Positions 1 to 64,000 of a stretch of DNA of 64,000 bases are shown here, in pieces. Position 1 is the first letter of the stretch. The number at the start of each line of letters is the position of its first letter. Origin of the DNA: Synechococcales cyanobacterium GL140_1_metabinner_5_sub (lineage in GTDB: Bacteria; Cyanobacteriota; Cyanobacteriia; Cyanobacteriales; Chamaesiphonaceae). The stretch covers positions 1 to 64,000 of the forward strand of contig JANYHM010000077.1 in assembly GCA_025359065.1 (NCBI GenBank), written 5' to 3'. The notes beneath the pieces are model-generated. The model saw only the letters and a list, made by a program, of their open reading frames with translations, had not been told where the DNA came from and searched no databases. Position numbers and translations under genes: made by a program.

Positions 1-74
1 TATGAGAAGACAGACATTGGGGCTATTAAAGAAAGATACTTCTTTGAAACAAAGTATCCGATTAAAGAGGTATC

Positions 75-527
75 GTGCCGCGATGGATAATGATTATCTA
101 CTACAGGTCATGTGTTCTTGATTTTGATGCGTTTGCCCTGCAGATTATCCTCAATGCTCAATATCGCTGTGAGTACTGTAAGACATCCTCTAAACTTACT
201 GGTATGCCACTCACGATGGAACATATCATACCTAGATCTTTAGGTGGTTCCGATGATCTTCTTAATTTGGCTGCTGCCTGCTACCGTTGTAATGAATTTA
301 AGGGGGCAAAAGTATCGGAGATAGATTTGCAGACTAGTCAATCTAGTCGCTTATTTAATCCTCGCACAGATTTATGGATTGATCACTTCATATGGATCAA
401 TGGTGGTATCCAAATCGCCGGAACAAGTTTGATTGGTGATGTCACTCTGATAGCATTGCGTCTAAATAATAAAGATATTGTTGCCGCAAGAGCATTATGG
501 GTAAGTTTTGACTGGCATCCACCGTAA
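75..527 (+). CDS. HNH endonuclease family protein
   Basis: Predicted HNH nuclease of about 150 residues. A CxxC pair (CEYC near residue 32) is followed by the MEHIIPRSLGG segment holding the HNH His, then a second zinc pair (CYRC) and the NEFKG end of the fold. The C-terminal half (RLFNPR, FIWINGG, GWHPP-like end) matches the small stand-alone HNH proteins common in cyanobacteria. The GTG at 75 is preceded by AAAGAGG but with only a 4-base gap; an in-frame ATG at 90 is the alternative. The N-terminal 20 residues look atypical, so the true start is uncertain. The natural substrate is unknown; it may belong with the AIPR gene downstream as accessory or defence DNA, which is inference. Confidence 0.7.
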   Translation: MPRWIMIIYYRSCVLDFDAFALQIILNAQYRCEYCKTSSKLTGMPLTMEHIIPRSLGGSDDLLNLAAACYRCNEFKGAKVSEIDLQTSQSSRLFNPRTDLWIDHFIWINGGIQIAGTSLIGDVTLIALRLNNKDIVAARALWVSFDWHPP

Positions 528-564
528 AATTTAATAACATAAAATTCTGAATCTTAAACTCACC

Positions 565-1407
565 ATGACTCTCTCTCCATTAGCTACAGCCGACATTAGT
601 ACCAAGCTTAGTCAGGTTAAAATGATCGCCGTTGATATTGATGGCACACTTACCCTCAATGGACGGTTTAGCACTCAGCTACTCAGCACCTTAGAAAGAT
701 TGCAAGCGGCTGAAATACCCGTATTGTTAGTGACAGGTCGATCGGCTGGTTGGGTGGAAAGCTTGGCTAATTACTTGCCAGTTACCGGAGCGATCAGTGA
801 AAACGGTGGTTGTTATATGAGCCACGAGGTGCGTTGTCAGCTTCTGGGTAATCTTAAACCCAAAGAAATTTCTCAGCATCGCGAGAAGCTTGCCGACTGT
901 TTTTGGCAGCTCCAAGGCAGCTATCCCCAGATCAAAGAATCTGCTGATAATCGTTGGCGCATTACCGACTGGACTTTTGATTTAGATAAACTATCGCCCA
1001 GTGACCTATGGGAAATTAGCGCCCAGTGCGATCGATGGGGTTGGAGTTTTACTTACAGCACTATTCAGTGTCATATTCGGTTGGCCACTCAGAACAAAGG
1101 TGCTGGTATTCGTCAGGTGGTCAAAAAACATTTTTCGGGCTTTTTTGCCGGTCTGAAGCAATCCGAGATTTTGACGATCGGTGATAGCCCTAATGATACC
1201 GAGATGTTTGACCCCGCAGAATTTCCGCTCTCGGTGGGCGTTGCCAATATTAAAGAGTACGTCGATCGGCTTACTCATCAACCGGCTTATGTTGCGCAAT
1301 TTCCAGAAATCAATGGTTTTGTCGAAATTGTAGATGCTGTGTTGAGGGCGAAAGCTGAGGCTCCACAGCCCACCCAAATAGATATTTTGCCCAATATTTT
1401 TCAATAA
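565..1407 (+). CDS. HAD superfamily (subclass IIB) phosphatase
   Basis: Predicted cytosolic hydrolase of 280 residues. HAD motif I is DIDGTLT (Asp24 nucleophile, Asp26 acid/base), motif II is VTGR, a Lys in the NKGAG segment fits motif III, and motif IV is GDSPND near residue 207. The large insert between motifs II and III is the C2 (type IIB) cap seen in Cof-like, sucrose-phosphate and phosphomannomutase-type phosphatases. The substrate cannot be read from sequence; sugar phosphate is the family default. It ends 31 bases before the AIPR gene but shows no functional link to it. Confidence 0.85.
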   Translation: MTLSPLATADISTKLSQVKMIAVDIDGTLTLNGRFSTQLLSTLERLQAAEIPVLLVTGRSAGWVESLANYLPVTGAISENGGCYMSHEVRCQLLGNLKPKEISQHREKLADCFWQLQGSYPQIKESADNRWRITDWTFDLDKLSPSDLWEISAQCDRWGWSFTYSTIQCHIRLATQNKGAGIRQVVKKHFSGFFAGLKQSEILTIGDSPNDTEMFDPAEFPLSVGVANIKEYVDRLTHQPAYVAQFPEINGFVEIVDAVLRAKAEAPQPTQIDILPNIFQ

Positions 1408-1438
1408 GCTATTAAAAACACACCCAGTAGGTAAAGGC

Positions 1439-3019
1439 ATGAATATTAACGTATCTATTATTGACCAACGCTTATTATCAGTCGCTAATGATCTTCGCCA
1501 AAGGGCTGCTGAAGAGTTAGGTATTAAAGATGATAACAGACTTAAATCCCTGTCATTTGTGTACTTATGTGTTCAAACTGTCTTGGATTTAGAGAGTGAC
1601 GATACTTTTGATTGCTTAACCGAAGGAGGGGGTGACTTTGGGGTAGATGCTATGCATATTTCGGAAGAATACGATGGAGAGTTTACAGTCAGCTTATTTC
1701 AAGCCAAGTACAAAAATAATCTAGAGGGAAATTCTAACTTCCCGCAGGAAGGGATAGAGAGTTTAGTTAACGCAATTCAGTACTTATTTAATCCAGCCAC
1801 CAAATTAGAACATATTAATGAACGACTCTTGGCTAAAGTGGAAGAAGCTCGCAGCATGATTCGAGATGGGTATACTCCACAAGTTCGATCGATCGCCTGT
1901 AACAATGGGCTGAAGTGGAATGTATCTGCTCAGGAAGCTATTGAGCGCACTGGATTTGGTAATCAGGTTACATGGGAATATGTTAACCATGATCGGTTAA
2001 TCACAATTCTGCAAGCTTCCAAACCGGTGAAAGATACTTTACAGTTAAGCGGTAAGGCGATAGTTGAAGATATGGAATTCAGCCGTGTACTAGTAGGCAG
2101 AATTTCTGTCACTGAAATTGCCGCACTGATTGAGCGACACGGTGAACGATTATTAGAGCGGAATATTCGTCGTTATCTAGGTTTGCAAGGAAATCGTGTC
2201 AATGAGGGTATCCGCCATACTTTGACTAGCGATGAAAAAAATAATTTTTACTTTTATAACAATGGAGTAACCCTGACCTGTGACGGTTTTTCATATAACG
2301 CCTTGCAAAATGGTGATTACCAAGTACGTGTTGAGAATTTGCAAATTATTAATGGTGGTCAGACGTGTATAACTATATTTAAAACTTTACAGAAACTTGA
2401 TTCGCTGCATCAAAATGCTCAAGCTTATGTCCTACTGCGGCTCTATCAACTACCTCGTGAGAATGAAAGCTTAGTGCAAAAAATTACCTATGCCACTAAT
2501 AGTCAAAATCCAGTCGATCTCAAAGATTTACGTGCTAATGATGATCGGCAGAAAAGATTGGAAATGGATATGCAGCAGTTGGGATTTAGCTATCGGCGCA
2601 AGCGCTCTGATGCTGGCACCCGCTCTACAGATATTACTTCAGGTGTAGCTGCGGAAGCAATATTATCGGTTTGGAGCAAAAAGCCTCATCAAGCAAAGTT
2701 TTTTTCGCGGGAACACTTTGGGAAGCTGTATGATGCAATATTCACCGAACAATTGAACGGAGCACAATTAATAATTGCTGTTCAGCTTTATAGACTTGCC
2801 GAAAATCGTCGCAAAAGGCCGGAGTCTACAGACCCAGATTTTGTTCGCTATGCTTCATGCTTTATTGCAATGCAAATGGGACAAAAGCTTTTATCTGAAA
2901 TGAATATTTCAGATAAAAATATTGGCCATCAAAACTTTCAATCAGCTCAAAAGCTGATTGAGCAAAATGGCGAAAAATATTTCAATGATGCAGTGCAAGA
3001 TATTCAACAGGCTTTGTAG
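1439..3019 (+). CDS. AIPR family (abortive infection phage resistance) protein
   Basis: A 526-residue protein with features of the AIPR family: the NNGVTLTC block near residues 277-284, the QIINGGQT block near 302-309, and the following LRLYQLP segment. Members have been linked to abortive-infection phage resistance, but their activity is poorly defined. The N-terminal part (GGDFGVDAMHI, with FQAKYK downstream) resembles the restriction-endonuclease-like D-(E/Q)xK core, which would make it a DNA- or RNA-targeting effector; that is inference. The ATG follows AGGTAAAGG. It is not accompanied by a recognised restriction-modification gene. Two perfect hairpins lie in its 3' coding part. Confidence 0.8.
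   Translation: MNINVSIIDQRLLSVANDLRQRAAEELGIKDDNRLKSLSFVYLCVQTVLDLESDDTFDCLTEGGGDFGVDAMHISEEYDGEFTVSLFQAKYKNNLEGNSNFPQEGIESLVNAIQYLFNPATKLEHINERLLAKVEEARSMIRDGYTPQVRSIACNNGLKWNVSAQEAIERTGFGNQVTWEYVNHDRLITILQASKPVKDTLQLSGKAIVEDMEFSRVLVGRISVTEIAALIERHGERLLERNIRRYLGLQGNRVNEGIRHTLTSDEKNNFYFYNNGVTLTCDGFSYNALQNGDYQVRVENLQIINGGQTCITIFKTLQKLDSLHQNAQAYVLLRLYQLPRENESLVQKITYATNSQNPVDLKDLRANDDRQKRLEMDMQQLGFSYRRKRSDAGTRSTDITSGVAAEAILSVWSKKPHQAKFFSREHFGKLYDAIFTEQLNGAQLIIAVQLYRLAENRRKRPESTDPDFVRYASCFIAMQMGQKLLSEMNISDKNIGHQNFQSAQKLIEQNGEKYFNDAVQDIQQAL
2889..2961 (+). repeat. Two consecutive perfect hairpins within the AIPR coding region
   Basis: A 13-bp perfect inverted repeat (2889-2901 with 2906-2918, loop GAAT) is followed 19 bases later by a 10-bp perfect inverted repeat (2938-2947 with 2952-2961, loop CAAA). 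Both lie in-frame in the last 45 codons of the AIPR gene. They could shape mRNA stability or translation; no T-run follows, so intrinsic termination is unlikely. Confidence 0.7.
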
Positions 3020-3024
3020 GATCT

Positions 3025-3490
3025 CTATGGGAGACAAGAGATTTCCTTACAGCAGCTATCCGCCACCTTTCGACGCGGTGATTTGATCAGCAAGCTTTGA
3101 TTTTCCATGCTTTTGTCAGATTGTTGCTCGTTAATGCAAACTATTTCCTTGACCAGGCGATCTTGCCAGTATTCTGGATCTCGACGACAACTGCTAATTG
3201 CTGTAATCACTAACCTATCTGAATAGACTCTATACAAGATTACATAGGAAAACTTAGAAGTCAGGTAACGAAGGATTTGTCCTTCAATAACTGGCCACCG
3301 CTCTGGTGCGTTCACAATGCGAAATATAGAGCTTTCTATGGTGTCGATGAAGTTTTGGTGTTGGTCTTGCTGAAAAAAGAATTGAACAGCTTCGGCATAA
3401 TCTTGTAAAGCTGCCGGGTGGAATTCGTCTCGATTTTAGCACTTCAGCCCCAAGTGTGACTGAATAAGGGTCAATGTATCCGTGCTGCAT
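3025..3490 (-). pseudogene. ParE/RelE-type toxin, frameshifted
   Basis: The minus-strand frame ending at 3025 encodes a RelE/ParE-superfamily toxin: reading back from 3315 it continues in the same frame through EFHPAALQDYAEAVQFFF and FIDTIESSIFRIV before APERWP, the usual N-terminal half of such toxins, but that part has no start codon and is closed by a TAA near 3442. A second frame, from the ATG at 3490, runs MQHGYIDPYS...EVLKS up to an AAAA run just before that point; deleting one A joins the two frames. The C-terminus also extends about 40 residues beyond the usual RDPEYWQDRL ending. It is best read as a decayed or frameshifted toxin, with no recognisable antitoxin upstream. A sequencing error in the A-run is the alternative. 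Confidence 0.6.
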
Positions 3491-3492
3491 AA

Positions 3493-4116
3493 TTATCTAA
3501 CTTGAAAGACTACTGAGAGATTATTGGCGGGCATGGGATAGGTTTGCAGCAGAGATAAGCCATAGTTGTGAGCGATCGCCACCACCGCCTCTAGATCTCG
3601 CACTCCCCAAGCCGGATCGCGAAGTTGCAGACTGCGATCGAAGTCATCATTACTGGGGGAACTGTGCTGACCATTTTGTTTAAAGGGTCCGTAGAGATAG
3701 AGAATGCCACCGGGAGATAGAACACGACTGGCTCCAGCCATCAGACCCTCACAAGCTGACCACGGAGCAATGTGGATCATATTGATGTTGACGATCGCGG
3801 TAATCTCGGCACACAGCGCAGCATCATTTTCTAATAGCCATGAAGCAGCGCTGGCATCGAGATCGATCGGGGGATAGCAGTTAGCACAAGGCGCATAATC
3901 TTGCCATGCACAGATACTTTCCCGCGCTTCAGGGTTGGGATCTGAGGGTAGCCAGTGGTGGGAAACTAGCTGGGGAGCAAAGAACACCGCATGTTCTCCT
4001 GTACCGCTAGAAATTTCTAGCACTGTACCAGTAGGGGGCAAAACTTGGTGGAGAACCTCAAGGATTGGTTCTCGGTTGCGCTGAGTAGCTGGGGCAAACT
4101 GACGGTGATCACTCAT
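3493..4116 (-). CDS. DUF938 class I SAM-dependent methyltransferase
   Basis: A 207-residue protein that opens with the RQFAPATQRNREPIL signature of DUF938, followed by the SAM-binding motif I LEISSGTGEHAVFFA (residues about 33-47) and the acidic LPSDPNPEA motif II. The NINMIHIAPW segment is the family motif IV equivalent. The family is a predicted small-molecule or protein methyltransferase with no settled substrate. The start ATG at 4116 gives the normal N-terminus. It lies immediately upstream of the broken toxin on the same strand. Confidence 0.85.
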   Translation of the reverse strand: MSDHRQFAPATQRNREPILEVLHQVLPPTGTVLEISSGTGEHAVFFAPQLVSHHWLPSDPNPEARESICAWQDYAPCANCYPPIDLDASAASWLLENDAALCAEITAIVNINMIHIAPWSACEGLMAGASRVLSPGGILYLYGPFKQNGQHSSPSNDDFDRSLQLRDPAWGVRDLEAVVAIAHNYGLSLLQTYPMPANNLSVVFQVR

Positions 4117-4265
4117 TGAGTCACATTAGAGAACCAAGGAAATTATGATTTATACTATCACCAAAGGCTATAGCTGACTAGCTCATAATATCACCGAACT
4201 AAACTAAATGTAGCTATTACTCTCTGAAATAGTTAAAAATTACGCAATACCAGGATAAAATTTGC

Positions 4266-5198
4266 ATGGCACTACTAATATTGAGGCTGAGTCGCAAAAC
4301 TAAAAAATATCTTTGGCGATCGGCGTTAGCAATTTTTTTAACTCTGAACGTTGTATCTTTTGCGATCGCTTACTTTTCAACACACTTTAGCGATCCAGGC
4401 AGCCCAGGAATTGCCAAACCGCTGAATTTAAAAACGCCTAGCGCCATAGACTTAGACTATACTACCCAAAAAATTACGATCAATAAAAATGAGTGGTTAG
4501 AAACGTGGTTTATTCCAGTGGCAAAGGGTTCAGCCAAAGGAACAGTGCTCATGTTTCCAGGTAATCATGACAGTAAAAGTAAATTTTTACTGTCATCAGC
4601 AAAAGTCTATCATGACTTGCAGTACAATACACTGCTAGTAGATTTTCGAGGAGCGGGTGGTTCTAGTGGTAATAAAACTACGCTGGGTTTCAAAGAAGCA
4701 AAAGATGTAGCTATAGCCTGGAACTACGCTAAACAAGCCAAATTACAGCAGCCCTACATTCTGCACGGAACATCGATGGGCAGCGCCGCTGTTCTAACAG
4801 CAGTTGCTAAAGAAAATATTCATCCTGACGGCATTATTTTAGAATTGCCTTTTGCAAGGTCGATCGATGCAGTACGCAGCCGAGTAGCCGGCCGTCATGT
4901 ACCCACCTTTCCCCTCGCAGAACTAATCATTTTCTGGGGTAGCATACAGCACGGGTTTAATGCCTTCTCCCACAATCCAGTCACCTATGCTAGTCAGATA
5001 ACATCTCCAGCTCTGATTATGCAGGGTAGTGACGATCCCTGGACGAAAATCGAAGAAATTAGAGAAATACTGAAGAATTTACAGGGTAATAAAAAGTTAG
5101 TGTTATTTTCCCATACCGGCCATACCTTGCTGATAACTGTCGATAAGTATTTGTGGAAAACGAGTGTGGAGAATTTTCTCGACAAGATCAATCTTTAA
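4266..5198 (+). CDS. Alpha/beta hydrolase, membrane-anchored (S33/BEM46-like)
   Basis: A 310-residue protein with one N-terminal membrane segment (about residues 18-36) and an alpha/beta-hydrolase domain behind it. The nucleophile elbow is GTSMGSA (Ser near residue 170), the acid is in GSDDPW near residue 255, and the His in HTGHT near residue 286. The VDFRGAGGSSG strand and oxyanion MFPGNHD segment support the fold. Related proteins are annotated as BEM46-like or serine aminopeptidase S33 hydrolases with unknown substrates. An 11-bp perfect inverted repeat (4568-4578 with 4585-4595) lies in the coding sequence. Confidence 0.8.
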   Translation: MALLILRLSRKTKKYLWRSALAIFLTLNVVSFAIAYFSTHFSDPGSPGIAKPLNLKTPSAIDLDYTTQKITINKNEWLETWFIPVAKGSAKGTVLMFPGNHDSKSKFLLSSAKVYHDLQYNTLLVDFRGAGGSSGNKTTLGFKEAKDVAIAWNYAKQAKLQQPYILHGTSMGSAAVLTAVAKENIHPDGIILELPFARSIDAVRSRVAGRHVPTFPLAELIIFWGSIQHGFNAFSHNPVTYASQITSPALIMQGSDDPWTKIEEIREILKNLQGNKKLVLFSHTGHTLLITVDKYLWKTSVENFLDKINL

Positions 5199-5270
5199 TT
5201 ATTAGCATTAAAGTGTTTGGTGGCACTTCTTTGCATAGAATGTAAAAAGAAAGTGTATCTGAGCTGAGAC

Positions 5271-5990
5271 ATGAACAAAAACATTCGGGTAGTAACCGGC
5301 AGCGCGCCATTAGTTAGTGAAATTGATCGATGGATCAGGACTCATTTACAGCAGGCGATCGACAAAAACGGTAAAGCCAGCATTGCTCTAGCCGGTGGCA
5401 GCACCCCCAAAGTAGTCTACCAAGCCCTCAGTAAAGCCGAATTTGCCTGGGATAAACTGCATGTTTTTTGGGGCGATGAACGCTTCGTCCCTCCCAGTCA
5501 CCCAGACAGCAACGAAAAAATGGCGCGAGAAAACTGGTTGGACTTAGTACCAATTCCTGCTGTCAATATTCATCCTTGGCCTACTGAAGCTGGGACACCA
5601 GAGCAATGCGCTGAGCTATATGGAGCAGAGTTAACCAAATATTTTGCAGCTCCTCAGCCCAGCTTCGATTTGGTGCTATTGGGAATGGGCGAAGATGGCC
5701 ATACGGCTTCTTTGTTTCCCCATACAGCGGCATTGGGAGTTATGGATCGATCGACCACCGTTGGTCAAAAAGATGGTCAACCCCGCCTCACTTTGACCGT
5801 CCCAGCCATTAATAATGCGGCCTGCGTAGCTTTCATTGTCACCGGAGCTAGCAAACGCCCAGCCTTAAAGCAGGTAATGGCTGCCACTGCCGATTCCCAA
5901 GAATATCCCTCTCGTTTCATTCAGCCCACAGGCGAACTAATTTGGTGGTTTGATGAAGCTGCTGCTGCTGAGTTGGACAATCTTAGCTAA
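5271..5990 (+). CDS. pgl: 6-phosphogluconolactonase
   Basis: Hydrolyses 6-phosphogluconolactone to 6-phosphogluconate in the oxidative pentose phosphate pathway, the main dark NADPH source in cyanobacteria. The 239-residue length is normal for the family. Diagnostic segments are LAGGSTPK (sugar-phosphate binding, residues about 41-48), WGDERFVPPSHPDSN (about 66-80) and GMGEDGHTASLFP (about 139-151, with the catalytic His). The gene stands alone here; zwf, gnd and opcA are not nearby. Confidence 0.95.
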   Translation: MNKNIRVVTGSAPLVSEIDRWIRTHLQQAIDKNGKASIALAGGSTPKVVYQALSKAEFAWDKLHVFWGDERFVPPSHPDSNEKMARENWLDLVPIPAVNIHPWPTEAGTPEQCAELYGAELTKYFAAPQPSFDLVLLGMGEDGHTASLFPHTAALGVMDRSTTVGQKDGQPRLTLTVPAINNAACVAFIVTGASKRPALKQVMAATADSQEYPSRFIQPTGELIWWFDEAAAAELDNLS

Positions 5991-6124
5991 AATGTACTTT
6001 GCAGCCATTGATTTTGGGCATACTTCAATTAGTTAGAGGGTATCTTTGCCCAACACCCAGACGGGCTTGACTACTTGTATTATTCCTAGCAACATTCGTA
6101 ACATCTATCGATTCGGTTACTTCC

Positions 6125-6901
6125 ATGAGTATTTGTCCCAATTGCAATCATTCCAACCCCTCGGGTGCTACTCAGTGCGAGGCATGTTTTACTCCCTTAC
6201 CTGCCACCGCCAATTGCCCGAGCTGTGGAGCCAATGTTCAGCTCGATGCTACTTTCTGTGGTCAATGTGGGACAAGTCTCAAATCTGCTGCCAAACAAAG
6301 TGCCGCCGTTGCTAGCCCCAGTGCAGAATCGGCTTTGCCACCCACTATTATTGCTGTTCCGGGAGGCTCTGCTTCTCAAGTCGCCGTAGCACCAGATCCT
6401 TTTGCAGTAGAACCGATTCCCGAGCCTTCTTTTGCGGCAAGTACACCCATGCCGGTTGTGGAACCGATCGCCAGCGAGCCATTTGCTGCCCCCGCTGCTT
6501 TTTCTGAACCAGAAGCAGCTCAAGCAGTTACTGCTCCGATTCTCGGGGCTTCTTCTACTCAACTTCAACAGCAGGGCTTCCAGCTTACTCATATTCAAAG
6601 TGGCACTGTTATCGATATTCCTGGCAATGTTAACGTGCTGCACATGGGCAAACCCAACGACCAGATTCCGCCAGATATTGATGTTTCTGGTTTTCCTTGT
6701 GCCGAAGTAGTTTCTCGCATTCATGCCGACCTACGCATCGAAGGTGATTCTGTTTATGTAGAAGATACCGGCAGTTCTAATGGCACTTACGTTAATCACA
6801 ACGTTCTGCCTAAAGGCAACCGCCACTTGTTGCGGGTAGGCGATCGAATCAGCTTAGGCAAAGGTGATTTGGTCACATTCTTATTTCATGCCGCTGGTTA
6901 A
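6125..6901 (+). CDS. Zinc-ribbon and FHA domain protein
   Basis: A 258-residue protein with two zinc ribbons at the N-terminus (CPNCNHSN...CEAC and CPSCGANVQ...CGQCG within the first 55 residues), a Pro/Ala-rich linker of about 90 residues and a C-terminal FHA domain (SRIHADL and SSNGTYVN, the phosphothreonine-binding loops, near residues 198-224). FHA domains read Thr phosphorylation, so it probably acts as an adaptor in Ser/Thr kinase signalling. The next gene is a second FHA protein. Long overlapping reading frames in the linker region are shadows caused by its low-complexity composition. Confidence 0.85.
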   Translation: MSICPNCNHSNPSGATQCEACFTPLPATANCPSCGANVQLDATFCGQCGTSLKSAAKQSAAVASPSAESALPPTIIAVPGGSASQVAVAPDPFAVEPIPEPSFAASTPMPVVEPIASEPFAAPAAFSEPEAAQAVTAPILGASSTQLQQQGFQLTHIQSGTVIDIPGNVNVLHMGKPNDQIPPDIDVSGFPCAEVVSRIHADLRIEGDSVYVEDTGSSNGTYVNHNVLPKGNRHLLRVGDRISLGKGDLVTFLFHAAG

Positions 6902-6949
6902 CTAACCCTCTTTTTTACGTCTTAACTCTCCACCACCCGCGTATTTTTT

Positions 6950-7336
6950 GTGATTACCGTTTCTCTGCTGCATCCCACCCAATCCATTCCAACTCAAAGT
7001 TGGACTTTTACGACCGAAACCACTGTTAAGATTGGCCGTGCTACGGACAATGATGTAGTGCTATATAGTGCGGTGGTATCTCGATACCATGTGGAGCTGA
7101 GAAAAAGTGGCGCAGGTTGGAGGGTGGTAAATATCAGCACCAACGGTACTTATGGCACCGATGGTCAACCTTTAGCTAAAGTAGCTGTAACCAGCGGCAT
7201 GATCTTTCGGTTAGCTACTTCTGGCCCTCGGATGCAGGTGAACTTAGGTGGTCCACCACCAGCAGCTTTAGATCGAGCTGAGCTACAAGAAGACTCTACT
7301 TCTGAAGACTTGACGGCTTTAGATAGCTTCAGTTAG
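6950..7336 (+). CDS. FHA domain protein
   Basis: A 128-residue protein consisting almost only of an FHA domain: KIGRATDNDVVL, SRYHVEL and the STNGTYG loop are the phosphothreonine-binding elements. The start is GTG at 6950; no other start precedes the first FHA strand. It follows the zinc-ribbon FHA gene by 49 bases and may share its transcript. Partner kinases cannot be assigned, but a Ser/Thr kinase gene is encoded at 30240. Confidence 0.85.
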   Translation: MITVSLLHPTQSIPTQSWTFTTETTVKIGRATDNDVVLYSAVVSRYHVELRKSGAGWRVVNISTNGTYGTDGQPLAKVAVTSGMIFRLATSGPRMQVNLGGPPPAALDRAELQEDSTSEDLTALDSFS

Positions 7337-7402
7337 AAAACGGCAGTGAACCATTTTCTCTAAATCCTCTAAACTAGAAGCTGAGCTTTAGAGGAAATCG
7401 GC

Positions 7403-8587
7403 ATGACAACCATTTGTATTCTCGGTGGCGGCTTTGGTGGACTTTATACCGCTCTTCGCTTCCAGCAATTAGATTGGGGCAACGTCCAGCGCAAAATTAT
7501 TTTGGTAGATAAGTCCGATCGATTTGTCTTTACTCCCCTACTGTATGAATTGTTGACCGGGGAGATGACTGCTTGGGAGGTTGCTCCTACTTTTCAGGAT
7601 TTATTGCAGGGCACCAATATTGAGTTTCGTCAAGGCACGGTGGAATCGATCGATCTCACTGCTCAATCTGTGCAGGTATCTGGCTATGAGCCAATTAATT
7701 ACGATAAATTAGTGCTGTCTTTGGGCGGTGAAACCCCGATCGGCAACACCCCAGGAGTAGCAGAACACACCATTCCTTTCCGCAATCTCAACGATGTCAA
7801 TTGCCTCGAAGGTCGGCTGCGACAATTGGAAACCAGCGATGCTGAAAAAATCCGGGTAGCCATTGTAGGGGCTGGGTTTAGCGGAGTAGAGCTAGCATGT
7901 AAGCTGGCCGATCGACTAGGAGATCGCGGTCGGATTCGCTTAGTGGAACTGGGCACCAAGATCTTACCAACGGCGGTTGAATTTAATCAAACAGCGGCGC
8001 AAGCGGCGCTGAGTACCCGCAAAGTGTGGATCGATCTAGAAACCAGCGTAAAAGAAGTAACTGCTACTGAATTGGCTATGGAATATCGGGAACAGGTTGA
8101 TCGGATTCCAGTAGATGTAGTTCTGTGGACGGTAGGCAATCAGGTGAATCCGGTGGTGGCTAATTTGGTTTTTGAGCGAAATTTGCGCGGTCAAATTAAA
8201 ACTTTGCCAACTTTACAGACAGTCGATCGACCAGAAGTCTATGCCCTGGGTGATCTGGCAGAAGTTATTAGCGATGGCAATAAGATTCCGGCTACTGCCC
8301 AGTCGGCGCTGCAACAGGCCGATTTTGCTGCTTGGAATATATGGTCACAAACTCTCAATAAGCCCCTGTTACCGTTCCGCTATACTAATTTGGGTGAGAT
8401 GATGGCTCTGGGTAACAATAGCGCTACCTTGAGCGGTTTGGGTGTACAGCTCGATGGCACCTGGGCTTACATGGCACGCCGTTTGGTCTATTTGTATCGT
8501 CTGCCAACTTTGAATCATCAAATTCAGGTGGGTCTACACTGGATTGGACAGCCGATCGCGCAGTTATTAGCCAAAGTTGCTAGCTAA
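7403..8587 (+). CDS. ndbB: Type 2 NAD(P)H dehydrogenase (NdbB-like)
   Basis: A 394-residue single-subunit flavoprotein. The N-terminal GGGFGGLYTAL is the FAD Rossmann motif, GAGFSGVELA near residue 157 the NAD(P)H site, and ALGDLAEV near residue 281 the second FAD contact. The C-terminal LGEMMALGN, LSGLG and MARRLVYLYRLPT segments resemble cyanobacterial NdbB, which in Synechocystis reduces demethylphylloquinone during phylloquinone synthesis. General NADH:quinone oxidoreductase activity is the alternative. A good ribosome site (GAGGA) precedes the ATG. Confidence 0.85.
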   Translation: MTTICILGGGFGGLYTALRFQQLDWGNVQRKIILVDKSDRFVFTPLLYELLTGEMTAWEVAPTFQDLLQGTNIEFRQGTVESIDLTAQSVQVSGYEPINYDKLVLSLGGETPIGNTPGVAEHTIPFRNLNDVNCLEGRLRQLETSDAEKIRVAIVGAGFSGVELACKLADRLGDRGRIRLVELGTKILPTAVEFNQTAAQAALSTRKVWIDLETSVKEVTATELAMEYREQVDRIPVDVVLWTVGNQVNPVVANLVFERNLRGQIKTLPTLQTVDRPEVYALGDLAEVISDGNKIPATAQSALQQADFAAWNIWSQTLNKPLLPFRYTNLGEMMALGNNSATLSGLGVQLDGTWAYMARRLVYLYRLPTLNHQIQVGLHWIGQPIAQLLAKVAS

Positions 8588-8619
8588 AAGCTCACCCTAC
8601 AATAGACTTTTTCATAAGA

Positions 8620-8646
8620 AATTGGCCAGATATTATCTGACCAATT
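8620..8646. terminator. Inverted repeat between convergent genes
   Basis: A 12-bp stem with one G-U pair (8620-8631 with 8635-8646, 3-base loop) sits between the ends of the NdbB-like gene and the GST gene. There is no clear T-run on either side, so it is only a possible bidirectional terminator or 3'-end stabiliser. Confidence 0.45.
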
Positions 8647-8655
8647 AAACAATTA

Positions 8656-9450
8656 TTAGTCGATCGCAATAGTGGTAGGAGCTGTGGCCGTAGGCGGTGA
8701 GCTGTTATCTATATGAAGGCGACGATACTCGGCGTACAGCCGATCGCGCCAAGCAAAGAACATTTCGTAGGCAGGGTTATCGGCAAAGCCCGGAATCCCT
8801 TTACCTTTGAGGTTACTAGGAATGTTTAAATAAGGGCCATCTGGAATTTTAATGGTCATACTCAGTGCCGCCACGGTCAGATCCACCAAAGTTGGTTGAT
8901 TGCCCAGCAAATAAGGGGTTTCGCCCAAAATTGTACAGACCGCCGCCATTTCGCGGTGCAGAGACTCTTCTACGTCTTTCAAATTGGCTGGGGACAAGCC
9001 CACACCCATACCTACTGCATCAAACAACTCATTGGGAATCGCGCTGACCAAGTTTCTAAAAATATCTGGGGTGCCACTGGGCAAAATCGAAGAGCGCAAG
9101 CTGTTGTTTTTTAATGCCCCCAACAAGCACTTACGACTCTTGACTCCGATCGAGCTATCGGCCCACTCTTCCATGATGGTACAGAGAGCCTTGGACTTGG
9201 CATCGCTCGGAAACAACGGCTTATCGGAATAGGTTTGCTCTAAATACATGGCGATCGCCGTAGAATCGGCCACAATGGTAGTGCCATCTTTGATCACCGG
9301 CACCTGTCTTTGGCCCGAGATCCGCAAAATTTCTAGTTGACCGACTCCCGGCACTACTTCAATTTTGCGGTATTGCAAGCCCTTAAAGTCTAAAATCAAC
9401 CGTGCTTTCTCAGCAAACTGTGATAATTCAAATTGGTAAAGTTCTATCAT
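8656..9450 (-). CDS. Glutathione S-transferase family protein
   Basis: N-terminal thioredoxin-like GST domain (ELYQFELSQFAEKARLIL, then RQVPVI with the cis-Pro and the ADSTAIAMYLE glutathione-binding segment) followed by an all-helical C-terminal domain; total 264 residues from the ATG at 9450. An upstream in-frame ATG at 9510 would add 20 residues (starting MTSRSTF) that do not belong to the fold; the internal Met begins directly at the first GST strand, so it is preferred. The substrate is unknown. Confidence 0.8.
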   Translation of the reverse strand: MIELYQFELSQFAEKARLILDFKGLQYRKIEVVPGVGQLEILRISGQRQVPVIKDGTTIVADSTAIAMYLEQTYSDKPLFPSDAKSKALCTIMEEWADSSIGVKSRKCLLGALKNNSLRSSILPSGTPDIFRNLVSAIPNELFDAVGMGVGLSPANLKDVEESLHREMAAVCTILGETPYLLGNQPTLVDLTVAALSMTIKIPDGPYLNIPSNLKGKGIPGFADNPAYEMFFAWRDRLYAEYRRLHIDNSSPPTATAPTTIAID

Positions 9451-9555
9451 GTGCTTATGCGCTAATGGCCGGTAGGTTTGCTTGGGTACGAATGTAGACC
9501 TAGAAGTCATTATAATTACTTCGTTAGAAGAATATTCCTTCTAAGTACTTTTTGT

Positions 9556-10317
9556 ATGGTAAGTAAAAAAATCTTATTAACTTGCACGGGCACCGGCATT
9601 TTATTGGCGGTCATCACTCTCCGTCAAACTGTTATCGCCACCCATCGATCGGATGATGCTCCCCAAAAACAACTTCAGCAGCCTATTCCAAGTAACCGAT
9701 CCAGTGATTTAAACAGTCGTTTACAGGCAATTACCGTCAAAATCTTAGCCGGTCAAGAAAGCATTGGTTCTGGCACTATTTGGCGATCGAGCAATGGCAG
9801 CAGCCTAGTAATTACCAATTCTCATGTGCTTGTTGCCCAAAAACAGCCGTTGTTTATCCAGACTGCCGATGGCCAGGTACATCCAGCCAAGGTGGTGACT
9901 CCAGTGAGCTGGGACAGCTTAGATCTAGCTGCGCTGCAATTTCAGGCCAAACAAGACTACCCCACCGCAAAGATCGATCGCATAGCCAATCTCCAGGTAG
10001 GTTCAGAAGTGTTAGCTGCGGGATTTCCCAAAAACGGCAAAAGCACCCTCACGATCGAGAAAGGTGCTGTTACTCATATTTTAAACAAGCCATTGGCTGA
10101 AGGCTATCAGGTAGGTTACAGCAGTGCAGTAGCCAAAGGCATGAGCGGTGGGCCCTTAATCGATCAACGGGGCAGCCTAGTAGGAATCAATGGGATTCAT
10201 GCCCAGCCTTTGTGGGATGCCGCCGAAACCTTTGCTGATGGCACAGTGGTCGGGGAACCACTGCTCTCAGAAATCGGTGAAGCTAGTTGGGCGATACCGG
10301 TTTATCACTTGGAGTAA
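9556..10317 (+). CDS. Trypsin-like serine protease, secreted or membrane-anchored
   Basis: A 253-residue protein with an N-terminal hydrophobic segment (about residues 5-22; signal peptide or anchor). The catalytic triad is visible as TNSHVLV (His), SWDSLDLAAL (Asp) and GMSGGPL (Ser), the arrangement of S1/HtrA-like periplasmic proteases, but there is no PDZ domain. The start ATG at 9556 is chosen because it opens directly onto the signal segment; a frame open from 9478 adds sequence without family similarity. Its 3' end overlaps the convergent CtpC-like gene by 35 bases. Confidence 0.8.
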   Translation: MVSKKILLTCTGTGILLAVITLRQTVIATHRSDDAPQKQLQQPIPSNRSSDLNSRLQAITVKILAGQESIGSGTIWRSSNGSSLVITNSHVLVAQKQPLFIQTADGQVHPAKVVTPVSWDSLDLAALQFQAKQDYPTAKIDRIANLQVGSEVLAAGFPKNGKSTLTIEKGAVTHILNKPLAEGYQVGYSSAVAKGMSGGPLIDQRGSLVGINGIHAQPLWDAAETFADGTVVGEPLLSEIGEASWAIPVYHLE

Positions 10318-11704
10318 CTTGTGGGGAACTAACATTGGGCGAAGGCACTGGAATCGGAACACCGGCTGTAGGGCTTGTAACATCCAAATCACTGGGAACC
10401 TTGGCAGTTGGCGGCGCATTTGCCGCCGCAATCCGCACTTCTAACGCCTTGAGGGCACGAGCATACTGAGGGTCTTGGATAGTGCCTAACCGCTTGCGGT
10501 CTTTGCGAATGGCATCAATATCAGCAGGCTTCAGACCAACTTTGACATCTGGTTGAATACCTAACTTGTTAATATCTTTGCCGCTAGGAGTGTAGTACTT
10601 AGCGATCGTCACTGCCAAACCAGAGCCATCACTCAGTTGACGCACTGATTGCACTAAGCCCTTACCAAAGGTTTTCTGACCAACCAAAATGGCACGACCG
10701 TTATCTTGCAGTGCACCTGCTACAATTTCGCTGGCGCTAGCCGAACCATCGTTGACCAAGACTACCATTGGTTTCGAGGTCAGGGCTGTACCATCTGCTT
10801 TTTTCTTACAGTCTGGCTCTGGATCGTTACAGCCACCATTCCGGTTCCGAGTGGAGACGATCGTCCCCTCGTTTATAAACAGCCGAGATACCCCGATCGC
10901 GCTGGGCAGCAAACCACCCGGGTTAGAGCGCAGGTCTAGAACATAACCATTCACATTCTTGGCTTCCATCTGCTGGATGGCTTCCTTCATTTCTTTGGTA
11001 GCATTGGCCGAGAACTGATTCAGGCGAATATATCCAACACCACCCAAGTCATCTTTGCGATATTCTGCCTTTACTGAATGGACATCAATTTTTTGTCTTC
11101 TCAGTTTATGATCAACTGCTGCATCGGCACCCCGCTGGACGCTAATGGTGACAAAAGTACCTTCTTCACCGCGAATCAGCTCCACAGCTTTGTTTACATC
11201 TAAGCCCTTGGTGCTTTTGCCATTGATTTTGACGATTACGTCTTTAGACAAAATTCCAGCTTTAGAAGCAGGAGTATCATCGATCGGTGCTACCACCACC
11301 AATTTCTTGGTTTTGGGGTCTTGGGTAAGCTGCATTCCTACGCCTACCAACACACCCGAAATATCGGTAGAAAGCTCATTGAACTCCTTGGGGTTCATGA
11401 AACGAGTATAAGGATCACCCAATTTCTTGAGCATTTCGCGCACGCCTTTGTAGGCTTCTTCCTTGTTCTTATACTCACCATTTACCACATACTTGCGGCG
11501 CAGGGCATCCCAATCTGTCTTATTAAAAGTGCCATCTACATAGCTGAAATTAACCACCTGCCAAACTTCTTCCACAACTTCTTTGGGATTGGCTTTGAGG
11601 AGAGCTACTCCTCTAGAAAGGTGGCTGCTAGTAGCCACAACTGCGGCGGTAGCCAAAAGCAGAGTCGTTGCACCGATCGCCAAACGCTTGTTGATTGCTA
11701 CCAT
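10283..11704 (-). CDS. ctpC: Carboxyl-terminal processing protease, S41 family
   Basis: Predicted periplasmic or lumenal S41A protease of about 473 residues. After a signal/anchor segment come the DEVWQ-like N-terminal region (EEVWQVVNFSYVDGTF), a PDZ domain (VGVGMQLTQD to VELIRGEEG) and the catalytic core, with Ser in DGSASASEI and Lys in QKTFGKGLVQS. GVGMQLTQ plus TPASKAG resembles cyanobacterial CtpC more than CtpA or CtpB, so the symbol is tentative. A Pro/Ser-rich tail of about 50 residues follows. ATG at 11704 opens onto the signal segment; an upstream ATG at 11770 is less likely. Confidence 0.85.
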   Translation of the reverse strand: MVAINKRLAIGATTLLLATAAVVATSSHLSRGVALLKANPKEVVEEVWQVVNFSYVDGTFNKTDWDALRRKYVVNGEYKNKEEAYKGVREMLKKLGDPYTRFMNPKEFNELSTDISGVLVGVGMQLTQDPKTKKLVVVAPIDDTPASKAGILSKDVIVKINGKSTKGLDVNKAVELIRGEEGTFVTISVQRGADAAVDHKLRRQKIDVHSVKAEYRKDDLGGVGYIRLNQFSANATKEMKEAIQQMEAKNVNGYVLDLRSNPGGLLPSAIGVSRLFINEGTIVSTRNRNGGCNDPEPDCKKKADGTALTSKPMVVLVNDGSASASEIVAGALQDNGRAILVGQKTFGKGLVQSVRQLSDGSGLAVTIAKYYTPSGKDINKLGIQPDVKVGLKPADIDAIRKDRKRLGTIQDPQYARALKALEVRIAAANAPPTAKVPSDLDVTSPTAGVPIPVPSPNVSSPQVTPSDKPVSPN

Positions 11705-11834
11705 ACTTACCGCAAAATATCCAAAATAGTTTTTACGCAAAAGCTCAAGGAATAAAACCCTTGTTGCCATACCTTAGTCTAACTGAATTTTGCCCTGTTA
11801 CCGAGGATAAAGCACCAACTACTTGTGAAGTTGA

Positions 11835-12578
11835 TCACAGGTTTGTCTGTTTACAAATAGCAGACATTCCCCAGGAAATGGCATCAGGAGAGTAATTTAG
11901 CGATTTCAAAGCATACTGCTGACCCTCCTTACTGTGTAGGAAAAGATACAAGATTTTTCCATCTCCGCCAGTTATTACTAACACTGTTTCTGGAAACTGA
12001 TGTTGCCAGTCTAAGTAGAAATCCCTAATACTTGCTAAGGTACTGTAAAAAATTCCAGAGGCGATCGCTTCTTCGGTATTCATAGCCCAGCGATTTACTG
12101 GTTTAAAATCGGCTGGAGAACTGGGAAGAGCCGCAGTCCCTTGATACAGAGCCTGCCACTGCAAACGCAGTCCCGGCAGAATGGCTCCACCGAATAACTG
12201 TCGATCAGCGTTAATTCCAGTAAATGTCAGCGCCGTCCCAGCATCTATTAGCAGCAGCGGATATCCATAAGTCTCCCCCGCACCCAAGGCCGCCAAGGCT
12301 CGATCGATACCCAAAGTGGGATATAGCCCTTTTAATGGCACATCGGCCAAAGTCAAAATTCGCTGAGCAAAAGGCTGCCATTGTGTGGTCTGAGTAGGCA
12401 CCACCGAAGCCAGATACAAAGGAATGTTGGCTGGTATTAGCCAATCTGACCGGGCTACTTCTCGCCAGTCGGCAGTGGGGGTAAAGTAGTCGCTGTGCCA
12501 TGTCTGCTGTAGCTCCTGACCATCAAAGTATGCCCAGTGCAGCCGGGAGTTGCCGATCGCCAGTGCCAGCCATTCCAT
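11835..12578 (-). CDS. coaX: Type III pantothenate kinase
   Basis: Phosphorylates pantothenate, the first step of coenzyme A synthesis. The 247-residue protein shows the acetate/sugar kinase-like fold: an N-terminal LAIGNSRLHWA (PHOSPHATE-1 loop), a central LLIDAGTALTFT (PHOSPHATE-2 with Asp) and FGGAILPGLRLQ downstream, then VLVITGGDGKIL (ADENOSINE loop). It lies 130 bases upstream of the CtpC-like gene on the same strand and is divergent from crtP. Confidence 0.88.
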   Translation of the reverse strand: MEWLALAIGNSRLHWAYFDGQELQQTWHSDYFTPTADWREVARSDWLIPANIPLYLASVVPTQTTQWQPFAQRILTLADVPLKGLYPTLGIDRALAALGAGETYGYPLLLIDAGTALTFTGINADRQLFGGAILPGLRLQWQALYQGTAALPSSPADFKPVNRWAMNTEEAIASGIFYSTLASIRDFYLDWQHQFPETVLVITGGDGKILYLFLHSKEGQQYALKSLNYSPDAISWGMSAICKQTNL

Positions 12579-12667
12579 AAATATCCTGTTTCACAAGCAA
12601 TTGTTAAGAAATAATAATATAATTATTGAACGAGAAATTTAATAAAAAATCTAACAAACAGCGAAAC

Positions 12668-14065
12668 ATGCGTGTAGCAATTGTGGGTGGCGGATTAGCG
12701 GGTTTATCCTGTGCAAAATACTTGGTCGATGCCGGACACACTCCAATCCTGCTAGAGAGCCAAGCAATGCTCGGTGGTTTGGTAGCAGCTTGGAAAGATG
12801 CTGATGGCGACTGGGTAGAAACTGGTCTGCACAATTTTTTTGGTGCTTATCCTAATATGTTGCAGCTCATGGGTGAGCTAGATATTTTGGATCGCTTGCA
12901 GTGGAAGCGCCATGCTTTGATTTTTAACCAGCCCGAGAAACCAGGAGTGTTGTCTTGGTTTGACGTGCCCAATTTACCAGCTCCTTTCAATATCATTATT
13001 TCGATTCTGCGCAACAACGACATGCTTACCTGGAACCAAAAAATCCGGTTTGCCATTGGCCTGATTCCAGCAATTGTCCGAGGTGATGAGTATGTGGTAT
13101 CGATGGATAAATATACTTTCACCGAATGGCTGAAGATGCACGGCATTGGTGAAGATATCAGTACCGACGTGTTTATTGCCGTTTGTAAGTCACTCAAATT
13201 TATTGACCCTGACGTAATATCGGCCACAGTGCCCTTACGCGCACTGAATAAGTTCCTCCAACAAAAAGACGGCTCCTGCATTGCCTACCTAGACGGCGCA
13301 CCGCCAGAAAGGCTCTGTCAGCCGATCGTGGACTATGTAACCGAGCGGGGTGGCGAAGTCCATACCAGCTCCCCATTGAAAAAGATTGTCTTAAGACCCG
13401 ATGGCACCGTCGATAAGCTGATTATTCGCGGTGTGGATGGTAACGCCGATCGAGATATCCATGCTGATGCTTTTGTTTCGGCGATGTCGGTAGATGCCAT
13501 GAAGGCTTTTATGCCCGAGCCTTGGCAAGCAATGCCTTACTTCCAGCAGCTCAATGAGCTAGAGGGCGTACCGGTAATTAATATTCAGATTTGGTTCGAT
13601 CGCAAGCTCACTGACATCGACCACACTTTGTTCTCTCGATCGCCGTTGTTAAGCGTGTATTCGGACATGAGTAACTCTTGCAAAGAGTACGCCAATCCTG
13701 ATAAATCAATGCTTTCACTGGTATTTGCACCGGCTGAGGGTTGGATTGATAAATCTGACGAAGAAATTATGGCGGCAACCATGGGTGAACTAGCTAAGCT
13801 GTTTCCTAATCACTTACCAGAGCCAGCCCAGGTGCTGAAATATCATGTGGTGAAAACTCCTCGATCGATCTACACCGCTGTCCCCGGTCGCGAGCAGTTC
13901 CGACCTACTCAGGTCACACCGATTGGTAACTTCTTTTTGTCGGGCAGTTACACCGCCCAGATCTATTTTGGCAGTATGGAAGGCGCTGTATTATCAGGCA
14001 AGCTAACTGCCGAACGGGTGGCCGAGCAGGCGGTGACATTGACCAAAGAACTAGTGACAAGCTAG
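12668..14065 (+). CDS. crtP: 15-cis-phytoene desaturase
   Basis: Plant-type phytoene desaturase that converts 15-cis-phytoene to zeta-carotene at the membrane using plastoquinone as electron acceptor. The FAD dinucleotide motif [17 protein letters not shown] opens the protein and is followed by [10 protein letters not shown] and the [12 protein letters not shown] block. The C-terminal [22 protein letters not shown] is the family FAD-binding end. ATG at 12668 gives the usual MRVAIVGGG start; a TTG at 12626 would add 14 unsupported residues. crtB follows, the standard cyanobacterial order. Confidence 0.95.
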
Positions 14066-14159
14066 TTCTGTTTACACAGTGTCTCCTCTGGAGAATCGGA
14101 ATCCACTTTAGCAAGTCTGGCGAGTAACGAATAATGGTAAGGTCAAGGAGACAAAAAAA

Positions 14160-15170
14160 TTGAACGGTAACTTACATCACATCACCCTGTCCGGCTTTGA
14201 GGAATTGTCTCCTCTTCTTGTCCCGGACGTTTCCCCCCAGATGCTACAACTGCCTCACCCTTCCGTTTCATCCAACCGTTTGCCGTCTTTGGCAGAATCT
14301 TACGAACTGTGCCGCCAAGTGATTGCGGAGTGCGGTAAGACTTTTTATCTGGCTACTTTGTTGATGTCGGAGCCAAAGCGCAAGGCAATCTGGGCGATTT
14401 ATGCTTGGTGTCGAAATACCGATGAGTTGGTAGATGGGGCTGGGGCTGGCGATACTACTTTAGAAACGCTAGATCATTGGGAAGCCCAGCTTAAATATGC
14501 TTTTACGGGTAAGCCGATCGATAAATATGATGTGGCCTTAGTAGACACAATCCAAAGATTTCCTGATCTCCAGATGCAGCCTTTTCAAGACATGATTGCT
14601 GGCCAGCGGATGGATTTGTGCCAAAGTCGTTACCAAACCTTTGAAGAGCTGTCTTTGTATTGTTATCGGGTGGCAGGTACTGTAGGTCTGCTTTCTAATG
14701 CAATCGTCGGAGTTGATTATCAGCAGAGTTTTCCAGCCTGGGATGCCGATCGGGGTGCGCCGATCGAGGAAGCTATTGCTCTCGGAATTGCTAAGCAGTT
14801 AACAAACATTTTGCGGGATGTGGGTGAAGATGTGCAGCGGGGTAGAATCTATTTGCCATTGGATGAGCTGGCGGCTTTTAATTACACTGAAGAGGAGTTA
14901 ATTAGGGGTGTGGTCAATCGTCAATGGCGAGAGCTGATGAAGTTTCAGATCGATCGGGCTAGACGTTACTATCGTGAGGCTGAATCGGGTATTAAGTATC
15001 TCAGTCCTGATGCTCGTTGGCCAGTCTGGGCAGCTCTAATGCTGTATCAACAAATTTTAGACTCGATCGAACGGAATGATTACAATGTGTTCGATAAACG
15101 TGCTTATGTTACTACTCCTCGGAAGCTTTGGGGTGTTCCGCAGTCTTGGTTACGGGCGCAGATGAGTTAG
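14160..15170 (+). CDS. crtB: Phytoene synthase
   Basis: Condenses two geranylgeranyl diphosphates into phytoene, the first committed carotenoid step. The two Mg-binding motifs are DELVD (residues 88-92) and DVGED (about 220). The start is a choice: TTG at 14160 has a strong AAGGAG nine bases upstream, while ATG at 14241 gives the MLQLP N-terminus found in many cyanobacterial CrtB proteins but has no ribosome site. TTG is chosen; the first 27 residues may therefore be real or may be leader. The gene lies 95 bases after crtP and is probably co-transcribed. Confidence 0.95.
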   Translation: MNGNLHHITLSGFEELSPLLVPDVSPQMLQLPHPSVSSNRLPSLAESYELCRQVIAECGKTFYLATLLMSEPKRKAIWAIYAWCRNTDELVDGAGAGDTTLETLDHWEAQLKYAFTGKPIDKYDVALVDTIQRFPDLQMQPFQDMIAGQRMDLCQSRYQTFEELSLYCYRVAGTVGLLSNAIVGVDYQQSFPAWDADRGAPIEEAIALGIAKQLTNILRDVGEDVQRGRIYLPLDELAAFNYTEEELIRGVVNRQWRELMKFQIDRARRYYREAESGIKYLSPDARWPVWAALMLYQQILDSIERNDYNVFDKRAYVTTPRKLWGVPQSWLRAQMS

Positions 15171-15195
15171 GTTGCTAGCCAGAAATTATAAACTA

Positions 15196-15253
15196 AGAGA
15201 CTACGTTTGTTGCTGCCCGCGACTGAAAGTGCGGGCTAACGACACAAGTCTCT
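15196..15253. repeat. Compound hairpin, REP- or IS200/IS605-end-like
   Basis: Outer arms AGAGACT (15196-15202) and AGTCTCT (15247-15253) enclose a GC-rich inner stem GCCCGC-ACT (15215-15224, one bulged G) with AGT-GCGGGC (15228-15236). An adjacent inverted 15-base pair (15249-15263, 15311-15325) may be part of the same element. Such structured ends are typical of IS200/IS605-type elements and REP sequences; assignment to either is inference. Confidence 0.45.
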
Positions 15254-15513
15254 TCAGGACTAATTTATAGGTTTGTTTGGATGATAATTAGCCTTAACCA
15301 GCAACGAATTTTAGTCCCGAAGGGAATCCCCACCGTAGCCTACACTCTAGTCAAGGTTTTCTGTCTAAATATTTGTCTGAATATTTAACAGCATCACCAC
15401 CGGAGCTTTAATAATGTATGGAACCGTGAATCTGCTGAGCAGGAAATCGCAGAAACCATTTAATCCTGGCTCCTTATCCACGTTGAATTCTTCACCAGAA
15501 AACAATTCGATAA

Positions 15514-15780
15514 TTATTTAAATAAGTTTGAGTAGAACATTGATATGAAATCAACAGCTACCTTAACTTGTCCTTTGCTATCACCCCTTCTTCGCATCAA
15601 ATAATAGATGTTAAATAATCTTTCTGTCACTTGATAATATTTCTTCTTTCCCAATGTATTAACTAATTTGATTGCCTTCCACATAACTGCCAACGGTTTT
15701 CGCCAGTTTCCGTGGATTTACATCGTCCAAACCCTGAGAATACATGATTTTACTAGATAGTTTTCTCCAGATTAACAGCC
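15514..15780 (-). pseudogene. Frameshifted gene remnant, family unrecognised
   Basis: On the minus strand a frame from about 15780 reads IWRKLSSKIMYSQGLDDVNP and is then continued, after a one-base shift near 15720, by NWRKPLAVMWKAIKL, followed by TERLFNIYYLMRRRG and a stop at 15514-15516. Amino-acid composition is protein-like in both parts while the second part alone has only a 56-residue open frame from the ATG at 15684. It looks like the 3' end of a larger gene cut by the palindromic region upstream. I do not recognise the family. Confidence 0.4.
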
Positions 15781-15810
15781 AACAAATCTGTTGCCAACAG
15801 ATTTGTTGGC
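15778..15810. repeat. 33-base perfect palindrome
   Basis: Arms of 16 bases (15778-15793 and 15795-15810) are perfectly complementary around a single C. It sits just beyond the 3' end of the minus-strand nucleotidyltransferase gene, but no T-run follows on that strand, so a simple intrinsic terminator is unlikely. It may be an element end or a protein-binding site. Confidence 0.75.
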
Positions 15811-15895
15811 AAATTTATCAGCAATTCCAGATTCATGAACTACGCTGGTTGCGGGTGTCCCAAAGTTGAATTTGGAATTGTTGCAAATTTATAGA

Positions 15896-16990
15896 TTAAG
15901 ATTCCCAACCGAATTCTTCTACTAGTTCCACACATAATTGATCGATCGCCGCTAAATCTGGTCGATCGGGCAAAGTCGAAACCTTATAAACCTCTTCCAT
16001 TTCGGCCAAAGCCTGATCAGCCATATTTTTAACTTGTTCATAGCTGTAATCGCCGTTTAAAATCCCCCTGAGTTCGGCGGCATCACCAGCCATGACGCGA
16101 TCGACCGGCACCTCGCCACTGCGTAAAACTTCCGTGCCACTGCGTAAAATTCTCAAACAGTGCATGGCATGTTTCAAATCAAACCCCGACTGCTTTTCCA
16201 TCCCCGCTCGTTGAGGGTTGCGATTTTTCAGCCAGGATTGATAGGCATCCCATTCCCGACAGGCATTGCGATAGCCCTGACTTTTTTGCAGCAGCTTAAT
16301 AAAATCGCTGCGGCCATTGGTCAAGTTTTGGCTATAGGGTAAAACCTCGTCTGCTAAAGGATATTGCTTGAGCAACCCCTTAAAATCCACATCTCCAGTC
16401 AAGAGTTGATATAGCTCTTCGGCTTCAGCAAAATATTCGATTTTCTCGCGAATTAGTAAGTACAAATATTCCAAAAAAGAATGTAACTCGTCTTTGCTCA
16501 AGGGTTGTTCTGTACCCAAACCAAAATCATCAGGATTCGGCGGTTTCTCGGGGGGATGTAGTAACCATTTGCGATGGGATTCAATCTTGCGGATCTGGGC
16601 AGCAGCATAGCCCGAAAAAGTATGTTTGGCTTTTTTGCTCAAAAAGATCTGCCGGTTGGCTAATAACTTTTGGCCTACTGGAGTAATCAACGGATATTCT
16701 GGCAGCCATAGCAGTTCCAAAATATTCGGGTTGGAGTTGGCGGCTAGCTGCACATACTTACGCAGCTCATAAATGGCCGTATCATGATTGTCATCCAAAA
16801 AACTGAGGATTCCTGGCTCTGACCAGCCACTATCTTTTTGCTCGATTGCTGCACTGCCCAAATAATAAACTTTAGGCGCAATAAAAATTCCGCGATAGTC
16901 TTTGTCGGAGCTAGGACGACTTAAACCATAACCATGGCTTCCCACCAAGCCAATGAGGATCGATCGAGTTTCCACAATGATTCTGTCCAC
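15896..16990 (-). CDS. Nucleotidyltransferase domain protein (YcgL/COG3541-like)
   Basis: A protein of about 364 residues with the minimal nucleotidyltransferase signature near its N-terminus: VGSHGYGLSRPSSDKDYRGI carries the GS motif and the DxD metal-binding pair. The rest, including ELRKYVQLAANSNPNILELLWLP, matches the predicted nucleotidyltransferase family COG3541, which has no established substrate. The start is set by GGAGG ending five bases before a GTG at 16990; the longer frame from TTG at 17002 would overlap that ribosome site. It lies next to the repeat-rich region. Confidence 0.8.
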   Translation of the reverse strand: MDRIIVETRSILIGLVGSHGYGLSRPSSDKDYRGIFIAPKVYYLGSAAIEQKDSGWSEPGILSFLDDNHDTAIYELRKYVQLAANSNPNILELLWLPEYPLITPVGQKLLANRQIFLSKKAKHTFSGYAAAQIRKIESHRKWLLHPPEKPPNPDDFGLGTEQPLSKDELHSFLEYLYLLIREKIEYFAEAEELYQLLTGDVDFKGLLKQYPLADEVLPYSQNLTNGRSDFIKLLQKSQGYRNACREWDAYQSWLKNRNPQRAGMEKQSGFDLKHAMHCLRILRSGTEVLRSGEVPVDRVMAGDAAELRGILNGDYSYEQVKNMADQALAEMEEVYKVSTLPDRPDLAAIDQLCVELVEEFGWES

Positions 16991-17130
16991 AGCCACCTCC
17001 AAAAATGCGATTACTTATCATGACACAAGACTTTTAAAATTTTGGCTTGATTTTCTGATCTGACTTGGGGCTGTCCCAGAAACTCTGTGTATAGCTTAAA
17101 ATAAGAGAGCAACATTCTCAGCTAACGCCA

Positions 17131-17397
17131 GTGACTCTCTCTAGCCCCGATATGCCTTTGTACAACCACCCCCTCCCAGAAATTGAGGGTTGGCTGATTT
17201 CGATCGGCTGTCAGCAAGATGCCAAGCATCCTCATTGCTGGAAGTTCTCTCGGGATACCTGGAAAGCCGAGATCCAGTTAGAGGTAGAAGAGCTATTCGT
17301 GCATTATAATAACCCTGGCCAACAAGATACCTATCGCTCTTTCAAGTACTCTCTCAGCCGCCAAGATATTGAAAATGCGATCGTTGCTGGCCCTTAA
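17131..17397 (+). CDS. DUF3143 family protein
   Basis: An 88-residue cyanobacteria-specific protein. The PLYNHPLPEIEGWL opening, HCWKF, WKAEIQLEVEEL and the C-terminal FKYSLSRQDIENAI block match DUF3143. The function is unknown; no membrane segment or signal is visible. The ORF starts with GTG or a similar codon at 17131; Met8 at 17152 (MPLYNHPLP) is a plausible alternative start. It lies 128 bases upstream of psbN, on the same strand. Confidence 0.85.
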   Translation: MTLSSPDMPLYNHPLPEIEGWLISIGCQQDAKHPHCWKFSRDTWKAEIQLEVEELFVHYNNPGQQDTYRSFKYSLSRQDIENAIVAGP

Positions 17398-17485
17398 AAT
17401 GTTATCTGAACAAGAATAATCTAGAATTATCAGTCTGAAAACCGGCTGAATGCTATGAAAAACCTTATCATTATTGAGTTTTCTG

Positions 17486-17491
17486 TATAAT
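17486..17491 (+). promoter_or_regulatory. Candidate -10 element for psbN
   Basis: A perfect TATAAT lies 34 bases upstream of the psbN ATG. No good -35 hexamer is visible at the expected distance, which is common for cyanobacterial type 2 promoters. The start site is inferred only. Confidence 0.45.
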
Positions 17492-17525
17492 GGAGTAATA
17501 TAACTTTACAATCATTAAAATTAAT

Positions 17526-17657
17526 ATGGAATCCGCAGCCGTTCTGAGCATTTCCTTAGGAGCAGCGGTCGTAGCCGTTACTGCCTATGGCCTATACCTT
17601 TCCTTCGGTCCTCCAGCTAACCAACTAGATGACCCCTTCGATGATCACGAAGACTAA
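17526..17657 (+). CDS. psbN: Photosystem II assembly protein PsbN
   Basis: A 43-residue protein with one membrane helix (about residues 5-27) followed by the FGPPANQLDDPFDDHED tail characteristic of PsbN. In plants and cyanobacteria PsbN is needed for assembly or repair of photosystem II reaction centres rather than being a stable subunit. In many cyanobacteria and chloroplasts it lies opposite psbH; no psbH is present next to it here. The gene is too short for standard length cut-offs but the family match is clear. Confidence 0.92.
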   Translation: MESAAVLSISLGAAVVAVTAYGLYLSFGPPANQLDDPFDDHED

Positions 17658-17669
17658 GTATGTCTCTTT

Positions 17670-18767
17670 CTACACCGTCACCACGGTGTAGACACATGTA
17701 GTCGAAACCAGAGCCATTAGTAGCTGTTCAGGAGTAACCGGAAAAGGCAGACGATGAATGTCTGATTGTGGTTGACAAGCAATTGCACAAGCCTGCTGTA
17801 AGTCAGCCACCGTCGCTCCACCTAATCCCAAATCATTTAAGCTACAAGGCAAGCCAATTTGTCTGTAGAACTCCAAAAGCTGTTGGCGCGAGGAAGCTGC
17901 TAGTTGATTGTCCGCCACCATTTCTTCTAGACGCAACTGCACCAAAATTCCGAAAGCTACTTTTTCGCCATGGAGCATGTTGTGACAACCAGGGAGGTGC
18001 GTTAGACCATTATGGACAGCATGGGCAGCCACCGTGCGACATTGGGCACCGCCTAAACCACCAATTACTCCCGCTAATAGAACATTGGCATCTACCACAT
18101 CGCACCAGACCGGGCTACCAACCTCGGCTAGGGCAGCAGCAGATTTTTGAAATAATAGGTCGCGGAGCACCCTGGCCTGTTGGACAGCAGAGATGATCAG
18201 AGTCCGATCAGAGGCACCACTACTCACCGAAGCCTCATACCATTTGGCGATCGAATCTCCAATGCCTGCCACTAAAGTTCTTTGTGGAGCAGTAGCTACA
18301 ATCCCGTAGTCCAAAATCAATAAGTTAGGACAGACGGCTAGAGACACATCATATAAGAAAGCACCAGCCGGAGAATAAATATTCGAGAGTGCCGTCCAAG
18401 CCGCACAAGTAGCTGCCATGGTGGGAATTGTTACTATTGGCAACTGATTTTGATACGCCAACAGCTTCGCTAAATCTAAACATTTACCGCCACCGACTCC
18501 AATCACCACATTGGCCTGATGAGCTTGCAACGATGCCGTCAGATTTTTTAGACTAGTTTCGCAGCAGTCAGGATAATAACTGGCGGTCTCGATCTGCAAT
18601 CTGGGATCAGTTAATAGACCAGTTAGCTGGGGCAACGCCAAGCTGCGATCGCCACCAATAATCAGGGGACGATCGCCGAGTTGAATGATTTGGTCTAAAG
18701 ATTCTAGTAAAGCCTGTTCTCCACGCACCACCGCCGCCGGAGCCACCATCAACGTCAAAGATTCCAT
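17670..18767 (-). CDS. Iron-containing alcohol/polyol dehydrogenase (GldA-like)
   Basis: A 365-residue protein of the group III metal-dependent dehydrogenase fold. The nucleotide-binding GVGGGKCLDLAKLLA (about residues 90-104) and PTMAATCAAWTALS are typical of glycerol dehydrogenase-like members. Metal ligands are seen as Asp in GIGDSIAKWYE, His in AAHAVHNGL and His in MLHGEKVAFG. The physiological substrate is unknown; glycerol or a glycerol-phosphate-like compound is possible. It converges on psbN with 12 bases between the stops. Confidence 0.85.
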   Translation of the reverse strand: MESLTLMVAPAAVVRGEQALLESLDQIIQLGDRPLIIGGDRSLALPQLTGLLTDPRLQIETASYYPDCCETSLKNLTASLQAHQANVVIGVGGGKCLDLAKLLAYQNQLPIVTIPTMAATCAAWTALSNIYSPAGAFLYDVSLAVCPNLLILDYGIVATAPQRTLVAGIGDSIAKWYEASVSSGASDRTLIISAVQQARVLRDLLFQKSAAALAEVGSPVWCDVVDANVLLAGVIGGLGGAQCRTVAAHAVHNGLTHLPGCHNMLHGEKVAFGILVQLRLEEMVADNQLAASSRQQLLEFYRQIGLPCSLNDLGLGGATVADLQQACAIACQPQSDIHRLPFPVTPEQLLMALVSTTCVYTVVTV

Positions 18768-18822
18768 TATTATTCTGCCCTCTAAAAATCTGCTATCAGA
18801 AAAATAGTTGGGGCAGAACTGA

Positions 18823-19401
18823 CTAGTTGCACCCCGCCATTAATTCTAGCTGTTTTTCTTCGTTTGGTATCGACATTAACTTTTCGGCAATCAAATAATT
18901 CATGCCAATCAAAAATACCTGAAGAGGTGCCTCGCCAGCTTCTCGATCAATAATCGCCATGTGGCTGGCAAAATTCATATCGTTTACTTGACGATATGCC
19001 GCCGGAATTGGGCGGACAGTGGTGATTGGCATATTCAGCAGCAGCGGGAAATTAGCTGTGGGGATCGCGCAGGCTTCGCCCATAGTGGTTTGGACAAAGA
19101 TCAAAAACTGGCGATCGGCTGGAGTTGCTGCTTGATCGGGCATTACTCGATAACAGAGATCCACCACTGTCACCATGTCTTGGCCAATGTTAAGCATAGT
19201 AATGCCATGGTTGAAATTACCCAGGTTTTTGGGAGCTGGGGCGACACGGATGATCGACTCAGCGGGCAACGCAAAGAAATAGTTGGGGGTAGATTCTTGG
19301 GGTTGGCATACCGAAAACATCATCACCCGCAAAAAGTCTTCACTATTGGCGGTGGTAGAAAGGCGCTGTTGGGGCAAATCAGTAAGAAGCATGGTGGGCA
19401 A
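18823..19401 (-). CDS. CheW-like coupling protein (second CheW of the cluster)
   Basis: A 192-residue protein with a divergent CheW domain: FFALPAESIIRVAPAP, GITMLNIGQDMVTVVDL and the later FLIGMNYLI fit the beta-barrel strands that link CheA with receptors. It is the last gene of the chemosensory operon, 27 bases beyond the CheA gene. The Synechocystis pix/tax1 operon has one CheW gene before the receptor; a further CheW at the end is a difference worth noting. It may adapt a different receptor or act as a competitor. Confidence 0.75.
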   Translation of the reverse strand: MPTMLLTDLPQQRLSTTANSEDFLRVMMFSVCQPQESTPNYFFALPAESIIRVAPAPKNLGNFNHGITMLNIGQDMVTVVDLCYRVMPDQAATPADRQFLIFVQTTMGEACAIPTANFPLLLNMPITTVRPIPAAYRQVNDMNFASHMAIIDREAGEAPLQVFLIGMNYLIAEKLMSIPNEEKQLELMAGCN

Positions 19402-19428
19402 TTAGTGCGAAATTAGGGTGGGGGAGGA

Positions 19429-22400
19429 CTAGACCAAAGCGGGGGTTTTGAGCATGTTTTCAACAGCAGTCAGCAGCTCTTGATCGGCATGGGGCTTAGT
19501 GGTGTAAGCCTTGGCTCCCAGGGCGAGGGCAAGCTGACGATGCTTTGCACCGCTGCGAGTGGTAAGCATGATGGTAGGAATCTGGGAAAGACGCGCATCT
19601 TGGCGACAGTAGCTCAAGAACTCAAAGCCATTCATGTAAGGCATTTCGATATCGCAGACTACTACTTGTACTTCGTGGTGCTGGTTGAGCTGAGCGAGGG
19701 CTTCTTGACCATTGGCCGCTTGCAGTACCTGGTATCCAGCTCCAGACAGCGTGCGCAGTAAACCTTGGCGCTGTACCAAAGAATCATCCACAATCAAGAC
19801 TGTGATTTGGTTGTTATCAGCGTTGTAAGGCAAGAGTTCAGCTTCGATAGCCGTTTCTTCGGCAGGGAGAGCAAGCTGTGGCTTCGACGAATTATCTCTG
19901 GCTCGCATCGAAACTGGGCGACTGCCGGTTTCATCGAGTAAAGCTACTGGGTCGATCGCTAAGGTCAAACTACCATCACCGAGGGTGCTAGAACCTTGCA
20001 CAAAGGTAGGCATGGCGAAGACATTGCCCACCGGAGTAATTACTAGCTCTTGCTCGCTCACAATTTTGTCGATCGCCAGACAGCGACGACCATTGGCAGC
20101 CTGCACCATAATTAACAGACCTTGAGAAACCTCAGGTCTTTCAGATGTTACTGGACAATTATAACTGACCAGATCGGCCAAGTTCTGCACTGTAATCAGC
20201 TCTTCACGGGCACCATTTTGGTAGCGATAGAGAGTTTGACCACCGGGCTTTTCTTGCAACTGTTTGGGCAGTGGAATAATGATTTGTTGGACAGAATCGG
20301 AAAGCAAGCCGTAGGTCTTACCTTGAGATTTGCAAATCAGCAGTCGAGCAGTAGTGAAGCTGAGCGGAATTTGCAAACTAAACGTAGTGCCTTGACCAGC
20401 GACAGATTTCACTGAAATCGAACCTTGAAGCGCTTCAATTTGAGTCCGCACTACATCTAAACCAATACCGCGACCAGAGAGTTCACTAACCTTATCGGCA
20501 GTTGAAAATCCGGGGTGGAAAAGCAATTCAGCTAATTCAGTCTCATTGGCCATAGCGGCTTGATCGGCAGAAATTAAATTTTGTTCTGCCGCTTTTTGCC
20601 GAATCCGGGCAAAATTCAATCCGCCGCCATTGTCTTTAACTTCAATAGTTGTCCGGTTGCCGTGGTGATGGGCGCTAATAGTGATCTGACCATTGCCTTT
20701 ACCTTGAGCCGCCCGGACTTCATGGGTTTCTAATCCATGGTCGTAAGAGTTGCGAATTAGGTGGAGTAGAGGATCATAGAGCTTTTCAGCAGTGGATTTA
20801 TCAACCAAGACACTGGTGCCAACCAGAATTATCTCAGCAGGTTTTTTGTGCTTAGTGACCATTTGTTGTACCAGGCGAGGGAATCGATCTAACACGGTAG
20901 AAATTGGTTCCATCCGGGCTTGCAGCAATTCATCTTGAGCAACTGCAAAGATCCGCTGTCGTTTATTTTGACTATTGCGCAGTCGCTGACTGGAACCTTC
21001 CAGATTTTCTAGTTTTTCACCCAGCAGATCCATGTGATCTGAGAGTTTTTGAATCAACATGTGTAAGTCGCTATACACGTCCATTTCTAACATATCAAAG
21101 CTAGGTTGATTAGCGCTTGGCATTTCAGTCCAAGCTACTTCGATAGAATTTTCGGGGACTTTTTGCTCTTCTTGCCGACGGCTACGAGATCTATCTACAT
21201 GCAGCAGATTTTTGTCTGACCAGTGGCGAATTGCTCCTAGTTGGTTCTGGGCACGACCGAGTTCTTCGATCGCTTCTTTGACAGTTTGATAGATCTTTTC
21301 GGTGCGGTTGTTTTGCTGACTTTCATCAATCAACAATTCGCTAACTGCATGACTGAGTCTGTCTAAGCGCTCGATCGCTACCCGAATAGTAGGAGCATTG
21401 ACATTGATAGTGGCTGCAGCCGGTGGAGCTTGCGGTGGCGAGGCTTCGGGTAGCTCGATGGAGATGGAATGAAGAATCCGATCAATTGCCGAGAATGGGC
21501 CAGGGAAAGTACTGGTGGCCAGGGCTGCCGATTGAGAATCTGCTGTTGGTGCAACTATCGATAGCGAGTTACTAGCTAATGGTTGATTATCAGTAAATTC
21601 TAATTCTTCTGGCTCATCGATCAGCGATCCACTATTTTCGACCAATGGGATGAATTCTGTTGCTGACAGATCGCCACTATTTTCGATCGCTTCTACTAAT
21701 TCATATTCTTCTGCTTCTACTAATCCTAATAAACCGTTAACTTCATTATTTGGATCTATTTCTATCTCCATGTCAAACAGATTGAGTAGATCATCGTCAC
21801 TAGTATCAGTGAGTTCTGCTATGTCAAATAGATCTTCTAAGTCGCTCCTGTCGTTGTCAGGAGGCTCTGCCGCCACATCAAATAGATCGAACAGTTCACT
21901 GTTGTTGGTGCCAGTCTCATCAGCATTATCTGTACCAAGGAAATCTAGGAACTCGCTAAATACACCATTGGTTGGCATTTCGGCATTAAAGTCACCAGCA
22001 TCTAATAATCCTAAGAAATCGTTGGTATTACCACTATTATCTGTCAGCTCAGCGATCACAGATGAAGTAGCTGGTACAACTTGTTCTTCACCATCTTGAG
22101 GTTCGGTGGCGATTAAACATTGAGTTAGATCCGCAGATACAGTACCACCATTTTCTCGATCGCCTGCCAAAATTTCAGTGCGAGCCAGCTCAAAGTTAGC
22201 AAGAGCTGCTTCCCCAATCGTAATAATCATGTGAGGATTCAGTTCGATCGCCCGCAAAGTAGCTTCGGCAATTTGACTAATTCCCGGCAGGCTATAAGAA
22301 GCACCCAGTTCTAAAAAGAATTCGGCTTGGGTTTTTAATAGTTCAGTAATTTGTTGTTTATTACCAGTAGCCAAAGATGCTCTGATGTTATTTAAGTCTT

Positions 22401-22887
22401 CGGGTACGCTGTCACCAAAGATTAAACCAACCACATCAAAGCCTAAGTCTTCAGCAGTAGGCAACGGTGCTTCTCGCCCAAAGAAGTCACCTAGTTTAGC
22501 TTGTAAACGGGCAAATAAATCGGCAGTTTGCTCTAGAATTTGCTCTTCATCGCATTCATAGCCAGTAAGAATTGCCGACAGCGGAGTATAGAGAACTTCG
22601 TAGCCTTCTAATAGCAAAGCTCCTAGCTCATCATCTATAACTAGTTCTTCTGGGTATAGCGCCTGGAAAACATCTTCTAAATGGTGGGCAATAGTTTCGA
22701 TCGTCTTTAAACCGCAGTTGGCCGCGCCACCTTTAATTGTGTGCGCCGCCCGCATGAGGGTATGGACGCGCTCGATGTTCTTTTCTTCCAATAGAGCAAT
22801 CAGGGTCTGCTCAATAGTTTGAATTAGTTCTGCCGATTCGATCGCAAAGTATTGATCAAGTGAGTCGGTCATCTGAGAGTCGGTCAT
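19429..22887 (-). CDS. CheA-type hybrid histidine kinase (PixL/PilL-like)
   Basis: An 1152-residue chemotaxis kinase. Domains in order: HPt with the phospho-accepting His49 (RAAHTIKGG); a second HPt-like or linker region rich in Asp/Glu/Asn (about 250-480); dimerisation domain; HATPase (LIRNSYDHG, GGGLNFARI, GRGIGLDVV); CheW-like regulatory domain; C-terminal receiver with Asp1079 (CDIEMPYMNG). This is the layout of cyanobacterial PixL/TaxAY1 and PilL-type kinases that drive type IV pilus motility. It sits directly downstream of the chemoreceptor gene; a strong hairpin separates the two. A 149-residue reading frame opposite the acidic linker is a shadow. Confidence 0.93.
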   Translation of the reverse strand: MTDSQMTDSLDQYFAIESAELIQTIEQTLIALLEEKNIERVHTLMRAAHTIKGGAANCGLKTIETIAHHLEDVFQALYPEELVIDDELGALLLEGYEVLYTPLSAILTGYECDEEQILEQTADLFARLQAKLGDFFGREAPLPTAEDLGFDVVGLIFGDSVPEDLNNIRASLATGNKQQITELLKTQAEFFLELGASYSLPGISQIAEATLRAIELNPHMIITIGEAALANFELARTEILAGDRENGGTVSADLTQCLIATEPQDGEEQVVPATSSVIAELTDNSGNTNDFLGLLDAGDFNAEMPTNGVFSEFLDFLGTDNADETGTNNSELFDLFDVAAEPPDNDRSDLEDLFDIAELTDTSDDDLLNLFDMEIEIDPNNEVNGLLGLVEAEEYELVEAIENSGDLSATEFIPLVENSGSLIDEPEELEFTDNQPLASNSLSIVAPTADSQSAALATSTFPGPFSAIDRILHSISIELPEASPPQAPPAAATINVNAPTIRVAIERLDRLSHAVSELLIDESQQNNRTEKIYQTVKEAIEELGRAQNQLGAIRHWSDKNLLHVDRSRSRRQEEQKVPENSIEVAWTEMPSANQPSFDMLEMDVYSDLHMLIQKLSDHMDLLGEKLENLEGSSQRLRNSQNKRQRIFAVAQDELLQARMEPISTVLDRFPRLVQQMVTKHKKPAEIILVGTSVLVDKSTAEKLYDPLLHLIRNSYDHGLETHEVRAAQGKGNGQITISAHHHGNRTTIEVKDNGGGLNFARIRQKAAEQNLISADQAAMANETELAELLFHPGFSTADKVSELSGRGIGLDVVRTQIEALQGSISVKSVAGQGTTFSLQIPLSFTTARLLICKSQGKTYGLLSDSVQQIIIPLPKQLQEKPGGQTLYRYQNGAREELITVQNLADLVSYNCPVTSERPEVSQGLLIMVQAANGRRCLAIDKIVSEQELVITPVGNVFAMPTFVQGSSTLGDGSLTLAIDPVALLDETGSRPVSMRARDNSSKPQLALPAEETAIEAELLPYNADNNQITVLIVDDSLVQRQGLLRTLSGAGYQVLQAANGQEALAQLNQHHEVQVVVCDIEMPYMNGFEFLSYCRQDARLSQIPTIMLTTRSGAKHRQLALALGAKAYTTKPHADQELLTAVENMLKTPALV

Positions 22888-22962
22888 GGGAGATGGGGTT
22901 TGGGGGTGGCGTGGGCAACGCGAACGGTCAAGAAATGCGTGTCAGGGTGAATCAATAATGGA

Positions 22963-22993
22963 GGGAATGACAGGGGATTTCCCTCTCATTCCC
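22963..22993. promoter_or_regulatory. Intercistronic hairpin between receptor and CheA genes
   Basis: GGGAATGA-AGGGGA (22963-22977) pairs with TCCC-TC-TCATTCCC (22980-22993), interrupted by one bulge or mismatch. On the transcribed minus strand it lies between the receptor stop and the CheA start and lacks a T-run, so partial termination, RNA processing or 3'-end protection is more likely than full termination. Confidence 0.5.
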
Positions 22994-23002
22994 AAAAGAA
23001 TC

Positions 23003-26000
23003 TTAGTCAACCTTAAAGCGGCTAACGCTAGTTTGTAGATTTTCGGAAGTAGTTAGCAGTTCCTTGAAGGACGACGAGAGCTGAGTAGCGCTGTCAGCAG
23101 TCTTAATCACAATTTCTGCTACGTCATTCATTACCACAGTTAGCTTTTGGGACTCTTGGTTTTGGTTGTTGGCTGCCTTAGAAATGGCCTGCACTAGGCC
23201 GCCAATTTCGCTAGTAGCAATTACGATTTCGCTGAGAGTTTGGCGAGTTTCGTTAACCAATTGAGTACCTTGAACTACTTGAGCAATCCCTACTTCCATC
23301 GCTTCGGTAACTTCGTTAGTACCACTGCGAATTTCGTCTACCAGGCGGCTGATTTCGGTAGTTGCATTGGCCGATTGATAAGCCAAGGAACGTACTTCGT
23401 CGGCTACCACTGCGAAGCCCTTACCATATTCACCAGCTCTAGTTGCTTCGATCGAAGCGTTCAAGGCCAGTAGGTTGGTTTGAGTAGCGAAGTTTTCGAC
23501 CAAGCTTACAACCTTGGAAATCTTCTGGAAAGTTTCACCCAATCGCTTCACTTTCTTGCCGGTTTCTGACACAGTAGAGCGGATTTCCAGAATCTCGTTT
23601 ACAGTGCATTCAATCAAGCGATCGCCGTTTTGAACGGTGCTATTAGCAGCATTTACTGCCCGATCGATCTGCATGGCAAACTCAGCAACTTCTGAGGAAG
23701 AAGTTTCGAGCAACTTTACCTGACTCAGGGCAGAGTCTAGGCGATCAATTTCGCCTTGAGCATGGCTAGATAGATCTTCGACTAACACGTTGTTCAAGCT
23801 GGAGTTTTCGCTCATGCTCTTGGCAGCTATTTGAACTTGACGCACCAAAGACCGCAGGCTTTGAATAGTGGTGTTGTAACCATCAGCAATTGTGCCAATT
23901 TCAGTTTCTGACAAAGGAGCACGAATAGTGAGATCTCCTCGAAAAGATGGTTCTAGGGCTTTCAGCACACGCATGGCCTCTTGCTCTAAACCTTCTCTAG
24001 CTCCCCGCTCCCGATTAAGAGACTCGGCCAGTTCTTTTTCTTGGGTTTGGATTTGAGCTACATAGCTAGTGAGCTGTAATGCTATTGCTAACTGGTTGGC
24101 AATTTGAGTTACTAGTTCACTATCGCTGTCTAGCCACTGGCGAGGAGCGTCATTTTGGTAGACTCCTATTAAGCCCCAAAGCTTTTCACCTTGAAAAACA
24201 GGAGCGATAATATAAGCTTTGGCCTGATATTTTTCTAGTGAGTTGATGTAGCATTCAGGGAATTTTTGGGCGTAAATATCGTTAACAGCAGTGAACTTTT
24301 TACCTTTGCTGTAGCGACCACCGGCAGTTTCTTGTAGATAGGTATCAGCTTGGGTTTTGTCTATAGTATTCCACTTCCGAACTACACATTGATCGCTTTG
24401 TAGGCGGTTACCAGCCAATACTGCATCTTTGCCACTTTCGACCAATAGCGATATCCAACCACTCGAAACGGCTTCAGCTACTACTTGGCCGCTCCAATCT
24501 GGATTGAATTGGTAAACTACTGCCCGGTCAACATTCATCGCCGAACGTAATTCTTGAGTCACATTTTGGAAGACCGCATCAACATCTAAAGTTTGACGAA
24601 TTCGATCGGTGATTTTATTGATCGTCTGTTGCTGTTCAGCTCTAGTTTTTAGTTTAGTTACATAATCTAATTGCTCCATTGCAATTCCGACTTGTAAGCC
24701 CATCTGACGCAAACATTCGACTTCTTCTTCCTGCCATTTGTATGGTTTAGTGCTATAGTACATAGCAATTAAGCCCCATAGCTGTTTGTTAGCACCAAAT
24801 ACTGGCGCAATTGCATAAGCCCGAGCTTCCATTTGCTCTAAGAGTTGAATATGGCATGGTTGATGTCCAGATAGGTAGATATCATCGATAGAAAAACAAC
24901 CGCCATCTTTATATCGCCCACCTTTAGTTCGTTGAAGGAAGGTATCTTGAATCATTGGAGTGATTTCTCGCATAGGCGTTAAGCCAGCCACCGCTGAATC
25001 TGCAATAAAAGAACCACTAAAATCTGGCGCAAACTGATAGATTGCGACCCGCTCAACGCCTAATAATTTACGGCCTTCTTGAGTAGCTAACTGAAATATA
25101 GTTTGCTCATTTTTTGCTACTCTAATCCGCTCTTGCATTTTAGCCAAGCTTTTTTCTCGCTGAAAGCGAGTGCTCATTTGGGTTGCTTGAAACTGTTGCT
25201 GACGTTGGTAGAGAGTTTGTTGTAGTGGTGAACTGAAGTAAGTAGAAACTTCTTGCAAAGACTCCAGCTCTTGTTTTTGCCAGTTGCGTGGCCCAGAATT
25301 TTGATAGACCCCAACTAAACCTAGTAAACGCTCGTTGTAAACGATCGGTACAACTAAATAAGCCCGCACTTGCAAAGGAGCCAATACATCTAATAATGCT
25401 TGAGCCAAACCTTTGGTTTGAATATCGTTGACTGCATAATAAGGCTTGTAATTTTCAGCATTAATAGTATAGTCCCAATTGAGAGAGGTTTCAGCTTTTG
25501 GCCAGTTTACATCTACCGACTCTACCAATACACTGCCACTCCAGTCAGGATTAAAAGCATATACCATCACCCGATCAGCTTGTAGCTTATGACGAACTTG
25601 CTCGGTGAGTTGCTGCATCAGTCCGCGTGCTTCTGATTCAATAGCATTAAGAGGATCACGGTTTTGTACGAGTTGTAACAAGGGCAGGCTAGGCTGAATT
25701 GCCAGAGTTAGCTCTAAAGCAATTTGGGCAAGAAGGTTGATTTCACCATCAGTCCAGCGATGTGTCCGACTACATTGCTGTAAAACCAATAGTCCCCAGA
25801 CTTTTTGTAAGCCATAGCTGTTGGTTTCGTTAGCATAATCATTCAGCAAGATAGGAACAGTAATTTGCGAACGAACTTGCAGAGCTTCTAAAATCTGCTT
25901 TTGGTGTGGAGAGGCAGAAGCCGACTCCAGTTCTAGATAGCGCTGGCTTTGGTAGTCAGCAGCATAATCACCCCCAAACGCAATTAATGGCAACTCGTTA

Positions 26001-26326
26001 CTTAAAGCTGGACTAAAACCATTATTAACAGCTTCAGAAATAACTTTGACAGTTTTGCCATCACTAACTTGACAAACAAATACCCGATCGATGCTCAAAA
26101 TATTTTGTAGCTCGCTGGTGGCCATGGCTAAAGCTACTTCGCTGTTTTTAGCTCGACGAATCTTGGTCGCAATACCATGAATGCGCTGTTGGTCGCCTTT
26201 GCTAGCGCCGGCAGCAGCAGTTTTGGTGGGGGGGACTGAGCGGTCATACTCAGGCTCCATTTGTAGTTTGGCGTTGTCTACTTTCATAGTGGTCTCTGGT
26301 TGATCGGCACTTCTGCTCTTAAACAT
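23003..26326 (-). CDS. Soluble methyl-accepting chemotaxis protein with GAF domains (PixJ-like)
   Basis: An 1107-residue chemoreceptor without membrane segments. It contains four GAF-type domains (roughly 55-205, 230-375, 400-555, 570-765), a HAMP-like stretch (about 790-840) and the cytoplasmic signalling hairpin (FATQTNLLALNASIEATRAGE around residue 955). GAF3 has Cys491-His492 in DIYLSGHQPCH, the position where cyanobacteriochromes attach bilin; GAF4 has Cys692 in DIYAQKFPECY at the equivalent site but with Tyr instead of His. GAF1 and GAF2 have no such Cys. Gene order matches pixJ. Light sensing is therefore plausible but not shown. Confidence 0.88.
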   Translation of the reverse strand: MFKSRSADQPETTMKVDNAKLQMEPEYDRSVPPTKTAAAGASKGDQQRIHGIATKIRRAKNSEVALAMATSELQNILSIDRVFVCQVSDGKTVKVISEAVNNGFSPALSNELPLIAFGGDYAADYQSQRYLELESASASPHQKQILEALQVRSQITVPILLNDYANETNSYGLQKVWGLLVLQQCSRTHRWTDGEINLLAQIALELTLAIQPSLPLLQLVQNRDPLNAIESEARGLMQQLTEQVRHKLQADRVMVYAFNPDWSGSVLVESVDVNWPKAETSLNWDYTINAENYKPYYAVNDIQTKGLAQALLDVLAPLQVRAYLVVPIVYNERLLGLVGVYQNSGPRNWQKQELESLQEVSTYFSSPLQQTLYQRQQQFQATQMSTRFQREKSLAKMQERIRVAKNEQTIFQLATQEGRKLLGVERVAIYQFAPDFSGSFIADSAVAGLTPMREITPMIQDTFLQRTKGGRYKDGGCFSIDDIYLSGHQPCHIQLLEQMEARAYAIAPVFGANKQLWGLIAMYYSTKPYKWQEEEVECLRQMGLQVGIAMEQLDYVTKLKTRAEQQQTINKITDRIRQTLDVDAVFQNVTQELRSAMNVDRAVVYQFNPDWSGQVVAEAVSSGWISLLVESGKDAVLAGNRLQSDQCVVRKWNTIDKTQADTYLQETAGGRYSKGKKFTAVNDIYAQKFPECYINSLEKYQAKAYIIAPVFQGEKLWGLIGVYQNDAPRQWLDSDSELVTQIANQLAIALQLTSYVAQIQTQEKELAESLNRERGAREGLEQEAMRVLKALEPSFRGDLTIRAPLSETEIGTIADGYNTTIQSLRSLVRQVQIAAKSMSENSSLNNVLVEDLSSHAQGEIDRLDSALSQVKLLETSSSEVAEFAMQIDRAVNAANSTVQNGDRLIECTVNEILEIRSTVSETGKKVKRLGETFQKISKVVSLVENFATQTNLLALNASIEATRAGEYGKGFAVVADEVRSLAYQSANATTEISRLVDEIRSGTNEVTEAMEVGIAQVVQGTQLVNETRQTLSEIVIATSEIGGLVQAISKAANNQNQESQKLTVVMNDVAEIVIKTADSATQLSSSFKELLTTSENLQTSVSRFKVD

Positions 26327-26401
26327 GGGGCTTTTTCTCCAATTTGGTGGGGTGATTGAGGTTTAGCGAAAAATAAACGGGGAGCGATTAAAGTTTGTTT
26401 G

Positions 26402-26974
26402 TTATAGATTCATCGCTTGAAAAATACGGGGCAAATCAATTAGTAACCACGTTCGACCCGTCTGGGTTTGATTGGTGGAGGTTAGGTCTGCCGGGTCGAG
26501 AAAGTAACCACCCAAAAACCGGCGCATTTTAGCAGCGACAAAATTGTCATTAATCGGAATTGCTAAAGCTGGATCGTAGGTTGTGACCGAGATAGTTCGA
26601 TCGACCATTAGCCCAATGGTGGTTGATCCCACCTGTACCATCAGCACCGTGGCCTTGGTGACTTGGGGGCAGCGTTGAATGTAGTATTCGCCACCCATAA
26701 ACTGCGCCAGGTCGGCAACCCAGGTAGATTTACCACGCCAATTGACAATGCCTAACAGGTAGGGAGCCATTTGGGGAACCGGTAAAATCTCGTTAATGGG
26801 TAGCTCGATCGCTCCTTGTAAATTACTTAAAGAAAGCAATGCCTGAGTATCGGGCTGAATGCTAAAGCCTAAGAACCTTTCTTCTGTTGCGCCAATCTTT
26901 AAATCGGCAGACCGACCAAATGCTTGACCACCCGGCTTATCGGGTGCGTTGGCTAATTGAATTGCTGAAACCAT
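26402..26974 (-). CDS. CheW coupling protein (PixI-like)
   Basis: A 190-residue CheW-domain protein: RFLGFSIQPDTQALLSL, PYLLGIVNWRGKSTWVADLAQF and the VGSTTIGLMVDRT segment are the conserved CheW strands. It bridges the chemoreceptor and CheA. The gene lies between the CheY-like gene (7 bases upstream) and the receptor gene, the same order as pixH-pixI-pixJ in Synechocystis. Confidence 0.88.
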   Translation of the reverse strand: MVSAIQLANAPDKPGGQAFGRSADLKIGATEERFLGFSIQPDTQALLSLSNLQGAIELPINEILPVPQMAPYLLGIVNWRGKSTWVADLAQFMGGEYYIQRCPQVTKATVLMVQVGSTTIGLMVDRTISVTTYDPALAIPINDNFVAAKMRRFLGGYFLDPADLTSTNQTQTGRTWLLIDLPRIFQAMNL

Positions 26975-26981
26975 AACGCCC

Positions 26982-27344
26982 CTAGTTCATTAACTGACTG
27001 ACGGTTTGAATCAATGTTTGCTCATCTACCGATTTACTCAGGTAAGCATCGGCACCGCTCATGTTGCCCCAAGTGCGATCCATTTCCTTGTCTTTGGTAG
27101 AGTAAATTACTACCGGAATTGACTTAGTGTTAGGGTCATCTTTGAGCTTGCGGCATAGCTCAAAACCACTTTCTCCGGGTAAGATCACGTCGAGTAAAAT
27201 CAACGATGGTCTTTGTTGTTTAACCCGAATTTCGGCTTCTTCACCACTGGTGACACCTAAAACTGTGTAACCACTACCTTCTAAGCAGCGCTTCAGTTTT
27301 TCCATTTCGGTCTTACTATCTTCGACAATTAAAACTTGGCTCAT
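26982..27344 (-). CDS. CheY-like response regulator (PixH-like)
   Basis: A 120-residue single receiver domain. The acidic pocket is VEDSKTE, the phospho-acceptor Asp52 lies in LILLDVILPGESG, with the Thr/Ser in IYSTKD and Lys in YLSKSVDE. It has no output domain, so it signals by protein contact, most likely to pilus motors or as a phosphate sink. It starts 3 bases after the PatA-type gene ends and is clearly part of the operon. Confidence 0.92.
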   Translation of the reverse strand: MSQVLIVEDSKTEMEKLKRCLEGSGYTVLGVTSGEEAEIRVKQQRPSLILLDVILPGESGFELCRKLKDDPNTKSIPVVIYSTKDKEMDRTWGNMSGADAYLSKSVDEQTLIQTVSQLMN

Positions 27345-27347
27345 GAT

Positions 27348-28565
27348 CTAACTCCTTGAGGTAATGTGTTTTTCTAAGATTTTTAATACAGTTTCAGCAG
27401 AGACGGGCTTAGATAAGAAATCTGTAGAACCCACCATTTTGGAACGCATTCGATCAACTAAGCCGTCTTTACCAGTTAAAATAACTACTGGAATATGCTT
27501 CAGGCTGGGAGTCTTGCGAATTTGTGCACAAACTTCATAGCCGTTAATAATCGGCATCAACAAATCCAAGAAAATAAAATCTGGCTTGTTTTTAATCAAC
27601 TGCGGCATGATTTTGAGTGGCTCTTGTATGCCGTAGCAGTCGTAGCCATGAGCTGTCAAGATTTGGCTGAGAGTCTGATAAACCAATGGACTATCATCTA
27701 TGCAGGCCACCGTGATGCCCTTTTTAATGATTTTAGGAGTACGACTTTCGATCGATCGGCTGGGTACCGCAGTTCTGGAAAGCCCGATCGAACCAGATTT
27801 GAGAAAGAACAAGATCGACTTGGCCAGTTCTGGCAAAGGATACTGATGTTCAGCGGCTAGATCTCGCATGGTCTTGGTGCCATTGATCGTCGAAAGCATT
27901 ATTCTCTCGTTAGAGTCTTCGGGCAAAGAAGCAATCAAGTCAGTTTTTTGAACTACCGGAAACAGGTTAGGCGAAAAAGCTGTATTGAAATTGGTTTGCC
28001 ATTCTTGCCAGTTTTTTACTGCTGCTTTTAAGATTGGATCAGTTTCTAGTAGCGGTAAAAATAAGGTGGACTTGGTAGAAGTATCATCTTCGTCGTCCTC
28101 ATCAGATTTTTGTGGTTCATAGCTAAATAGCCTGAGATTGAATTTGTCTTCGGTAGATTTACTGAACTGAATCAGATCAAAAAAGACTTCAGCAGCCACA
28201 CCGATACTAATATTAGTTAGCTCTTGGCGAGTCAGCGTATCTTCAATCATCAAATCTGCCAGCCGCAAAGAGCTTTGTTGCGGTGTATGGGGGTTAGAAA
28301 TTATTTCTATCCACTCTACCGGAATCGGGCTTTCTTGTTTAGCTAGATGCCGTCGCCAATATAATACAGGGTCACTATTGGATCCCAACCATATCAGCCG
28401 CCCCAGTCTAAAGACAAATGCGAAACAAGTTTGTTTATTGAGGGATTCAACGACTAGTTCTCCGCTAAAGTTTTTTTGTCTAAACTGTTGGATCTGAACA
28501 ATCACGTTCTTGAGATCCGTCTCCAAACTTTTTTGCTGGATTGATTCTGTACTGGCTGTACTCAT
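27348..28565 (-). CDS. PatA-type response regulator (PixG-like)
   Basis: A protein of about 405 residues: an N-terminal DUF4388/PATAN-like domain (FSGELVVES, FAFRLGRLIWLGSNSDP-like region), a middle region with an acidic stretch, and a C-terminal receiver domain (CIDDSPLV, phospho-acceptor Asp in FIFLDLLMPIING, Lys in FLSKPVSA). This is the architecture of PatA, PixG and PixE-like regulators, which in Synechocystis control pilus-based phototaxis. ATG at 28565 is preferred; the frame is open to 28646 but adds 27 unsupported residues. First gene of the operon. Confidence 0.88.
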   Translation of the reverse strand: MSTASTESIQQKSLETDLKNVIVQIQQFRQKNFSGELVVESLNKQTCFAFVFRLGRLIWLGSNSDPVLYWRRHLAKQESPIPVEWIEIISNPHTPQQSSLRLADLMIEDTLTRQELTNISIGVAAEVFFDLIQFSKSTEDKFNLRLFSYEPQKSDEDDEDDTSTKSTLFLPLLETDPILKAAVKNWQEWQTNFNTAFSPNLFPVVQKTDLIASLPEDSNERIMLSTINGTKTMRDLAAEHQYPLPELAKSILFFLKSGSIGLSRTAVPSRSIESRTPKIIKKGITVACIDDSPLVYQTLSQILTAHGYDCYGIQEPLKIMPQLIKNKPDFIFLDLLMPIINGYEVCAQIRKTPSLKHIPVVILTGKDGLVDRMRSKMVGSTDFLSKPVSAETVLKILEKHITSRS

Positions 28566-28771
28566 AGAGCACGTTCTCTCATTTATGACGTGGCGTGGGC
28601 TGGCAACGGCAATTTGTAAAGATTGCCTGAACCTAATGTTCCCCATCCATGGTCAAAATCAAACAAATTGTTAAATTCTCTATTTAAGCGAGGTAAAAAT
28701 TTGTGCTGTTATCTAGGTAACTAATCGGCTTAAATCATACATGGGATCCGATTAATCTCAAAAAACGCCTG

Positions 28772-29554
28772 CTATCCAATTACCCGAATTGGCCCTTCGG
28801 TGCTAGCACTAAAGAACTGCCGAACTACGGGGTCTTGGGTGCTATCGATATCAGCAGTCCGACCATTCCATTGCACTTTGCCCTTGTGCAAGAAAATAAT
28901 CCGATCGGTAGTGCGGCGAATGGTGCTGTCTTGGTGGGTGACCATTACATGGGTTTCACAGCCGCCTTGGACAATTTGTAAATTTCGGACTAGGTCTTCG
29001 ATCACAGTAGAAGCGATCGGATCAAGTCCGGCAGTAGGTTCGTCGTAGAGCAATACCTCTGGGTTATCTTCTGGCCGCTCCGGGTTAGACATAATTGCTC
29101 GGGCAAAGCTCACCCGTTTTTTCATCCCTCCAGAGAGCTGATCTGGATATCGATCGGCTACACCTTTCATCCCCACCAGCGAAAGCTTGTCTTCTACCAG
29201 ACTGCGGATTTTTGCGCGGGAGAGCTTGCTCTGTTGAATCATCCGAAAGCCCACGTTTTCTTCTACCGTCAAAGAGTCAAACAAAGCAGCTTGCTGAAAC
29301 ACCATGCCAATATACAAAGGATCTTGAGCATCTTCGATCGACCCTTGACGCTTTTGCCCCAAAATATATACGCTGCCGCTATCAGGAGTTAGTAACCCGG
29401 CGATAATCCGCAGAATAGTCGATTTCCCGGTGCCCGATGGACCAATGATGCCTAGTCCTTCTCCCTTGTAAATGTCTACGTCTACCCCATCTAAAATTAC
29501 GTTGTCACCAAATTTTTGGCAGATACCCCGAAGCTGAATGATCGGTTCACGCAT
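28772..29554 (-). CDS. ABC transporter ATP-binding protein, MlaF/Ttg2A-like
   Basis: A 260-residue ATPase with Walker A GPSGTGKST (about residues 38-46), Q-loop FQQAALFDSLTVEENV, signature LSGGMKKR, Walker B VLLYDEPTAGLDP and H-loop VTHQ. The LSGGMKKRVSFARAI version and FDSLTVEENV are typical of MlaF-type ATPases that move lipids between membranes (TGD3 in chloroplasts). The permease and MCE-domain subunits are not encoded here; the small membrane protein gene just upstream may be a partner. Confidence 0.85.
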   Translation of the reverse strand: MREPIIQLRGICQKFGDNVILDGVDVDIYKGEGLGIIGPSGTGKSTILRIIAGLLTPDSGSVYILGQKRQGSIEDAQDPLYIGMVFQQAALFDSLTVEENVGFRMIQQSKLSRAKIRSLVEDKLSLVGMKGVADRYPDQLSGGMKKRVSFARAIMSNPERPEDNPEVLLYDEPTAGLDPIASTVIEDLVRNLQIVQGGCETHVMVTHQDSTIRRTTDRIIFLHKGKVQWNGRTADIDSTQDPVVRQFFSASTEGPIRVIG

Positions 29555-29555
29555 A

Positions 29556-29993
29556 TTAAATCTCAGTAAAAATTTCTTTGGTTGCTATGTTGTGGAGTTC
29601 TACAGTCAAGGCTTGTCCCCATTTGATCGCCATGTCACTGTCTGTAAACGGAATTTTACAGTTCTCCTGATTTTCGCACAGGAGTTCCAGCTCGATTTTC
29701 TTTCCGGCTGGAGGATTGAGGGGATCAGCAACTTTACCGTTGACTAACAATTGCACGGCACTCACCGTTGAAAGCAATATACTCTGAGAATTCTTGATAC
29801 CTTGACGACTGGGTTTACCCCAGGTAAGCTGTTGGCCTTTTTGACCCAGAATGGCGTAGATGTCGTATTTTGCTCGATCGAAGTCTACCGCCCACCGCTC
29901 GTAAGCTTGAAGCTTTTGAAACTCATCCCAGCCCGCCCAGGCTAGGCCGATAAAAATAGCCAAAAATACCAGCCAAGCTAAACCTCTAGCCAT
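29556..29993 (-). CDS. Uncharacterised membrane-anchored protein
   Basis: A 145-residue protein with one N-terminal hydrophobic helix (about residues 5-22, LAWLVFLAIFIGLAWAG) and a soluble remainder with two Cys (LLCENQENC) that could form a disulfide outside the cytoplasm. The stop TAA is separated from the ATP-binding gene ATG by one base, so the two are translated together. I do not recognise the family; an accessory role in the same lipid-transport system is inference. Confidence 0.7.
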   Translation of the reverse strand: MARGLAWLVFLAIFIGLAWAGWDEFQKLQAYERWAVDFDRAKYDIYAILGQKGQQLTWGKPSRQGIKNSQSILLSTVSAVQLLVNGKVADPLNPPAGKKIELELLCENQENCKIPFTDSDMAIKWGQALTVELHNIATKEIFTEI

Positions 29994-30239
29994 TTTATGC
30001 TCCTGAAAACGCTGAAAAGTCGAAAATTGAACATCACTGACTGCTAAATCTTAGGAGTCAGTTGATAATTGCACCGAGTATTATTGCTTAGTAACATCAT
30101 GACCATTATGGCTCAATGTAGAATAGTAAAAGTAATAAGCTTATAAATGCGATTATACAACGGTCAATTCGGGTAAACTAAGCCAATTTGACCGCGAAAC
30201 CCACCAATTTGCATCCAACGCTGTCCCTAACAAGAATAT

Positions 30240-32756
30240 ATGGAAATCCATTGCACGCGCATTGGCTGTGCTCGCCCCCTCAACATCTTCCCGGAATTGG
30301 AAGACAGTGCGCTGCTCAAAACAGTTCCCCAGCGTCATTGCCATCACTGTGGGATGCACCTAATTTTGGATGGTCGGTATGTCCCTTTCCAACGACTGCG
30401 CCAAGGTGGTTTTGGCTCGGTTTTTTTGGCTTATGATCGGCGAACACCCACCATGAAGCGCTGCATTGTTAAACAACTGCAATTTAATATCAGTTTTACA
30501 CCAGATCAGACTGCTACGGCCACCACCCTGTTTCATCGAGAAGCCGAGGTTTTAGAGTCTTTAGGTGAACATCCCCGCATTCCGCGCTTCTTTGCCTTTT
30601 TAGAAATCGATGCCGAAGAATTCAGCACGGCAATTCCCCAAAGACTGTTGTATTTGGTACAAGACTATATCGAAGGCCAAGACCTTCAGCGCGAACTGCA
30701 AAGTAAAGGAAAACTCAGCGAAACAGAAGTGCAGCGGGTTTTGCAGGAAGTGTTAGAAATTTTAGACTTCATGCACAGTCGCAATGTTATTCATCGAGAT
30801 ATCAAGCCTTCCAACATCGTGCGGGATCTGTCAGGTAAATTACACCTGATTGACTTTGGTGCTGTCAAACAAATTATCAGCACTGCCACCACCATTGCTC
30901 AAATCCCGGCTCTGGGTGTTACCGGCATTTGTACCCCCGAATATGCTCCCGCCGAACAGCGCCAATGTCACGCTATTTATCCTTCTTCTGACCTATATGC
31001 TTTGGGCGTTACCTGTCTGCATTTACTCAGCGGTGAACATCCCCCCAACTTATTTGACTTTCGCAATCACACTTGGCTGTGGGACAAAGTAGAAATTAAT
31101 CAGCAAAGCCAACTCTTTTTGGTTCTCCAGCGGATGCTCAAGGAAGTCCCTGTCGATCGGTTTCAATCTGCCCGAGAAGCTTTGGTCAGCTTAAATGGTG
31201 CTAATGCCAATGGCTTAGGCAACAACAATGACACGGTCATTCCTTTAGATACTCACCCCCAACAATCACCCAGCAGATTTTTATTGCCTGCCAACCGTCG
31301 CTTGATAGCAACCGGGGTAGGAGTAACTGGTGGTTTGATGGCTACTGGCCTGTTGGCGTTCAATTTAATGAAACCAACTGCGGGTAGTTTTGGTAACTAC
31401 TCACTGTTAAAATTTGAGGGTACTAACGGCGTAGAATTTCAGAAATTCAAAGCAGATGGCATCGCGGCTTTGAGTCAAAAGAATTATCCGGTTGCAGTGC
31501 AAAACTTTCAGGCCGCGTTGACTAAAAATCCCAATGCGCCAGAAACTCGCATCTTTTTAAACAATGCCTTGATCGGCAATGAACCTAGCCAAACAATTGC
31601 TGTTGCAGTGCCAATTAACGAAGAAGAAAACAATTATCGGGCGCTAGAAATGCTGCGAGGGTTTGCCCATGCACAGCAAAATTTGAATGCTAACAAAAAA
31701 GCTAAAATTAAAATCGAAATTTTTGATGACAGTGATAAAAAAGAACAGGCTGAGGGAATCGCCAAACAGTTAGTCGATCGATCAGATATTTTAGGAGTAG
31801 TTGGCCACAATAGCAGCGGCGTAAGTTTAGCAGCAGCGGAAATCTACAACTCTCGCCAGTTGCCATTTATTACTCCTATGAGTATTAGTAGTCAATTGAC
31901 TGGCAATAATAAACCCTATATTTTTCGCACCAACGTGCGGGGTGAAGTTGTGGCTCAAGAGCTAGCTAACTTTATGTTGAATAAACACAAGAAAAAGAAG
32001 GCCGCGATTTTTTATGTTCCTAAAAGTACTTACAGTAAAGAATTGCAAGCGCAGTTTTCGCGGAAGTTAATTTCTGCTGGTGGTGAAGTTGTAGATTCTT
32101 TTGATATCAGTGAGGCTAGTAGCGTTGCTAATAGCTTAAATCAGGCGATCACCAAAAAAGCCGAAGTGATTGTCTTGTTTCCTAGCCACAAATACCGCAA
32201 AAATGCTTGGGCAGTGTTGCGAAATCGCCAAGAGCTTTACCCCAATACAGTTGTGTTTGGAGATATTGCCACTTTGTATAGTTTTGAAACCTTAAACGAA
32301 GCCCGTAGTGCGGCACAAGGCATGACGTTGGGGGTTTCTTGGCACATTGATGAAAAAGATACGCCTTTCTCCCGAGAATCGCGTAGCATGTGGCAAAGCA
32401 ACGTAAATTGGGCAACGGCTACTTCTTACAATGCTTTACAGGCCATGGGCACAGCCATTCAGTCAGATCCAAAACCTGCTCGTACTACGGTTCGAGATCT
32501 TTTAGGAAGTATGAAGTTTGCTGGTGCTGCAGGAGATTTCCAGTTTTTCAATGGTGATCCTAATGACCGAGTTACCTTGGTAAAAGTCGAGAAAACTGGA
32601 TCCGCTCGTCGTTACAGTTCGGGAACTGGCTACGACTTTGTGCCAATTAATCCAGTAGTTGGCAGTGTTCCTGTGCAACCTGTACCACAAACCTCACAGC
32701 AACCTCCTAAACAGGTGACAGACTTTAGAACGCAGCACAGTCGTGCTGCGTTCTAA
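30240..32756 (+). CDS. Ser/Thr protein kinase fused to ABC-type substrate-binding domain
   Basis: An 838-residue transmembrane sensor kinase. N-terminus: zinc-ribbon-like Cys pairs (Cys5, Cys10, then CHHC near 34-37). Kinase domain about 47-310 with RQGGFGSVF glycine loop, HRDIKPSN near residue 184 and DFGAVKQI. One membrane helix near 355-377. Then a short TPR-like stretch and a periplasmic-binding fold (type 1, amino-acid/branched-chain type) from about 450 to 800. Topology puts the kinase inside and the receptor outside the membrane. Such fusions occur in cyanobacteria; the ligand is unknown. The 3' end lies in a perfect hairpin overlapping the MFS gene start. Confidence 0.92.
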   Translation: MEIHCTRIGCARPLNIFPELEDSALLKTVPQRHCHHCGMHLILDGRYVPFQRLRQGGFGSVFLAYDRRTPTMKRCIVKQLQFNISFTPDQTATATTLFHREAEVLESLGEHPRIPRFFAFLEIDAEEFSTAIPQRLLYLVQDYIEGQDLQRELQSKGKLSETEVQRVLQEVLEILDFMHSRNVIHRDIKPSNIVRDLSGKLHLIDFGAVKQIISTATTIAQIPALGVTGICTPEYAPAEQRQCHAIYPSSDLYALGVTCLHLLSGEHPPNLFDFRNHTWLWDKVEINQQSQLFLVLQRMLKEVPVDRFQSAREALVSLNGANANGLGNNNDTVIPLDTHPQQSPSRFLLPANRRLIATGVGVTGGLMATGLLAFNLMKPTAGSFGNYSLLKFEGTNGVEFQKFKADGIAALSQKNYPVAVQNFQAALTKNPNAPETRIFLNNALIGNEPSQTIAVAVPINEEENNYRALEMLRGFAHAQQNLNANKKAKIKIEIFDDSDKKEQAEGIAKQLVDRSDILGVVGHNSSGVSLAAAEIYNSRQLPFITPMSISSQLTGNNKPYIFRTNVRGEVVAQELANFMLNKHKKKKAAIFYVPKSTYSKELQAQFSRKLISAGGEVVDSFDISEASSVANSLNQAITKKAEVIVLFPSHKYRKNAWAVLRNRQELYPNTVVFGDIATLYSFETLNEARSAAQGMTLGVSWHIDEKDTPFSRESRSMWQSNVNWATATSYNALQAMGTAIQSDPKPARTTVRDLLGSMKFAGAAGDFQFFNGDPNDRVTLVKVEKTGSARRYSSGTGYDFVPINPVVGSVPVQPVPQTSQQPPKQVTDFRTQHSRAAF

Positions 32757-32762
32757 AGTCTG
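32719..32762. repeat. Perfect 20-bp hairpin spanning the kinase stop and MFS start
   Basis: Arms 32719-32738 and 32743-32762 are perfectly complementary with a 4-base AGTC loop. The right arm contains the kinase stop codon (32754-32756) and begins with the GTG start of the MFS gene, so the MFS initiation site would be sequestered in RNA. TTTTTT follows eight bases after the stem, so partial termination is also possible. Confidence 0.85.
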
Positions 32763-33942
32763 CCGCCTGTTTTTTGGCGGACAAGCAATTTCTTTGATGG
32801 GCACTTGGATGACCCAAACTGCGGTGCTATGGCTGGTTTATCAGTTGACAGGCTCGTCGGTGTATTTGGGTTTGATTGCTTTTTTAGAGCAGATTCCTAA
32901 CTTTTTTTTAGTGCCCATTACCGGTGGCATTATTGAACATGGCGATCGACGTAAAATTCTGCTGATTACTCAAGTACTATCTCTGTTACATGCTTTGGCT
33001 CTAGCTTTATTAGTTTTTAGTCATACGGTACGAATAGAGTCTTTAGTTCTGCTCAGCCTCGTTCGAGGTGCCATTAGCGCCTTTGATATTACTGCTCGCC
33101 AAGTATTTATTGCCGATATTGTGACCGACAAACCCGATTTGCGATCGGCCATCAGCATCAATGCTCTTATTATCAGTACTGCTCGGTTTGTAGGGCCAGG
33201 GATGGCCGGGTTACTAATTACCCGCAGCGGCCTAGGAGTTTGCTTTGCTATTGATACTCTCAGCTACTTGGTGGTAATTGGCACGCTGCTGTGCATACGG
33301 ATTAGGACTTCGCGTTCAGCAGAAACAGGAGCACCGTGGCAAAGATTTCGAGCTGGTTTAGGCTATGTATCAAGTAATGCAGCTCTGCGATCGATCTTAA
33401 TTTTGTTGGCGGCTATGGGCTTTTTGGGTGGCTCTTATCCAACTCTTATGCCAATTTTTGCCCGTGAAACTTTTCAAGGTAGTTCAGAGACTTTGGGCTA
33501 TTTGTTGGCAGCGGCAGGGATTGGTTCGTTAGTGGGCAGTATTTATCTGAGCTGGCGACAAGAAAAGCGCCGCTTGGATCGATTGTTGTTGATTTCGGTG
33601 ATGGGCTTGGGTTTGGGTCTAATTGGCTTCGCTCAATCGCATGTATTTGGGCTATCGCTATTAATGATGTTTGTAGTTGGTTTGTGTTTAGTTATCCAAG
33701 CAGCAATCTGTAATATGTTACTCCAAATTTTGGTGATCGATCGGCATAGAGGAGTAGTAATGAGTTTATTTACGGTGGCCTACATGGGCATGACTCCTTT
33801 TGGTAATTTGTTAATTGGTAGAGTGGCAGCGGTAGTTGGAGCTAGTAGTACTTTGACTATTAATGGTGGATTATGTTTATTAGGGTTTGCTTTAGCTGGC
33901 AAAATTGCCAAAGAGTTAGCAAATGCTGATTTAGATGCTTAG
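32743..33942 (+). CDS. MFS transporter (EntS/DUF894-like)
   Basis: A 399-residue 12-helix exporter. The N-terminal LFFGGQAISLMGTWM, the VYLGLIAFLEQIPN helix and the loop GGIIEHGDRRKIL (MFS signature between helices 2 and 3) match the MFS_3/EntS group, members of which export siderophores or small molecules; the substrate is unknown. The start is GTG at 32743, since the family N-terminus begins immediately there and an in-frame TGA lies upstream at 32716. It overlaps the kinase gene by 14 bases in another frame and is probably translationally coupled. Confidence 0.88.
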   Translation: MLRSKVCRLFFGGQAISLMGTWMTQTAVLWLVYQLTGSSVYLGLIAFLEQIPNFFLVPITGGIIEHGDRRKILLITQVLSLLHALALALLVFSHTVRIESLVLLSLVRGAISAFDITARQVFIADIVTDKPDLRSAISINALIISTARFVGPGMAGLLITRSGLGVCFAIDTLSYLVVIGTLLCIRIRTSRSAETGAPWQRFRAGLGYVSSNAALRSILILLAAMGFLGGSYPTLMPIFARETFQGSSETLGYLLAAAGIGSLVGSIYLSWRQEKRRLDRLLLISVMGLGLGLIGFAQSHVFGLSLLMMFVVGLCLVIQAAICNMLLQILVIDRHRGVVMSLFTVAYMGMTPFGNLLIGRVAAVVGASSTLTINGGLCLLGFALAGKIAKELANADLDA

Positions 33943-33950
33943 GAAATCAT

Positions 33951-33979
33951 AAAAAAAGTGGACTGCTACAGCAATCCAC
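33951..33979 (-). terminator. Intrinsic terminator for the M23 peptidase gene
   Basis: On the minus strand a 10-bp stem with one mismatch (33970-33979 with 33958-33967, 2-base loop) is followed by seven T residues (complement of 33951-33957). It lies 33 bases beyond the M23 peptidase stop. Confidence 0.75.
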
Positions 33980-34011
33980 CCACAAAACCAGACTTAAATT
34001 GTTTCTTATTT

Positions 34012-35286
34012 CTACTGAGGAAGACGAGCTAAACGCATGGCTTGCTCTAAATTGTTTAAGGCATAACGAAGATCTTCGGCAGGATCTACTGTAACCCAAC
34101 CCTCTGCTGTAGGTAACTTGGTTTCAAAGTGCAAGTGCGGACCACTGGAAGCGCCAGTGCTACCTACCTGACCAATTACAGTACCTTGCTTGATCTCTTG
34201 ACCTTCTTGTACAAAGACTTCTGACATGTGGCCGTAAAGAGTCTGCAATCTACCATTGTGCTCGATGATTACAGCCTTGCCGTATCCGCCATGCCAGTTA
34301 GCTAATACCACGCGACCATTAGCAACTGCCACGATCGGAGTGCCACTTGGTGCTGCCAAATCTTGACCAGCATGAAAGCGACGGTTGCCAGTTAGCGGGT
34401 GAATGCGCCAGCCGTAGGGTGAGCTAGTGGGGGCTGGAGTAGAGAGAGGATAAACAAAGTCAGAATTAACGCTGTAACTCGACATGGCCAAGCTAGTAGG
34501 AGCGATCGAACCGGCTTGAGCTACTTGCACAGTAGGCAAGGGCGAAATTTTGGGAGCCGCTGGTCTAGAGACCTTCGGCATTTCAGCTATCTGAGGAATA
34601 ATATTCGACTGGGGTGGTGCCACATAGACGGGCACCGAGTTAGGAATAGCTGGCAATGCTGTTGGCACTGACCAAGAAGCCAAAATTTGGGGTTTTTCTA
34701 CCCGAACTTGAGGCTTGCGCGGCTGGGAAACAAATCTAGCACGAGCTGGAGCAACAGGTCTAGCAACTGCTTGCTGCACAACTGATGGCAGTGGCAACAA
34801 TTCTGGAGCGGCATCAGGACGGTAAGATACTTGGCGAATTTGGGGCTGAACATTGCTCATCAAGCTGCTAACTAGCTGCCGATCGGGAGTTTTTACCGTA
34901 CTTTTATTGGCAGTTAAGATTCCAGGCTGAGAACGATAGGTGCGCCGAAAGCTAGAAGTATTTTTTTGGACAGCTACGGTAAAATTATCTGCACCCAGCA
35001 GGTCTTTGTGGAGCTTTTTGTACTTGCTGCTCTCGCTGCTGGATGGGCCACTGTTGTCTATCGGAGTAGCTGAAGCAGTTTCTAGCGATTGAAACAGTGC
35101 AGCGTTAACTGATTGACGATTAGTTTCGATTGGCTTAATTTCTGCCCAAGAAACACTGGCATTGGCCATAATGGTCAAGCTGCTCAACCAGGTTAGTGCT
35201 TTTAGCAATAACGGGTGGCGAACTAACATAGACCAATGGTTGGTGGAAGTGGACTGACTGGATGGATTTTTTGCCTTAATTGTCAT
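34012..35286 (-). CDS. M23 family metallopeptidase (peptidoglycan hydrolase or activator)
   Basis: A 424-residue exported protein. A hydrophobic segment near residues 25-48 ends at an Ala-rich site (NASVSWA). A long Pro/Ser/Val-rich linker of about 230 residues precedes the C-terminal M23/LytM domain, whose zinc site is seen as RRFHAGQDLAA (His and Asp) and GPHLHFET (HxH), with LYGHMSE between. All catalytic positions are present, so it can be an active endopeptidase acting on peptidoglycan cross-links. No LysM or coiled coil was noted. Confidence 0.88.
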   Translation of the reverse strand: MTIKAKNPSSQSTSTNHWSMLVRHPLLLKALTWLSSLTIMANASVSWAEIKPIETNRQSVNAALFQSLETASATPIDNSGPSSSESSKYKKLHKDLLGADNFTVAVQKNTSSFRRTYRSQPGILTANKSTVKTPDRQLVSSLMSNVQPQIRQVSYRPDAAPELLPLPSVVQQAVARPVAPARARFVSQPRKPQVRVEKPQILASWSVPTALPAIPNSVPVYVAPPQSNIIPQIAEMPKVSRPAAPKISPLPTVQVAQAGSIAPTSLAMSSYSVNSDFVYPLSTPAPTSSPYGWRIHPLTGNRRFHAGQDLAAPSGTPIVAVANGRVVLANWHGGYGKAVIIEHNGRLQTLYGHMSEVFVQEGQEIKQGTVIGQVGSTGASSGPHLHFETKLPTAEGWVTVDPAEDLRYALNNLEQAMRLARLPQ

Positions 35287-35506
35287 GGTTTTGTTTTTTA
35301 GCGCGGTTTAGCCAGAGGCTTTTCCTGTGCATTGGTACTCAATAAATACAGAATGTGTCTGCGGCTATTGCTTTACAAATTACTTACTTCACTAGAATGC
35401 CCATAATTCACCCTCTGGGCAACACTAAAGGTCACAAATGGCTAATTTTCGGCGATCTGGCGCATTGATTATGATCACAGTATCCGACTTATGGCGCTAT
35501 GGTTTA

Positions 35507-36553
35507 TCAGCCAATAGGAGGATCTAAAAGGCGATTAATTAGTCGTAACTGTTCAGCAGTGCCCATGCAGATTAAGTTATCACCACCAGTAATCACGGTC
35601 TCGCCAGTTGGCCCCACAATCAATTCGCCCCCATGACGACGAATGGCCAGTACTAATGCTCCAGATTGCGATCGAAGTCTTGCTTCACGCAGCGATAAAC
35701 CTGCTACCGGACAAATATTTTGGTCAATTAAAAATTCTTCCATATAAAATGCACCGCTGCTGCTGGTCATCACGCCATCCACAAAATCTAAGACTTGGGG
35801 GCGCAGAGCAGCAGCGGCCATTCGTTTGGCTCCGGTGATGTAAGGTGAAATTACAGTGTTAGCTCCAGCTCGCTGCAGTTTTTGGACGGCTTCTTCGGTA
35901 CTGGCACGGGCGATCGCCCTAATTTTGGGGTTTAGGCTTTTAGCAGAGAGAATGATATATAGGTTTTCGGCATCAGAAGGCAGGGCAGTCACCAGGCAAT
36001 TAGCCCGTTCTACTCCTAACTCAATCAGGGTTTCATCTAGGGTAGCATCAGCTTGGATGGCAGTATAACCACATTTTTGAGCGATTTCGACCTGCTCAGC
36101 ACTAGAATCGATCACCACAAAGGGGGCTTTTTCGGCAGCAAATTCATCAGCAATTTGCCGCCCGATGCGGCCAAAGCCACAGATTAAATAGTGTTGGTTT
36201 AAAGATTTCACGAGTTTCCGGCGTAGACGCAGTTTACGCTCTTCTACAAAATAACCGCCCAACAGGGCATCAGTAAAGGTATTGGCGGTATAGCCAATGG
36301 TCAAGACTCCCGAAGTAATTAGAGTCATGGTAAAAATTCGCCCCCGATCGCCCAATGGGTGAGTTTCGCCAAAGCCCACGGTCGATAGGGTGATCATGGT
36401 CATATAGGCAGCATCCAGCCATTTCCACCCCTCTATGAAGTGATACCAGGCAGTGCCGCTGAGTAACAAAAAACTGATGGCTAAAGCAGCACGGCGCAGC
36501 TCTAGCCGAATTTCTTGAGATTTCTGTTCGGTTAAGGAGTCCAATCTTTTCAC
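35507..36553 (-). CDS. Potassium channel protein with RCK (TrkA-N) domain
   Basis: A 348-residue two-helix channel subunit: first helix about 21-40, pore loop with filter TVGFGE (residues 58-63), second helix about 75-97, then an RCK domain starting with CGFGRIGRQIA (Rossmann nucleotide motif, near 125) and a TrkA-C domain at the end. The filter GFGE differs from the classical GYGD but is found in bacterial channels of this type. Likely gates K+ or related cations under control of a cytosolic ligand. Confidence 0.9.
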   Translation of the reverse strand: MKRLDSLTEQKSQEIRLELRRAALAISFLLLSGTAWYHFIEGWKWLDAAYMTMITLSTVGFGETHPLGDRGRIFTMTLITSGVLTIGYTANTFTDALLGGYFVEERKLRLRRKLVKSLNQHYLICGFGRIGRQIADEFAAEKAPFVVIDSSAEQVEIAQKCGYTAIQADATLDETLIELGVERANCLVTALPSDAENLYIILSAKSLNPKIRAIARASTEEAVQKLQRAGANTVISPYITGAKRMAAAALRPQVLDFVDGVMTSSSGAFYMEEFLIDQNICPVAGLSLREARLRSQSGALVLAIRRHGGELIVGPTGETVITGGDNLICMGTAEQLRLINRLLDPPIG

Positions 36554-36671
36554 TGGATCTATGAAGTCGGTCTATCAAAAATTTCAAACTGCTGCCACAT
36601 CTGTTTTATGGTTTGGGCGGAGTCATCTAAATACAAAAACACCCCAGGAAACGGCGGCGGCACCAGGATGT

Positions 36672-37358
36672 TTAGTTCTCCCCCAGCAAAGCCACAAATT
36701 TTTGGCTGATGAGTTCCCGGAAGGTGTCGTAATCAGTGATCCAGTTATCAATGAAGGCTGCCATGGTGGGGATTCGTTTTTCTGCTGGTACTTCTTTCAC
36801 GTCGTAGTTAAAGTTGCCAGAAAACAGCAAAATTGGCAGCGGCTGTTGATCGGGTTGCTGAATACTAGCAGAGTTAATCGAAAGATTCAGTTGGCCACGC
36901 TCTAGGGTATAGAGCAAATTGAGAGCGGCACGAACATTTTCTTTGCCGTAAGTTTGCCAGTCACCAGGAGCCAGTAGCTTGCTGCAAATATATTTATCGG
37001 CAGCATCATTGTCGGTGGGGTAGGGCACGTAGCTGCGAAAGTTGATGCCTACGGCCTGATAGTTTCCAGCTTTCATGATTTCTACATATCTGCGCGCTAC
37101 GTCGCCAATCATCACATTGTCGGGTTCTTTATCGCCGATCGCTTCTAAAAACATTAGTCGATCGGGTTGAGCGGCAATGCTACAGCCATTCTCGAAGGCT
37201 AATTGGCTGAGTTGTTCGCTGCTGACGGGCTGACGGCTGAGCTGCCAATCTTCGGGAATGATGCCGCTATATTTAAGTAAATCTTCCCGCAACATAGCCG
37301 GAGACTGCTGGGTGGCAATAACGATCGAGACTTCTTGGGTGATGAATGTAGAACTCAT
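36672..37358 (-). CDS. Uncharacterised protein
   Basis: A 228-residue soluble protein with no signal peptide or membrane segment. Composition and intact frame support a real gene. Segments such as QEVSIVIATQQ near the start, AVGINFRSYVP (about 102-112) and LNLSINSASIQ suggest an alternating alpha/beta fold with central beta strands, but I do not recognise the family. It lies 65 bases beyond the smtB stop on the same strand, so read-through from the metal-responsive operon is possible. Confidence 0.7.
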   Translation of the reverse strand: MSSTFITQEVSIVIATQQSPAMLREDLLKYSGIIPEDWQLSRQPVSSEQLSQLAFENGCSIAAQPDRLMFLEAIGDKEPDNVMIGDVARRYVEIMKAGNYQAVGINFRSYVPYPTDNDAADKYICSKLLAPGDWQTYGKENVRAALNLLYTLERGQLNLSINSASIQQPDQQPLPILLFSGNFNYDVKEVPAEKRIPTMAAFIDNWITDYDTFRELISQKFVALLGEN

Positions 37359-37422
37359 GGATTTGCAGTATTAAGATGCTGGCTGAGAAACAGAATAAGG
37401 TTTTTCGGTCTCTCTGGCAATT

Positions 37423-37770
37423 TTAACGGCAATTGTGTTCTTGCAAATGTTCAGATACTAGTTGATAAATTTCAATGATATGTCGATCGGCTAGCTTGTA
37501 AAAAACGTGCCTTCCGCGCTTTTCATGGGTGACAATCCGGTTTGATCGCAGGTGGCGCATTTGCTGTGAAACTGCGGCTTCGGTCATGCCGATTGCCGCT
37601 GCAATTTCGTGAACGCAGACTTCTTGAGCGGCCACTAGTTCTAAAATTCGCAGCCGATTGGCATCAGCCAACAATGCAAAAAACTCCGCCATCAACTGAG
37701 CTTGGTCATTGGCTTGATTTGGGCTGTTGGGTTCGGAGTTGTTCTGTGCTGTCAATTGAGACTTTGGCAT
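37423..37770 (-). CDS. smtB: SmtB-type zinc-responsive ArsR family repressor
   Basis: A 115-residue winged-helix repressor. The helix-turn-helix lies around CVHEIAAAIGMTEAAVSQQMRHL and the wing around EKRGRHVFYKL. The C-terminal helix has Asp95, His97, His108 and Glu111, matching the alpha-5 zinc site of SmtB (D-x-H-x10-H-x2-E). Cys52 keeps part of the alpha-3 site, but no N-terminal His is present to complete it. Its ATG overlaps the smtA stop by one base (TAATG). It probably represses its own operon, with Zn causing release. Confidence 0.92.
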   Translation of the reverse strand: MPKSQLTAQNNSEPNSPNQANDQAQLMAEFFALLADANRLRILELVAAQEVCVHEIAAAIGMTEAAVSQQMRHLRSNRIVTHEKRGRHVFYKLADRHIIEIYQLVSEHLQEHNCR

Positions 37771-37937
37771 TAGCTACCGCAGCCACAGCCGTTTTGAGTG
37801 CAGCCTTTTTTGTCGGTGTGGCCAGAGGCACAGCCTTCGCTACAGTAGTTTTTGCCATCTTTCATGACGGCATCGGTCAGGGAGACGATGCACAGACAGG
37901 GTTCGCAGGCGCATTTCATGGAGGTAACTGTGGTCAT
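37770..37937 (-). CDS. smtA: Metallothionein SmtA
   Basis: A 55-residue metallothionein binding Zn and Cd in a cysteine-thiolate cluster. Nine Cys are present at positions 9, 11, 14, 16, 32, 36, 46, 51 and 53, the same pattern as Synechococcus SmtA, and His40 is kept. The second His ligand of SmtA (His49) is replaced by a Gln-Asn pair. The KCACEPCLC block and YCSEGCA zinc-finger-like centre make the assignment clear. It is followed without gap by smtB on the same strand. It is short enough to be missed by a length filter. Confidence 0.95.
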   Translation of the reverse strand: MTTVTSMKCACEPCLCIVSLTDAVMKDGKNYCSEGCASGHTDKKGCTQNGCGCGS

Positions 37938-37964
37938 CGGAAAAGTCCTAAATTTTTAAGGTTA

Positions 37965-37998
37965 AGAATATCATAACATCTGATTGAACAATTGGGTA
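37965..37998 (-). promoter_or_regulatory. Candidate smtA promoter and SmtB operator
   Basis: Minus-strand TATGAT (complement of 37970-37975) lies 32 bases before the smtA ATG. Just upstream, the minus strand reads TTGTTCAATCAGATG (37977-37991), which resembles half-sites of known SmtB boxes (TTCAGATG-like). Assignment rests on position and partial similarity only. Confidence 0.4.
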
Positions 37999-38048
37999 TT
38001 TTTATTTCTTCTCCACTCAACGGCTGTTTATTTGCAATCTTTCAAAGG

Positions 38049-38366
38049 CTAGGCATCGAGCTTAACAGCGGTGCCGTAGGCCAAAACTTCAGTAACGGCA
38101 TCTGAAAACTCTGTGGCATCGTAGCGCATTCCAATAATGGCATTGGCACCCAGAGCTTGGGCGTGCTGCACCATGCGATCGAAAGATTCTTGGCGCGCCG
38201 TATCACAAATTTTGGCATAGGTTTCATTATTACCACCCACAATCTGCTTCAAACCACCCATTACCCCTTGACCAATCGTCGGAGAGCGCACCACAATTCC
38301 TCGTACTATTCCCAAATAAGATTTAATGGACTTTCCAGCAATTTCATTCCCTGTAGTTACGATCAT
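38049..38366 (-). CDS. YbjQ/UPF0145 family protein
   Basis: A 105-residue protein of the YbjQ family (heavy-metal-binding domain by name, function unproven). IVTTGNEIAGK, YLGIVRGIVVRS and the C-terminal GANAIIGMRYDAT block are diagnostic. The ATG at 38366 gives the usual MIVTT start; a GTG at 38375 would add three residues. It lies 112 bases upstream of smtA on the same strand. A link with metal homeostasis is suggestive but unproven. Confidence 0.88.
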   Translation of the reverse strand: MIVTTGNEIAGKSIKSYLGIVRGIVVRSPTIGQGVMGGLKQIVGGNNETYAKICDTARQESFDRMVQHAQALGANAIIGMRYDATEFSDAVTEVLAYGTAVKLDA

Positions 38367-38461
38367 GGCTGCCACTTTGATAGATTATTGTACAACATTG
38401 TATCCCATCGATTTAGTCTATGATCTGATATGTTGCCTTAGCTCATCTTCGCCCCACTAAA

Positions 38462-39046
38462 ATGACAGCCAAAACAGACCTGCTAGGCATCCTGGCCAGC
38501 AAAAACCGGGGACTGACCGCTAGTGACAGCGAAAAACAGTCGATCGACACACTCATTACCCGCACTGAAGCCTTCAACCCAACCCCTAACCCGGTCGAAT
38601 GTCCCGCACTCCTCAACGGCGACTGGCGATTGATCTACACCACCAGCAGTAGCCTTTTAAATCTAGGACGTATTCCCCTTTCTCAGCTTGGCAACATTTA
38701 TCAAAGCATCCGCACTGATACTGGCAGCGTCTACAACATTGCCGAAGTCAATAGCTTGCCCTATCTCAGCAGTCTGGTAAGCGTAGTCGCCAAGTTTGCT
38801 CCGGTCAACGCCCAACGAGTGCAAGTAAACTTTGTGAGATCGATTGCCGGGTTGCAAAAAATGTTAGATTACCGATCGCCCACTACTTGGATCGATCGAC
38901 TCAACAGCGGCAAAGGTTTACCGGCGATCGACTTCCCGATCAACAGCATCAATACCGATAGCTGGCTTGATACCACCTATTTAGATGAAAATATGCGGAT
39001 CAGTCGTGGCAATCAAGGTAGTGTTTTCGTTTTATTAAAAGACTAA
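38462..39046 (+). CDS. PAP/fibrillin family protein
   Basis: A 194-residue plastid-lipid-associated protein (PAP_fibrillin) of the lipocalin-like group. The LLNGDWRLIYTTSSSLL motif (about 49-65) and the C-terminal LDENMRISRGNQGSVFVL block are the family hallmarks. In chloroplasts and cyanobacteria these proteins associate with thylakoid lipids or plastoglobules and help photoprotection. It ends 2 bases before larB, suggesting a shared transcript. Confidence 0.9.
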   Translation: MTAKTDLLGILASKNRGLTASDSEKQSIDTLITRTEAFNPTPNPVECPALLNGDWRLIYTTSSSLLNLGRIPLSQLGNIYQSIRTDTGSVYNIAEVNSLPYLSSLVSVVAKFAPVNAQRVQVNFVRSIAGLQKMLDYRSPTTWIDRLNSGKGLPAIDFPINSINTDSWLDTTYLDENMRISRGNQGSVFVLLKD

Positions 39047-39048
39047 AT

Positions 39049-39822
39049 ATGGATGAATCACTCGCCGAAATTTTACAGGCCGTCGCTGCTGGCCAAATAT
39101 CTCCAGATTTAGCACAGGTCAAACTCCAAGGCTATAGTCAGATCGGCGATTTTGCCAAGATCGATCGCACTCGCCAAGCCCGCACTGGTTTCCCAGAAGT
39201 GATTTTTGGTCAGGGTAAGACTGTGACTCAGATTGTCAAAATTATGCAGCATATGCGTGATGAGCATTTGGTGGTGATGGCGACTAGAATTATGCCAGAA
39301 GTCCAAGCAGAACTCTGTCTACATATTTCTGATTTGCAATATTACCCCGAAGCTAGAATCAGCGCTCTACAGCCACCCGAGATTCCAATTACTGCTCCAG
39401 GTACGATTACTATTCTCACTGCCGGAACTGCGGATTTACCAGTAGCTGAAGAAGCTGCTTGTACAGCACAGCTCTGTGGTTTTAAAGTAGAAAAACTCTG
39501 GGATGTAGGGGTGGCTGGGATTCAGAGATTGCTCAACAATCGCACGGTGATCGATCAAGCAGACGTACTAATTGTAGTTGCCGGGATGGAAGGAGCATTG
39601 CCTAGTGTCGTTGCTGGGTTGGCAGATTGTCCGGTAATCGCAGTGCCAACTAGTGTGGGCTATGGAGCGCACTTTCAGGGGTTAGCGCCACTACTAACTA
39701 TGATTAATTCTTGTGCGGCTGGAGTGGGGGTAGTAAATATCGATAATGGCTTTGGTGCGGCGATTTTAGCGGGACAGATTTTAAGAACAGCACATAAGCT
39801 GAATACGAAAGTAGTAACTTAA
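39049..39822 (+). CDS. larB: Nickel pincer cofactor biosynthesis protein LarB
   Basis: A 257-residue homologue of LarB, the nicotinic acid adenine dinucleotide carboxylase/hydrolase that starts synthesis of the nickel-pincer nucleotide of lactate racemase-type enzymes. The FPEVIFGQGKT block, LTAGTADLPVAEEAA, the GMEGALPSVVAGL segment and the PTSVGYGA end are typical. larC, larE and a LarA-like racemase are not encoded in this window. It follows the fibrillin gene with 2 bases between. Confidence 0.9.
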   Translation: MDESLAEILQAVAAGQISPDLAQVKLQGYSQIGDFAKIDRTRQARTGFPEVIFGQGKTVTQIVKIMQHMRDEHLVVMATRIMPEVQAELCLHISDLQYYPEARISALQPPEIPITAPGTITILTAGTADLPVAEEAACTAQLCGFKVEKLWDVGVAGIQRLLNNRTVIDQADVLIVVAGMEGALPSVVAGLADCPVIAVPTSVGYGAHFQGLAPLLTMINSCAAGVGVVNIDNGFGAAILAGQILRTAHKLNTKVVT

Positions 39823-39856
39823 AAAAATAAATTCCTAGATAAATTTTTTTATACTC

Positions 39857-41494
39857 CTAATTCTTTGACTCCATTTCAATCTCGCAGGGTAGACAGACTT
39901 GGAATTCAGTACCTTTGCCAACTTCACTGTTGACCAATAAAAAGCCACCGTGATTTTTTAGAATACCAACAGCCGTAGATAGCCCTAAACCAGTCCCCCG
40001 ATCGACTCCCTTGGTAGTAAAGAACGGATCAAAGATTTTTTTCAGATTCTCTGGTGAAATACCAGTGCCACTGTCGCTAATAGTTACCGACACATAAGAG
40101 CCATTGTGGGCATCGGGGTGAACTTGGTTGGCATTGGCATCCAAATCTAAATTGTGAGCTGAAATCCTTAATTCACCACCGTTGGGCATCGCATCCCGAG
40201 CATTAACTAACAAATTCATTAATACCTGATGGACTTGGGTATGGTCAGCCATCACCAGCCGTAAGGGCTGATTAACAAAATCTTCGATCACTTCGATCGA
40301 ACCCGGAAAAGTTTGGCGAGCGATGTTTAATACTGCGGTAAGCAATGGAATAATTTCTACTGATCGATGTTGACCAGAAGTACCTTGAGCAAAAGACAAG
40401 ATTTGTTGTACCAAATCACTGCCTCGGTGGGCGCTTTCTTCCAGCATTTCAATCAGCCGACGGCTCCGCCGATCCAGATTAGGAATAGCCAATGGCAATA
40501 ACTGTGATGCCGCCAAGATCGGCGTAAAAATATTATTCATGTCATGGGCAATGCCACTGGCCAAAGTACCCAAAATCTCTAAACGCTGGGCACGGAGTAA
40601 CTGTTGCTCACGTTTTTTCTTGTCTGTAATATCGGTAAAAGAGGCCACTACAGCGTATGGATTAGTTTCACCCTCATGGCTTAGCGGTCGAGAATTAATC
40701 GAAATCCAGATCACCGATTCATCTGGTTGGACTAGCCCCATCACCACATCCCGATAAGGCAAACCAGTGCGAAAAGACAGCATTGAGGGATGCTCAATAC
40801 CTGGAAAAGGTGAACCGTTTTCATGGATCGATCGCCAGCGAGGACTATAAGAAGAGGTCTCTAAAATCTCTGGCACTGTCATCCCCAAAATATTGGCAGC
40901 ACTGGGGTTACAGGCTAGAATATCCCCCGCAGCATTTTGAAAAACGATTCCTGTATCCAATGCAGCCATGATCGATCGATAGCGATCGGTGGCTTCATGC
41001 AGTGAGGCTTCGACTTTGCGGCGTTCGGCAATTTCTTGTTCTAGCTGCACGTTAGATAAAGCTATGGCAGCAGTACGCTCTTCGATGCGGTTTAATGTTT
41101 GTAATAAAGTGTTTTGAGTCACCACTCCCAAAACCTCACCAGCTTGGTTTAGTACTGGCAAATAGACTAGCTGATGTCGGTATAAAACTGCTAGGGCACT
41201 CAGGATAGTTTGGTCATCATCCATGGTCAAGGTAATCGGTCGGATAGGCAAAACATCAGCCAGAATGGTTTTTTGCAAATCTTGGCCAATGGCGATCGCT
41301 CGCACCACGTCTCGATCAGTAAAAATCCCTTGAAAAACGCCGTCATCCATGACTAGCGCATATTTTCCCTGGGCTGACAAATCCATTTGTCTAATCGCCG
41401 TCAGCAAATTTACCCCAATAGGAAGCTGCAACGGCATTTGGTCAACGGCTGCCATCAATGGTGGTAAATCGAGTAAGACGCTTTGATTAGACAT
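39857..41494 (-). CDS. CBS-PAS histidine kinase
   Basis: A 545-residue soluble sensor kinase: two CBS motifs (about 10-130, with GIFTDRDVVRAIA in the first and VTQNTLLQ in the second), a short coiled coil (about 135-165), a PAS domain (about 170-290), a HisKA helix with His317 in ASGIAHDMNNIF, and HATPase (NLLVNARDAMP, DSGTGI, GTGLGLSTA). CBS pairs usually bind adenosyl nucleotides, so energy-state sensing is plausible. No response regulator gene is adjacent, and no receiver domain is attached. Confidence 0.9.
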   Translation of the reverse strand: MSNQSVLLDLPPLMAAVDQMPLQLPIGVNLLTAIRQMDLSAQGKYALVMDDGVFQGIFTDRDVVRAIAIGQDLQKTILADVLPIRPITLTMDDDQTILSALAVLYRHQLVYLPVLNQAGEVLGVVTQNTLLQTLNRIEERTAAIALSNVQLEQEIAERRKVEASLHEATDRYRSIMAALDTGIVFQNAAGDILACNPSAANILGMTVPEILETSSYSPRWRSIHENGSPFPGIEHPSMLSFRTGLPYRDVVMGLVQPDESVIWISINSRPLSHEGETNPYAVVASFTDITDKKKREQQLLRAQRLEILGTLASGIAHDMNNIFTPILAASQLLPLAIPNLDRRSRRLIEMLEESAHRGSDLVQQILSFAQGTSGQHRSVEIIPLLTAVLNIARQTFPGSIEVIEDFVNQPLRLVMADHTQVHQVLMNLLVNARDAMPNGGELRISAHNLDLDANANQVHPDAHNGSYVSVTISDSGTGISPENLKKIFDPFFTTKGVDRGTGLGLSTAVGILKNHGGFLLVNSEVGKGTEFQVCLPCEIEMESKN

Positions 41495-41653
41495 GACTTC
41501 ACCAATGAAGTAAGGGCACCCGATGCTACAACCTTACCTTAATTAGATGGCGAAAACTTGGATGATCTGCAAAAAAGTACCAAGGATGTCACCTTTTGCA
41601 ACTGGTTTACCCTTATTATTTATAAAGAATATCTTTAATTTTATTTTTAATCT

Positions 41654-44569
41654 ATGACTCAATCTCCTCTGCGCTCTATTCCAGCACAGCAATCTAGCCC
41701 CACCGACTCTCTTCAGCCTTGGCAGACCACCACCGAGTTTATCGCCAGACACATCGGCCCCCAGGCTGTGGATGTACGGAAAATGTTGGCAGTGTTGGGA
41801 TTTACCAGTTTAGATGAGTTGACTGCTTGTGCAGTACCTACCGATATTCAACTCCAGCAACCGCTGGCAATTCCGATCGGCACCACCGAACAGCAGGCAC
41901 TGGCTAGATTAAAATTGATCGCCAATCAGAACCAAATCTTTCGTTCTTTCATTGGCCTTGGCTACTATAACTGCCTTACACCAGCGGTGATTCAACGGAA
42001 TATCCTGGAAAATCCTGGCTGGTACACTCAATACACTCCCTATCAACCAGAAATTTCTCAAGGTCGCTTAGAAGCTTTGCTAAATTTCCAGACCATGGTG
42101 ATGGATTTGACTGGAATGTCGATCGCCAATGCTTCGCTGTTAGATGAAGGCACCGCCGCAGCCGAAGCCATGACCATGAGCTATGGTGTACAGACCAAGA
42201 AAGGTTTACAGCGCTATTGGGTGTCGGCTGATTGCTTCCCCCAAACCATCGATGTATTGCAAACCCGCGCCCAGCCCTTGGGCATCGAAATTGTAGTGGG
42301 CGACTGGCAAAATATTGATTTCAGCCAGGGCTATTTTGGTATTTTGCTACAATACCCAGCGGCAGATGGGGCGATAAATGACTATCGACCGATCATCAAA
42401 GTAGCTCATGAGGCTGGAGCGATCGTCACTATGGCAGCAGATTTGTTGAGCTTAACTCTGTTGGCTTCCCCCGGATCTTTGGGTGCTGATATTGTGGTGG
42501 GTAGCAGCCAAAGACTGGGTGTGCCATTGGGCTATGGTGGCCCTCATGCGGCTTACTTTGCAACTAAAGAAGACTATAAGCGCCAGTTACCCGGTAGATT
42601 AGTAGGAGTCTCCAAAGACAAGCGCGGCAACATGGCCATGCGGCTTTCCTTGCAAACCCGTGAACAGCACATTCGCCGGGATAAAGCTACAAGTAATATT
42701 TGTACGGCCCAGGTGCTGCTGGCCATTATGGCTGGAATGTATGGGGTGTATCATGGCCCTACTGGTCTGAAGGCGATCGCTACAAGAGTTCATAGCCTGA
42801 CTCAGATTTTTGTTGCTGGTTGCCAAAAGTTGGGCTTACCGGTAGCTCAACAAAATTTCTTTGATACTGTCACAATCTTTGTTCCTAATGCTGAACAGGT
42901 GATCAACAAAGCTGCGGCGCACGAGATTAATTTGAGATTAATCGATGCCAAAACCATCGGGATATCTCTGGATGAAACCAGTGCGAAGCAAGATGTGATT
43001 GATCTCTGGGCTTTATTGGCAGAAAAAGTAGATTTTACTTTTAGCGAAATCGCCGAATCTTTAACGCTGAATCCTAATCCTCATCAAGATCTGGTGAGAG
43101 CCAATGACTATTTAACTCACCCTGTATTTAATAGCTATCACTCCGAAACTGAACTACTGCGCTACATCAGTCGTCTACAATCCAAAGATTTATCTTTGGC
43201 ACAATCGATGATTCCGTTGGGTTCTTGCACCATGAAGCTCAATGCCACTGCCGAAATGCTACCGGTCACTTGGCCGGAGTTTGGCCAAATTCATCCCTTT
43301 GCTCCAGTCAGCCAAACTCAGGGGTATGCCACTCTCTGTAACGAATTGGAGCAATGGTTGTCAGAAATCACTGGCTTTGCCGGAATATCTCTACAGCCCA
43401 ATGCTGGTTCTCAGGGAGAGTATGCAGGGCTATTGGTGATTCGAGAATATCACCAGCAGCGCAACGACAGTCATCGGAATATTTGCTTAATTCCTCAATC
43501 TGCCCACGGCACCAATCCAGCCAGCGCAGTGATGGCTGGGATGCAGGTAGTGCCAGTGAAATGTGATGACCAAGGCAACATTGATGTAGCTGATTTAAAA
43601 GCTAAGTCGATCGAACACCAAGCTAACTTAGCGGCTTTGATGGTGACATATCCTTCCACCCACGGGGTATTTGAAGCCTCTATCCGGGAAATCTGCCAGG
43701 TCATTCACGATAACGGCGGCCAGGTTTACATGGATGGCGCAAATATGAATGCCCAAGTGGGTCTCTGTCGCCCCGGTGACTTCGGTGCAGATGTTTGTCA
43801 CTTAAATTTACACAAGACTTTCTGTATTCCCCACGGCGGCGGTGGCCCTGGTGTTGGTCCGATCGGGGTTGTTGCTCATCTGGTGCCCTATTTACCCGGA
43901 CATTCACTGGTGAAAGTTGGTGGCAGCAAGGCGATCGGGGCTGTCTCAGCGGCTCCTTGGGGTAGCAGCAGCATATTGCCCATCTCTTGGATGTATATCG
44001 AAATGATGGGTGGCCATGGTCTGAAGTTGGCTACTCAGGTGGCAATTTTAAATGCTAATTACATTGCTAAGCGCCTCGAAGGCCATTATCAAGTTCTCTA
44101 CACTGGCAATCGCGGCTTGGTTGCTCACGAATGTATTTTGGACTTGCGCGAGTTCAAGAAAACCGCTGATATCGATGTAGATGATGTAGCTAAGCGATTG
44201 ATTGACTATGGCTTCCATCCGCCGACGGTTTCTTGGCCAGTCGCCGGAACTGTGATGGTAGAACCCACTGAAAGCGAGTCTTTGGCAGAACTTGATCGGT
44301 TCTGTGATGCCTTGATTGCAATTCGCCAAGAAATTAAAGCGATCGAAAGTGGCAGTGTGGCTCCAGATAACAACGTGCTTAAAAATGCTCCCCACACCCT
44401 CGCTGATTTGGTAGATGCCAACTGGGATCGTCCTTACGACCGGGAAACCGCAGTCTTTCCGGTGGCTAACCTAAAGAACTTTAAGTTCTGGCCAACGGTG
44501 AACCGCATTGATCAGGCTTACGGCGATCGTAACCTAGTTTGTAGCTGTCCTTCGATGTCTGAGTACTAA
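41654..44569 (+). CDS. gcvP: Glycine dehydrogenase (decarboxylating), P-protein
   Basis: The PLP-dependent P-protein of the glycine cleavage system, needed in cyanobacteria to process photorespiratory glycine. At 971 residues it is the fused (homodimeric) type. The PLP-binding Lys is in [16 protein letters not shown] (near residue 721); the N-terminal half has [18 protein letters not shown] and the middle has [13 protein letters not shown]. No glycine riboswitch is visible in the 150 bases upstream. gcvT and gcvH are not adjacent. A strong terminator follows. Confidence 0.97.
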
Positions 44570-44574
44570 GTCGC

Positions 44575-44611
44575 AAAAAAACTCTCCCGGCATTGTCGGG
44601 AGAGTTTTTTT
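44575..44611. terminator. Bidirectional intrinsic terminator after gcvP
   Basis: A 15-bp perfect stem (44575-44589 with 44597-44611, 7-base loop) flanked by seven A on the left and seven T on the right. It serves gcvP on the plus strand and the ABC permease gene on the minus strand. Confidence 0.92.
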
Positions 44612-44626
44612 GCTTTCAAAATAGTA

Positions 44627-46243
44627 CTAGGCTGATTTCGCTTTGAAATTCTTGAAGCTTTCACTGCGTCCCACTTTATTCAAGCCTCGCCATAGCTTCA
44701 GGTTTAATCCAGCCGCTACACAGGCTAAAAAGGCAAAAACAATTACGCTAACGAATCCAGATGTTTTTTCGATGCTGATCCAAAGGAACGGTGAGAAAAG
44801 CAATGGAGTATTGTATCGATCGCCGCCACCAGCACTCAATACCATGCCAAAGATTGGTGGCAGAAAGACCAAAACACTTACCAGACTAACCATCCAAGCA
44901 TAGCGTTGATTTACTTTCCAGAACAAAACCCAATGAGTAATAGTACTGTAAATAACTGCTAAAACTGTAGTTAAACCGATACCTAATAATAATTTAGGCA
45001 TCATGCCCCGAAAACCGTTGCCCATCGCAACCAATGGCAGCCAAACTGCCGCTGCAATTGCAATATTGAGGGCAATGGCGAGCATTGCTGGACTTTTCTC
45101 ATGTCCAATCAAATCTGCTAATAGGCTACGTCCTTTTTTATTATTTACTGGACGCTGACGTGACCACTCTACCAAAGACTGTTGACTTGGCAACAGCAAA
45201 GGAATCAGCAACATTAACCAAGCAAAGGTAAAAAGACTAGTGATTGGTGCCATCATTTGATCGCTACTCAAACCAAACGGTAATTTAACTGAGTTAAAGC
45301 TAAATACGGCAAATCCCGCCATTCCCGCATGGTACATTGCAGACCATAAATAGCTCTGTTTTTTACTTAATACCGTAGCTGTAGGCTTCAGGTAGCGGCG
45401 CTGAATTGCTTGATACAGCCAATAAATACCGGTAGAAGTTAAGCCAGCTAGCAATAAATAAGAAAAAAGGCTGCTGCTTATAGTCAATCCGTACCAGTTA
45501 ATGTAACGACTTTTTGAGGCACCATCACGCCAACGCTCTGACTGTTCGTACCACATAGTGCTGCTATAAATCAACGGATAGCTAAAAAGCATGGCTATCC
45601 CAGCCAGTAAAATTGATTGAGCTTTAAACCACATCGTAGCCAAGATTGCGCCAAGATATAGCAAAATCGCCAAGCTGCTCATCAAAATATCCCAGCCTAA
45701 AATACTCGATTTAGGCAGATGGGCATGCTGAGTAGCATAAAACTGTAAGGGTAAAGCTAGAGCCGTGCCAGCATAAACCAACAGTGGTATTCCGGCTAGC
45801 TTGCCCCCAATCACACTGCCAGCTTGCTGCGGAGTCAGACGAATGAAGTTTAGAGTACCTCGCCGTTCTTCTTGACTAAAATTACTAGCCAATAAATATA
45901 CTCCACCAGCAAATAGCCCAACAGCCATCACCACACTGAGGCCAAAAGTGGTATCAGACCACCATTTTAGCCAGTCAATGATCGGCAGTCCCATAGCATC
46001 TAGCTTACAGTTACCGCCATAGCTATTGGTATTAGGCAGGTAAAAGCAATATTGATTATTGTAATAATTTTGATTGAGTTTCATTACCGGCAATTTAGAA
46101 GATTGACCAATTAAAACCATAATTTGTGAAACAAATGACACTAAAGCCATAATGATCACGTTTCGCCAGCTCACCCGGCTTTTGATTTCTCGCATGAGCT
46201 GTGGATTGTATTCACCAATTCGATCGAGCACATTATTTAGCAT
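44627..46243 (-). CDS. ABC transporter permease
   Basis: A 538-residue membrane protein with about ten to twelve hydrophobic helices. After the first helix comes a large external loop containing NQNYYNNQYCF. The NFIRLTPQQAGSVIGGKLAG segment is typical of ABC-2-type exporter permeases. GGGAGA precedes the ATG. The ATP-binding gene lies 156 bases upstream on the same strand, so they form one exporter. The substrate is unknown. Confidence 0.85.
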   Translation of the reverse strand: MLNNVLDRIGEYNPQLMREIKSRVSWRNVIIMALVSFVSQIMVLIGQSSKLPVMKLNQNYYNNQYCFYLPNTNSYGGNCKLDAMGLPIIDWLKWWSDTTFGLSVVMAVGLFAGGVYLLASNFSQEERRGTLNFIRLTPQQAGSVIGGKLAGIPLLVYAGTALALPLQFYATQHAHLPKSSILGWDILMSSLAILLYLGAILATMWFKAQSILLAGIAMLFSYPLIYSSTMWYEQSERWRDGASKSRYINWYGLTISSSLFSYLLLAGLTSTGIYWLYQAIQRRYLKPTATVLSKKQSYLWSAMYHAGMAGFAVFSFNSVKLPFGLSSDQMMAPITSLFTFAWLMLLIPLLLPSQQSLVEWSRQRPVNNKKGRSLLADLIGHEKSPAMLAIALNIAIAAAVWLPLVAMGNGFRGMMPKLLLGIGLTTVLAVIYSTITHWVLFWKVNQRYAWMVSLVSVLVFLPPIFGMVLSAGGGDRYNTPLLFSPFLWISIEKTSGFVSVIVFAFLACVAAGLNLKLWRGLNKVGRSESFKNFKAKSA

Positions 46244-46399
46244 GAAATTCTCCCGGGGAAAAGTGAAATTTAGGGCTGGACTTAGTAATTAGCTGGATTA
46301 ATCTGGGGGGAATCAATCCGGCTGGCAGCTCTCGAAAGATTTGCGGGTGCCAGGTATGACTTAATCGATCAAAGTTCCACATAGTTTTATCTGCACATC

Positions 46400-47350
46400 T
46401 TAGGAAGCTTGCTGATGTCCGAGTTTCAAGAAAATAGTCTCCAAATCTTCTTGAGTACAATGAAAATCGTTGATCGGTAGACCAATAGTGATGAGGTGGC
46501 GCAGCAAATCAGCCGCCTCTAGTTCATCACCTTGAAAAAATACCTTAACCTGTTTGGTCTCACGGTTGATTTTCAAGTCATCTACCAGCGAATTGACCTT
46601 CAGCTCGGCAATTAAAGAGTCTAAGTCTCCCAGGCTGCTAATCGAAATTTGCTGCTTACCCATTTTTTGATAGAGGGAATTCAGGCTACAGCTTTCGACT
46701 AAATACCCCAGCTCCATAATGCCCACGGAGCTACAGAGTTCGGCTAAGTCACTCAAAACATGAGAAGAAATTAACACCGTCATCCCAGCTTCCTGCAAGG
46801 TTTTGATGATTTCTCGGAACTGCACGCGGGCGATCGGGTCTAACCCAGATACCGGCTCGTCGAGCAGTAACACCAATGGTTCGTGAATGATGGTGCGTGC
46901 CAAGCTCAGTCGCTGTTTCATTCCTCGCGACAGTCCAGCAATTTTACTGTTTTGTTTGGTCTGTAACTGTACCAAATCCAACACGTCATAAAGACGCTGT
47001 TTGCGCTTAGTCCGATCGATCCGATACAGCCGCGCAAAGTAATCCAAATAATCCCAGACGGTCAGGTCATCGTAGAGGGGAAAGTCATCTGGCAAATATC
47101 CCAGGCGTTTTTTGAGCTGAGAATTACTCTGATCCCGTCGCAGTCGATCGCCATGAATATAAATTTCACCAGTGCTGGGTTCTTCTGCGGATGCCAGCAT
47201 TTGGATTAAGGTGGTTTTGCCTGCGCCGTTGGGTCCAATTAGCCCGTATACTTCGCCAGCTTGAATTTGCAGATCTACACCATTGACGGCAATGTGCTGC
47301 TCAAATTGTTTGGTCAAGCCTTCTGTCCGAATTGCTAGTTCTGTGGCCAT
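46400..47350 (-). CDS. ABC transporter ATP-binding protein
   Basis: A 316-residue ATPase of the multidrug/lipid exporter type. Walker A GPNGAGKTT (about 38-46), signature LSRGMKQRLS, Walker B LVLLLDEPVSGLDP and the H-loop ISSHVLSDL are present, followed by a C-terminal accessory domain of about 90 residues typical of CcmA/NatA-like exporters. It pairs with the downstream permease gene. The LSRGMKQR form of the signature is usual for the family. Confidence 0.88.
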   Translation of the reverse strand: MATELAIRTEGLTKQFEQHIAVNGVDLQIQAGEVYGLIGPNGAGKTTLIQMLASAEEPSTGEIYIHGDRLRRDQSNSQLKKRLGYLPDDFPLYDDLTVWDYLDYFARLYRIDRTKRKQRLYDVLDLVQLQTKQNSKIAGLSRGMKQRLSLARTIIHEPLVLLLDEPVSGLDPIARVQFREIIKTLQEAGMTVLISSHVLSDLAELCSSVGIMELGYLVESCSLNSLYQKMGKQQISISSLGDLDSLIAELKVNSLVDDLKINRETKQVKVFFQGDELEAADLLRHLITIGLPINDFHCTQEDLETIFLKLGHQQAS

Positions 47351-47776
47351 AAGGATAATTGGTTGAATGGTGCGATGTTAACAGTGATGGCCGCGATCAA
47401 TTGAGCTGTTTCAATTTTTGCAATGAATCGAACAATTGCGCTGATGCCAACATGACAGTAGATATTTTGGCCACTGTCCATCAGGTCTTCAATGGATGCT
47501 TGAGGGATTACGGAAAACTGGTAATCCTTGATATTGTGGTGAAGATTTATTGAACCAAAATAGTAGTAAATTAAAGAATGTAGAGAAATTTGCTTAACGT
47601 CAAGCAACCCAGAGCTTGCAACCAATCAATATTTGGCAAGTTTCGATAACATTTGTTTCAGCCTTCCCCCACAAATGGCCAGGTGTTAGAAAATAACAGG
47701 CTAGCACAAGTTATCTTGGCTACCTGAAACTCCAGGCGGCATACTCAAAGACTTTTAGGCACCATCTCTCTTCAAT
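47351..47776. other. Intergenic region upstream of gltB
   Basis: These 426 bases between divergent genes hold no convincing gene. Open frames on both strands (up to 96 codons) have no family features. No full NtcA box (GTA-N8-TAC) was found by eye, although glutamate synthase can be nitrogen-regulated. Promoters for gltB and for the ABC exporter should lie here but could not be pinned down. Confidence 0.5.
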
Positions 47777-50700
47777 ATGATGAACAGCAATCAAACACCC
47801 ATCAAGCAAGGCTTATACGACCCGCAATTTGAACACGATGCTTGCGGCGTAGGGTTTATCGTACATCAAAAAGGCCAGCAAACCCACTCGATCGTCTCTC
47901 AAGCTCTGACCATTCTAGTCAACCTCGACCACCGGGGAGCCTGCGGCTGCGAAACCAATACCGGTGACGGCGCGGGTATCTTGATGCAGGTACCACACAA
48001 ATTCATGCAGAAAGTTGCCCAAGCCGAAGGGATCACTCTGCCTGCTGCCGGAGAATATGGAGTCGGCGCGATTTTCACCTCCCCCGATCCTGCCAAGCGT
48101 GCCGCCAGTCGTCGAGAATTTGAAAAAGTGGTGGCTGCGACGGGTCAAAAAGTTTTAGGCTGGCGAGATGTACCCATTGATGATTCCTCGATCGGACGCA
48201 CTGCCAAAGACAGCGAACCTTTCATGCAGCAAGTCTTTATCGAGCGCAATCCCGATTTAGCTGATGATCTCGCCTTCGAGCGCAAACTCTACTTAATTCG
48301 TAAGCTCGCCCACCGCGCCATTCGTCCTACCGGCATTGATACCCACTGGTATATTTCTAGCATCTCTTGCCGCACATTAGTATACAAAGGAATGCTAATG
48401 CCAGAGCAGGTTGGGCAATATTTCCCAGAATTGCAAGATCCAGATATGGAAAGTGCTTTGGCTTTGGTGCATTCTCGTTTTAGCACCAACACCTTTCCAA
48501 GCTGGGAAAGATCTCATCCTTACCGGTATATCGCTCACAACGGCGAAATCAATACCCTGCGTGGCAACATCAACTGGATGCAGGCACGGCAATCGCTGTT
48601 TGCTTCCGAGCTGTTTGGCGATGATATGCAGATGATTCAACCAGTGATTAACATTGACGGCAGTGATTCGCTAATTTTTGATAACGCCTTGGAGCTACTG
48701 GCTTTATCGGGTCGCTCTTTGCCCCACGCCATGATGATGATGGTGCCAGAGCCTTGGAATGCCCATGAATCGATGAGCGCTGAGAAAAAAGCTTTTTACG
48801 AATACCATTCTTGCTTAATGGAACCTTGGGATGGCCCCGCTTCGATCGCCTTCACCGATGGCACTATGATTGGCGCTTTACTCGATCGAAATGGTCTGCG
48901 GCCTTCTCGCTACTATGTGACCAAAGATGACCTGGTAATTATGGCCTCAGAAGCTGGGGTGCTGCCGATCGAGCCAGAACGAGTCCTGCGCAAAGGTCGG
49001 ATCCAGCCTGGTGAAATGTTTGTGGTTGATACAGCTAAAGGACGCATAGTTACCGACAAAGAAATTAAAGACCAAATTGTCAACGAGCATCCTTATCGTC
49101 AGTGGCTCGATCAGCAGTTAGTGAAGTTAGAGCAGTTGCCAGCCGCCAGTATTCCTAGTGATAACAGTGAGGATCTGATTCAGCAGCAGATGGCCTTTGG
49201 TTACACCTTTGAAGAACTGCGCTTACTGATGGCTCCTATGGCCCGAGATGGAGTAGAAGCCACTGGTTCAATGGGGACTGATACGCCCTTGGCAGTGTTG
49301 TCCGATCGGCCTAAGCTCCTATATGACTATTTTCAGCAGTTATTTGCTCAGGTGACAAATCCACCGATCGATTCGATTAGAGAAGAGATTGTAACTTCGG
49401 CTTTAACTACAATTGGTTCTGAGCGTAATTTATTGAAGCCCGAACCAGAGAGCTGTCATTTAATTGCGTTAAATTCACCGATTCTCAGCAATGCTGATTT
49501 AGCGAAGCTAAAGAATTTGAATCAGACAGACTTTAAATCGGTAACTATGCCGATTTTGTTTGACCCCAAAGCAGGTGTTAGCAGCTTAGAAGCCCGGATG
49601 GAGCAGATTTTTCAGCAAGCTGATCAGGCGATCGCAGATGGTGCCAGCATTTTGATTTTGAGCGATCGGGGTGTGAATTCAGAGCTTGCCCCCATTCCCG
49701 CCTTGTTAGCAGTAGCTGGACTGCATCACCATTTAATTCGGCAAGGTACTCGTACCCGCGTTGGATTGGTGTTGGAATCTGGCGAACCGCGCGAAGTACA
49801 TCACTTTGCGGTGCTGATTGGCTATGGCTGTGGAGCGATCAATCCCTATCTGGCTTTTGCAACTATCACCGACATGATCGAACAGAAGCTACTGCTGAAT
49901 ACCGATCCACAGACTGCTGTGAAGAACTATATTAAAGCTGCGACTAAGGGCGTGACCAAGATTGCCTCCAAAATTGGGATTTCTACGATTCAAAGTTATC
50001 GCGGTGCCCAAATTTTTGAGGCGATCGGCTTAAACTCATCAATCATCGATAAATACTTCACTCGCACCGCCTCGCGGATTGCTGGAGCCGATGTGGATAT
50101 AGTTACCCAAGAAGCCTTGGCTCGTCATAGCTATGCTTTCCCTGAACGACCAGCGAAAGGTCAAACCTTGGCAGTTGGCGGTGACTATCAATGGCGCAAG
50201 GATGGCGAAGCCCATCTGTTTAATCCAGAAACCATTCACCTCTTACAGAAAGCGGTGCGACTGGGTGACTATGAAATTTACAAGAAATATGCGGCCTTGG
50301 TCAATCAACAAGACCATGAGCATTTTACTCTCCGGGGACTTCTAGATTTTAAAGATCGTCAGTCTATCCCGATCGAAGAAGTTGAGCCGATCGAAGCGAT
50401 CTTAAAAAGATTCAAGACCGGCGCGATGAGCTATGGTTCGATCTCTCAAGAAGCCCATGAGGCCCTGGCAATCGCTATGAATCGGATTGGCGGTAAATCA
50501 AATACCGGCGAAGGTGGCGAAGACCCTGAGCGCTACACTTGGACAAACGATCGCGGTGATTCTAAAAATAGTGGCATTAAACAAGTGGCCTCTGGGCGAT
50601 TTGGGGTAACTAGCCTGTATCTTTCTCAAGCTCGAGAAATCCAGATCAAAATGGCTCAGGGAGCTAAGCCGGGTGAAGGGGGTCAACTACCTGGTAAGAA

Positions 50701-52366
50701 GGTCTATCCTTGGATTGCCAAGGTGCGTCACTCTACTCCTGGTGTGGGATTGATTTCGCCACCGCCGCACCATGATATTTACTCGATCGAAGATCTTGCT
50801 GAACTTATTCATGATCTGAAAAACGCCAATCGCGCTGCTCGGATCAACGTTAAGCTGGTATCGGAAGTCGGAGTAGGTACGATCGCTGCCGGGGTAGCCA
50901 AAGCCCACGCGGACGTGGTGCTAATTTCTGGTTTTGATGGAGGCACTGGTGCTTCGCCTCAGACTTCAATTAAACATGCTGGTTTGCCCTGGGAGCTAGG
51001 TCTAGCCGAAACTCATCAAACCTTGGTACTCAACAATCTGCGCAGTCGGATTGTGGTAGAAACTGATGGTCAGCTTAAAACCGGTAAAGATATTGCGATC
51101 GCGGCTCTCCTGGGAGCTGAAGAATTCGGTTTCTCCACTGCCCCATTGGTAACACTGGGCTGTATCATGATGCGGGTCTGTCATCTAAATACTTGTCCTG
51201 CGGGTATCGCTACTCAAGATCCTCAGCTTCGTGAAACTTTTGTAGGCGACCCCGAACATACCGTGAATTTCATGAAGTTCATCGCCCAAGATATGCGCGA
51301 ACTAATGGCACAACTCGGTTTCCGTACGCTCAATGAGATGGTAGGACGCACTGATGTGTTGGAATCTAAAGCCGCGATCGATCATTGGAAAGCCAAAAAT
51401 ATCGATTTATCCAGTTTGCTCTATCAGCCAGAAGCTGGGCCAGAAGTGGGTCGCTATTGCCAGATTCCTCAAGATCATGGTTTAGAGAAGTCCTTAGATA
51501 TGACTACTTTATTGGAGTTATGTAAGGGGGCGATCGAAGGCGGTAAGCCGGTGAAAGCTACTTTACCCATTAAGAACGTTAACCGCGCTGTAGGAACAAT
51601 CCTGGGCAATGAAATCACCAAAAATCATTGGCAAGGGCTACCAGCAGATACGGTTCATCTAAAGTTTCAAGGTAGTGCGGGTCAAAGCTTCGGAGCTTTT
51701 GTGCCACCAGGAGTGACATTGGAGCTAGAGGGCGATGCTAATGACTATATTGGCAAGGGGCTGAGCGGCGGCAAAATTATCCTTTATCCTTCAGCGGCTT
51801 CCACGTTTGTGGCAGAAGAAAATGTGATTGTGGGGAATGTGGCGCTGTATGGTGCCACTAGCGGTGAAGTCTACATTAGCGGCATGGCTGGAGAGCGCTT
51901 TTGTGTGCGCAACTCCGGGGTAACTGCGGTGGTGGAGTCGATCGGCGATCATGGCTGCGAGTACATGACTGGTGGCAAGGTGTTTATCTTGGGCAAAACC
52001 GGTCGCAACTTTGCGGCGGGGATGAGCGGTGGGGTGGCCTATGTGCTGGATGAGCAGGGAGATTTTGCAACTCGCTGCAATACTCAGATGGTGGGCTTAG
52101 AGACGCTCACTGATCCTTCCGAGATGGCGGAGGTGCGGGTGACGATTCAGAAACATGCTGACTATACTAAGAGTGCGAAGGCACTGCGGTTGTTAGCTAA
52201 TTGGGATGCCATAGTGCCCAAGTTCGTCAAAGTGATGCCGCGTGACTATAAGCGGGTATTACAGGCAATTCAAAATGCCTTGTCTTCAGGGTTGAGTGGT
52301 GATGATGCCCTCAATGCGGCCTTTGAAGAAAATGCCCGCGATGTCGCTCGGATTGGTGGTGGCTAG
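47777..52366 (+). CDS. gltB: Glutamate synthase large subunit (GOGAT)
   Basis: Transfers the amide of glutamine to 2-oxoglutarate, the second step of the GS-GOGAT cycle. A 22-residue propeptide precedes Cys23 (ACGVGFIV), the class II amidotransferase nucleophile after cleavage. The FMN-binding alpha/beta barrel with [16 protein letters not shown], the 3Fe-4S cysteines in [13 protein letters not shown], and the C-terminal GXGXG-helix domain ([11 protein letters not shown]) complete the 1529 residues. No gltD small subunit is adjacent, so it could be ferredoxin-dependent; sequence alone does not settle the donor. Confidence 0.95.
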
Positions 52367-52429
52367 GTAATTTAGTCAAATGGAAGCTTACATAGCTAAT
52401 AAAGCGCTGTAAATTTTCAATGATAATAA

Positions 52430-52463
52430 AAAGGGGCGCAGTACATAGTATCTGTGCCCCTTT
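52430..52463. terminator. Intrinsic terminator between gltB and glgP
   Basis: A 12-bp stem with one mismatch (52430-52441 with 52452-52463, 10-base loop) with A residues before and T residues within the right edge. It lies between convergent gltB and glgP and could work for both. Confidence 0.7.
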
Positions 52464-52478
52464 CTAGATTCGCTTAAT

Positions 52479-54971
52479 CTACACTAATGTTTTCAACTCC
52501 ACCTTAACTGGCTCGATATTCCAAATATCTTGGCAATATTCGCGGATAGATCGATCGGAAGAGAACTTGCCCATGCGAGCCACATTCAAGATCGCCATTT
52601 TTGTCCAGTGTTCTTGATCGCGGTAAGCCTGACTGGCTTTGTGCTGACAGTCAATATAAGATTGATAATCTGCAAACAGGAAGTAAGGATCATATTTCAT
52701 CAAAACATCCAGTAGCGGCTTAAATAGCTCTTGGTCACCATGAGAAAAGAACCCCGAAGCAATCCGATCGATCGTCATTTTTAATTCTAAATTAGAATTG
52801 TAGTACTTCATTGGCGAATAGCCTTGAGCACTCATTTTCTGCACCTCTTGCTCAGTCAGACCAAACAAGAAGAAATTCTCGGCTCCTACTTCCTCGCGGA
52901 TTTCGATGTTGGCACCATCTAAAGTCCCGATCGTCAGTGCTCCATTCATGGCAAACTTCATGTTGCCAGTCCCGGACGCTTCCTTGCCAGCCGTAGAGAT
53001 TTGCTCAGATAAATCCGCTGCCGGATAAACGTTCTGGGCAAACTTAACGCTATAGTCTTTCAAGAAAACTACTTTAATCCGATCGCGCACGTCTGGATCG
53101 CGGTTAACTACATCAGCTACAGAGTTGATTAATTTAATCATCAACTTGGCCATGAAGTAGCCCGGAGCCGCCTTGCCCGCAAACAGGAAGGTTTGGGGCG
53201 TAATATCTACATCAGGATTAGCTTTGATCCGGTTATAGAGAGTAATAATGTACAACACATTCAAATGTTGACGCTTGTATTCATGAATTCGTTTGGCCTG
53301 AATATCAAACAGCGAATGAGGGCTAACCTTGACACCATATTGCTCGCCAATGTGGGTAGCCAAACTAGTTTTGAGGCCAAGTTTGATTTGTTGCCACTCT
53401 TTATGAAACGCGGAGTCGTCGGCGAATACTTCTAGCTTCTTGAGATCTTCGAGATTTTTAATCCAGTTGTCGCCAATTTTACTGGTAATTAAACTGGTTA
53501 AATTGGGGTTGCTCAACACCACAAACCGGCGTGGGGTAACACCATTAGTTTTGTTGCTAAATTTCTCGGGGTATATTTCGTAGAAATCTTTTAGCACGTC
53601 TTGTTTCAGTAGCTCACTGTGCAGCGCAGCTACGCCGTTGATGGCAAAGCTACCGACACAGGCCAGGTGAGCCATCCGCACATAGCGGCCATTACTTTCA
53701 TCAATTAGTGACATCCGACTGAGCCGATCGGCATCATCAGGAAATTTCATGCGCACATCAGCCATGAAGTGATGATTGATTTCATAGATAATTTCCATGT
53801 GCCGAGGCAACAGACTGCCAAACAGCGAAATTGGCCATCTCTCTAGGGCTTCTGGCAAAATTGTGTGGTTGGTATAGGCAAAAGTTTTTTGGGTAATCGC
53901 CCAAGCCTGATCCCACTTCAGGTAGTACTCATCGATCAGCAGCCGCATTAATTCAGCGATCGAAACGGCTGGATGGGTATCGTTTAATTGAATCGCAAAT
54001 TTTTCGTGGAATTTTTCTAAGGGAATATTTTGCCCCTTCATCACTCGGATCATATCTTGCAATGAACAAGAGACAAAGAAGATCTGCTGAGTGAGGCGTA
54101 ACCGTTTACCTTGATCGCTATCGTCATTGGGGTACAACACCTTAGAAATATTCTCAGAAACCATCTTTTTATGGACAGCTCCGGCATAGTTACCAGCGTT
54201 AAAAGCCCCAAAATCAAAGGACTCGGGTGCTTCTGCTGTCCATAGTCTGAGAGTGTTGGCAGTGTTGGTTTTGTAGCCTAAAATGGGGTTGTCGTATGGC
54301 ACACCCTTAATTAATTCAAAGGGAATCCATCTGGCTCGATACTGTCCCTGATCGTCGGTGTAATGGTCAACATGGCCACCTAATTTAACTTCTACCGCCC
54401 ATTCTGGACGGGCAATTTCCCAGGGGTTGCCAAATCGTAACCATTTGTCGGTGCGCTCTACTTGCCAACCGTCCCGGATATCTTGCTCAAAAATCCCGAA
54501 TTCGTAGCGAATGCCATAGCCGATCGAAGGAATTTCTAGGGTAGCCATAGAATCTAGGTAACAGGCTGCCAATCTTCCCAAGCCGCCATTGCCTAAGCCA
54601 GGTTCTTCTTCTTGTTCTAATAGGGCATCAAGACTCAGCCCTAAGTCAGATACGGCTTCTTTGGCCTGATCATAAATGCCCAAGTTGATCAGGTTATTGC
54701 CGAGCTGTGGGCCCATTAAAAATTCGGCAGAGAGATAGCAAATTGTCCGGGAGCCGGAATCGGTATAGGTAGTCGCGGAACTAATCCAGCGTTCTAGCAA
54801 TCGATCGCGCACGGTGTAAGACAATGCCAGGTAGTAATCGTTGAGACTGGCTAGAGCGGGGAACTTACCTTGCACATACAGTAGCTTATTCAGGAAGTCG
54901 CGCTTGAGTTCTGCCACACTCGATCCATTGAGAGCATTTGCCGGTTGTTTTTGAATTTCGTGGGTTTGCAT
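52479..54971 (-). CDS. glgP: Glycogen phosphorylase
   Basis: Releases glucose 1-phosphate from glycogen, feeding dark metabolism. The 830-residue length is normal for the GT35 family. The PLP-binding segment EASGTGNMKFAMNGALTIGT (near residues 665-685) and DGANIEI are present, together with EEPGLGNGGLGRLAACYLDS near residue 121 and IQLNDTHPAVSIAELMR near 335. Gene converges on gltB. Cyanobacteria often have two paralogues; which one this is cannot be told. Confidence 0.96.
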   Translation of the reverse strand: MQTHEIQKQPANALNGSSVAELKRDFLNKLLYVQGKFPALASLNDYYLALSYTVRDRLLERWISSATTYTDSGSRTICYLSAEFLMGPQLGNNLINLGIYDQAKEAVSDLGLSLDALLEQEEEPGLGNGGLGRLAACYLDSMATLEIPSIGYGIRYEFGIFEQDIRDGWQVERTDKWLRFGNPWEIARPEWAVEVKLGGHVDHYTDDQGQYRARWIPFELIKGVPYDNPILGYKTNTANTLRLWTAEAPESFDFGAFNAGNYAGAVHKKMVSENISKVLYPNDDSDQGKRLRLTQQIFFVSCSLQDMIRVMKGQNIPLEKFHEKFAIQLNDTHPAVSIAELMRLLIDEYYLKWDQAWAITQKTFAYTNHTILPEALERWPISLFGSLLPRHMEIIYEINHHFMADVRMKFPDDADRLSRMSLIDESNGRYVRMAHLACVGSFAINGVAALHSELLKQDVLKDFYEIYPEKFSNKTNGVTPRRFVVLSNPNLTSLITSKIGDNWIKNLEDLKKLEVFADDSAFHKEWQQIKLGLKTSLATHIGEQYGVKVSPHSLFDIQAKRIHEYKRQHLNVLYIITLYNRIKANPDVDITPQTFLFAGKAAPGYFMAKLMIKLINSVADVVNRDPDVRDRIKVVFLKDYSVKFAQNVYPAADLSEQISTAGKEASGTGNMKFAMNGALTIGTLDGANIEIREEVGAENFFLFGLTEQEVQKMSAQGYSPMKYYNSNLELKMTIDRIASGFFSHGDQELFKPLLDVLMKYDPYFLFADYQSYIDCQHKASQAYRDQEHWTKMAILNVARMGKFSSDRSIREYCQDIWNIEPVKVELKTLV

Positions 54972-55250
54972 TGGTCGGTGTTAAACAGAATGGGACAAGG
55001 CCATCACTACTCGCTGGAGTCTGTGATGCCCAAGGGTTTCTAAAATCACTAATCTTAGAAATCCCGACTTTCTATTTTAGGCACATCTGGGCGGATGGAA
55101 GGTTTTCTACACTACTATTTACAAAACGTTATGGTTAATTATTAGATCTACAAATCTCAGAAGATGCTGAAGCTACGGCCTCGACTCGTTAATAATTGAG
55201 CTTGGTGATGGATCTCGAACAGTTTGCTGTGGGATAGTTGAATTCGGTAA

Positions 55251-55790
55251 CTATTGAAAAAGCCGATCGATGGTAAATTCTAAGTCTGGAAACAGTTCAT
55301 CAGTGAAAACCATGTTACTGATGAAGGATTGGAGGGCACGGGTGATCGACAATACTGTAAGGCTTTGAAACTTGGGGTCGAGAATCCAGACTTGTTGAAC
55401 TCCAGCTTTCAAATAGCTTTCTGCTTTGACAACTAGTTGTCCTAGAGATTGACCAGGTGAGATAATTTCGATCGCTAGCTCTGGAGCTACAGGGCAAGCA
55501 GCGTTTTCATTCCAGGTGCTGGGTAGTCGATCATAAGAAACATACAGTAGATCTGGGACTGGGGTGGTTTCATCATCTATATCGAAAGCCCACTCAATAC
55601 CGACTCGGCCTCGGCCTTGACTCCAATTATCTAAGATGGCGAAGATTTTGCCGGTGGTGCGGGAGTGAAAATATTTAGGAGACATCTTGGGTATGGCTTC
55701 TCCTTGGATCAGCTCGTAAGTGATGTCGATCGAGGCATCGGCAAGCTGCCAAAATTCGGCTTTGGTTAGTTTTGTTTTGACTGGAGACAT
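55251..55790 (-). CDS. Uma2 family (DUF820) endonuclease-like protein
   Basis: A 179-residue member of the Uma2/DUF820 family, which is greatly expanded in cyanobacteria. The fold is PD-(D/E)xK-like: YELIQGEAI near the start, PVPDLLYVS with Asp, LAIEIISPGQS (acidic E), KAESYLKAGVQQVWILDP with the Lys. All core positions are kept, so it may be catalytically active; the cellular role is unknown. Such genes are often scattered as single mobile copies. Confidence 0.88.
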   Translation of the reverse strand: MSPVKTKLTKAEFWQLADASIDITYELIQGEAIPKMSPKYFHSRTTGKIFAILDNWSQGRGRVGIEWAFDIDDETTPVPDLLYVSYDRLPSTWNENAACPVAPELAIEIISPGQSLGQLVVKAESYLKAGVQQVWILDPKFQSLTVLSITRALQSFISNMVFTDELFPDLEFTIDRLFQ

Positions 55791-55837
55791 TTCTGCACCT
55801 CATGTTTCATTTCTTGGGTGGTCTAAATAAATTGACT

Positions 55838-55917
55838 TCGTAGACATCTATCGTCAATTCAGCGAACTCTATGCAGAAAAAGACCTGTACTTAGGTAAAA
55901 ACAGTTGATCCCTAGAT
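55838..55917 (+). pseudogene. Possible short coding remnant
   Basis: A stretch directly after an in-frame TAA reads IDFVDIYRQFSELY followed by AEKDLYLGKNS and a stop. The composition looks like a protein C-terminus, but no start codon or longer frame exists. It may be the leftover end of a deleted gene; family unknown. It could also be chance. Confidence 0.25.
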
Positions 55918-56073
55918 GCTCTAACATTGCTGCTTATTATGCCGCTAAGATACTCCCCGTAACAACCACCCTTCAATTCCTGCTCCTGAACTCAAAGCCT
56001 AAAATCAAAAATGATCCAGATCTTCAACATATCCGCTAGAATAAACGTTTTTCGCAGGTAGGGTTGGGAAAAC

Positions 56074-56994
56074 ATGGAAAGCCTAAAAGGACGAGACTTA
56101 TTGAGCATGGCGGATTTGAGCGGTGCGGAGTTATCTGGCATTGTTAAAATGGCGATCGAACTTAAAACAGGCAAGATCGATCCTCGCACCCGCAAAAACC
56201 TCGGTCTATTGTTTACTAAGGCTTCTACCCGCACCAGAGTCAGCTTTACCGCCGCCATGTATCAGTTAGGTGGCCAAGTGATTGACCTGAACCCCAACTC
56301 CACTCAAATAGGCCGGGGAGAGCCATTACAGGACACCGCACGGGTGCTCGATCGCTACCTAGATATCCTAGCCATCCGCACCTTCAATCAACAGGATTTG
56401 GAGTTGTTTGCTGTCAACGCCAAAATGCCAATAATCAACGCTCTCACTGACCTAGAGCATCCCTGTCAGGTCTTGGCCGATCTCCAGACTATTTATGAGT
56501 ACTTTGGTACTTGTCAAGGATTAAAGCTGGCTTACTGTGGAGACGGCAACAACATGGCGCATTCTTTACTAATTGGTGGAGCTTTGGTGGGCATGGATGT
56601 GGCCGTGGCCGCACCTGCTGGGTTTGCGCCTGCGACCCAGATAGTTGCTCAAGCTGAAAAAATTGCTCAGGGCACCAAAGCCAAAATTACGATTACTGAA
56701 GATCCGGCAGCGGCGGTGCGGGGAGCAAATATTGTTTATACCGACGTGTGGGCGAGTATGGGTCAAGAAGCAGAGGCGATCGATCGCATCCCATTATTTA
56801 TGCCTTACCAGGTGAACAGGCAGCTTATGAGTTTGGCCGACGCTAAATCGATCGTGTTGCACTGCTTACCAGCTCACCGGGAAGAAGAAATTACTGAAGA
56901 AGTTTTGGAAGGCGATCGATCAAAGGTGTGGGATCAAGCTGAAAATCGTCTACATGCTCAAAAAGCCCTAATTGTCGCATTGCTGGGGCTGTAA
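56074..56994 (+). CDS. argF: Ornithine carbamoyltransferase
   Basis: Forms citrulline from ornithine and carbamoyl phosphate in arginine synthesis. The carbamoyl-phosphate loop is STRTR (residues 51-55), followed by the HPCQVLADL segment (about 129-137) and HCLPAHREEEI (about 266-276), which holds the active-site Cys. The 306-residue length is normal. A TAGAAT about 38 bases before the ATG could be the -10 box. No other arginine genes are nearby. Confidence 0.96.
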   Translation: MESLKGRDLLSMADLSGAELSGIVKMAIELKTGKIDPRTRKNLGLLFTKASTRTRVSFTAAMYQLGGQVIDLNPNSTQIGRGEPLQDTARVLDRYLDILAIRTFNQQDLELFAVNAKMPIINALTDLEHPCQVLADLQTIYEYFGTCQGLKLAYCGDGNNMAHSLLIGGALVGMDVAVAAPAGFAPATQIVAQAEKIAQGTKAKITITEDPAAAVRGANIVYTDVWASMGQEAEAIDRIPLFMPYQVNRQLMSLADAKSIVLHCLPAHREEEITEEVLEGDRSKVWDQAENRLHAQKALIVALLGL

Positions 56995-57007
56995 GAATTA
57001 TTGATCG

Positions 57008-59296
57008 CTAACTTTTAGATTTGATGGTGAGCAAAATAGATCGCAGATAATCTACGTTTTGCGGTTCACCACCATAGCGCCAAGCCACATAGGCCAAAAC
57101 GATCGGCTCCACCACCATCCCGATTGAACCATCTAATCCATGCCAATGCTCCAGCGGAGTTTCGTGCATCTGTCGCACCGGCAACTCCCGCCGCTGCAAC
57201 AGGCTCAACATTTGTTGATAGACCTGCTCCATCGGCGGCTGCTGTTTTAACCAGTGCCCATAGCGCCAGCGTCGCCAAGACCGCCACAGCATCCAACCAC
57301 CAAAAGACAGCACCACTACACCCGCCAAACCGCAGATAGCACCAAACCATCCCTGAGTGCAGAAAACCCAAATAGTAATCAACAGCGACAAAATGCCCCC
57401 GATCGCCCAGGCCAGCCAGGCAGTCACCGGCACTGGTAACAAACCCGCCACCCAATTCCAAAGCTGCTTCACTACCCCAAACACCTGACTGTCTTCTACG
57501 CTCGGTGGTAATAATGGATGTCCGGGAATAGGGTCAAAGGCAAACCAGCCGTACTTGGGAAAATACACCTCAGTCAAAGCATGAGCATCGGTATTTTTGA
57601 CTTCATACATGCCCGTAAATGGATTGAAATAACCCGGATCGAAACCCACCGCTAATCTGGCTGGAATGCCTATCGACCGCAGCATTAAAGTGTGAACAGT
57701 TGCAAAATGATCTGGATATCCCCCTGCCACACATTCTTTTTTGACTCCCTGACAACGAAACAAAAACCAGTCAGCCAAATCAGCGTTAGCCGGTAATTGC
57801 GGTAAATTCACCAAATCTTGAGGGATTTGATAATTTTGCTTAAGATACTGAGCTAGATACAGCGCCTTATCATAGTTATTATCTAAAGGAGTTGTTTCTC
57901 GGCTCACTTGCGACAGAGTATAATCAGCCACCAGCTTTTCGGTGAAAGGACGCAGCTTGGCTGCCAATGTCTCAGGAATTTGTAAATAGTCGGCTAAAAT
58001 TTTGCGAACACTGCTGATTTTATAGTTTTCTCCGGCCTTGGCTAAAGCCGCCGGATCTCGTTCAGGCACTTGAGAAATTACCGTGTAGGTAAAATTGGGT
58101 ACCAAGCTGCCCGGAGCGCGGAGGCTACCTTCTCGATCGACCGCCATTTCGGGAGTAGGAAAATACAGCTCATCGGGAGTAGTCAAAGCTGGCAAAACAT
58201 TTGGTAGCTCTGCCACCGTAGTATAGCTTTGGACAATCCGCCGCGACTTGGAATAAGTCGGATTTGGCAGACTAAACTTATTTGCCCAGCCCGGACGCTG
58301 TACCTTTTTGGCCTCATCATTTTTAGAGACCACCCAGCCTTGACCCGTGTAGCGATCAAACCCCAGCACCCGCCAAAAACCTGGAGACTGAGAACGCACT
58401 CTCATCACCAATTTGGGCTTTAACACCCCGCGTACATTCTGATTCATACTCTGGTTAAAACCATAGTAGTTACTATCATCAAAAGCATCTTGATCTTCTT
58501 CTTTTGCTTTACCAGCACCTTGGCCGCTACTAACCCCTTGGCCTGCTTGACCACTTTTCCCCCGACTCTGATAACCCGGATTTACAATTTTACTGGCATC
58601 AAAAGTAGAGCTAATGGGCAACGAACTGCTCATCGGCATACTCTGTACCTGATAACTGGGTAAACGGGGCATAACCGCAAACACCACTAATCCGAGAGCT
58701 ATGGCCGTTGCCAACAGTTTACTTAAACTTTTTACCGGCAAGGCCGCAGCTTGGCCTTGAAAAGTTCCTCGCTGAAGTTCTAAAACTGGTAGCCTTAAAC
58801 GCGATCGATAGTCTAAAACCATCACTGGCAGTGCTACAGCCAAAAATACTAACAGCATTGGGGCAAAAGCCATGGTTTGCCCGATCGTTGCTGCCACAGA
58901 AATTAAAATGACTCCAATAATAATCGAATAGCCCAAATCTTTGCGACGGGGCATATCAAAAGTATGGATGGCCTGGACTTCTACCAGTAACTCGGCCAGC
59001 ACCATGCGAGTATCGTTCAGGTTGCCCAACAAATTTTGAAAAAAATGAAACAATGCCACCAACAAGGCAGCAGCCAAAGCAAACTTGATCCCTATTTGAG
59101 GACGTTGACGCTGCCGCCAGCTCCAGGTTGCCCCCACTAAACTGAGGGGCACTGCCCAGAAACTCATTTGGGTATCGGCGGCTACATCGGTGGCCATGAT
59201 GCCGATCGATACCATCAACTGAATCAACACGCGCAGCAGCAGCGAGTTTTCGGGATCGACTATTGGACGAGCAGAAAATAGTCGATTGGCTGTCAT
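57008..59296 (-). CDS. Transglutaminase-like membrane protein (DUF3488/TgpA type), catalytic Cys replaced
   Basis: A 762-residue membrane protein: an N-terminal block of six or so helices (DUF3488-like, to about residue 210), a large extracytoplasmic region with the transglutaminase fold (about 380-600), one further helix pair near 630-675 and a C-terminal DUF4129-like tail. In the usual active-site sequence G-x-C-E-x-F-A, this protein has GGYPDHFATVHTLMLRS, with Pro at the Cys position; His (TDAHALTEVYF) and Asp (FDPIPGHP) remain. A Cys lies seven residues upstream (KKECVAGG). It may be a non-catalytic or altered enzyme. Confidence 0.85.
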   Translation of the reverse strand: MTANRLFSARPIVDPENSLLLRVLIQLMVSIGIMATDVAADTQMSFWAVPLSLVGATWSWRQRQRPQIGIKFALAAALLVALFHFFQNLLGNLNDTRMVLAELLVEVQAIHTFDMPRRKDLGYSIIIGVILISVAATIGQTMAFAPMLLVFLAVALPVMVLDYRSRLRLPVLELQRGTFQGQAAALPVKSLSKLLATAIALGLVVFAVMPRLPSYQVQSMPMSSSLPISSTFDASKIVNPGYQSRGKSGQAGQGVSSGQGAGKAKEEDQDAFDDSNYYGFNQSMNQNVRGVLKPKLVMRVRSQSPGFWRVLGFDRYTGQGWVVSKNDEAKKVQRPGWANKFSLPNPTYSKSRRIVQSYTTVAELPNVLPALTTPDELYFPTPEMAVDREGSLRAPGSLVPNFTYTVISQVPERDPAALAKAGENYKISSVRKILADYLQIPETLAAKLRPFTEKLVADYTLSQVSRETTPLDNNYDKALYLAQYLKQNYQIPQDLVNLPQLPANADLADWFLFRCQGVKKECVAGGYPDHFATVHTLMLRSIGIPARLAVGFDPGYFNPFTGMYEVKNTDAHALTEVYFPKYGWFAFDPIPGHPLLPPSVEDSQVFGVVKQLWNWVAGLLPVPVTAWLAWAIGGILSLLITIWVFCTQGWFGAICGLAGVVVLSFGGWMLWRSWRRWRYGHWLKQQPPMEQVYQQMLSLLQRRELPVRQMHETPLEHWHGLDGSIGMVVEPIVLAYVAWRYGGEPQNVDYLRSILLTIKSKS

Positions 59297-59308
59297 TTGT
59301 TAAGATTT

Positions 59309-59527
59309 TTAGGAAGCTGGAGGTGGCGCTTCTTTAGTATTCCCAGCTAAGAACTGATTTGTTTCATCTGTAGTTTCTGGCGTAGATATTTTTTCAGCAA
59401 CCAGATCACCGCTAGGTTCATTGCCGTAATCCTTCACTTCTGTTTCCCAGGGGAAGAGAGGAGGCTCTTGATCGACTTCGGTTGTCAACCGTTTCTTCAT
59501 TAAAAAATACACGCGCTTATTTACCAT
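59309..59527 (-). CDS. Small conserved-looking protein upstream of the transglutaminase-like gene
   Basis: A 72-residue acidic protein. GGAGG nine bases before the ATG at 59527 supports translation. The N-terminal MKKRLTTEVDQEPPLFPWE segment looks constrained, while the C-terminal half is Thr/Glu/Pro-rich and probably disordered. It has no membrane segment. The gene ends 12 bases before the transglutaminase-like gene, so the two are in one operon. Function unknown. Confidence 0.65.
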   Translation of the reverse strand: MVNKRVYFLMKKRLTTEVDQEPPLFPWETEVKDYGNEPSGDLVAEKISTPETTDETNQFLAGNTKEAPPPAS

Positions 59528-59770
59528 TACTATTTACCTCCATGCAGATAACGCAATAATCAACAGATTACAGTTTGATTGTTAAAGTCAAAAACTGCCA
59601 TCATATTAATCACTTTGTGACGTACTTACAAGATGAGACTTGAATTCCGTCGTTAGCTGCATCGAAGACACTGTTCTGTATGGAATATTCCGAGTTTTTG
59701 GGAAGTGATCCGGCATGATTGGGAATCCGGAAACATCGCGTTAAAATGAGCTTTCTTTCCAATTTGGCTT

Positions 59771-60214
59771 ATGACCCTCACCCAACAAATCCACAACTTG
59801 GTCGAGACTGCCCCGACTGATCTTCAAATCTCGATCGCCGCTTTGGCTCCAGCTTTAGAACAGGCCGCGATCGAACTCAAACACCTGCAATACTTTGTCG
59901 CAGTTAGTTCTACCGGTCAATGGATTGCCACCACCTTGCAAAATCGCCAATCGCGACAAGAAATCAAAGTGATCTATTGCTTTGCCAAAGTTGGCGACCT
60001 TCAGGTCTTTTATGAAGAAGCCACATCTTCAGCAGAACTGCCAGTGATTGACCTATTGTTTCAGTTGACTGCGCTAGATGACATTGATCGGCTGGTTTTC
60101 TTTGATAGTGCTGATGCTAACCAGGGAAGAAATGTGAGTAAGCTGGATTTACAGCGGTCGATCGAGCAACAGCTAAAATCTGCCGCCACTCTGCCACCAG
60201 ACAACTTCTGCTAA
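59771..60214 (+). CDS. Uncharacterised cytosolic protein
   Basis: A 147-residue protein with no signal or membrane segment. An N-terminal helical part (ALAPALEQAAIELKHLQYF) is followed by strands such as VIYCFAKVGDLQVFYE and LVFFD. The intact frame, normal codon use and ATG with typical spacing support a real gene. I recognise it as of the cyanobacterial conserved-hypothetical type but cannot name a family or function. Confidence 0.65.
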   Translation: MTLTQQIHNLVETAPTDLQISIAALAPALEQAAIELKHLQYFVAVSSTGQWIATTLQNRQSRQEIKVIYCFAKVGDLQVFYEEATSSAELPVIDLLFQLTALDDIDRLVFFDSADANQGRNVSKLDLQRSIEQQLKSAATLPPDNFC

Positions 60215-60406
60215 ATTCTCTAGCCATAATATATAGTTTTGTGCGAACTAAGTTATCGAAAGATTGCGAAAGCTTCATATGTAAGGCTACTAAAATTAAT
60301 ATAGTAAGTACAGCCACTCGCGGTCTATTTTGGTCAGCAACAGCCAGAAAGTCCTGTCCGCTTAGCTGCTGGATACATCCTCTTCAAAAAAAATTCATAT
60401 AAGATT

Positions 60407-60706
60407 ATGAGCAACATCACAAAATATCGGATGGTCTGCACGCTCTCTTTTAGCGATATCTATGGTCAGATCGTGGTGTGGTTAATGGTGATTTTTGTGA
60501 GCTTGGCATCGGCTCTATCTCTGTGGAGCAGCGCTCGCCAAATTTATGCCATGGCCACGGTTGGTCTAATTTTGGTGCTGTCTCTGCCTTTTTTACTGTT
60601 TGCCTTTGTCACCACTCTGTTGAATCACTTAGAGTTTTTACCTCTAGAAGATACCGAAACTACTCGGACAACTTCTCGGACTCTAGCCGGAACGGCTAGA
60701 GGTTAA
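60407..60706 (+). CDS. Small integral membrane protein
   Basis: A 99-residue protein with two strong hydrophobic helices (about 22-43 and 48-72) joined by a short loop, and a short Thr-rich tail. LSFSDIYGQIVVWLMVIFVSLASAL and LVLSLPFLLFAFVTTLLNH are the conserved-looking parts. The start may be at Met1 or at Met9 (MVCTLSFSD). Function unknown; the organisation resembles small thylakoid or plasma membrane proteins found across cyanobacteria. Confidence 0.65.
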   Translation: MSNITKYRMVCTLSFSDIYGQIVVWLMVIFVSLASALSLWSSARQIYAMATVGLILVLSLPFLLFAFVTTLLNHLEFLPLEDTETTRTTSRTLAGTARG

Positions 60707-60707
60707 G

Positions 60708-60763
60708 AATTCTTAGATCAAAAAGCGACCCAAATACTTGGGTCGCTTTTTGATCTAAGAATT
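60708..60763. terminator. 26-bp perfect hairpin, bidirectional terminator
   Basis: Arms 60708-60733 and 60738-60763 are perfectly complementary around ATAC. It lies exactly between the stop of the membrane protein gene (60706) and the stop of the convergent 2H protein gene (60764). T-runs inside both arms support bidirectional termination. Confidence 0.85.
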
Positions 60764-61540
60764 TTAAATATGAGCGATCGGCCAATTCTCTTCTCGTTGA
60801 TAATTGTTCATATCAGTGAACTTGCGCAGCTCTACCCGAGAAAAAGATAGCTCGGGAGCAGCTTCGATCCACTGGAGATTGAGATCTTGCAGCGTATGAC
60901 TAAAAGCCTGTTGATCGAACTGCTGCTGCACGTTACCAAAATAGGCAATGGTAATATGGGCAGTAAAATGATACTGCTGCTCTACACCTAAATCCATCAA
61001 ACCAGGGTTCTGATAGACCGATCGACGAAAGGCTATTACTCGATCGTAGCTTTCTTCGTTAGCCGGAACTAAGCTCACCGAAATCGCTCTAGGACGCAGC
61101 ATTAACCCCATGACTTGCCAGCGAACTGGTTCAGTACTAGTAGATTGATATCCGGCAATCCCTGCCGCAATTTGCTGACGCAGCTTGTCTTCAAAAGCAG
61201 GATCTTGATCGGCTAAATTGTGGTAAGAATTCGCCCAAACCAAATCGGCCACAGTCATGTGGAAGCCTTCTGGGGAAACCAAAGCAACTAAGTCTGGAGC
61301 AACCTGTTTGGCGATTTGCTCTTGGCACTGCTGCAAATTTTCATAGAACTGACGGTTGGCAGCATCTTGGTTGGCTGTGGGAGTAATAATCGAATACCCT
61401 GAAAACTCTACTGGCAGTCGTTTTTGACCTTGTAGCTCAAACTTTGGCGATTCCTGCAAAGTGCTTACCTGGGTGGCATAGGTGTCGGGCAAGGTCAGTT
61501 TTGCCACTCGATTGAGGTAGCTATGGTAATTATCATCCAT
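60764..61540 (-). CDS. DUF1868 / 2H phosphoesterase-like protein
   Basis: A 258-residue soluble protein with two H-x-T motifs, FHMTVADL (about 94-101) and AHITIAYFG (about 197-205), the hallmark of the 2H phosphoesterase superfamily. FELQGQKRLPVEFSGYSIITP near the start fits DUF1868. These proteins act on 2'-5' or cyclic phosphodiester bonds in RNA or nucleotides; the substrate here is unknown. The stop lies at the base of a large hairpin. Confidence 0.8.
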   Translation of the reverse strand: MDDNYHSYLNRVAKLTLPDTYATQVSTLQESPKFELQGQKRLPVEFSGYSIITPTANQDAANRQFYENLQQCQEQIAKQVAPDLVALVSPEGFHMTVADLVWANSYHNLADQDPAFEDKLRQQIAAGIAGYQSTSTEPVRWQVMGLMLRPRAISVSLVPANEESYDRVIAFRRSVYQNPGLMDLGVEQQYHFTAHITIAYFGNVQQQFDQQAFSHTLQDLNLQWIEAAPELSFSRVELRKFTDMNNYQREENWPIAHI

Positions 61541-61758
61541 GTTCGATCGACTCCTTTGCTGTTACAGATGGCAACAAGATTATGATTTGTTCAAGATTAC
61601 TTCGTGCCTGTATCCACGATATCGGATTGGGGGACTAGATTTTCATTGATTTTTCTTTATATTTATCGACGTGTCAGCACTTTTCAAATCGTCTATTGTT
61701 CGGCTGCTCAATTTGCATGGCATAATAGCCAAAACACACCTTAAGAGCGAGTCTTCTT

Positions 61759-62214
61759 GTGCCTTTACTCACCACTGGTAAATCTTTCTGTCAAGACCTA
61801 GAAAAGCATGGAGCTTTAGGAGTTTATGCTCCCCTAGAAGGGGGATATGAAGGTCGCTACCAGCGGCGACTGCGCACCAAAGGCTATCAGAGCGTGTGCC
61901 TATTGGCCAGAGGCTTGGGCGATTTGTCCTCTTACCTAACTGCGGTGCATGGAGTACGCCCAGCTCACTTGGGTAAAAAAGACATTCGAGTACAGTATGT
62001 ACTGCCGGTGATTCAAACCCACTTAGATACTTTACCCAAAGGCTCCTGTGGCTTGGTACTGTGGCTAGTAGATGGACATGTTTTGACTGGGGAAGAGCTG
62101 ACTTATTTGGCCAGCCTGCCACAATTGATTCCTGAAGTTAAGGTGGTGGTGGAATTGGGTGGCGAACGCTATTTTCGCTGGACAAAGTTAACCCCTGAAC
62201 TGGTCTATGCCTAG
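61759..62214 (+). CDS. ndhN: NAD(P)H-quinone oxidoreductase subunit N
   Basis: A 151-residue peripheral subunit of the photosynthetic NDH-1 complex, which drives cyclic electron flow and respiration at the thylakoid. LLARGLGDLSSYLTAVHGVRPAHLGK, YVLPVIQTHLDTLP and GLVLWLVDGHVLT are the conserved blocks. The start is GTG at 61759, which gives the standard MPLLTTGK N-terminus. The 3' end overlaps the next gene by 8 bases, suggesting translational coupling. Confidence 0.95.
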   Translation: MPLLTTGKSFCQDLEKHGALGVYAPLEGGYEGRYQRRLRTKGYQSVCLLARGLGDLSSYLTAVHGVRPAHLGKKDIRVQYVLPVIQTHLDTLPKGSCGLVLWLVDGHVLTGEELTYLASLPQLIPEVKVVVELGGERYFRWTKLTPELVYA

Positions 62215-62899
62215 AGCAATGGGAGTAAAACAACAGATCTCCGCTGTCATTTTTGACATGGACGGAGTTTTGGCAGACACGATCGATCTTCATTATCAAT
62301 CTTGGCAACGAGTAGCTGATGAGTGGCAAATTCCTTTTAGCAAGGAAGACTACTCGCAGATCTTGGGGATGAAGCGGGAAGAAAGCATTGATTATTTGCT
62401 GCGAAATCATACTGTAGATGCGGGTACTCGTTTAGAGATGCTGCGCCGCAAGAATGACTATTACTTGGAACTAGTTGATACTTTAAACTCTGATAAACTT
62501 TTGCCGGGAGTTCAAAAGCTACTAGCTGAACTCCAGGCAGCGCAAATGCGGATTGCTTTGGGTTCTTCTAGCAAAAATGCTGCATTGGTCTTGCAGAAAC
62601 TCGGCATCGATAACCTATTTGAAGTAGTTGCTGATGGAAATAGTGTGCCCAACTCCAAGCCTTCTCCGGAAGTGTTTCAGAAGGCTGCGGAGCTGTTGGA
62701 TTTACCCGCTGATGAATGTTTGGTAATTGAAGATGCTGCCGCTGGGGTCGAAGCCGCTAAAGCAGCAGGTATGATTGTCTTGGGGGTTGGCCCTACCGAT
62801 CGATTACAGCAGGCCGATTTGGTTTTAGATAGTTTAGCCGACTGTTCTTGGTCGGCATTAGTAGATCAGCTAGGACTTTCTTCTTCGCCAGCCGAGTAG
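62207..62899 (+). CDS. pgmB: HAD family beta-phosphoglucomutase-like protein
   Basis: A 230-residue HAD subclass IA enzyme. Motif I is FDMDGVLADTIDLHYQSW, with the Asp nucleophile and the +2 Asp, followed by the HYQSWQ cap signature of beta-phosphoglucomutase; motif II is GSSSKNA, the Lys is in NSKPSPEVF and motif IV is VIEDAAAGVEAA. It interconverts beta-glucose 1- and 6-phosphate in family members. Starts considered: ATG 62207 (overlaps ndhN) or ATG 62219; the second opens nearer the fold. The 3' end overlaps the convergent DUF2973 gene by 34 bases. Confidence 0.88.
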   Translation: MPRAMGVKQQISAVIFDMDGVLADTIDLHYQSWQRVADEWQIPFSKEDYSQILGMKREESIDYLLRNHTVDAGTRLEMLRRKNDYYLELVDTLNSDKLLPGVQKLLAELQAAQMRIALGSSSKNAALVLQKLGIDNLFEVVADGNSVPNSKPSPEVFQKAAELLDLPADECLVIEDAAAGVEAAKAAGMIVLGVGPTDRLQQADLVLDSLADCSWSALVDQLGLSSSPAE

Positions 62900-63150
62900 C
62901 TGGGGCTGTCGTTGTACAGGGCATCTAGACGACTGCGGGCATCGTCAACATCGATCGATTTCATTACCAACAGTGGTTCACTGGTGATGCGACCATTGCC
63001 ATCGAGCATTTCTGGATGAATCGGCTGGCCATTGTTGGGCACATAAGGGCGCTGGGCTTCAATGCCGAAATGCACCAGGCTGCGAATCAGATTACTAATG
63101 GCCAAAAAGGCCAAAATCGTAAAAGCAATTAAATATATAGTTTGTAACAT
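62866..63150 (-). CDS. DUF2973 family protein
   Basis: A 94-residue cyanobacteria-specific protein with one N-terminal membrane helix (LQTIYLIAFTILAFLAISNLI) and the conserved HPEMLDGNGRITSEPLLVMKSIDVDDARSRLDALY block that defines DUF2973. The function is unknown. It follows the DUF2605 gene by 21 bases on the same strand, a pairing seen in other cyanobacteria. Confidence 0.9.
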   Translation of the reverse strand: MLQTIYLIAFTILAFLAISNLIRSLVHFGIEAQRPYVPNNGQPIHPEMLDGNGRITSEPLLVMKSIDVDDARSRLDALYNDSPSYSAGEEESPS

Positions 63151-63171
63151 ACTGGCCTGAAAGATTAAGGC

Positions 63172-63516
63172 TTATTGGGGTTGTTGATCAGAAGGAGGAA
63201 ACTGCCGAAAGCGGGTAGATACCTGCCAGCATTCTCCAACTAACTTATGCCATGTAAGCATGGTACTAGGTTCAATCCCTACTTGGCCATCAGTGGCGTT
63301 GAACAGCATTTGAGCTGCCCGCACTTCTTGCTGAGCATTTTTTACCCGGGCTAGCAGGTTATTTTGGTTGGAGACAGTTAAGAAACCCATGCTTTCGGTT
63401 TCTAAGAGCTGAATAGATCCCTCAAACCAGTGGGCAAAATCTGCCAATAGTGGTTGAAGAATGGTTTTTAGTAGACTCTGCTCGGAAGGTTGAGAGGGGG
63501 GTTGAGAAGGAATCAT
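63172..63516 (-). CDS. DUF2605 family protein
   Basis: A 114-residue soluble protein. LLKTILQPLLADFAHWFEGSIQLLE, NNLLARVKNAQQEVRAAQMLFNATDGQVGIE and WHKLVGECWQVSTRF are the DUF2605 signature regions, predicted to be mostly helical. The function is unknown. It is the first gene of a two-gene unit with DUF2973, and is divergent from thrS. Confidence 0.9.
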   Translation of the reverse strand: MIPSQPPSQPSEQSLLKTILQPLLADFAHWFEGSIQLLETESMGFLTVSNQNNLLARVKNAQQEVRAAQMLFNATDGQVGIEPSTMLTWHKLVGECWQVSTRFRQFPPSDQQPQ

Positions 63517-63729
63517 GGATTATGTAGATAAGTAACTTTTATTAATCCCTCAATTCTAACCCGATTTTACAATTCTTTACTTTTACTTGACCAAGGATTA
63601 ATAATTGCTGATTTTCCTGAGAAATAGAGGCTGGCCAGCACAATCAGTAGCCCGGTCAAATTCTCATCAAAAACGCCAAAGACGCTAAGATGATGGTTGG
63701 ATTTACGTCATTGCGGGAACATCGATATC

Positions 63730-64000
63730 ATGTCTACTGAGGATCGGCTACGGGAAGTAGAAGAAATTTATCTACCGAAAACCAATGAGTCGGAGAGCCT
63801 AAAGAAAATTCGGCACACCACCTCCCACGTCATGGCGATGGCTGTGCAGAAGCTCTTTCCTAAAGCTCAGGTGACGATCGGTCCTTGGATTGACAATGGT
63901 TTTTACTACGATTTTGATGTAGCAGAAGCTTTTACTGATCAAGATCTGAAGGCGATCAAAAAAGAAATGATCAAGATCATCAATCAAAAACTGCCGGTAA
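63730..64000 (+). CDS. thrS: Threonine-tRNA ligase, N-terminal part (cut by window edge)
   Basis: The first 90 codons of threonyl-tRNA synthetase, starting at ATG 63730. After about 25 residues comes the second additional (SAD) editing-domain motif [16 protein letters not shown], which holds the HxxxH zinc-like site, followed by [14 protein letters not shown]. The usual TGS domain is absent from the N-terminus, as in many cyanobacterial ThrRS proteins. The gene continues past the window. Confidence 0.92.

Follow-up and report, generated by a model that had tools for sequence, protein, structure and literature searches.

The hairpin and the overlapping genes

A perfect hairpin lies exactly over the start codon of a transporter gene, inside the end of the gene upstream. 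Is it a conserved control device, or a recent product of mutation? Both genes are on the plus strand of a 64,000-nt stretch of DNA, the whole of which is called the window here. The upstream gene (30240-32756) encodes a Ser/Thr protein kinase fused to a periplasmic-binding/ANF-receptor-like domain, as judged from its open reading frame, Pfam matches to Pkinase and Peripla_BP_6, and an alignment of the tail. The downstream gene (32743-33942) encodes an MFS_3-family transporter (Pfam MFS_3, 1.2e-42) and has a GTG start. According to the list of open reading frames, the kinase TAA occupies 32754-32756 and the MFS GTG begins at 32743, giving an overlap of 14 nt. The same start and overlap were found in a relative of the same genus, and a short stop-start distance or overlap of this kind is typical of translationally coupled pairs. 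An in-frame TGA lies at 32716-32718, with no other ATG, GTG or TTG between it and 32743, so this GTG is the only common in-frame start before the N-terminal motif of the transporter. Past the MFS gene, a terminator-like hairpin with a T-tail is located on the minus strand (33956-33981), between this gene and a convergent minus-strand gene (34012-35286) whose sequence suggests a putative M23-type peptidase.

The hairpin, which the initial annotation placed at 32719-32762 with 20 bp, is real, correctly located and very strong. The left arm (32719-32738, +) pairs with the right arm (32743-32762, +) at 20 of 20 positions, and they are separated by the 4-nt loop AGTC (32739-32742, +). The inverted repeat extends even further than had been claimed, matching at 28 of 30 positions over 30 nt (32709-32738 with 32743-32772). 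In this outer part, AAACAGGTGA (32709-32718, +) pairs with the MFS-coding CCGCCTGTTT (32763-32772, +) except for one mismatch and one G-U. The right arm comprises MFS codons 1-7 (GTG CTG CGT TCT AAA GTC TG); as annotated, it opens with the MFS start codon and contains the kinase stop. The arms were also said to be coding in the kinase. This holds up to the TAA; past that stop codon, the right arm has 6 more nt, which are constrained by the MFS frame only.

The stem core folds at -35 kcal/mol. The RNA fold of the 111-nt region has a z-score of -9.4, and none of 200 shuffled sequences was equally stable. Chance pairing could be excluded, because perfect stems reached 13 bp at most when the window was simulated with a first-order Markov model (n=20). 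The 3.9-Mb genome contains no second copy of the stem, so the hairpin is no repeat element, and an interspersed palindromic repeat was rejected on this ground. Rfam returned no family at gathering score, with sub-threshold chance matches only. We also took a census of hairpins in about 199 kb of the window's genome and 310 kb of the same-genus relative. The former contained 23 perfect stems of at least 10 bp, including one of 26 bp in the window, so that long perfect stems are no rarity in this genome. Nearly all long stems in this sample were intergenic and many were terminator-like; the hairpin at 32719-32762 was the sole long stem at a gene-gene overlap.

Comparison with related genomes

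The window's genome (G000) was compared with G001 of the same genus and with three more distant genomes: G025 and G052, which belong to its order, and G046. The kinase and MFS genes are adjacent in G000, G001, G025 and G052. In G001, the nucleotide identity with the window is 86% in the kinase body and 87% in the MFS gene. The gene order, GTG start, 14-nt overlap, loop and its position, T-run and right arm (19/20) are all the same. The left arm is absent, and the G001 kinase tail has CAGCCGGTGCAACAATAT in its place. The two halves of the junction read CTAAACAGCCGGTGCAACAATATAGTC and GTGCTGCGTTCTAAAGCCTGCCGCCTGTTTTTTGG in G001, and CTAAACAGGTGACAGACTTTAGAACGCAGCACAGTC and GTGCTGCGTTCTAAAGTCTGCCGCCTGTTTTTTGG in the window. 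Both reading frames are kept in G001, as SRAAF followed by the stop and as VLRSKxCRLFFGGQ, and the identity between the arms is 8/30 there versus 28/30 in the window.

In G025 (62% amino acid identity) and G052 (53%), the gene order is kept, with neither the overlap nor the stem; a homologous kinase tail is absent as well. At the G046 locus, no perfect stem of at least 10 bp was found, and a receptor-domain gene adjoins a broken MFS reading frame. The MFS match at this locus (L025, G046:C16) is divided between two frames that overlap, which suggests decay or a frameshift in this copy of the kinase-MFS pair. A scan of genome contigs returned the G001 locus and two distant MFS genes only, and a family-level DNA search gave no additional junction with the stem. 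Thus the genes are neighbours and the stem is missing at all four orthologous junctions (G001, G025, G052 and G046), which leaves no conserved or covarying structure among them. Since orthologues share the gene order without a conserved stem, the initial annotation's reading of the hairpin as a conserved lock on the start codon fails.

Stems of 10 bp or more were lacking in the first 60 kb of G001, which could mean that hairpins were lost in its assembly. The larger G001 sample yielded 23 such stems in 310 kb, and the core of a terminator corresponding to the window's hairpin at 60703 is retained. The absence of the stem from the G001 junction is therefore credible.

Probable origin by template switch

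The hairpin is very probably a lineage-specific inverted duplication of the MFS 5' end, made by a quasipalindrome-type template switch. A stretch of the unconstrained kinase tail would have given way to a reverse-complement copy of the adjoining MFS 5' end (~20 nt), with the reading frame kept. The most likely route is an intrastrand switch of template at replication, although both the mechanism and the direction of copying are inferred.

Several observations support this origin. The arms are near-identical reverse complements, adjacent and closely spaced (20/20, 28/30, 4-nt loop), as template switching would leave them. In G001 the inverted repeat is less perfect and one arm is unchanged: the right arm matches at 19/20, and only AAACAG/CTGTTT is common to the two repeats. 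A minus-strand BLAST match was also found between the window's left arm and G001's own right arm. The right arm encodes an N-terminal motif, LRS(K/R)NxRLFFGGQ, which is found again in MFS homologues of other members of the order. Among these are 19 loci for which tblastn detected no kinase or receptor gene in the flanking sequence covered. This recurrence implies that the right arm is old sequence and the source of the copy. In contrast, the kinase C-terminal tail after YDFVP is not conserved, being absent, unrelated or of another length in relatives, so the left arm would be the new sequence. The length and sequence of this tail differ even between the window and G001. The symmetry had been proposed to be constrained from two sides, but its left arm sits in a stretch that is free to vary within the genus.

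The right-arm base at 32759 differs from G001; its left-arm partner, 32722, matches it. Since these two bases pair and the arms are perfect, the copying either postdates the substitution at 32759 or the substitution was compensated. The AAACAG within 32709-32718 belongs to an older AAACAG...CTGTTT inverted repeat that both species have, which is a possible seed and perhaps aided the switch. There is no obvious seed beside the loop in G001. With G001 as the one close relative compared, a gain in the window's lineage is more likely than a loss in G001, though not proven; the outgroups have no stem, but G025 and G052 have no homologous tail either.

Mutation by template switching at quasipalindromes is established for E. 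coli (PMC7202029), and it homogenises the arms of inverted repeats in yeast coding DNA (PMC8604942). As in those systems, where coding DNA can be altered, a segment would have become an exact inverted copy of nearby sequence, with perfect arms and a short loop. Unlike those mutations, the event here is deduced from a comparison of species, the replaced segment is long (~20 nt), and the relative has no inner seed.

Taken together, the comparison indicates that the hairpin most likely arose recently, in this species, by inverted duplication over a pre-existing overlap, and is not a conserved control switch. A striking perfect hairpin exactly over a start codon can thus be a recent mutational by-product, in which one arm is conserved coding sequence and the other a copy inserted in a dispensable protein tail. 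The dispensability of the tail might also be why the stem is otherwise tolerated.

Possible consequences for translation of the MFS gene

The start codon was described as buried in the stem, and folding in silico bears this out. Opening the start region is predicted to cost 30.8 kcal/mol in the window, as against 10.7 in G001, 11.2 in G025 and 7.4 in G052. In the mRNA, the stem would cover the MFS start and be opened by ribosomes completing the kinase gene. Given the rise in predicted cost from the G001 value, it may reinforce a coupling for which the 14-nt overlap was most likely sufficient before. Coupling of the two genes from this overlap alone is plausible, and it is probably older than the hairpin. 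Should most ribosomes on the MFS gene come from the kinase gene they have just finished, the stem would be melted each time and may matter little; should independent initiation count in the relatives, it would be suppressed by the stem in the window's species. A regulatory side effect of the hairpin, or a function taken on after it arose, is possible but unproven.

The hairpin might instead be a selected switch that silences the MFS start until kinase-translating ribosomes melt it, as in the RNA-unfolding model of coupling. We consider this improbable. The buried start codon with its raised opening cost and the 14-nt overlap would suit such a switch, and silencing of coupled genes by start-covering structure is well documented (review PMC12548453). 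Against it, the stem is missing in all four relatives though the genes remain neighbours, no Shine-Dalgarno-like sequence was seen upstream of the GTG, and re-initiation, which is described alongside unfolding as a coupling model (PMC12548453), requires no stem. When coupled genes lie close together, the next ribosome must await the departure of the terminating one (PMC12548453). Here the GTG lies physically under any ribosome that terminates at 32756, so melting the stem would not admit a fresh one. In cyanobacteria, overlapping pairs are few and Shine-Dalgarno motifs are used sparingly in de novo initiation (PMC6728339).

The junction resembles known coupled pairs with a structured downstream start (PMC6728339, PMC12548453) in its co-directed overlap and in the pairing of the start with upstream coding sequence. 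It differs from them in that orthologous pairs do not share the stem and the coupling is putative. A stable mRNA structure near the stop codon of an operon gene is likewise known as a ribosome termination structure (PMC7518266); there the structure follows directly after the stop, whereas here the stop is within a stem arm.

The initial annotation had proposed strict coupling. A version of this that fits a recent origin is that one template-switch event in one species created a regulatory structure de novo and made the overlapping MFS gene strictly dependent on kinase translation. Such an outcome is unlikely, though slightly less so than a selected switch; if true, the birth of a regulatory structure would have been caught between two sister species. 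The sister genomes with and without the hairpin would provide a clean natural test of the effect of a start-codon hairpin on expression in an overlapping pair.

Less likely readings: terminator and artefact

The stem and the T-run might also serve as a transcription attenuator or terminator where the kinase gene ends, stopping transcripts when kinase translation fails. The very stable stem and the six T at 32770-32775 (+) fit this, and the T-run on which attenuation had been proposed does exist. An intrinsic terminator has its stem followed directly by a U-run, but this run starts 8 nt past the base of the perfect stem, half of it is consumed by the extended stem, and the junction is absent from the terminator-scan list. 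The run consists of conserved Phe codons of the MFS gene, which occur in G001 without the stem, and it makes no convincing terminator tail. We regard attenuation here as very unlikely. A fold-back chimera from assembly or sequencing of the window's genome is the least probable explanation: inverted duplications are a recognised artefact of some library methods, but both reading frames are intact across the event, the flanks are collinear with G001 for about 20 kb, and the site is internal to an 82-kb contig.

Other hairpins

Another hairpin in the window (60703-60768), 26 bp perfect and 94% over 31 nt, lies between convergent genes at 60407-60706 (+) and 60764-61540 (-). G001 retains its inner terminator core only (AAAAAGCGACC/GGGTCGCTTTTT), and the outer ~12 bp are complementary in the window's species only. 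This outer stem is possibly a second template-switch extension in the window's lineage. A 16-bp perfect palindrome with a 1-nt loop was found at 15778-15810, in a stretch without an open reading frame of at least 120 aa. A nearby segment, at about 15390-15510, has matches at several sites in G001, which suggests a dispersed repeat or a multi-copy domain. When other hairpins of the window were searched for in G001, the matches were spread across different contigs. One G001 locus (L069, G001:C144) carries the palindrome TTGGAGGAAAACGTTTTCCTCCAA twice, at 1946-1975 and 3266-3289, 1.3 kb apart.
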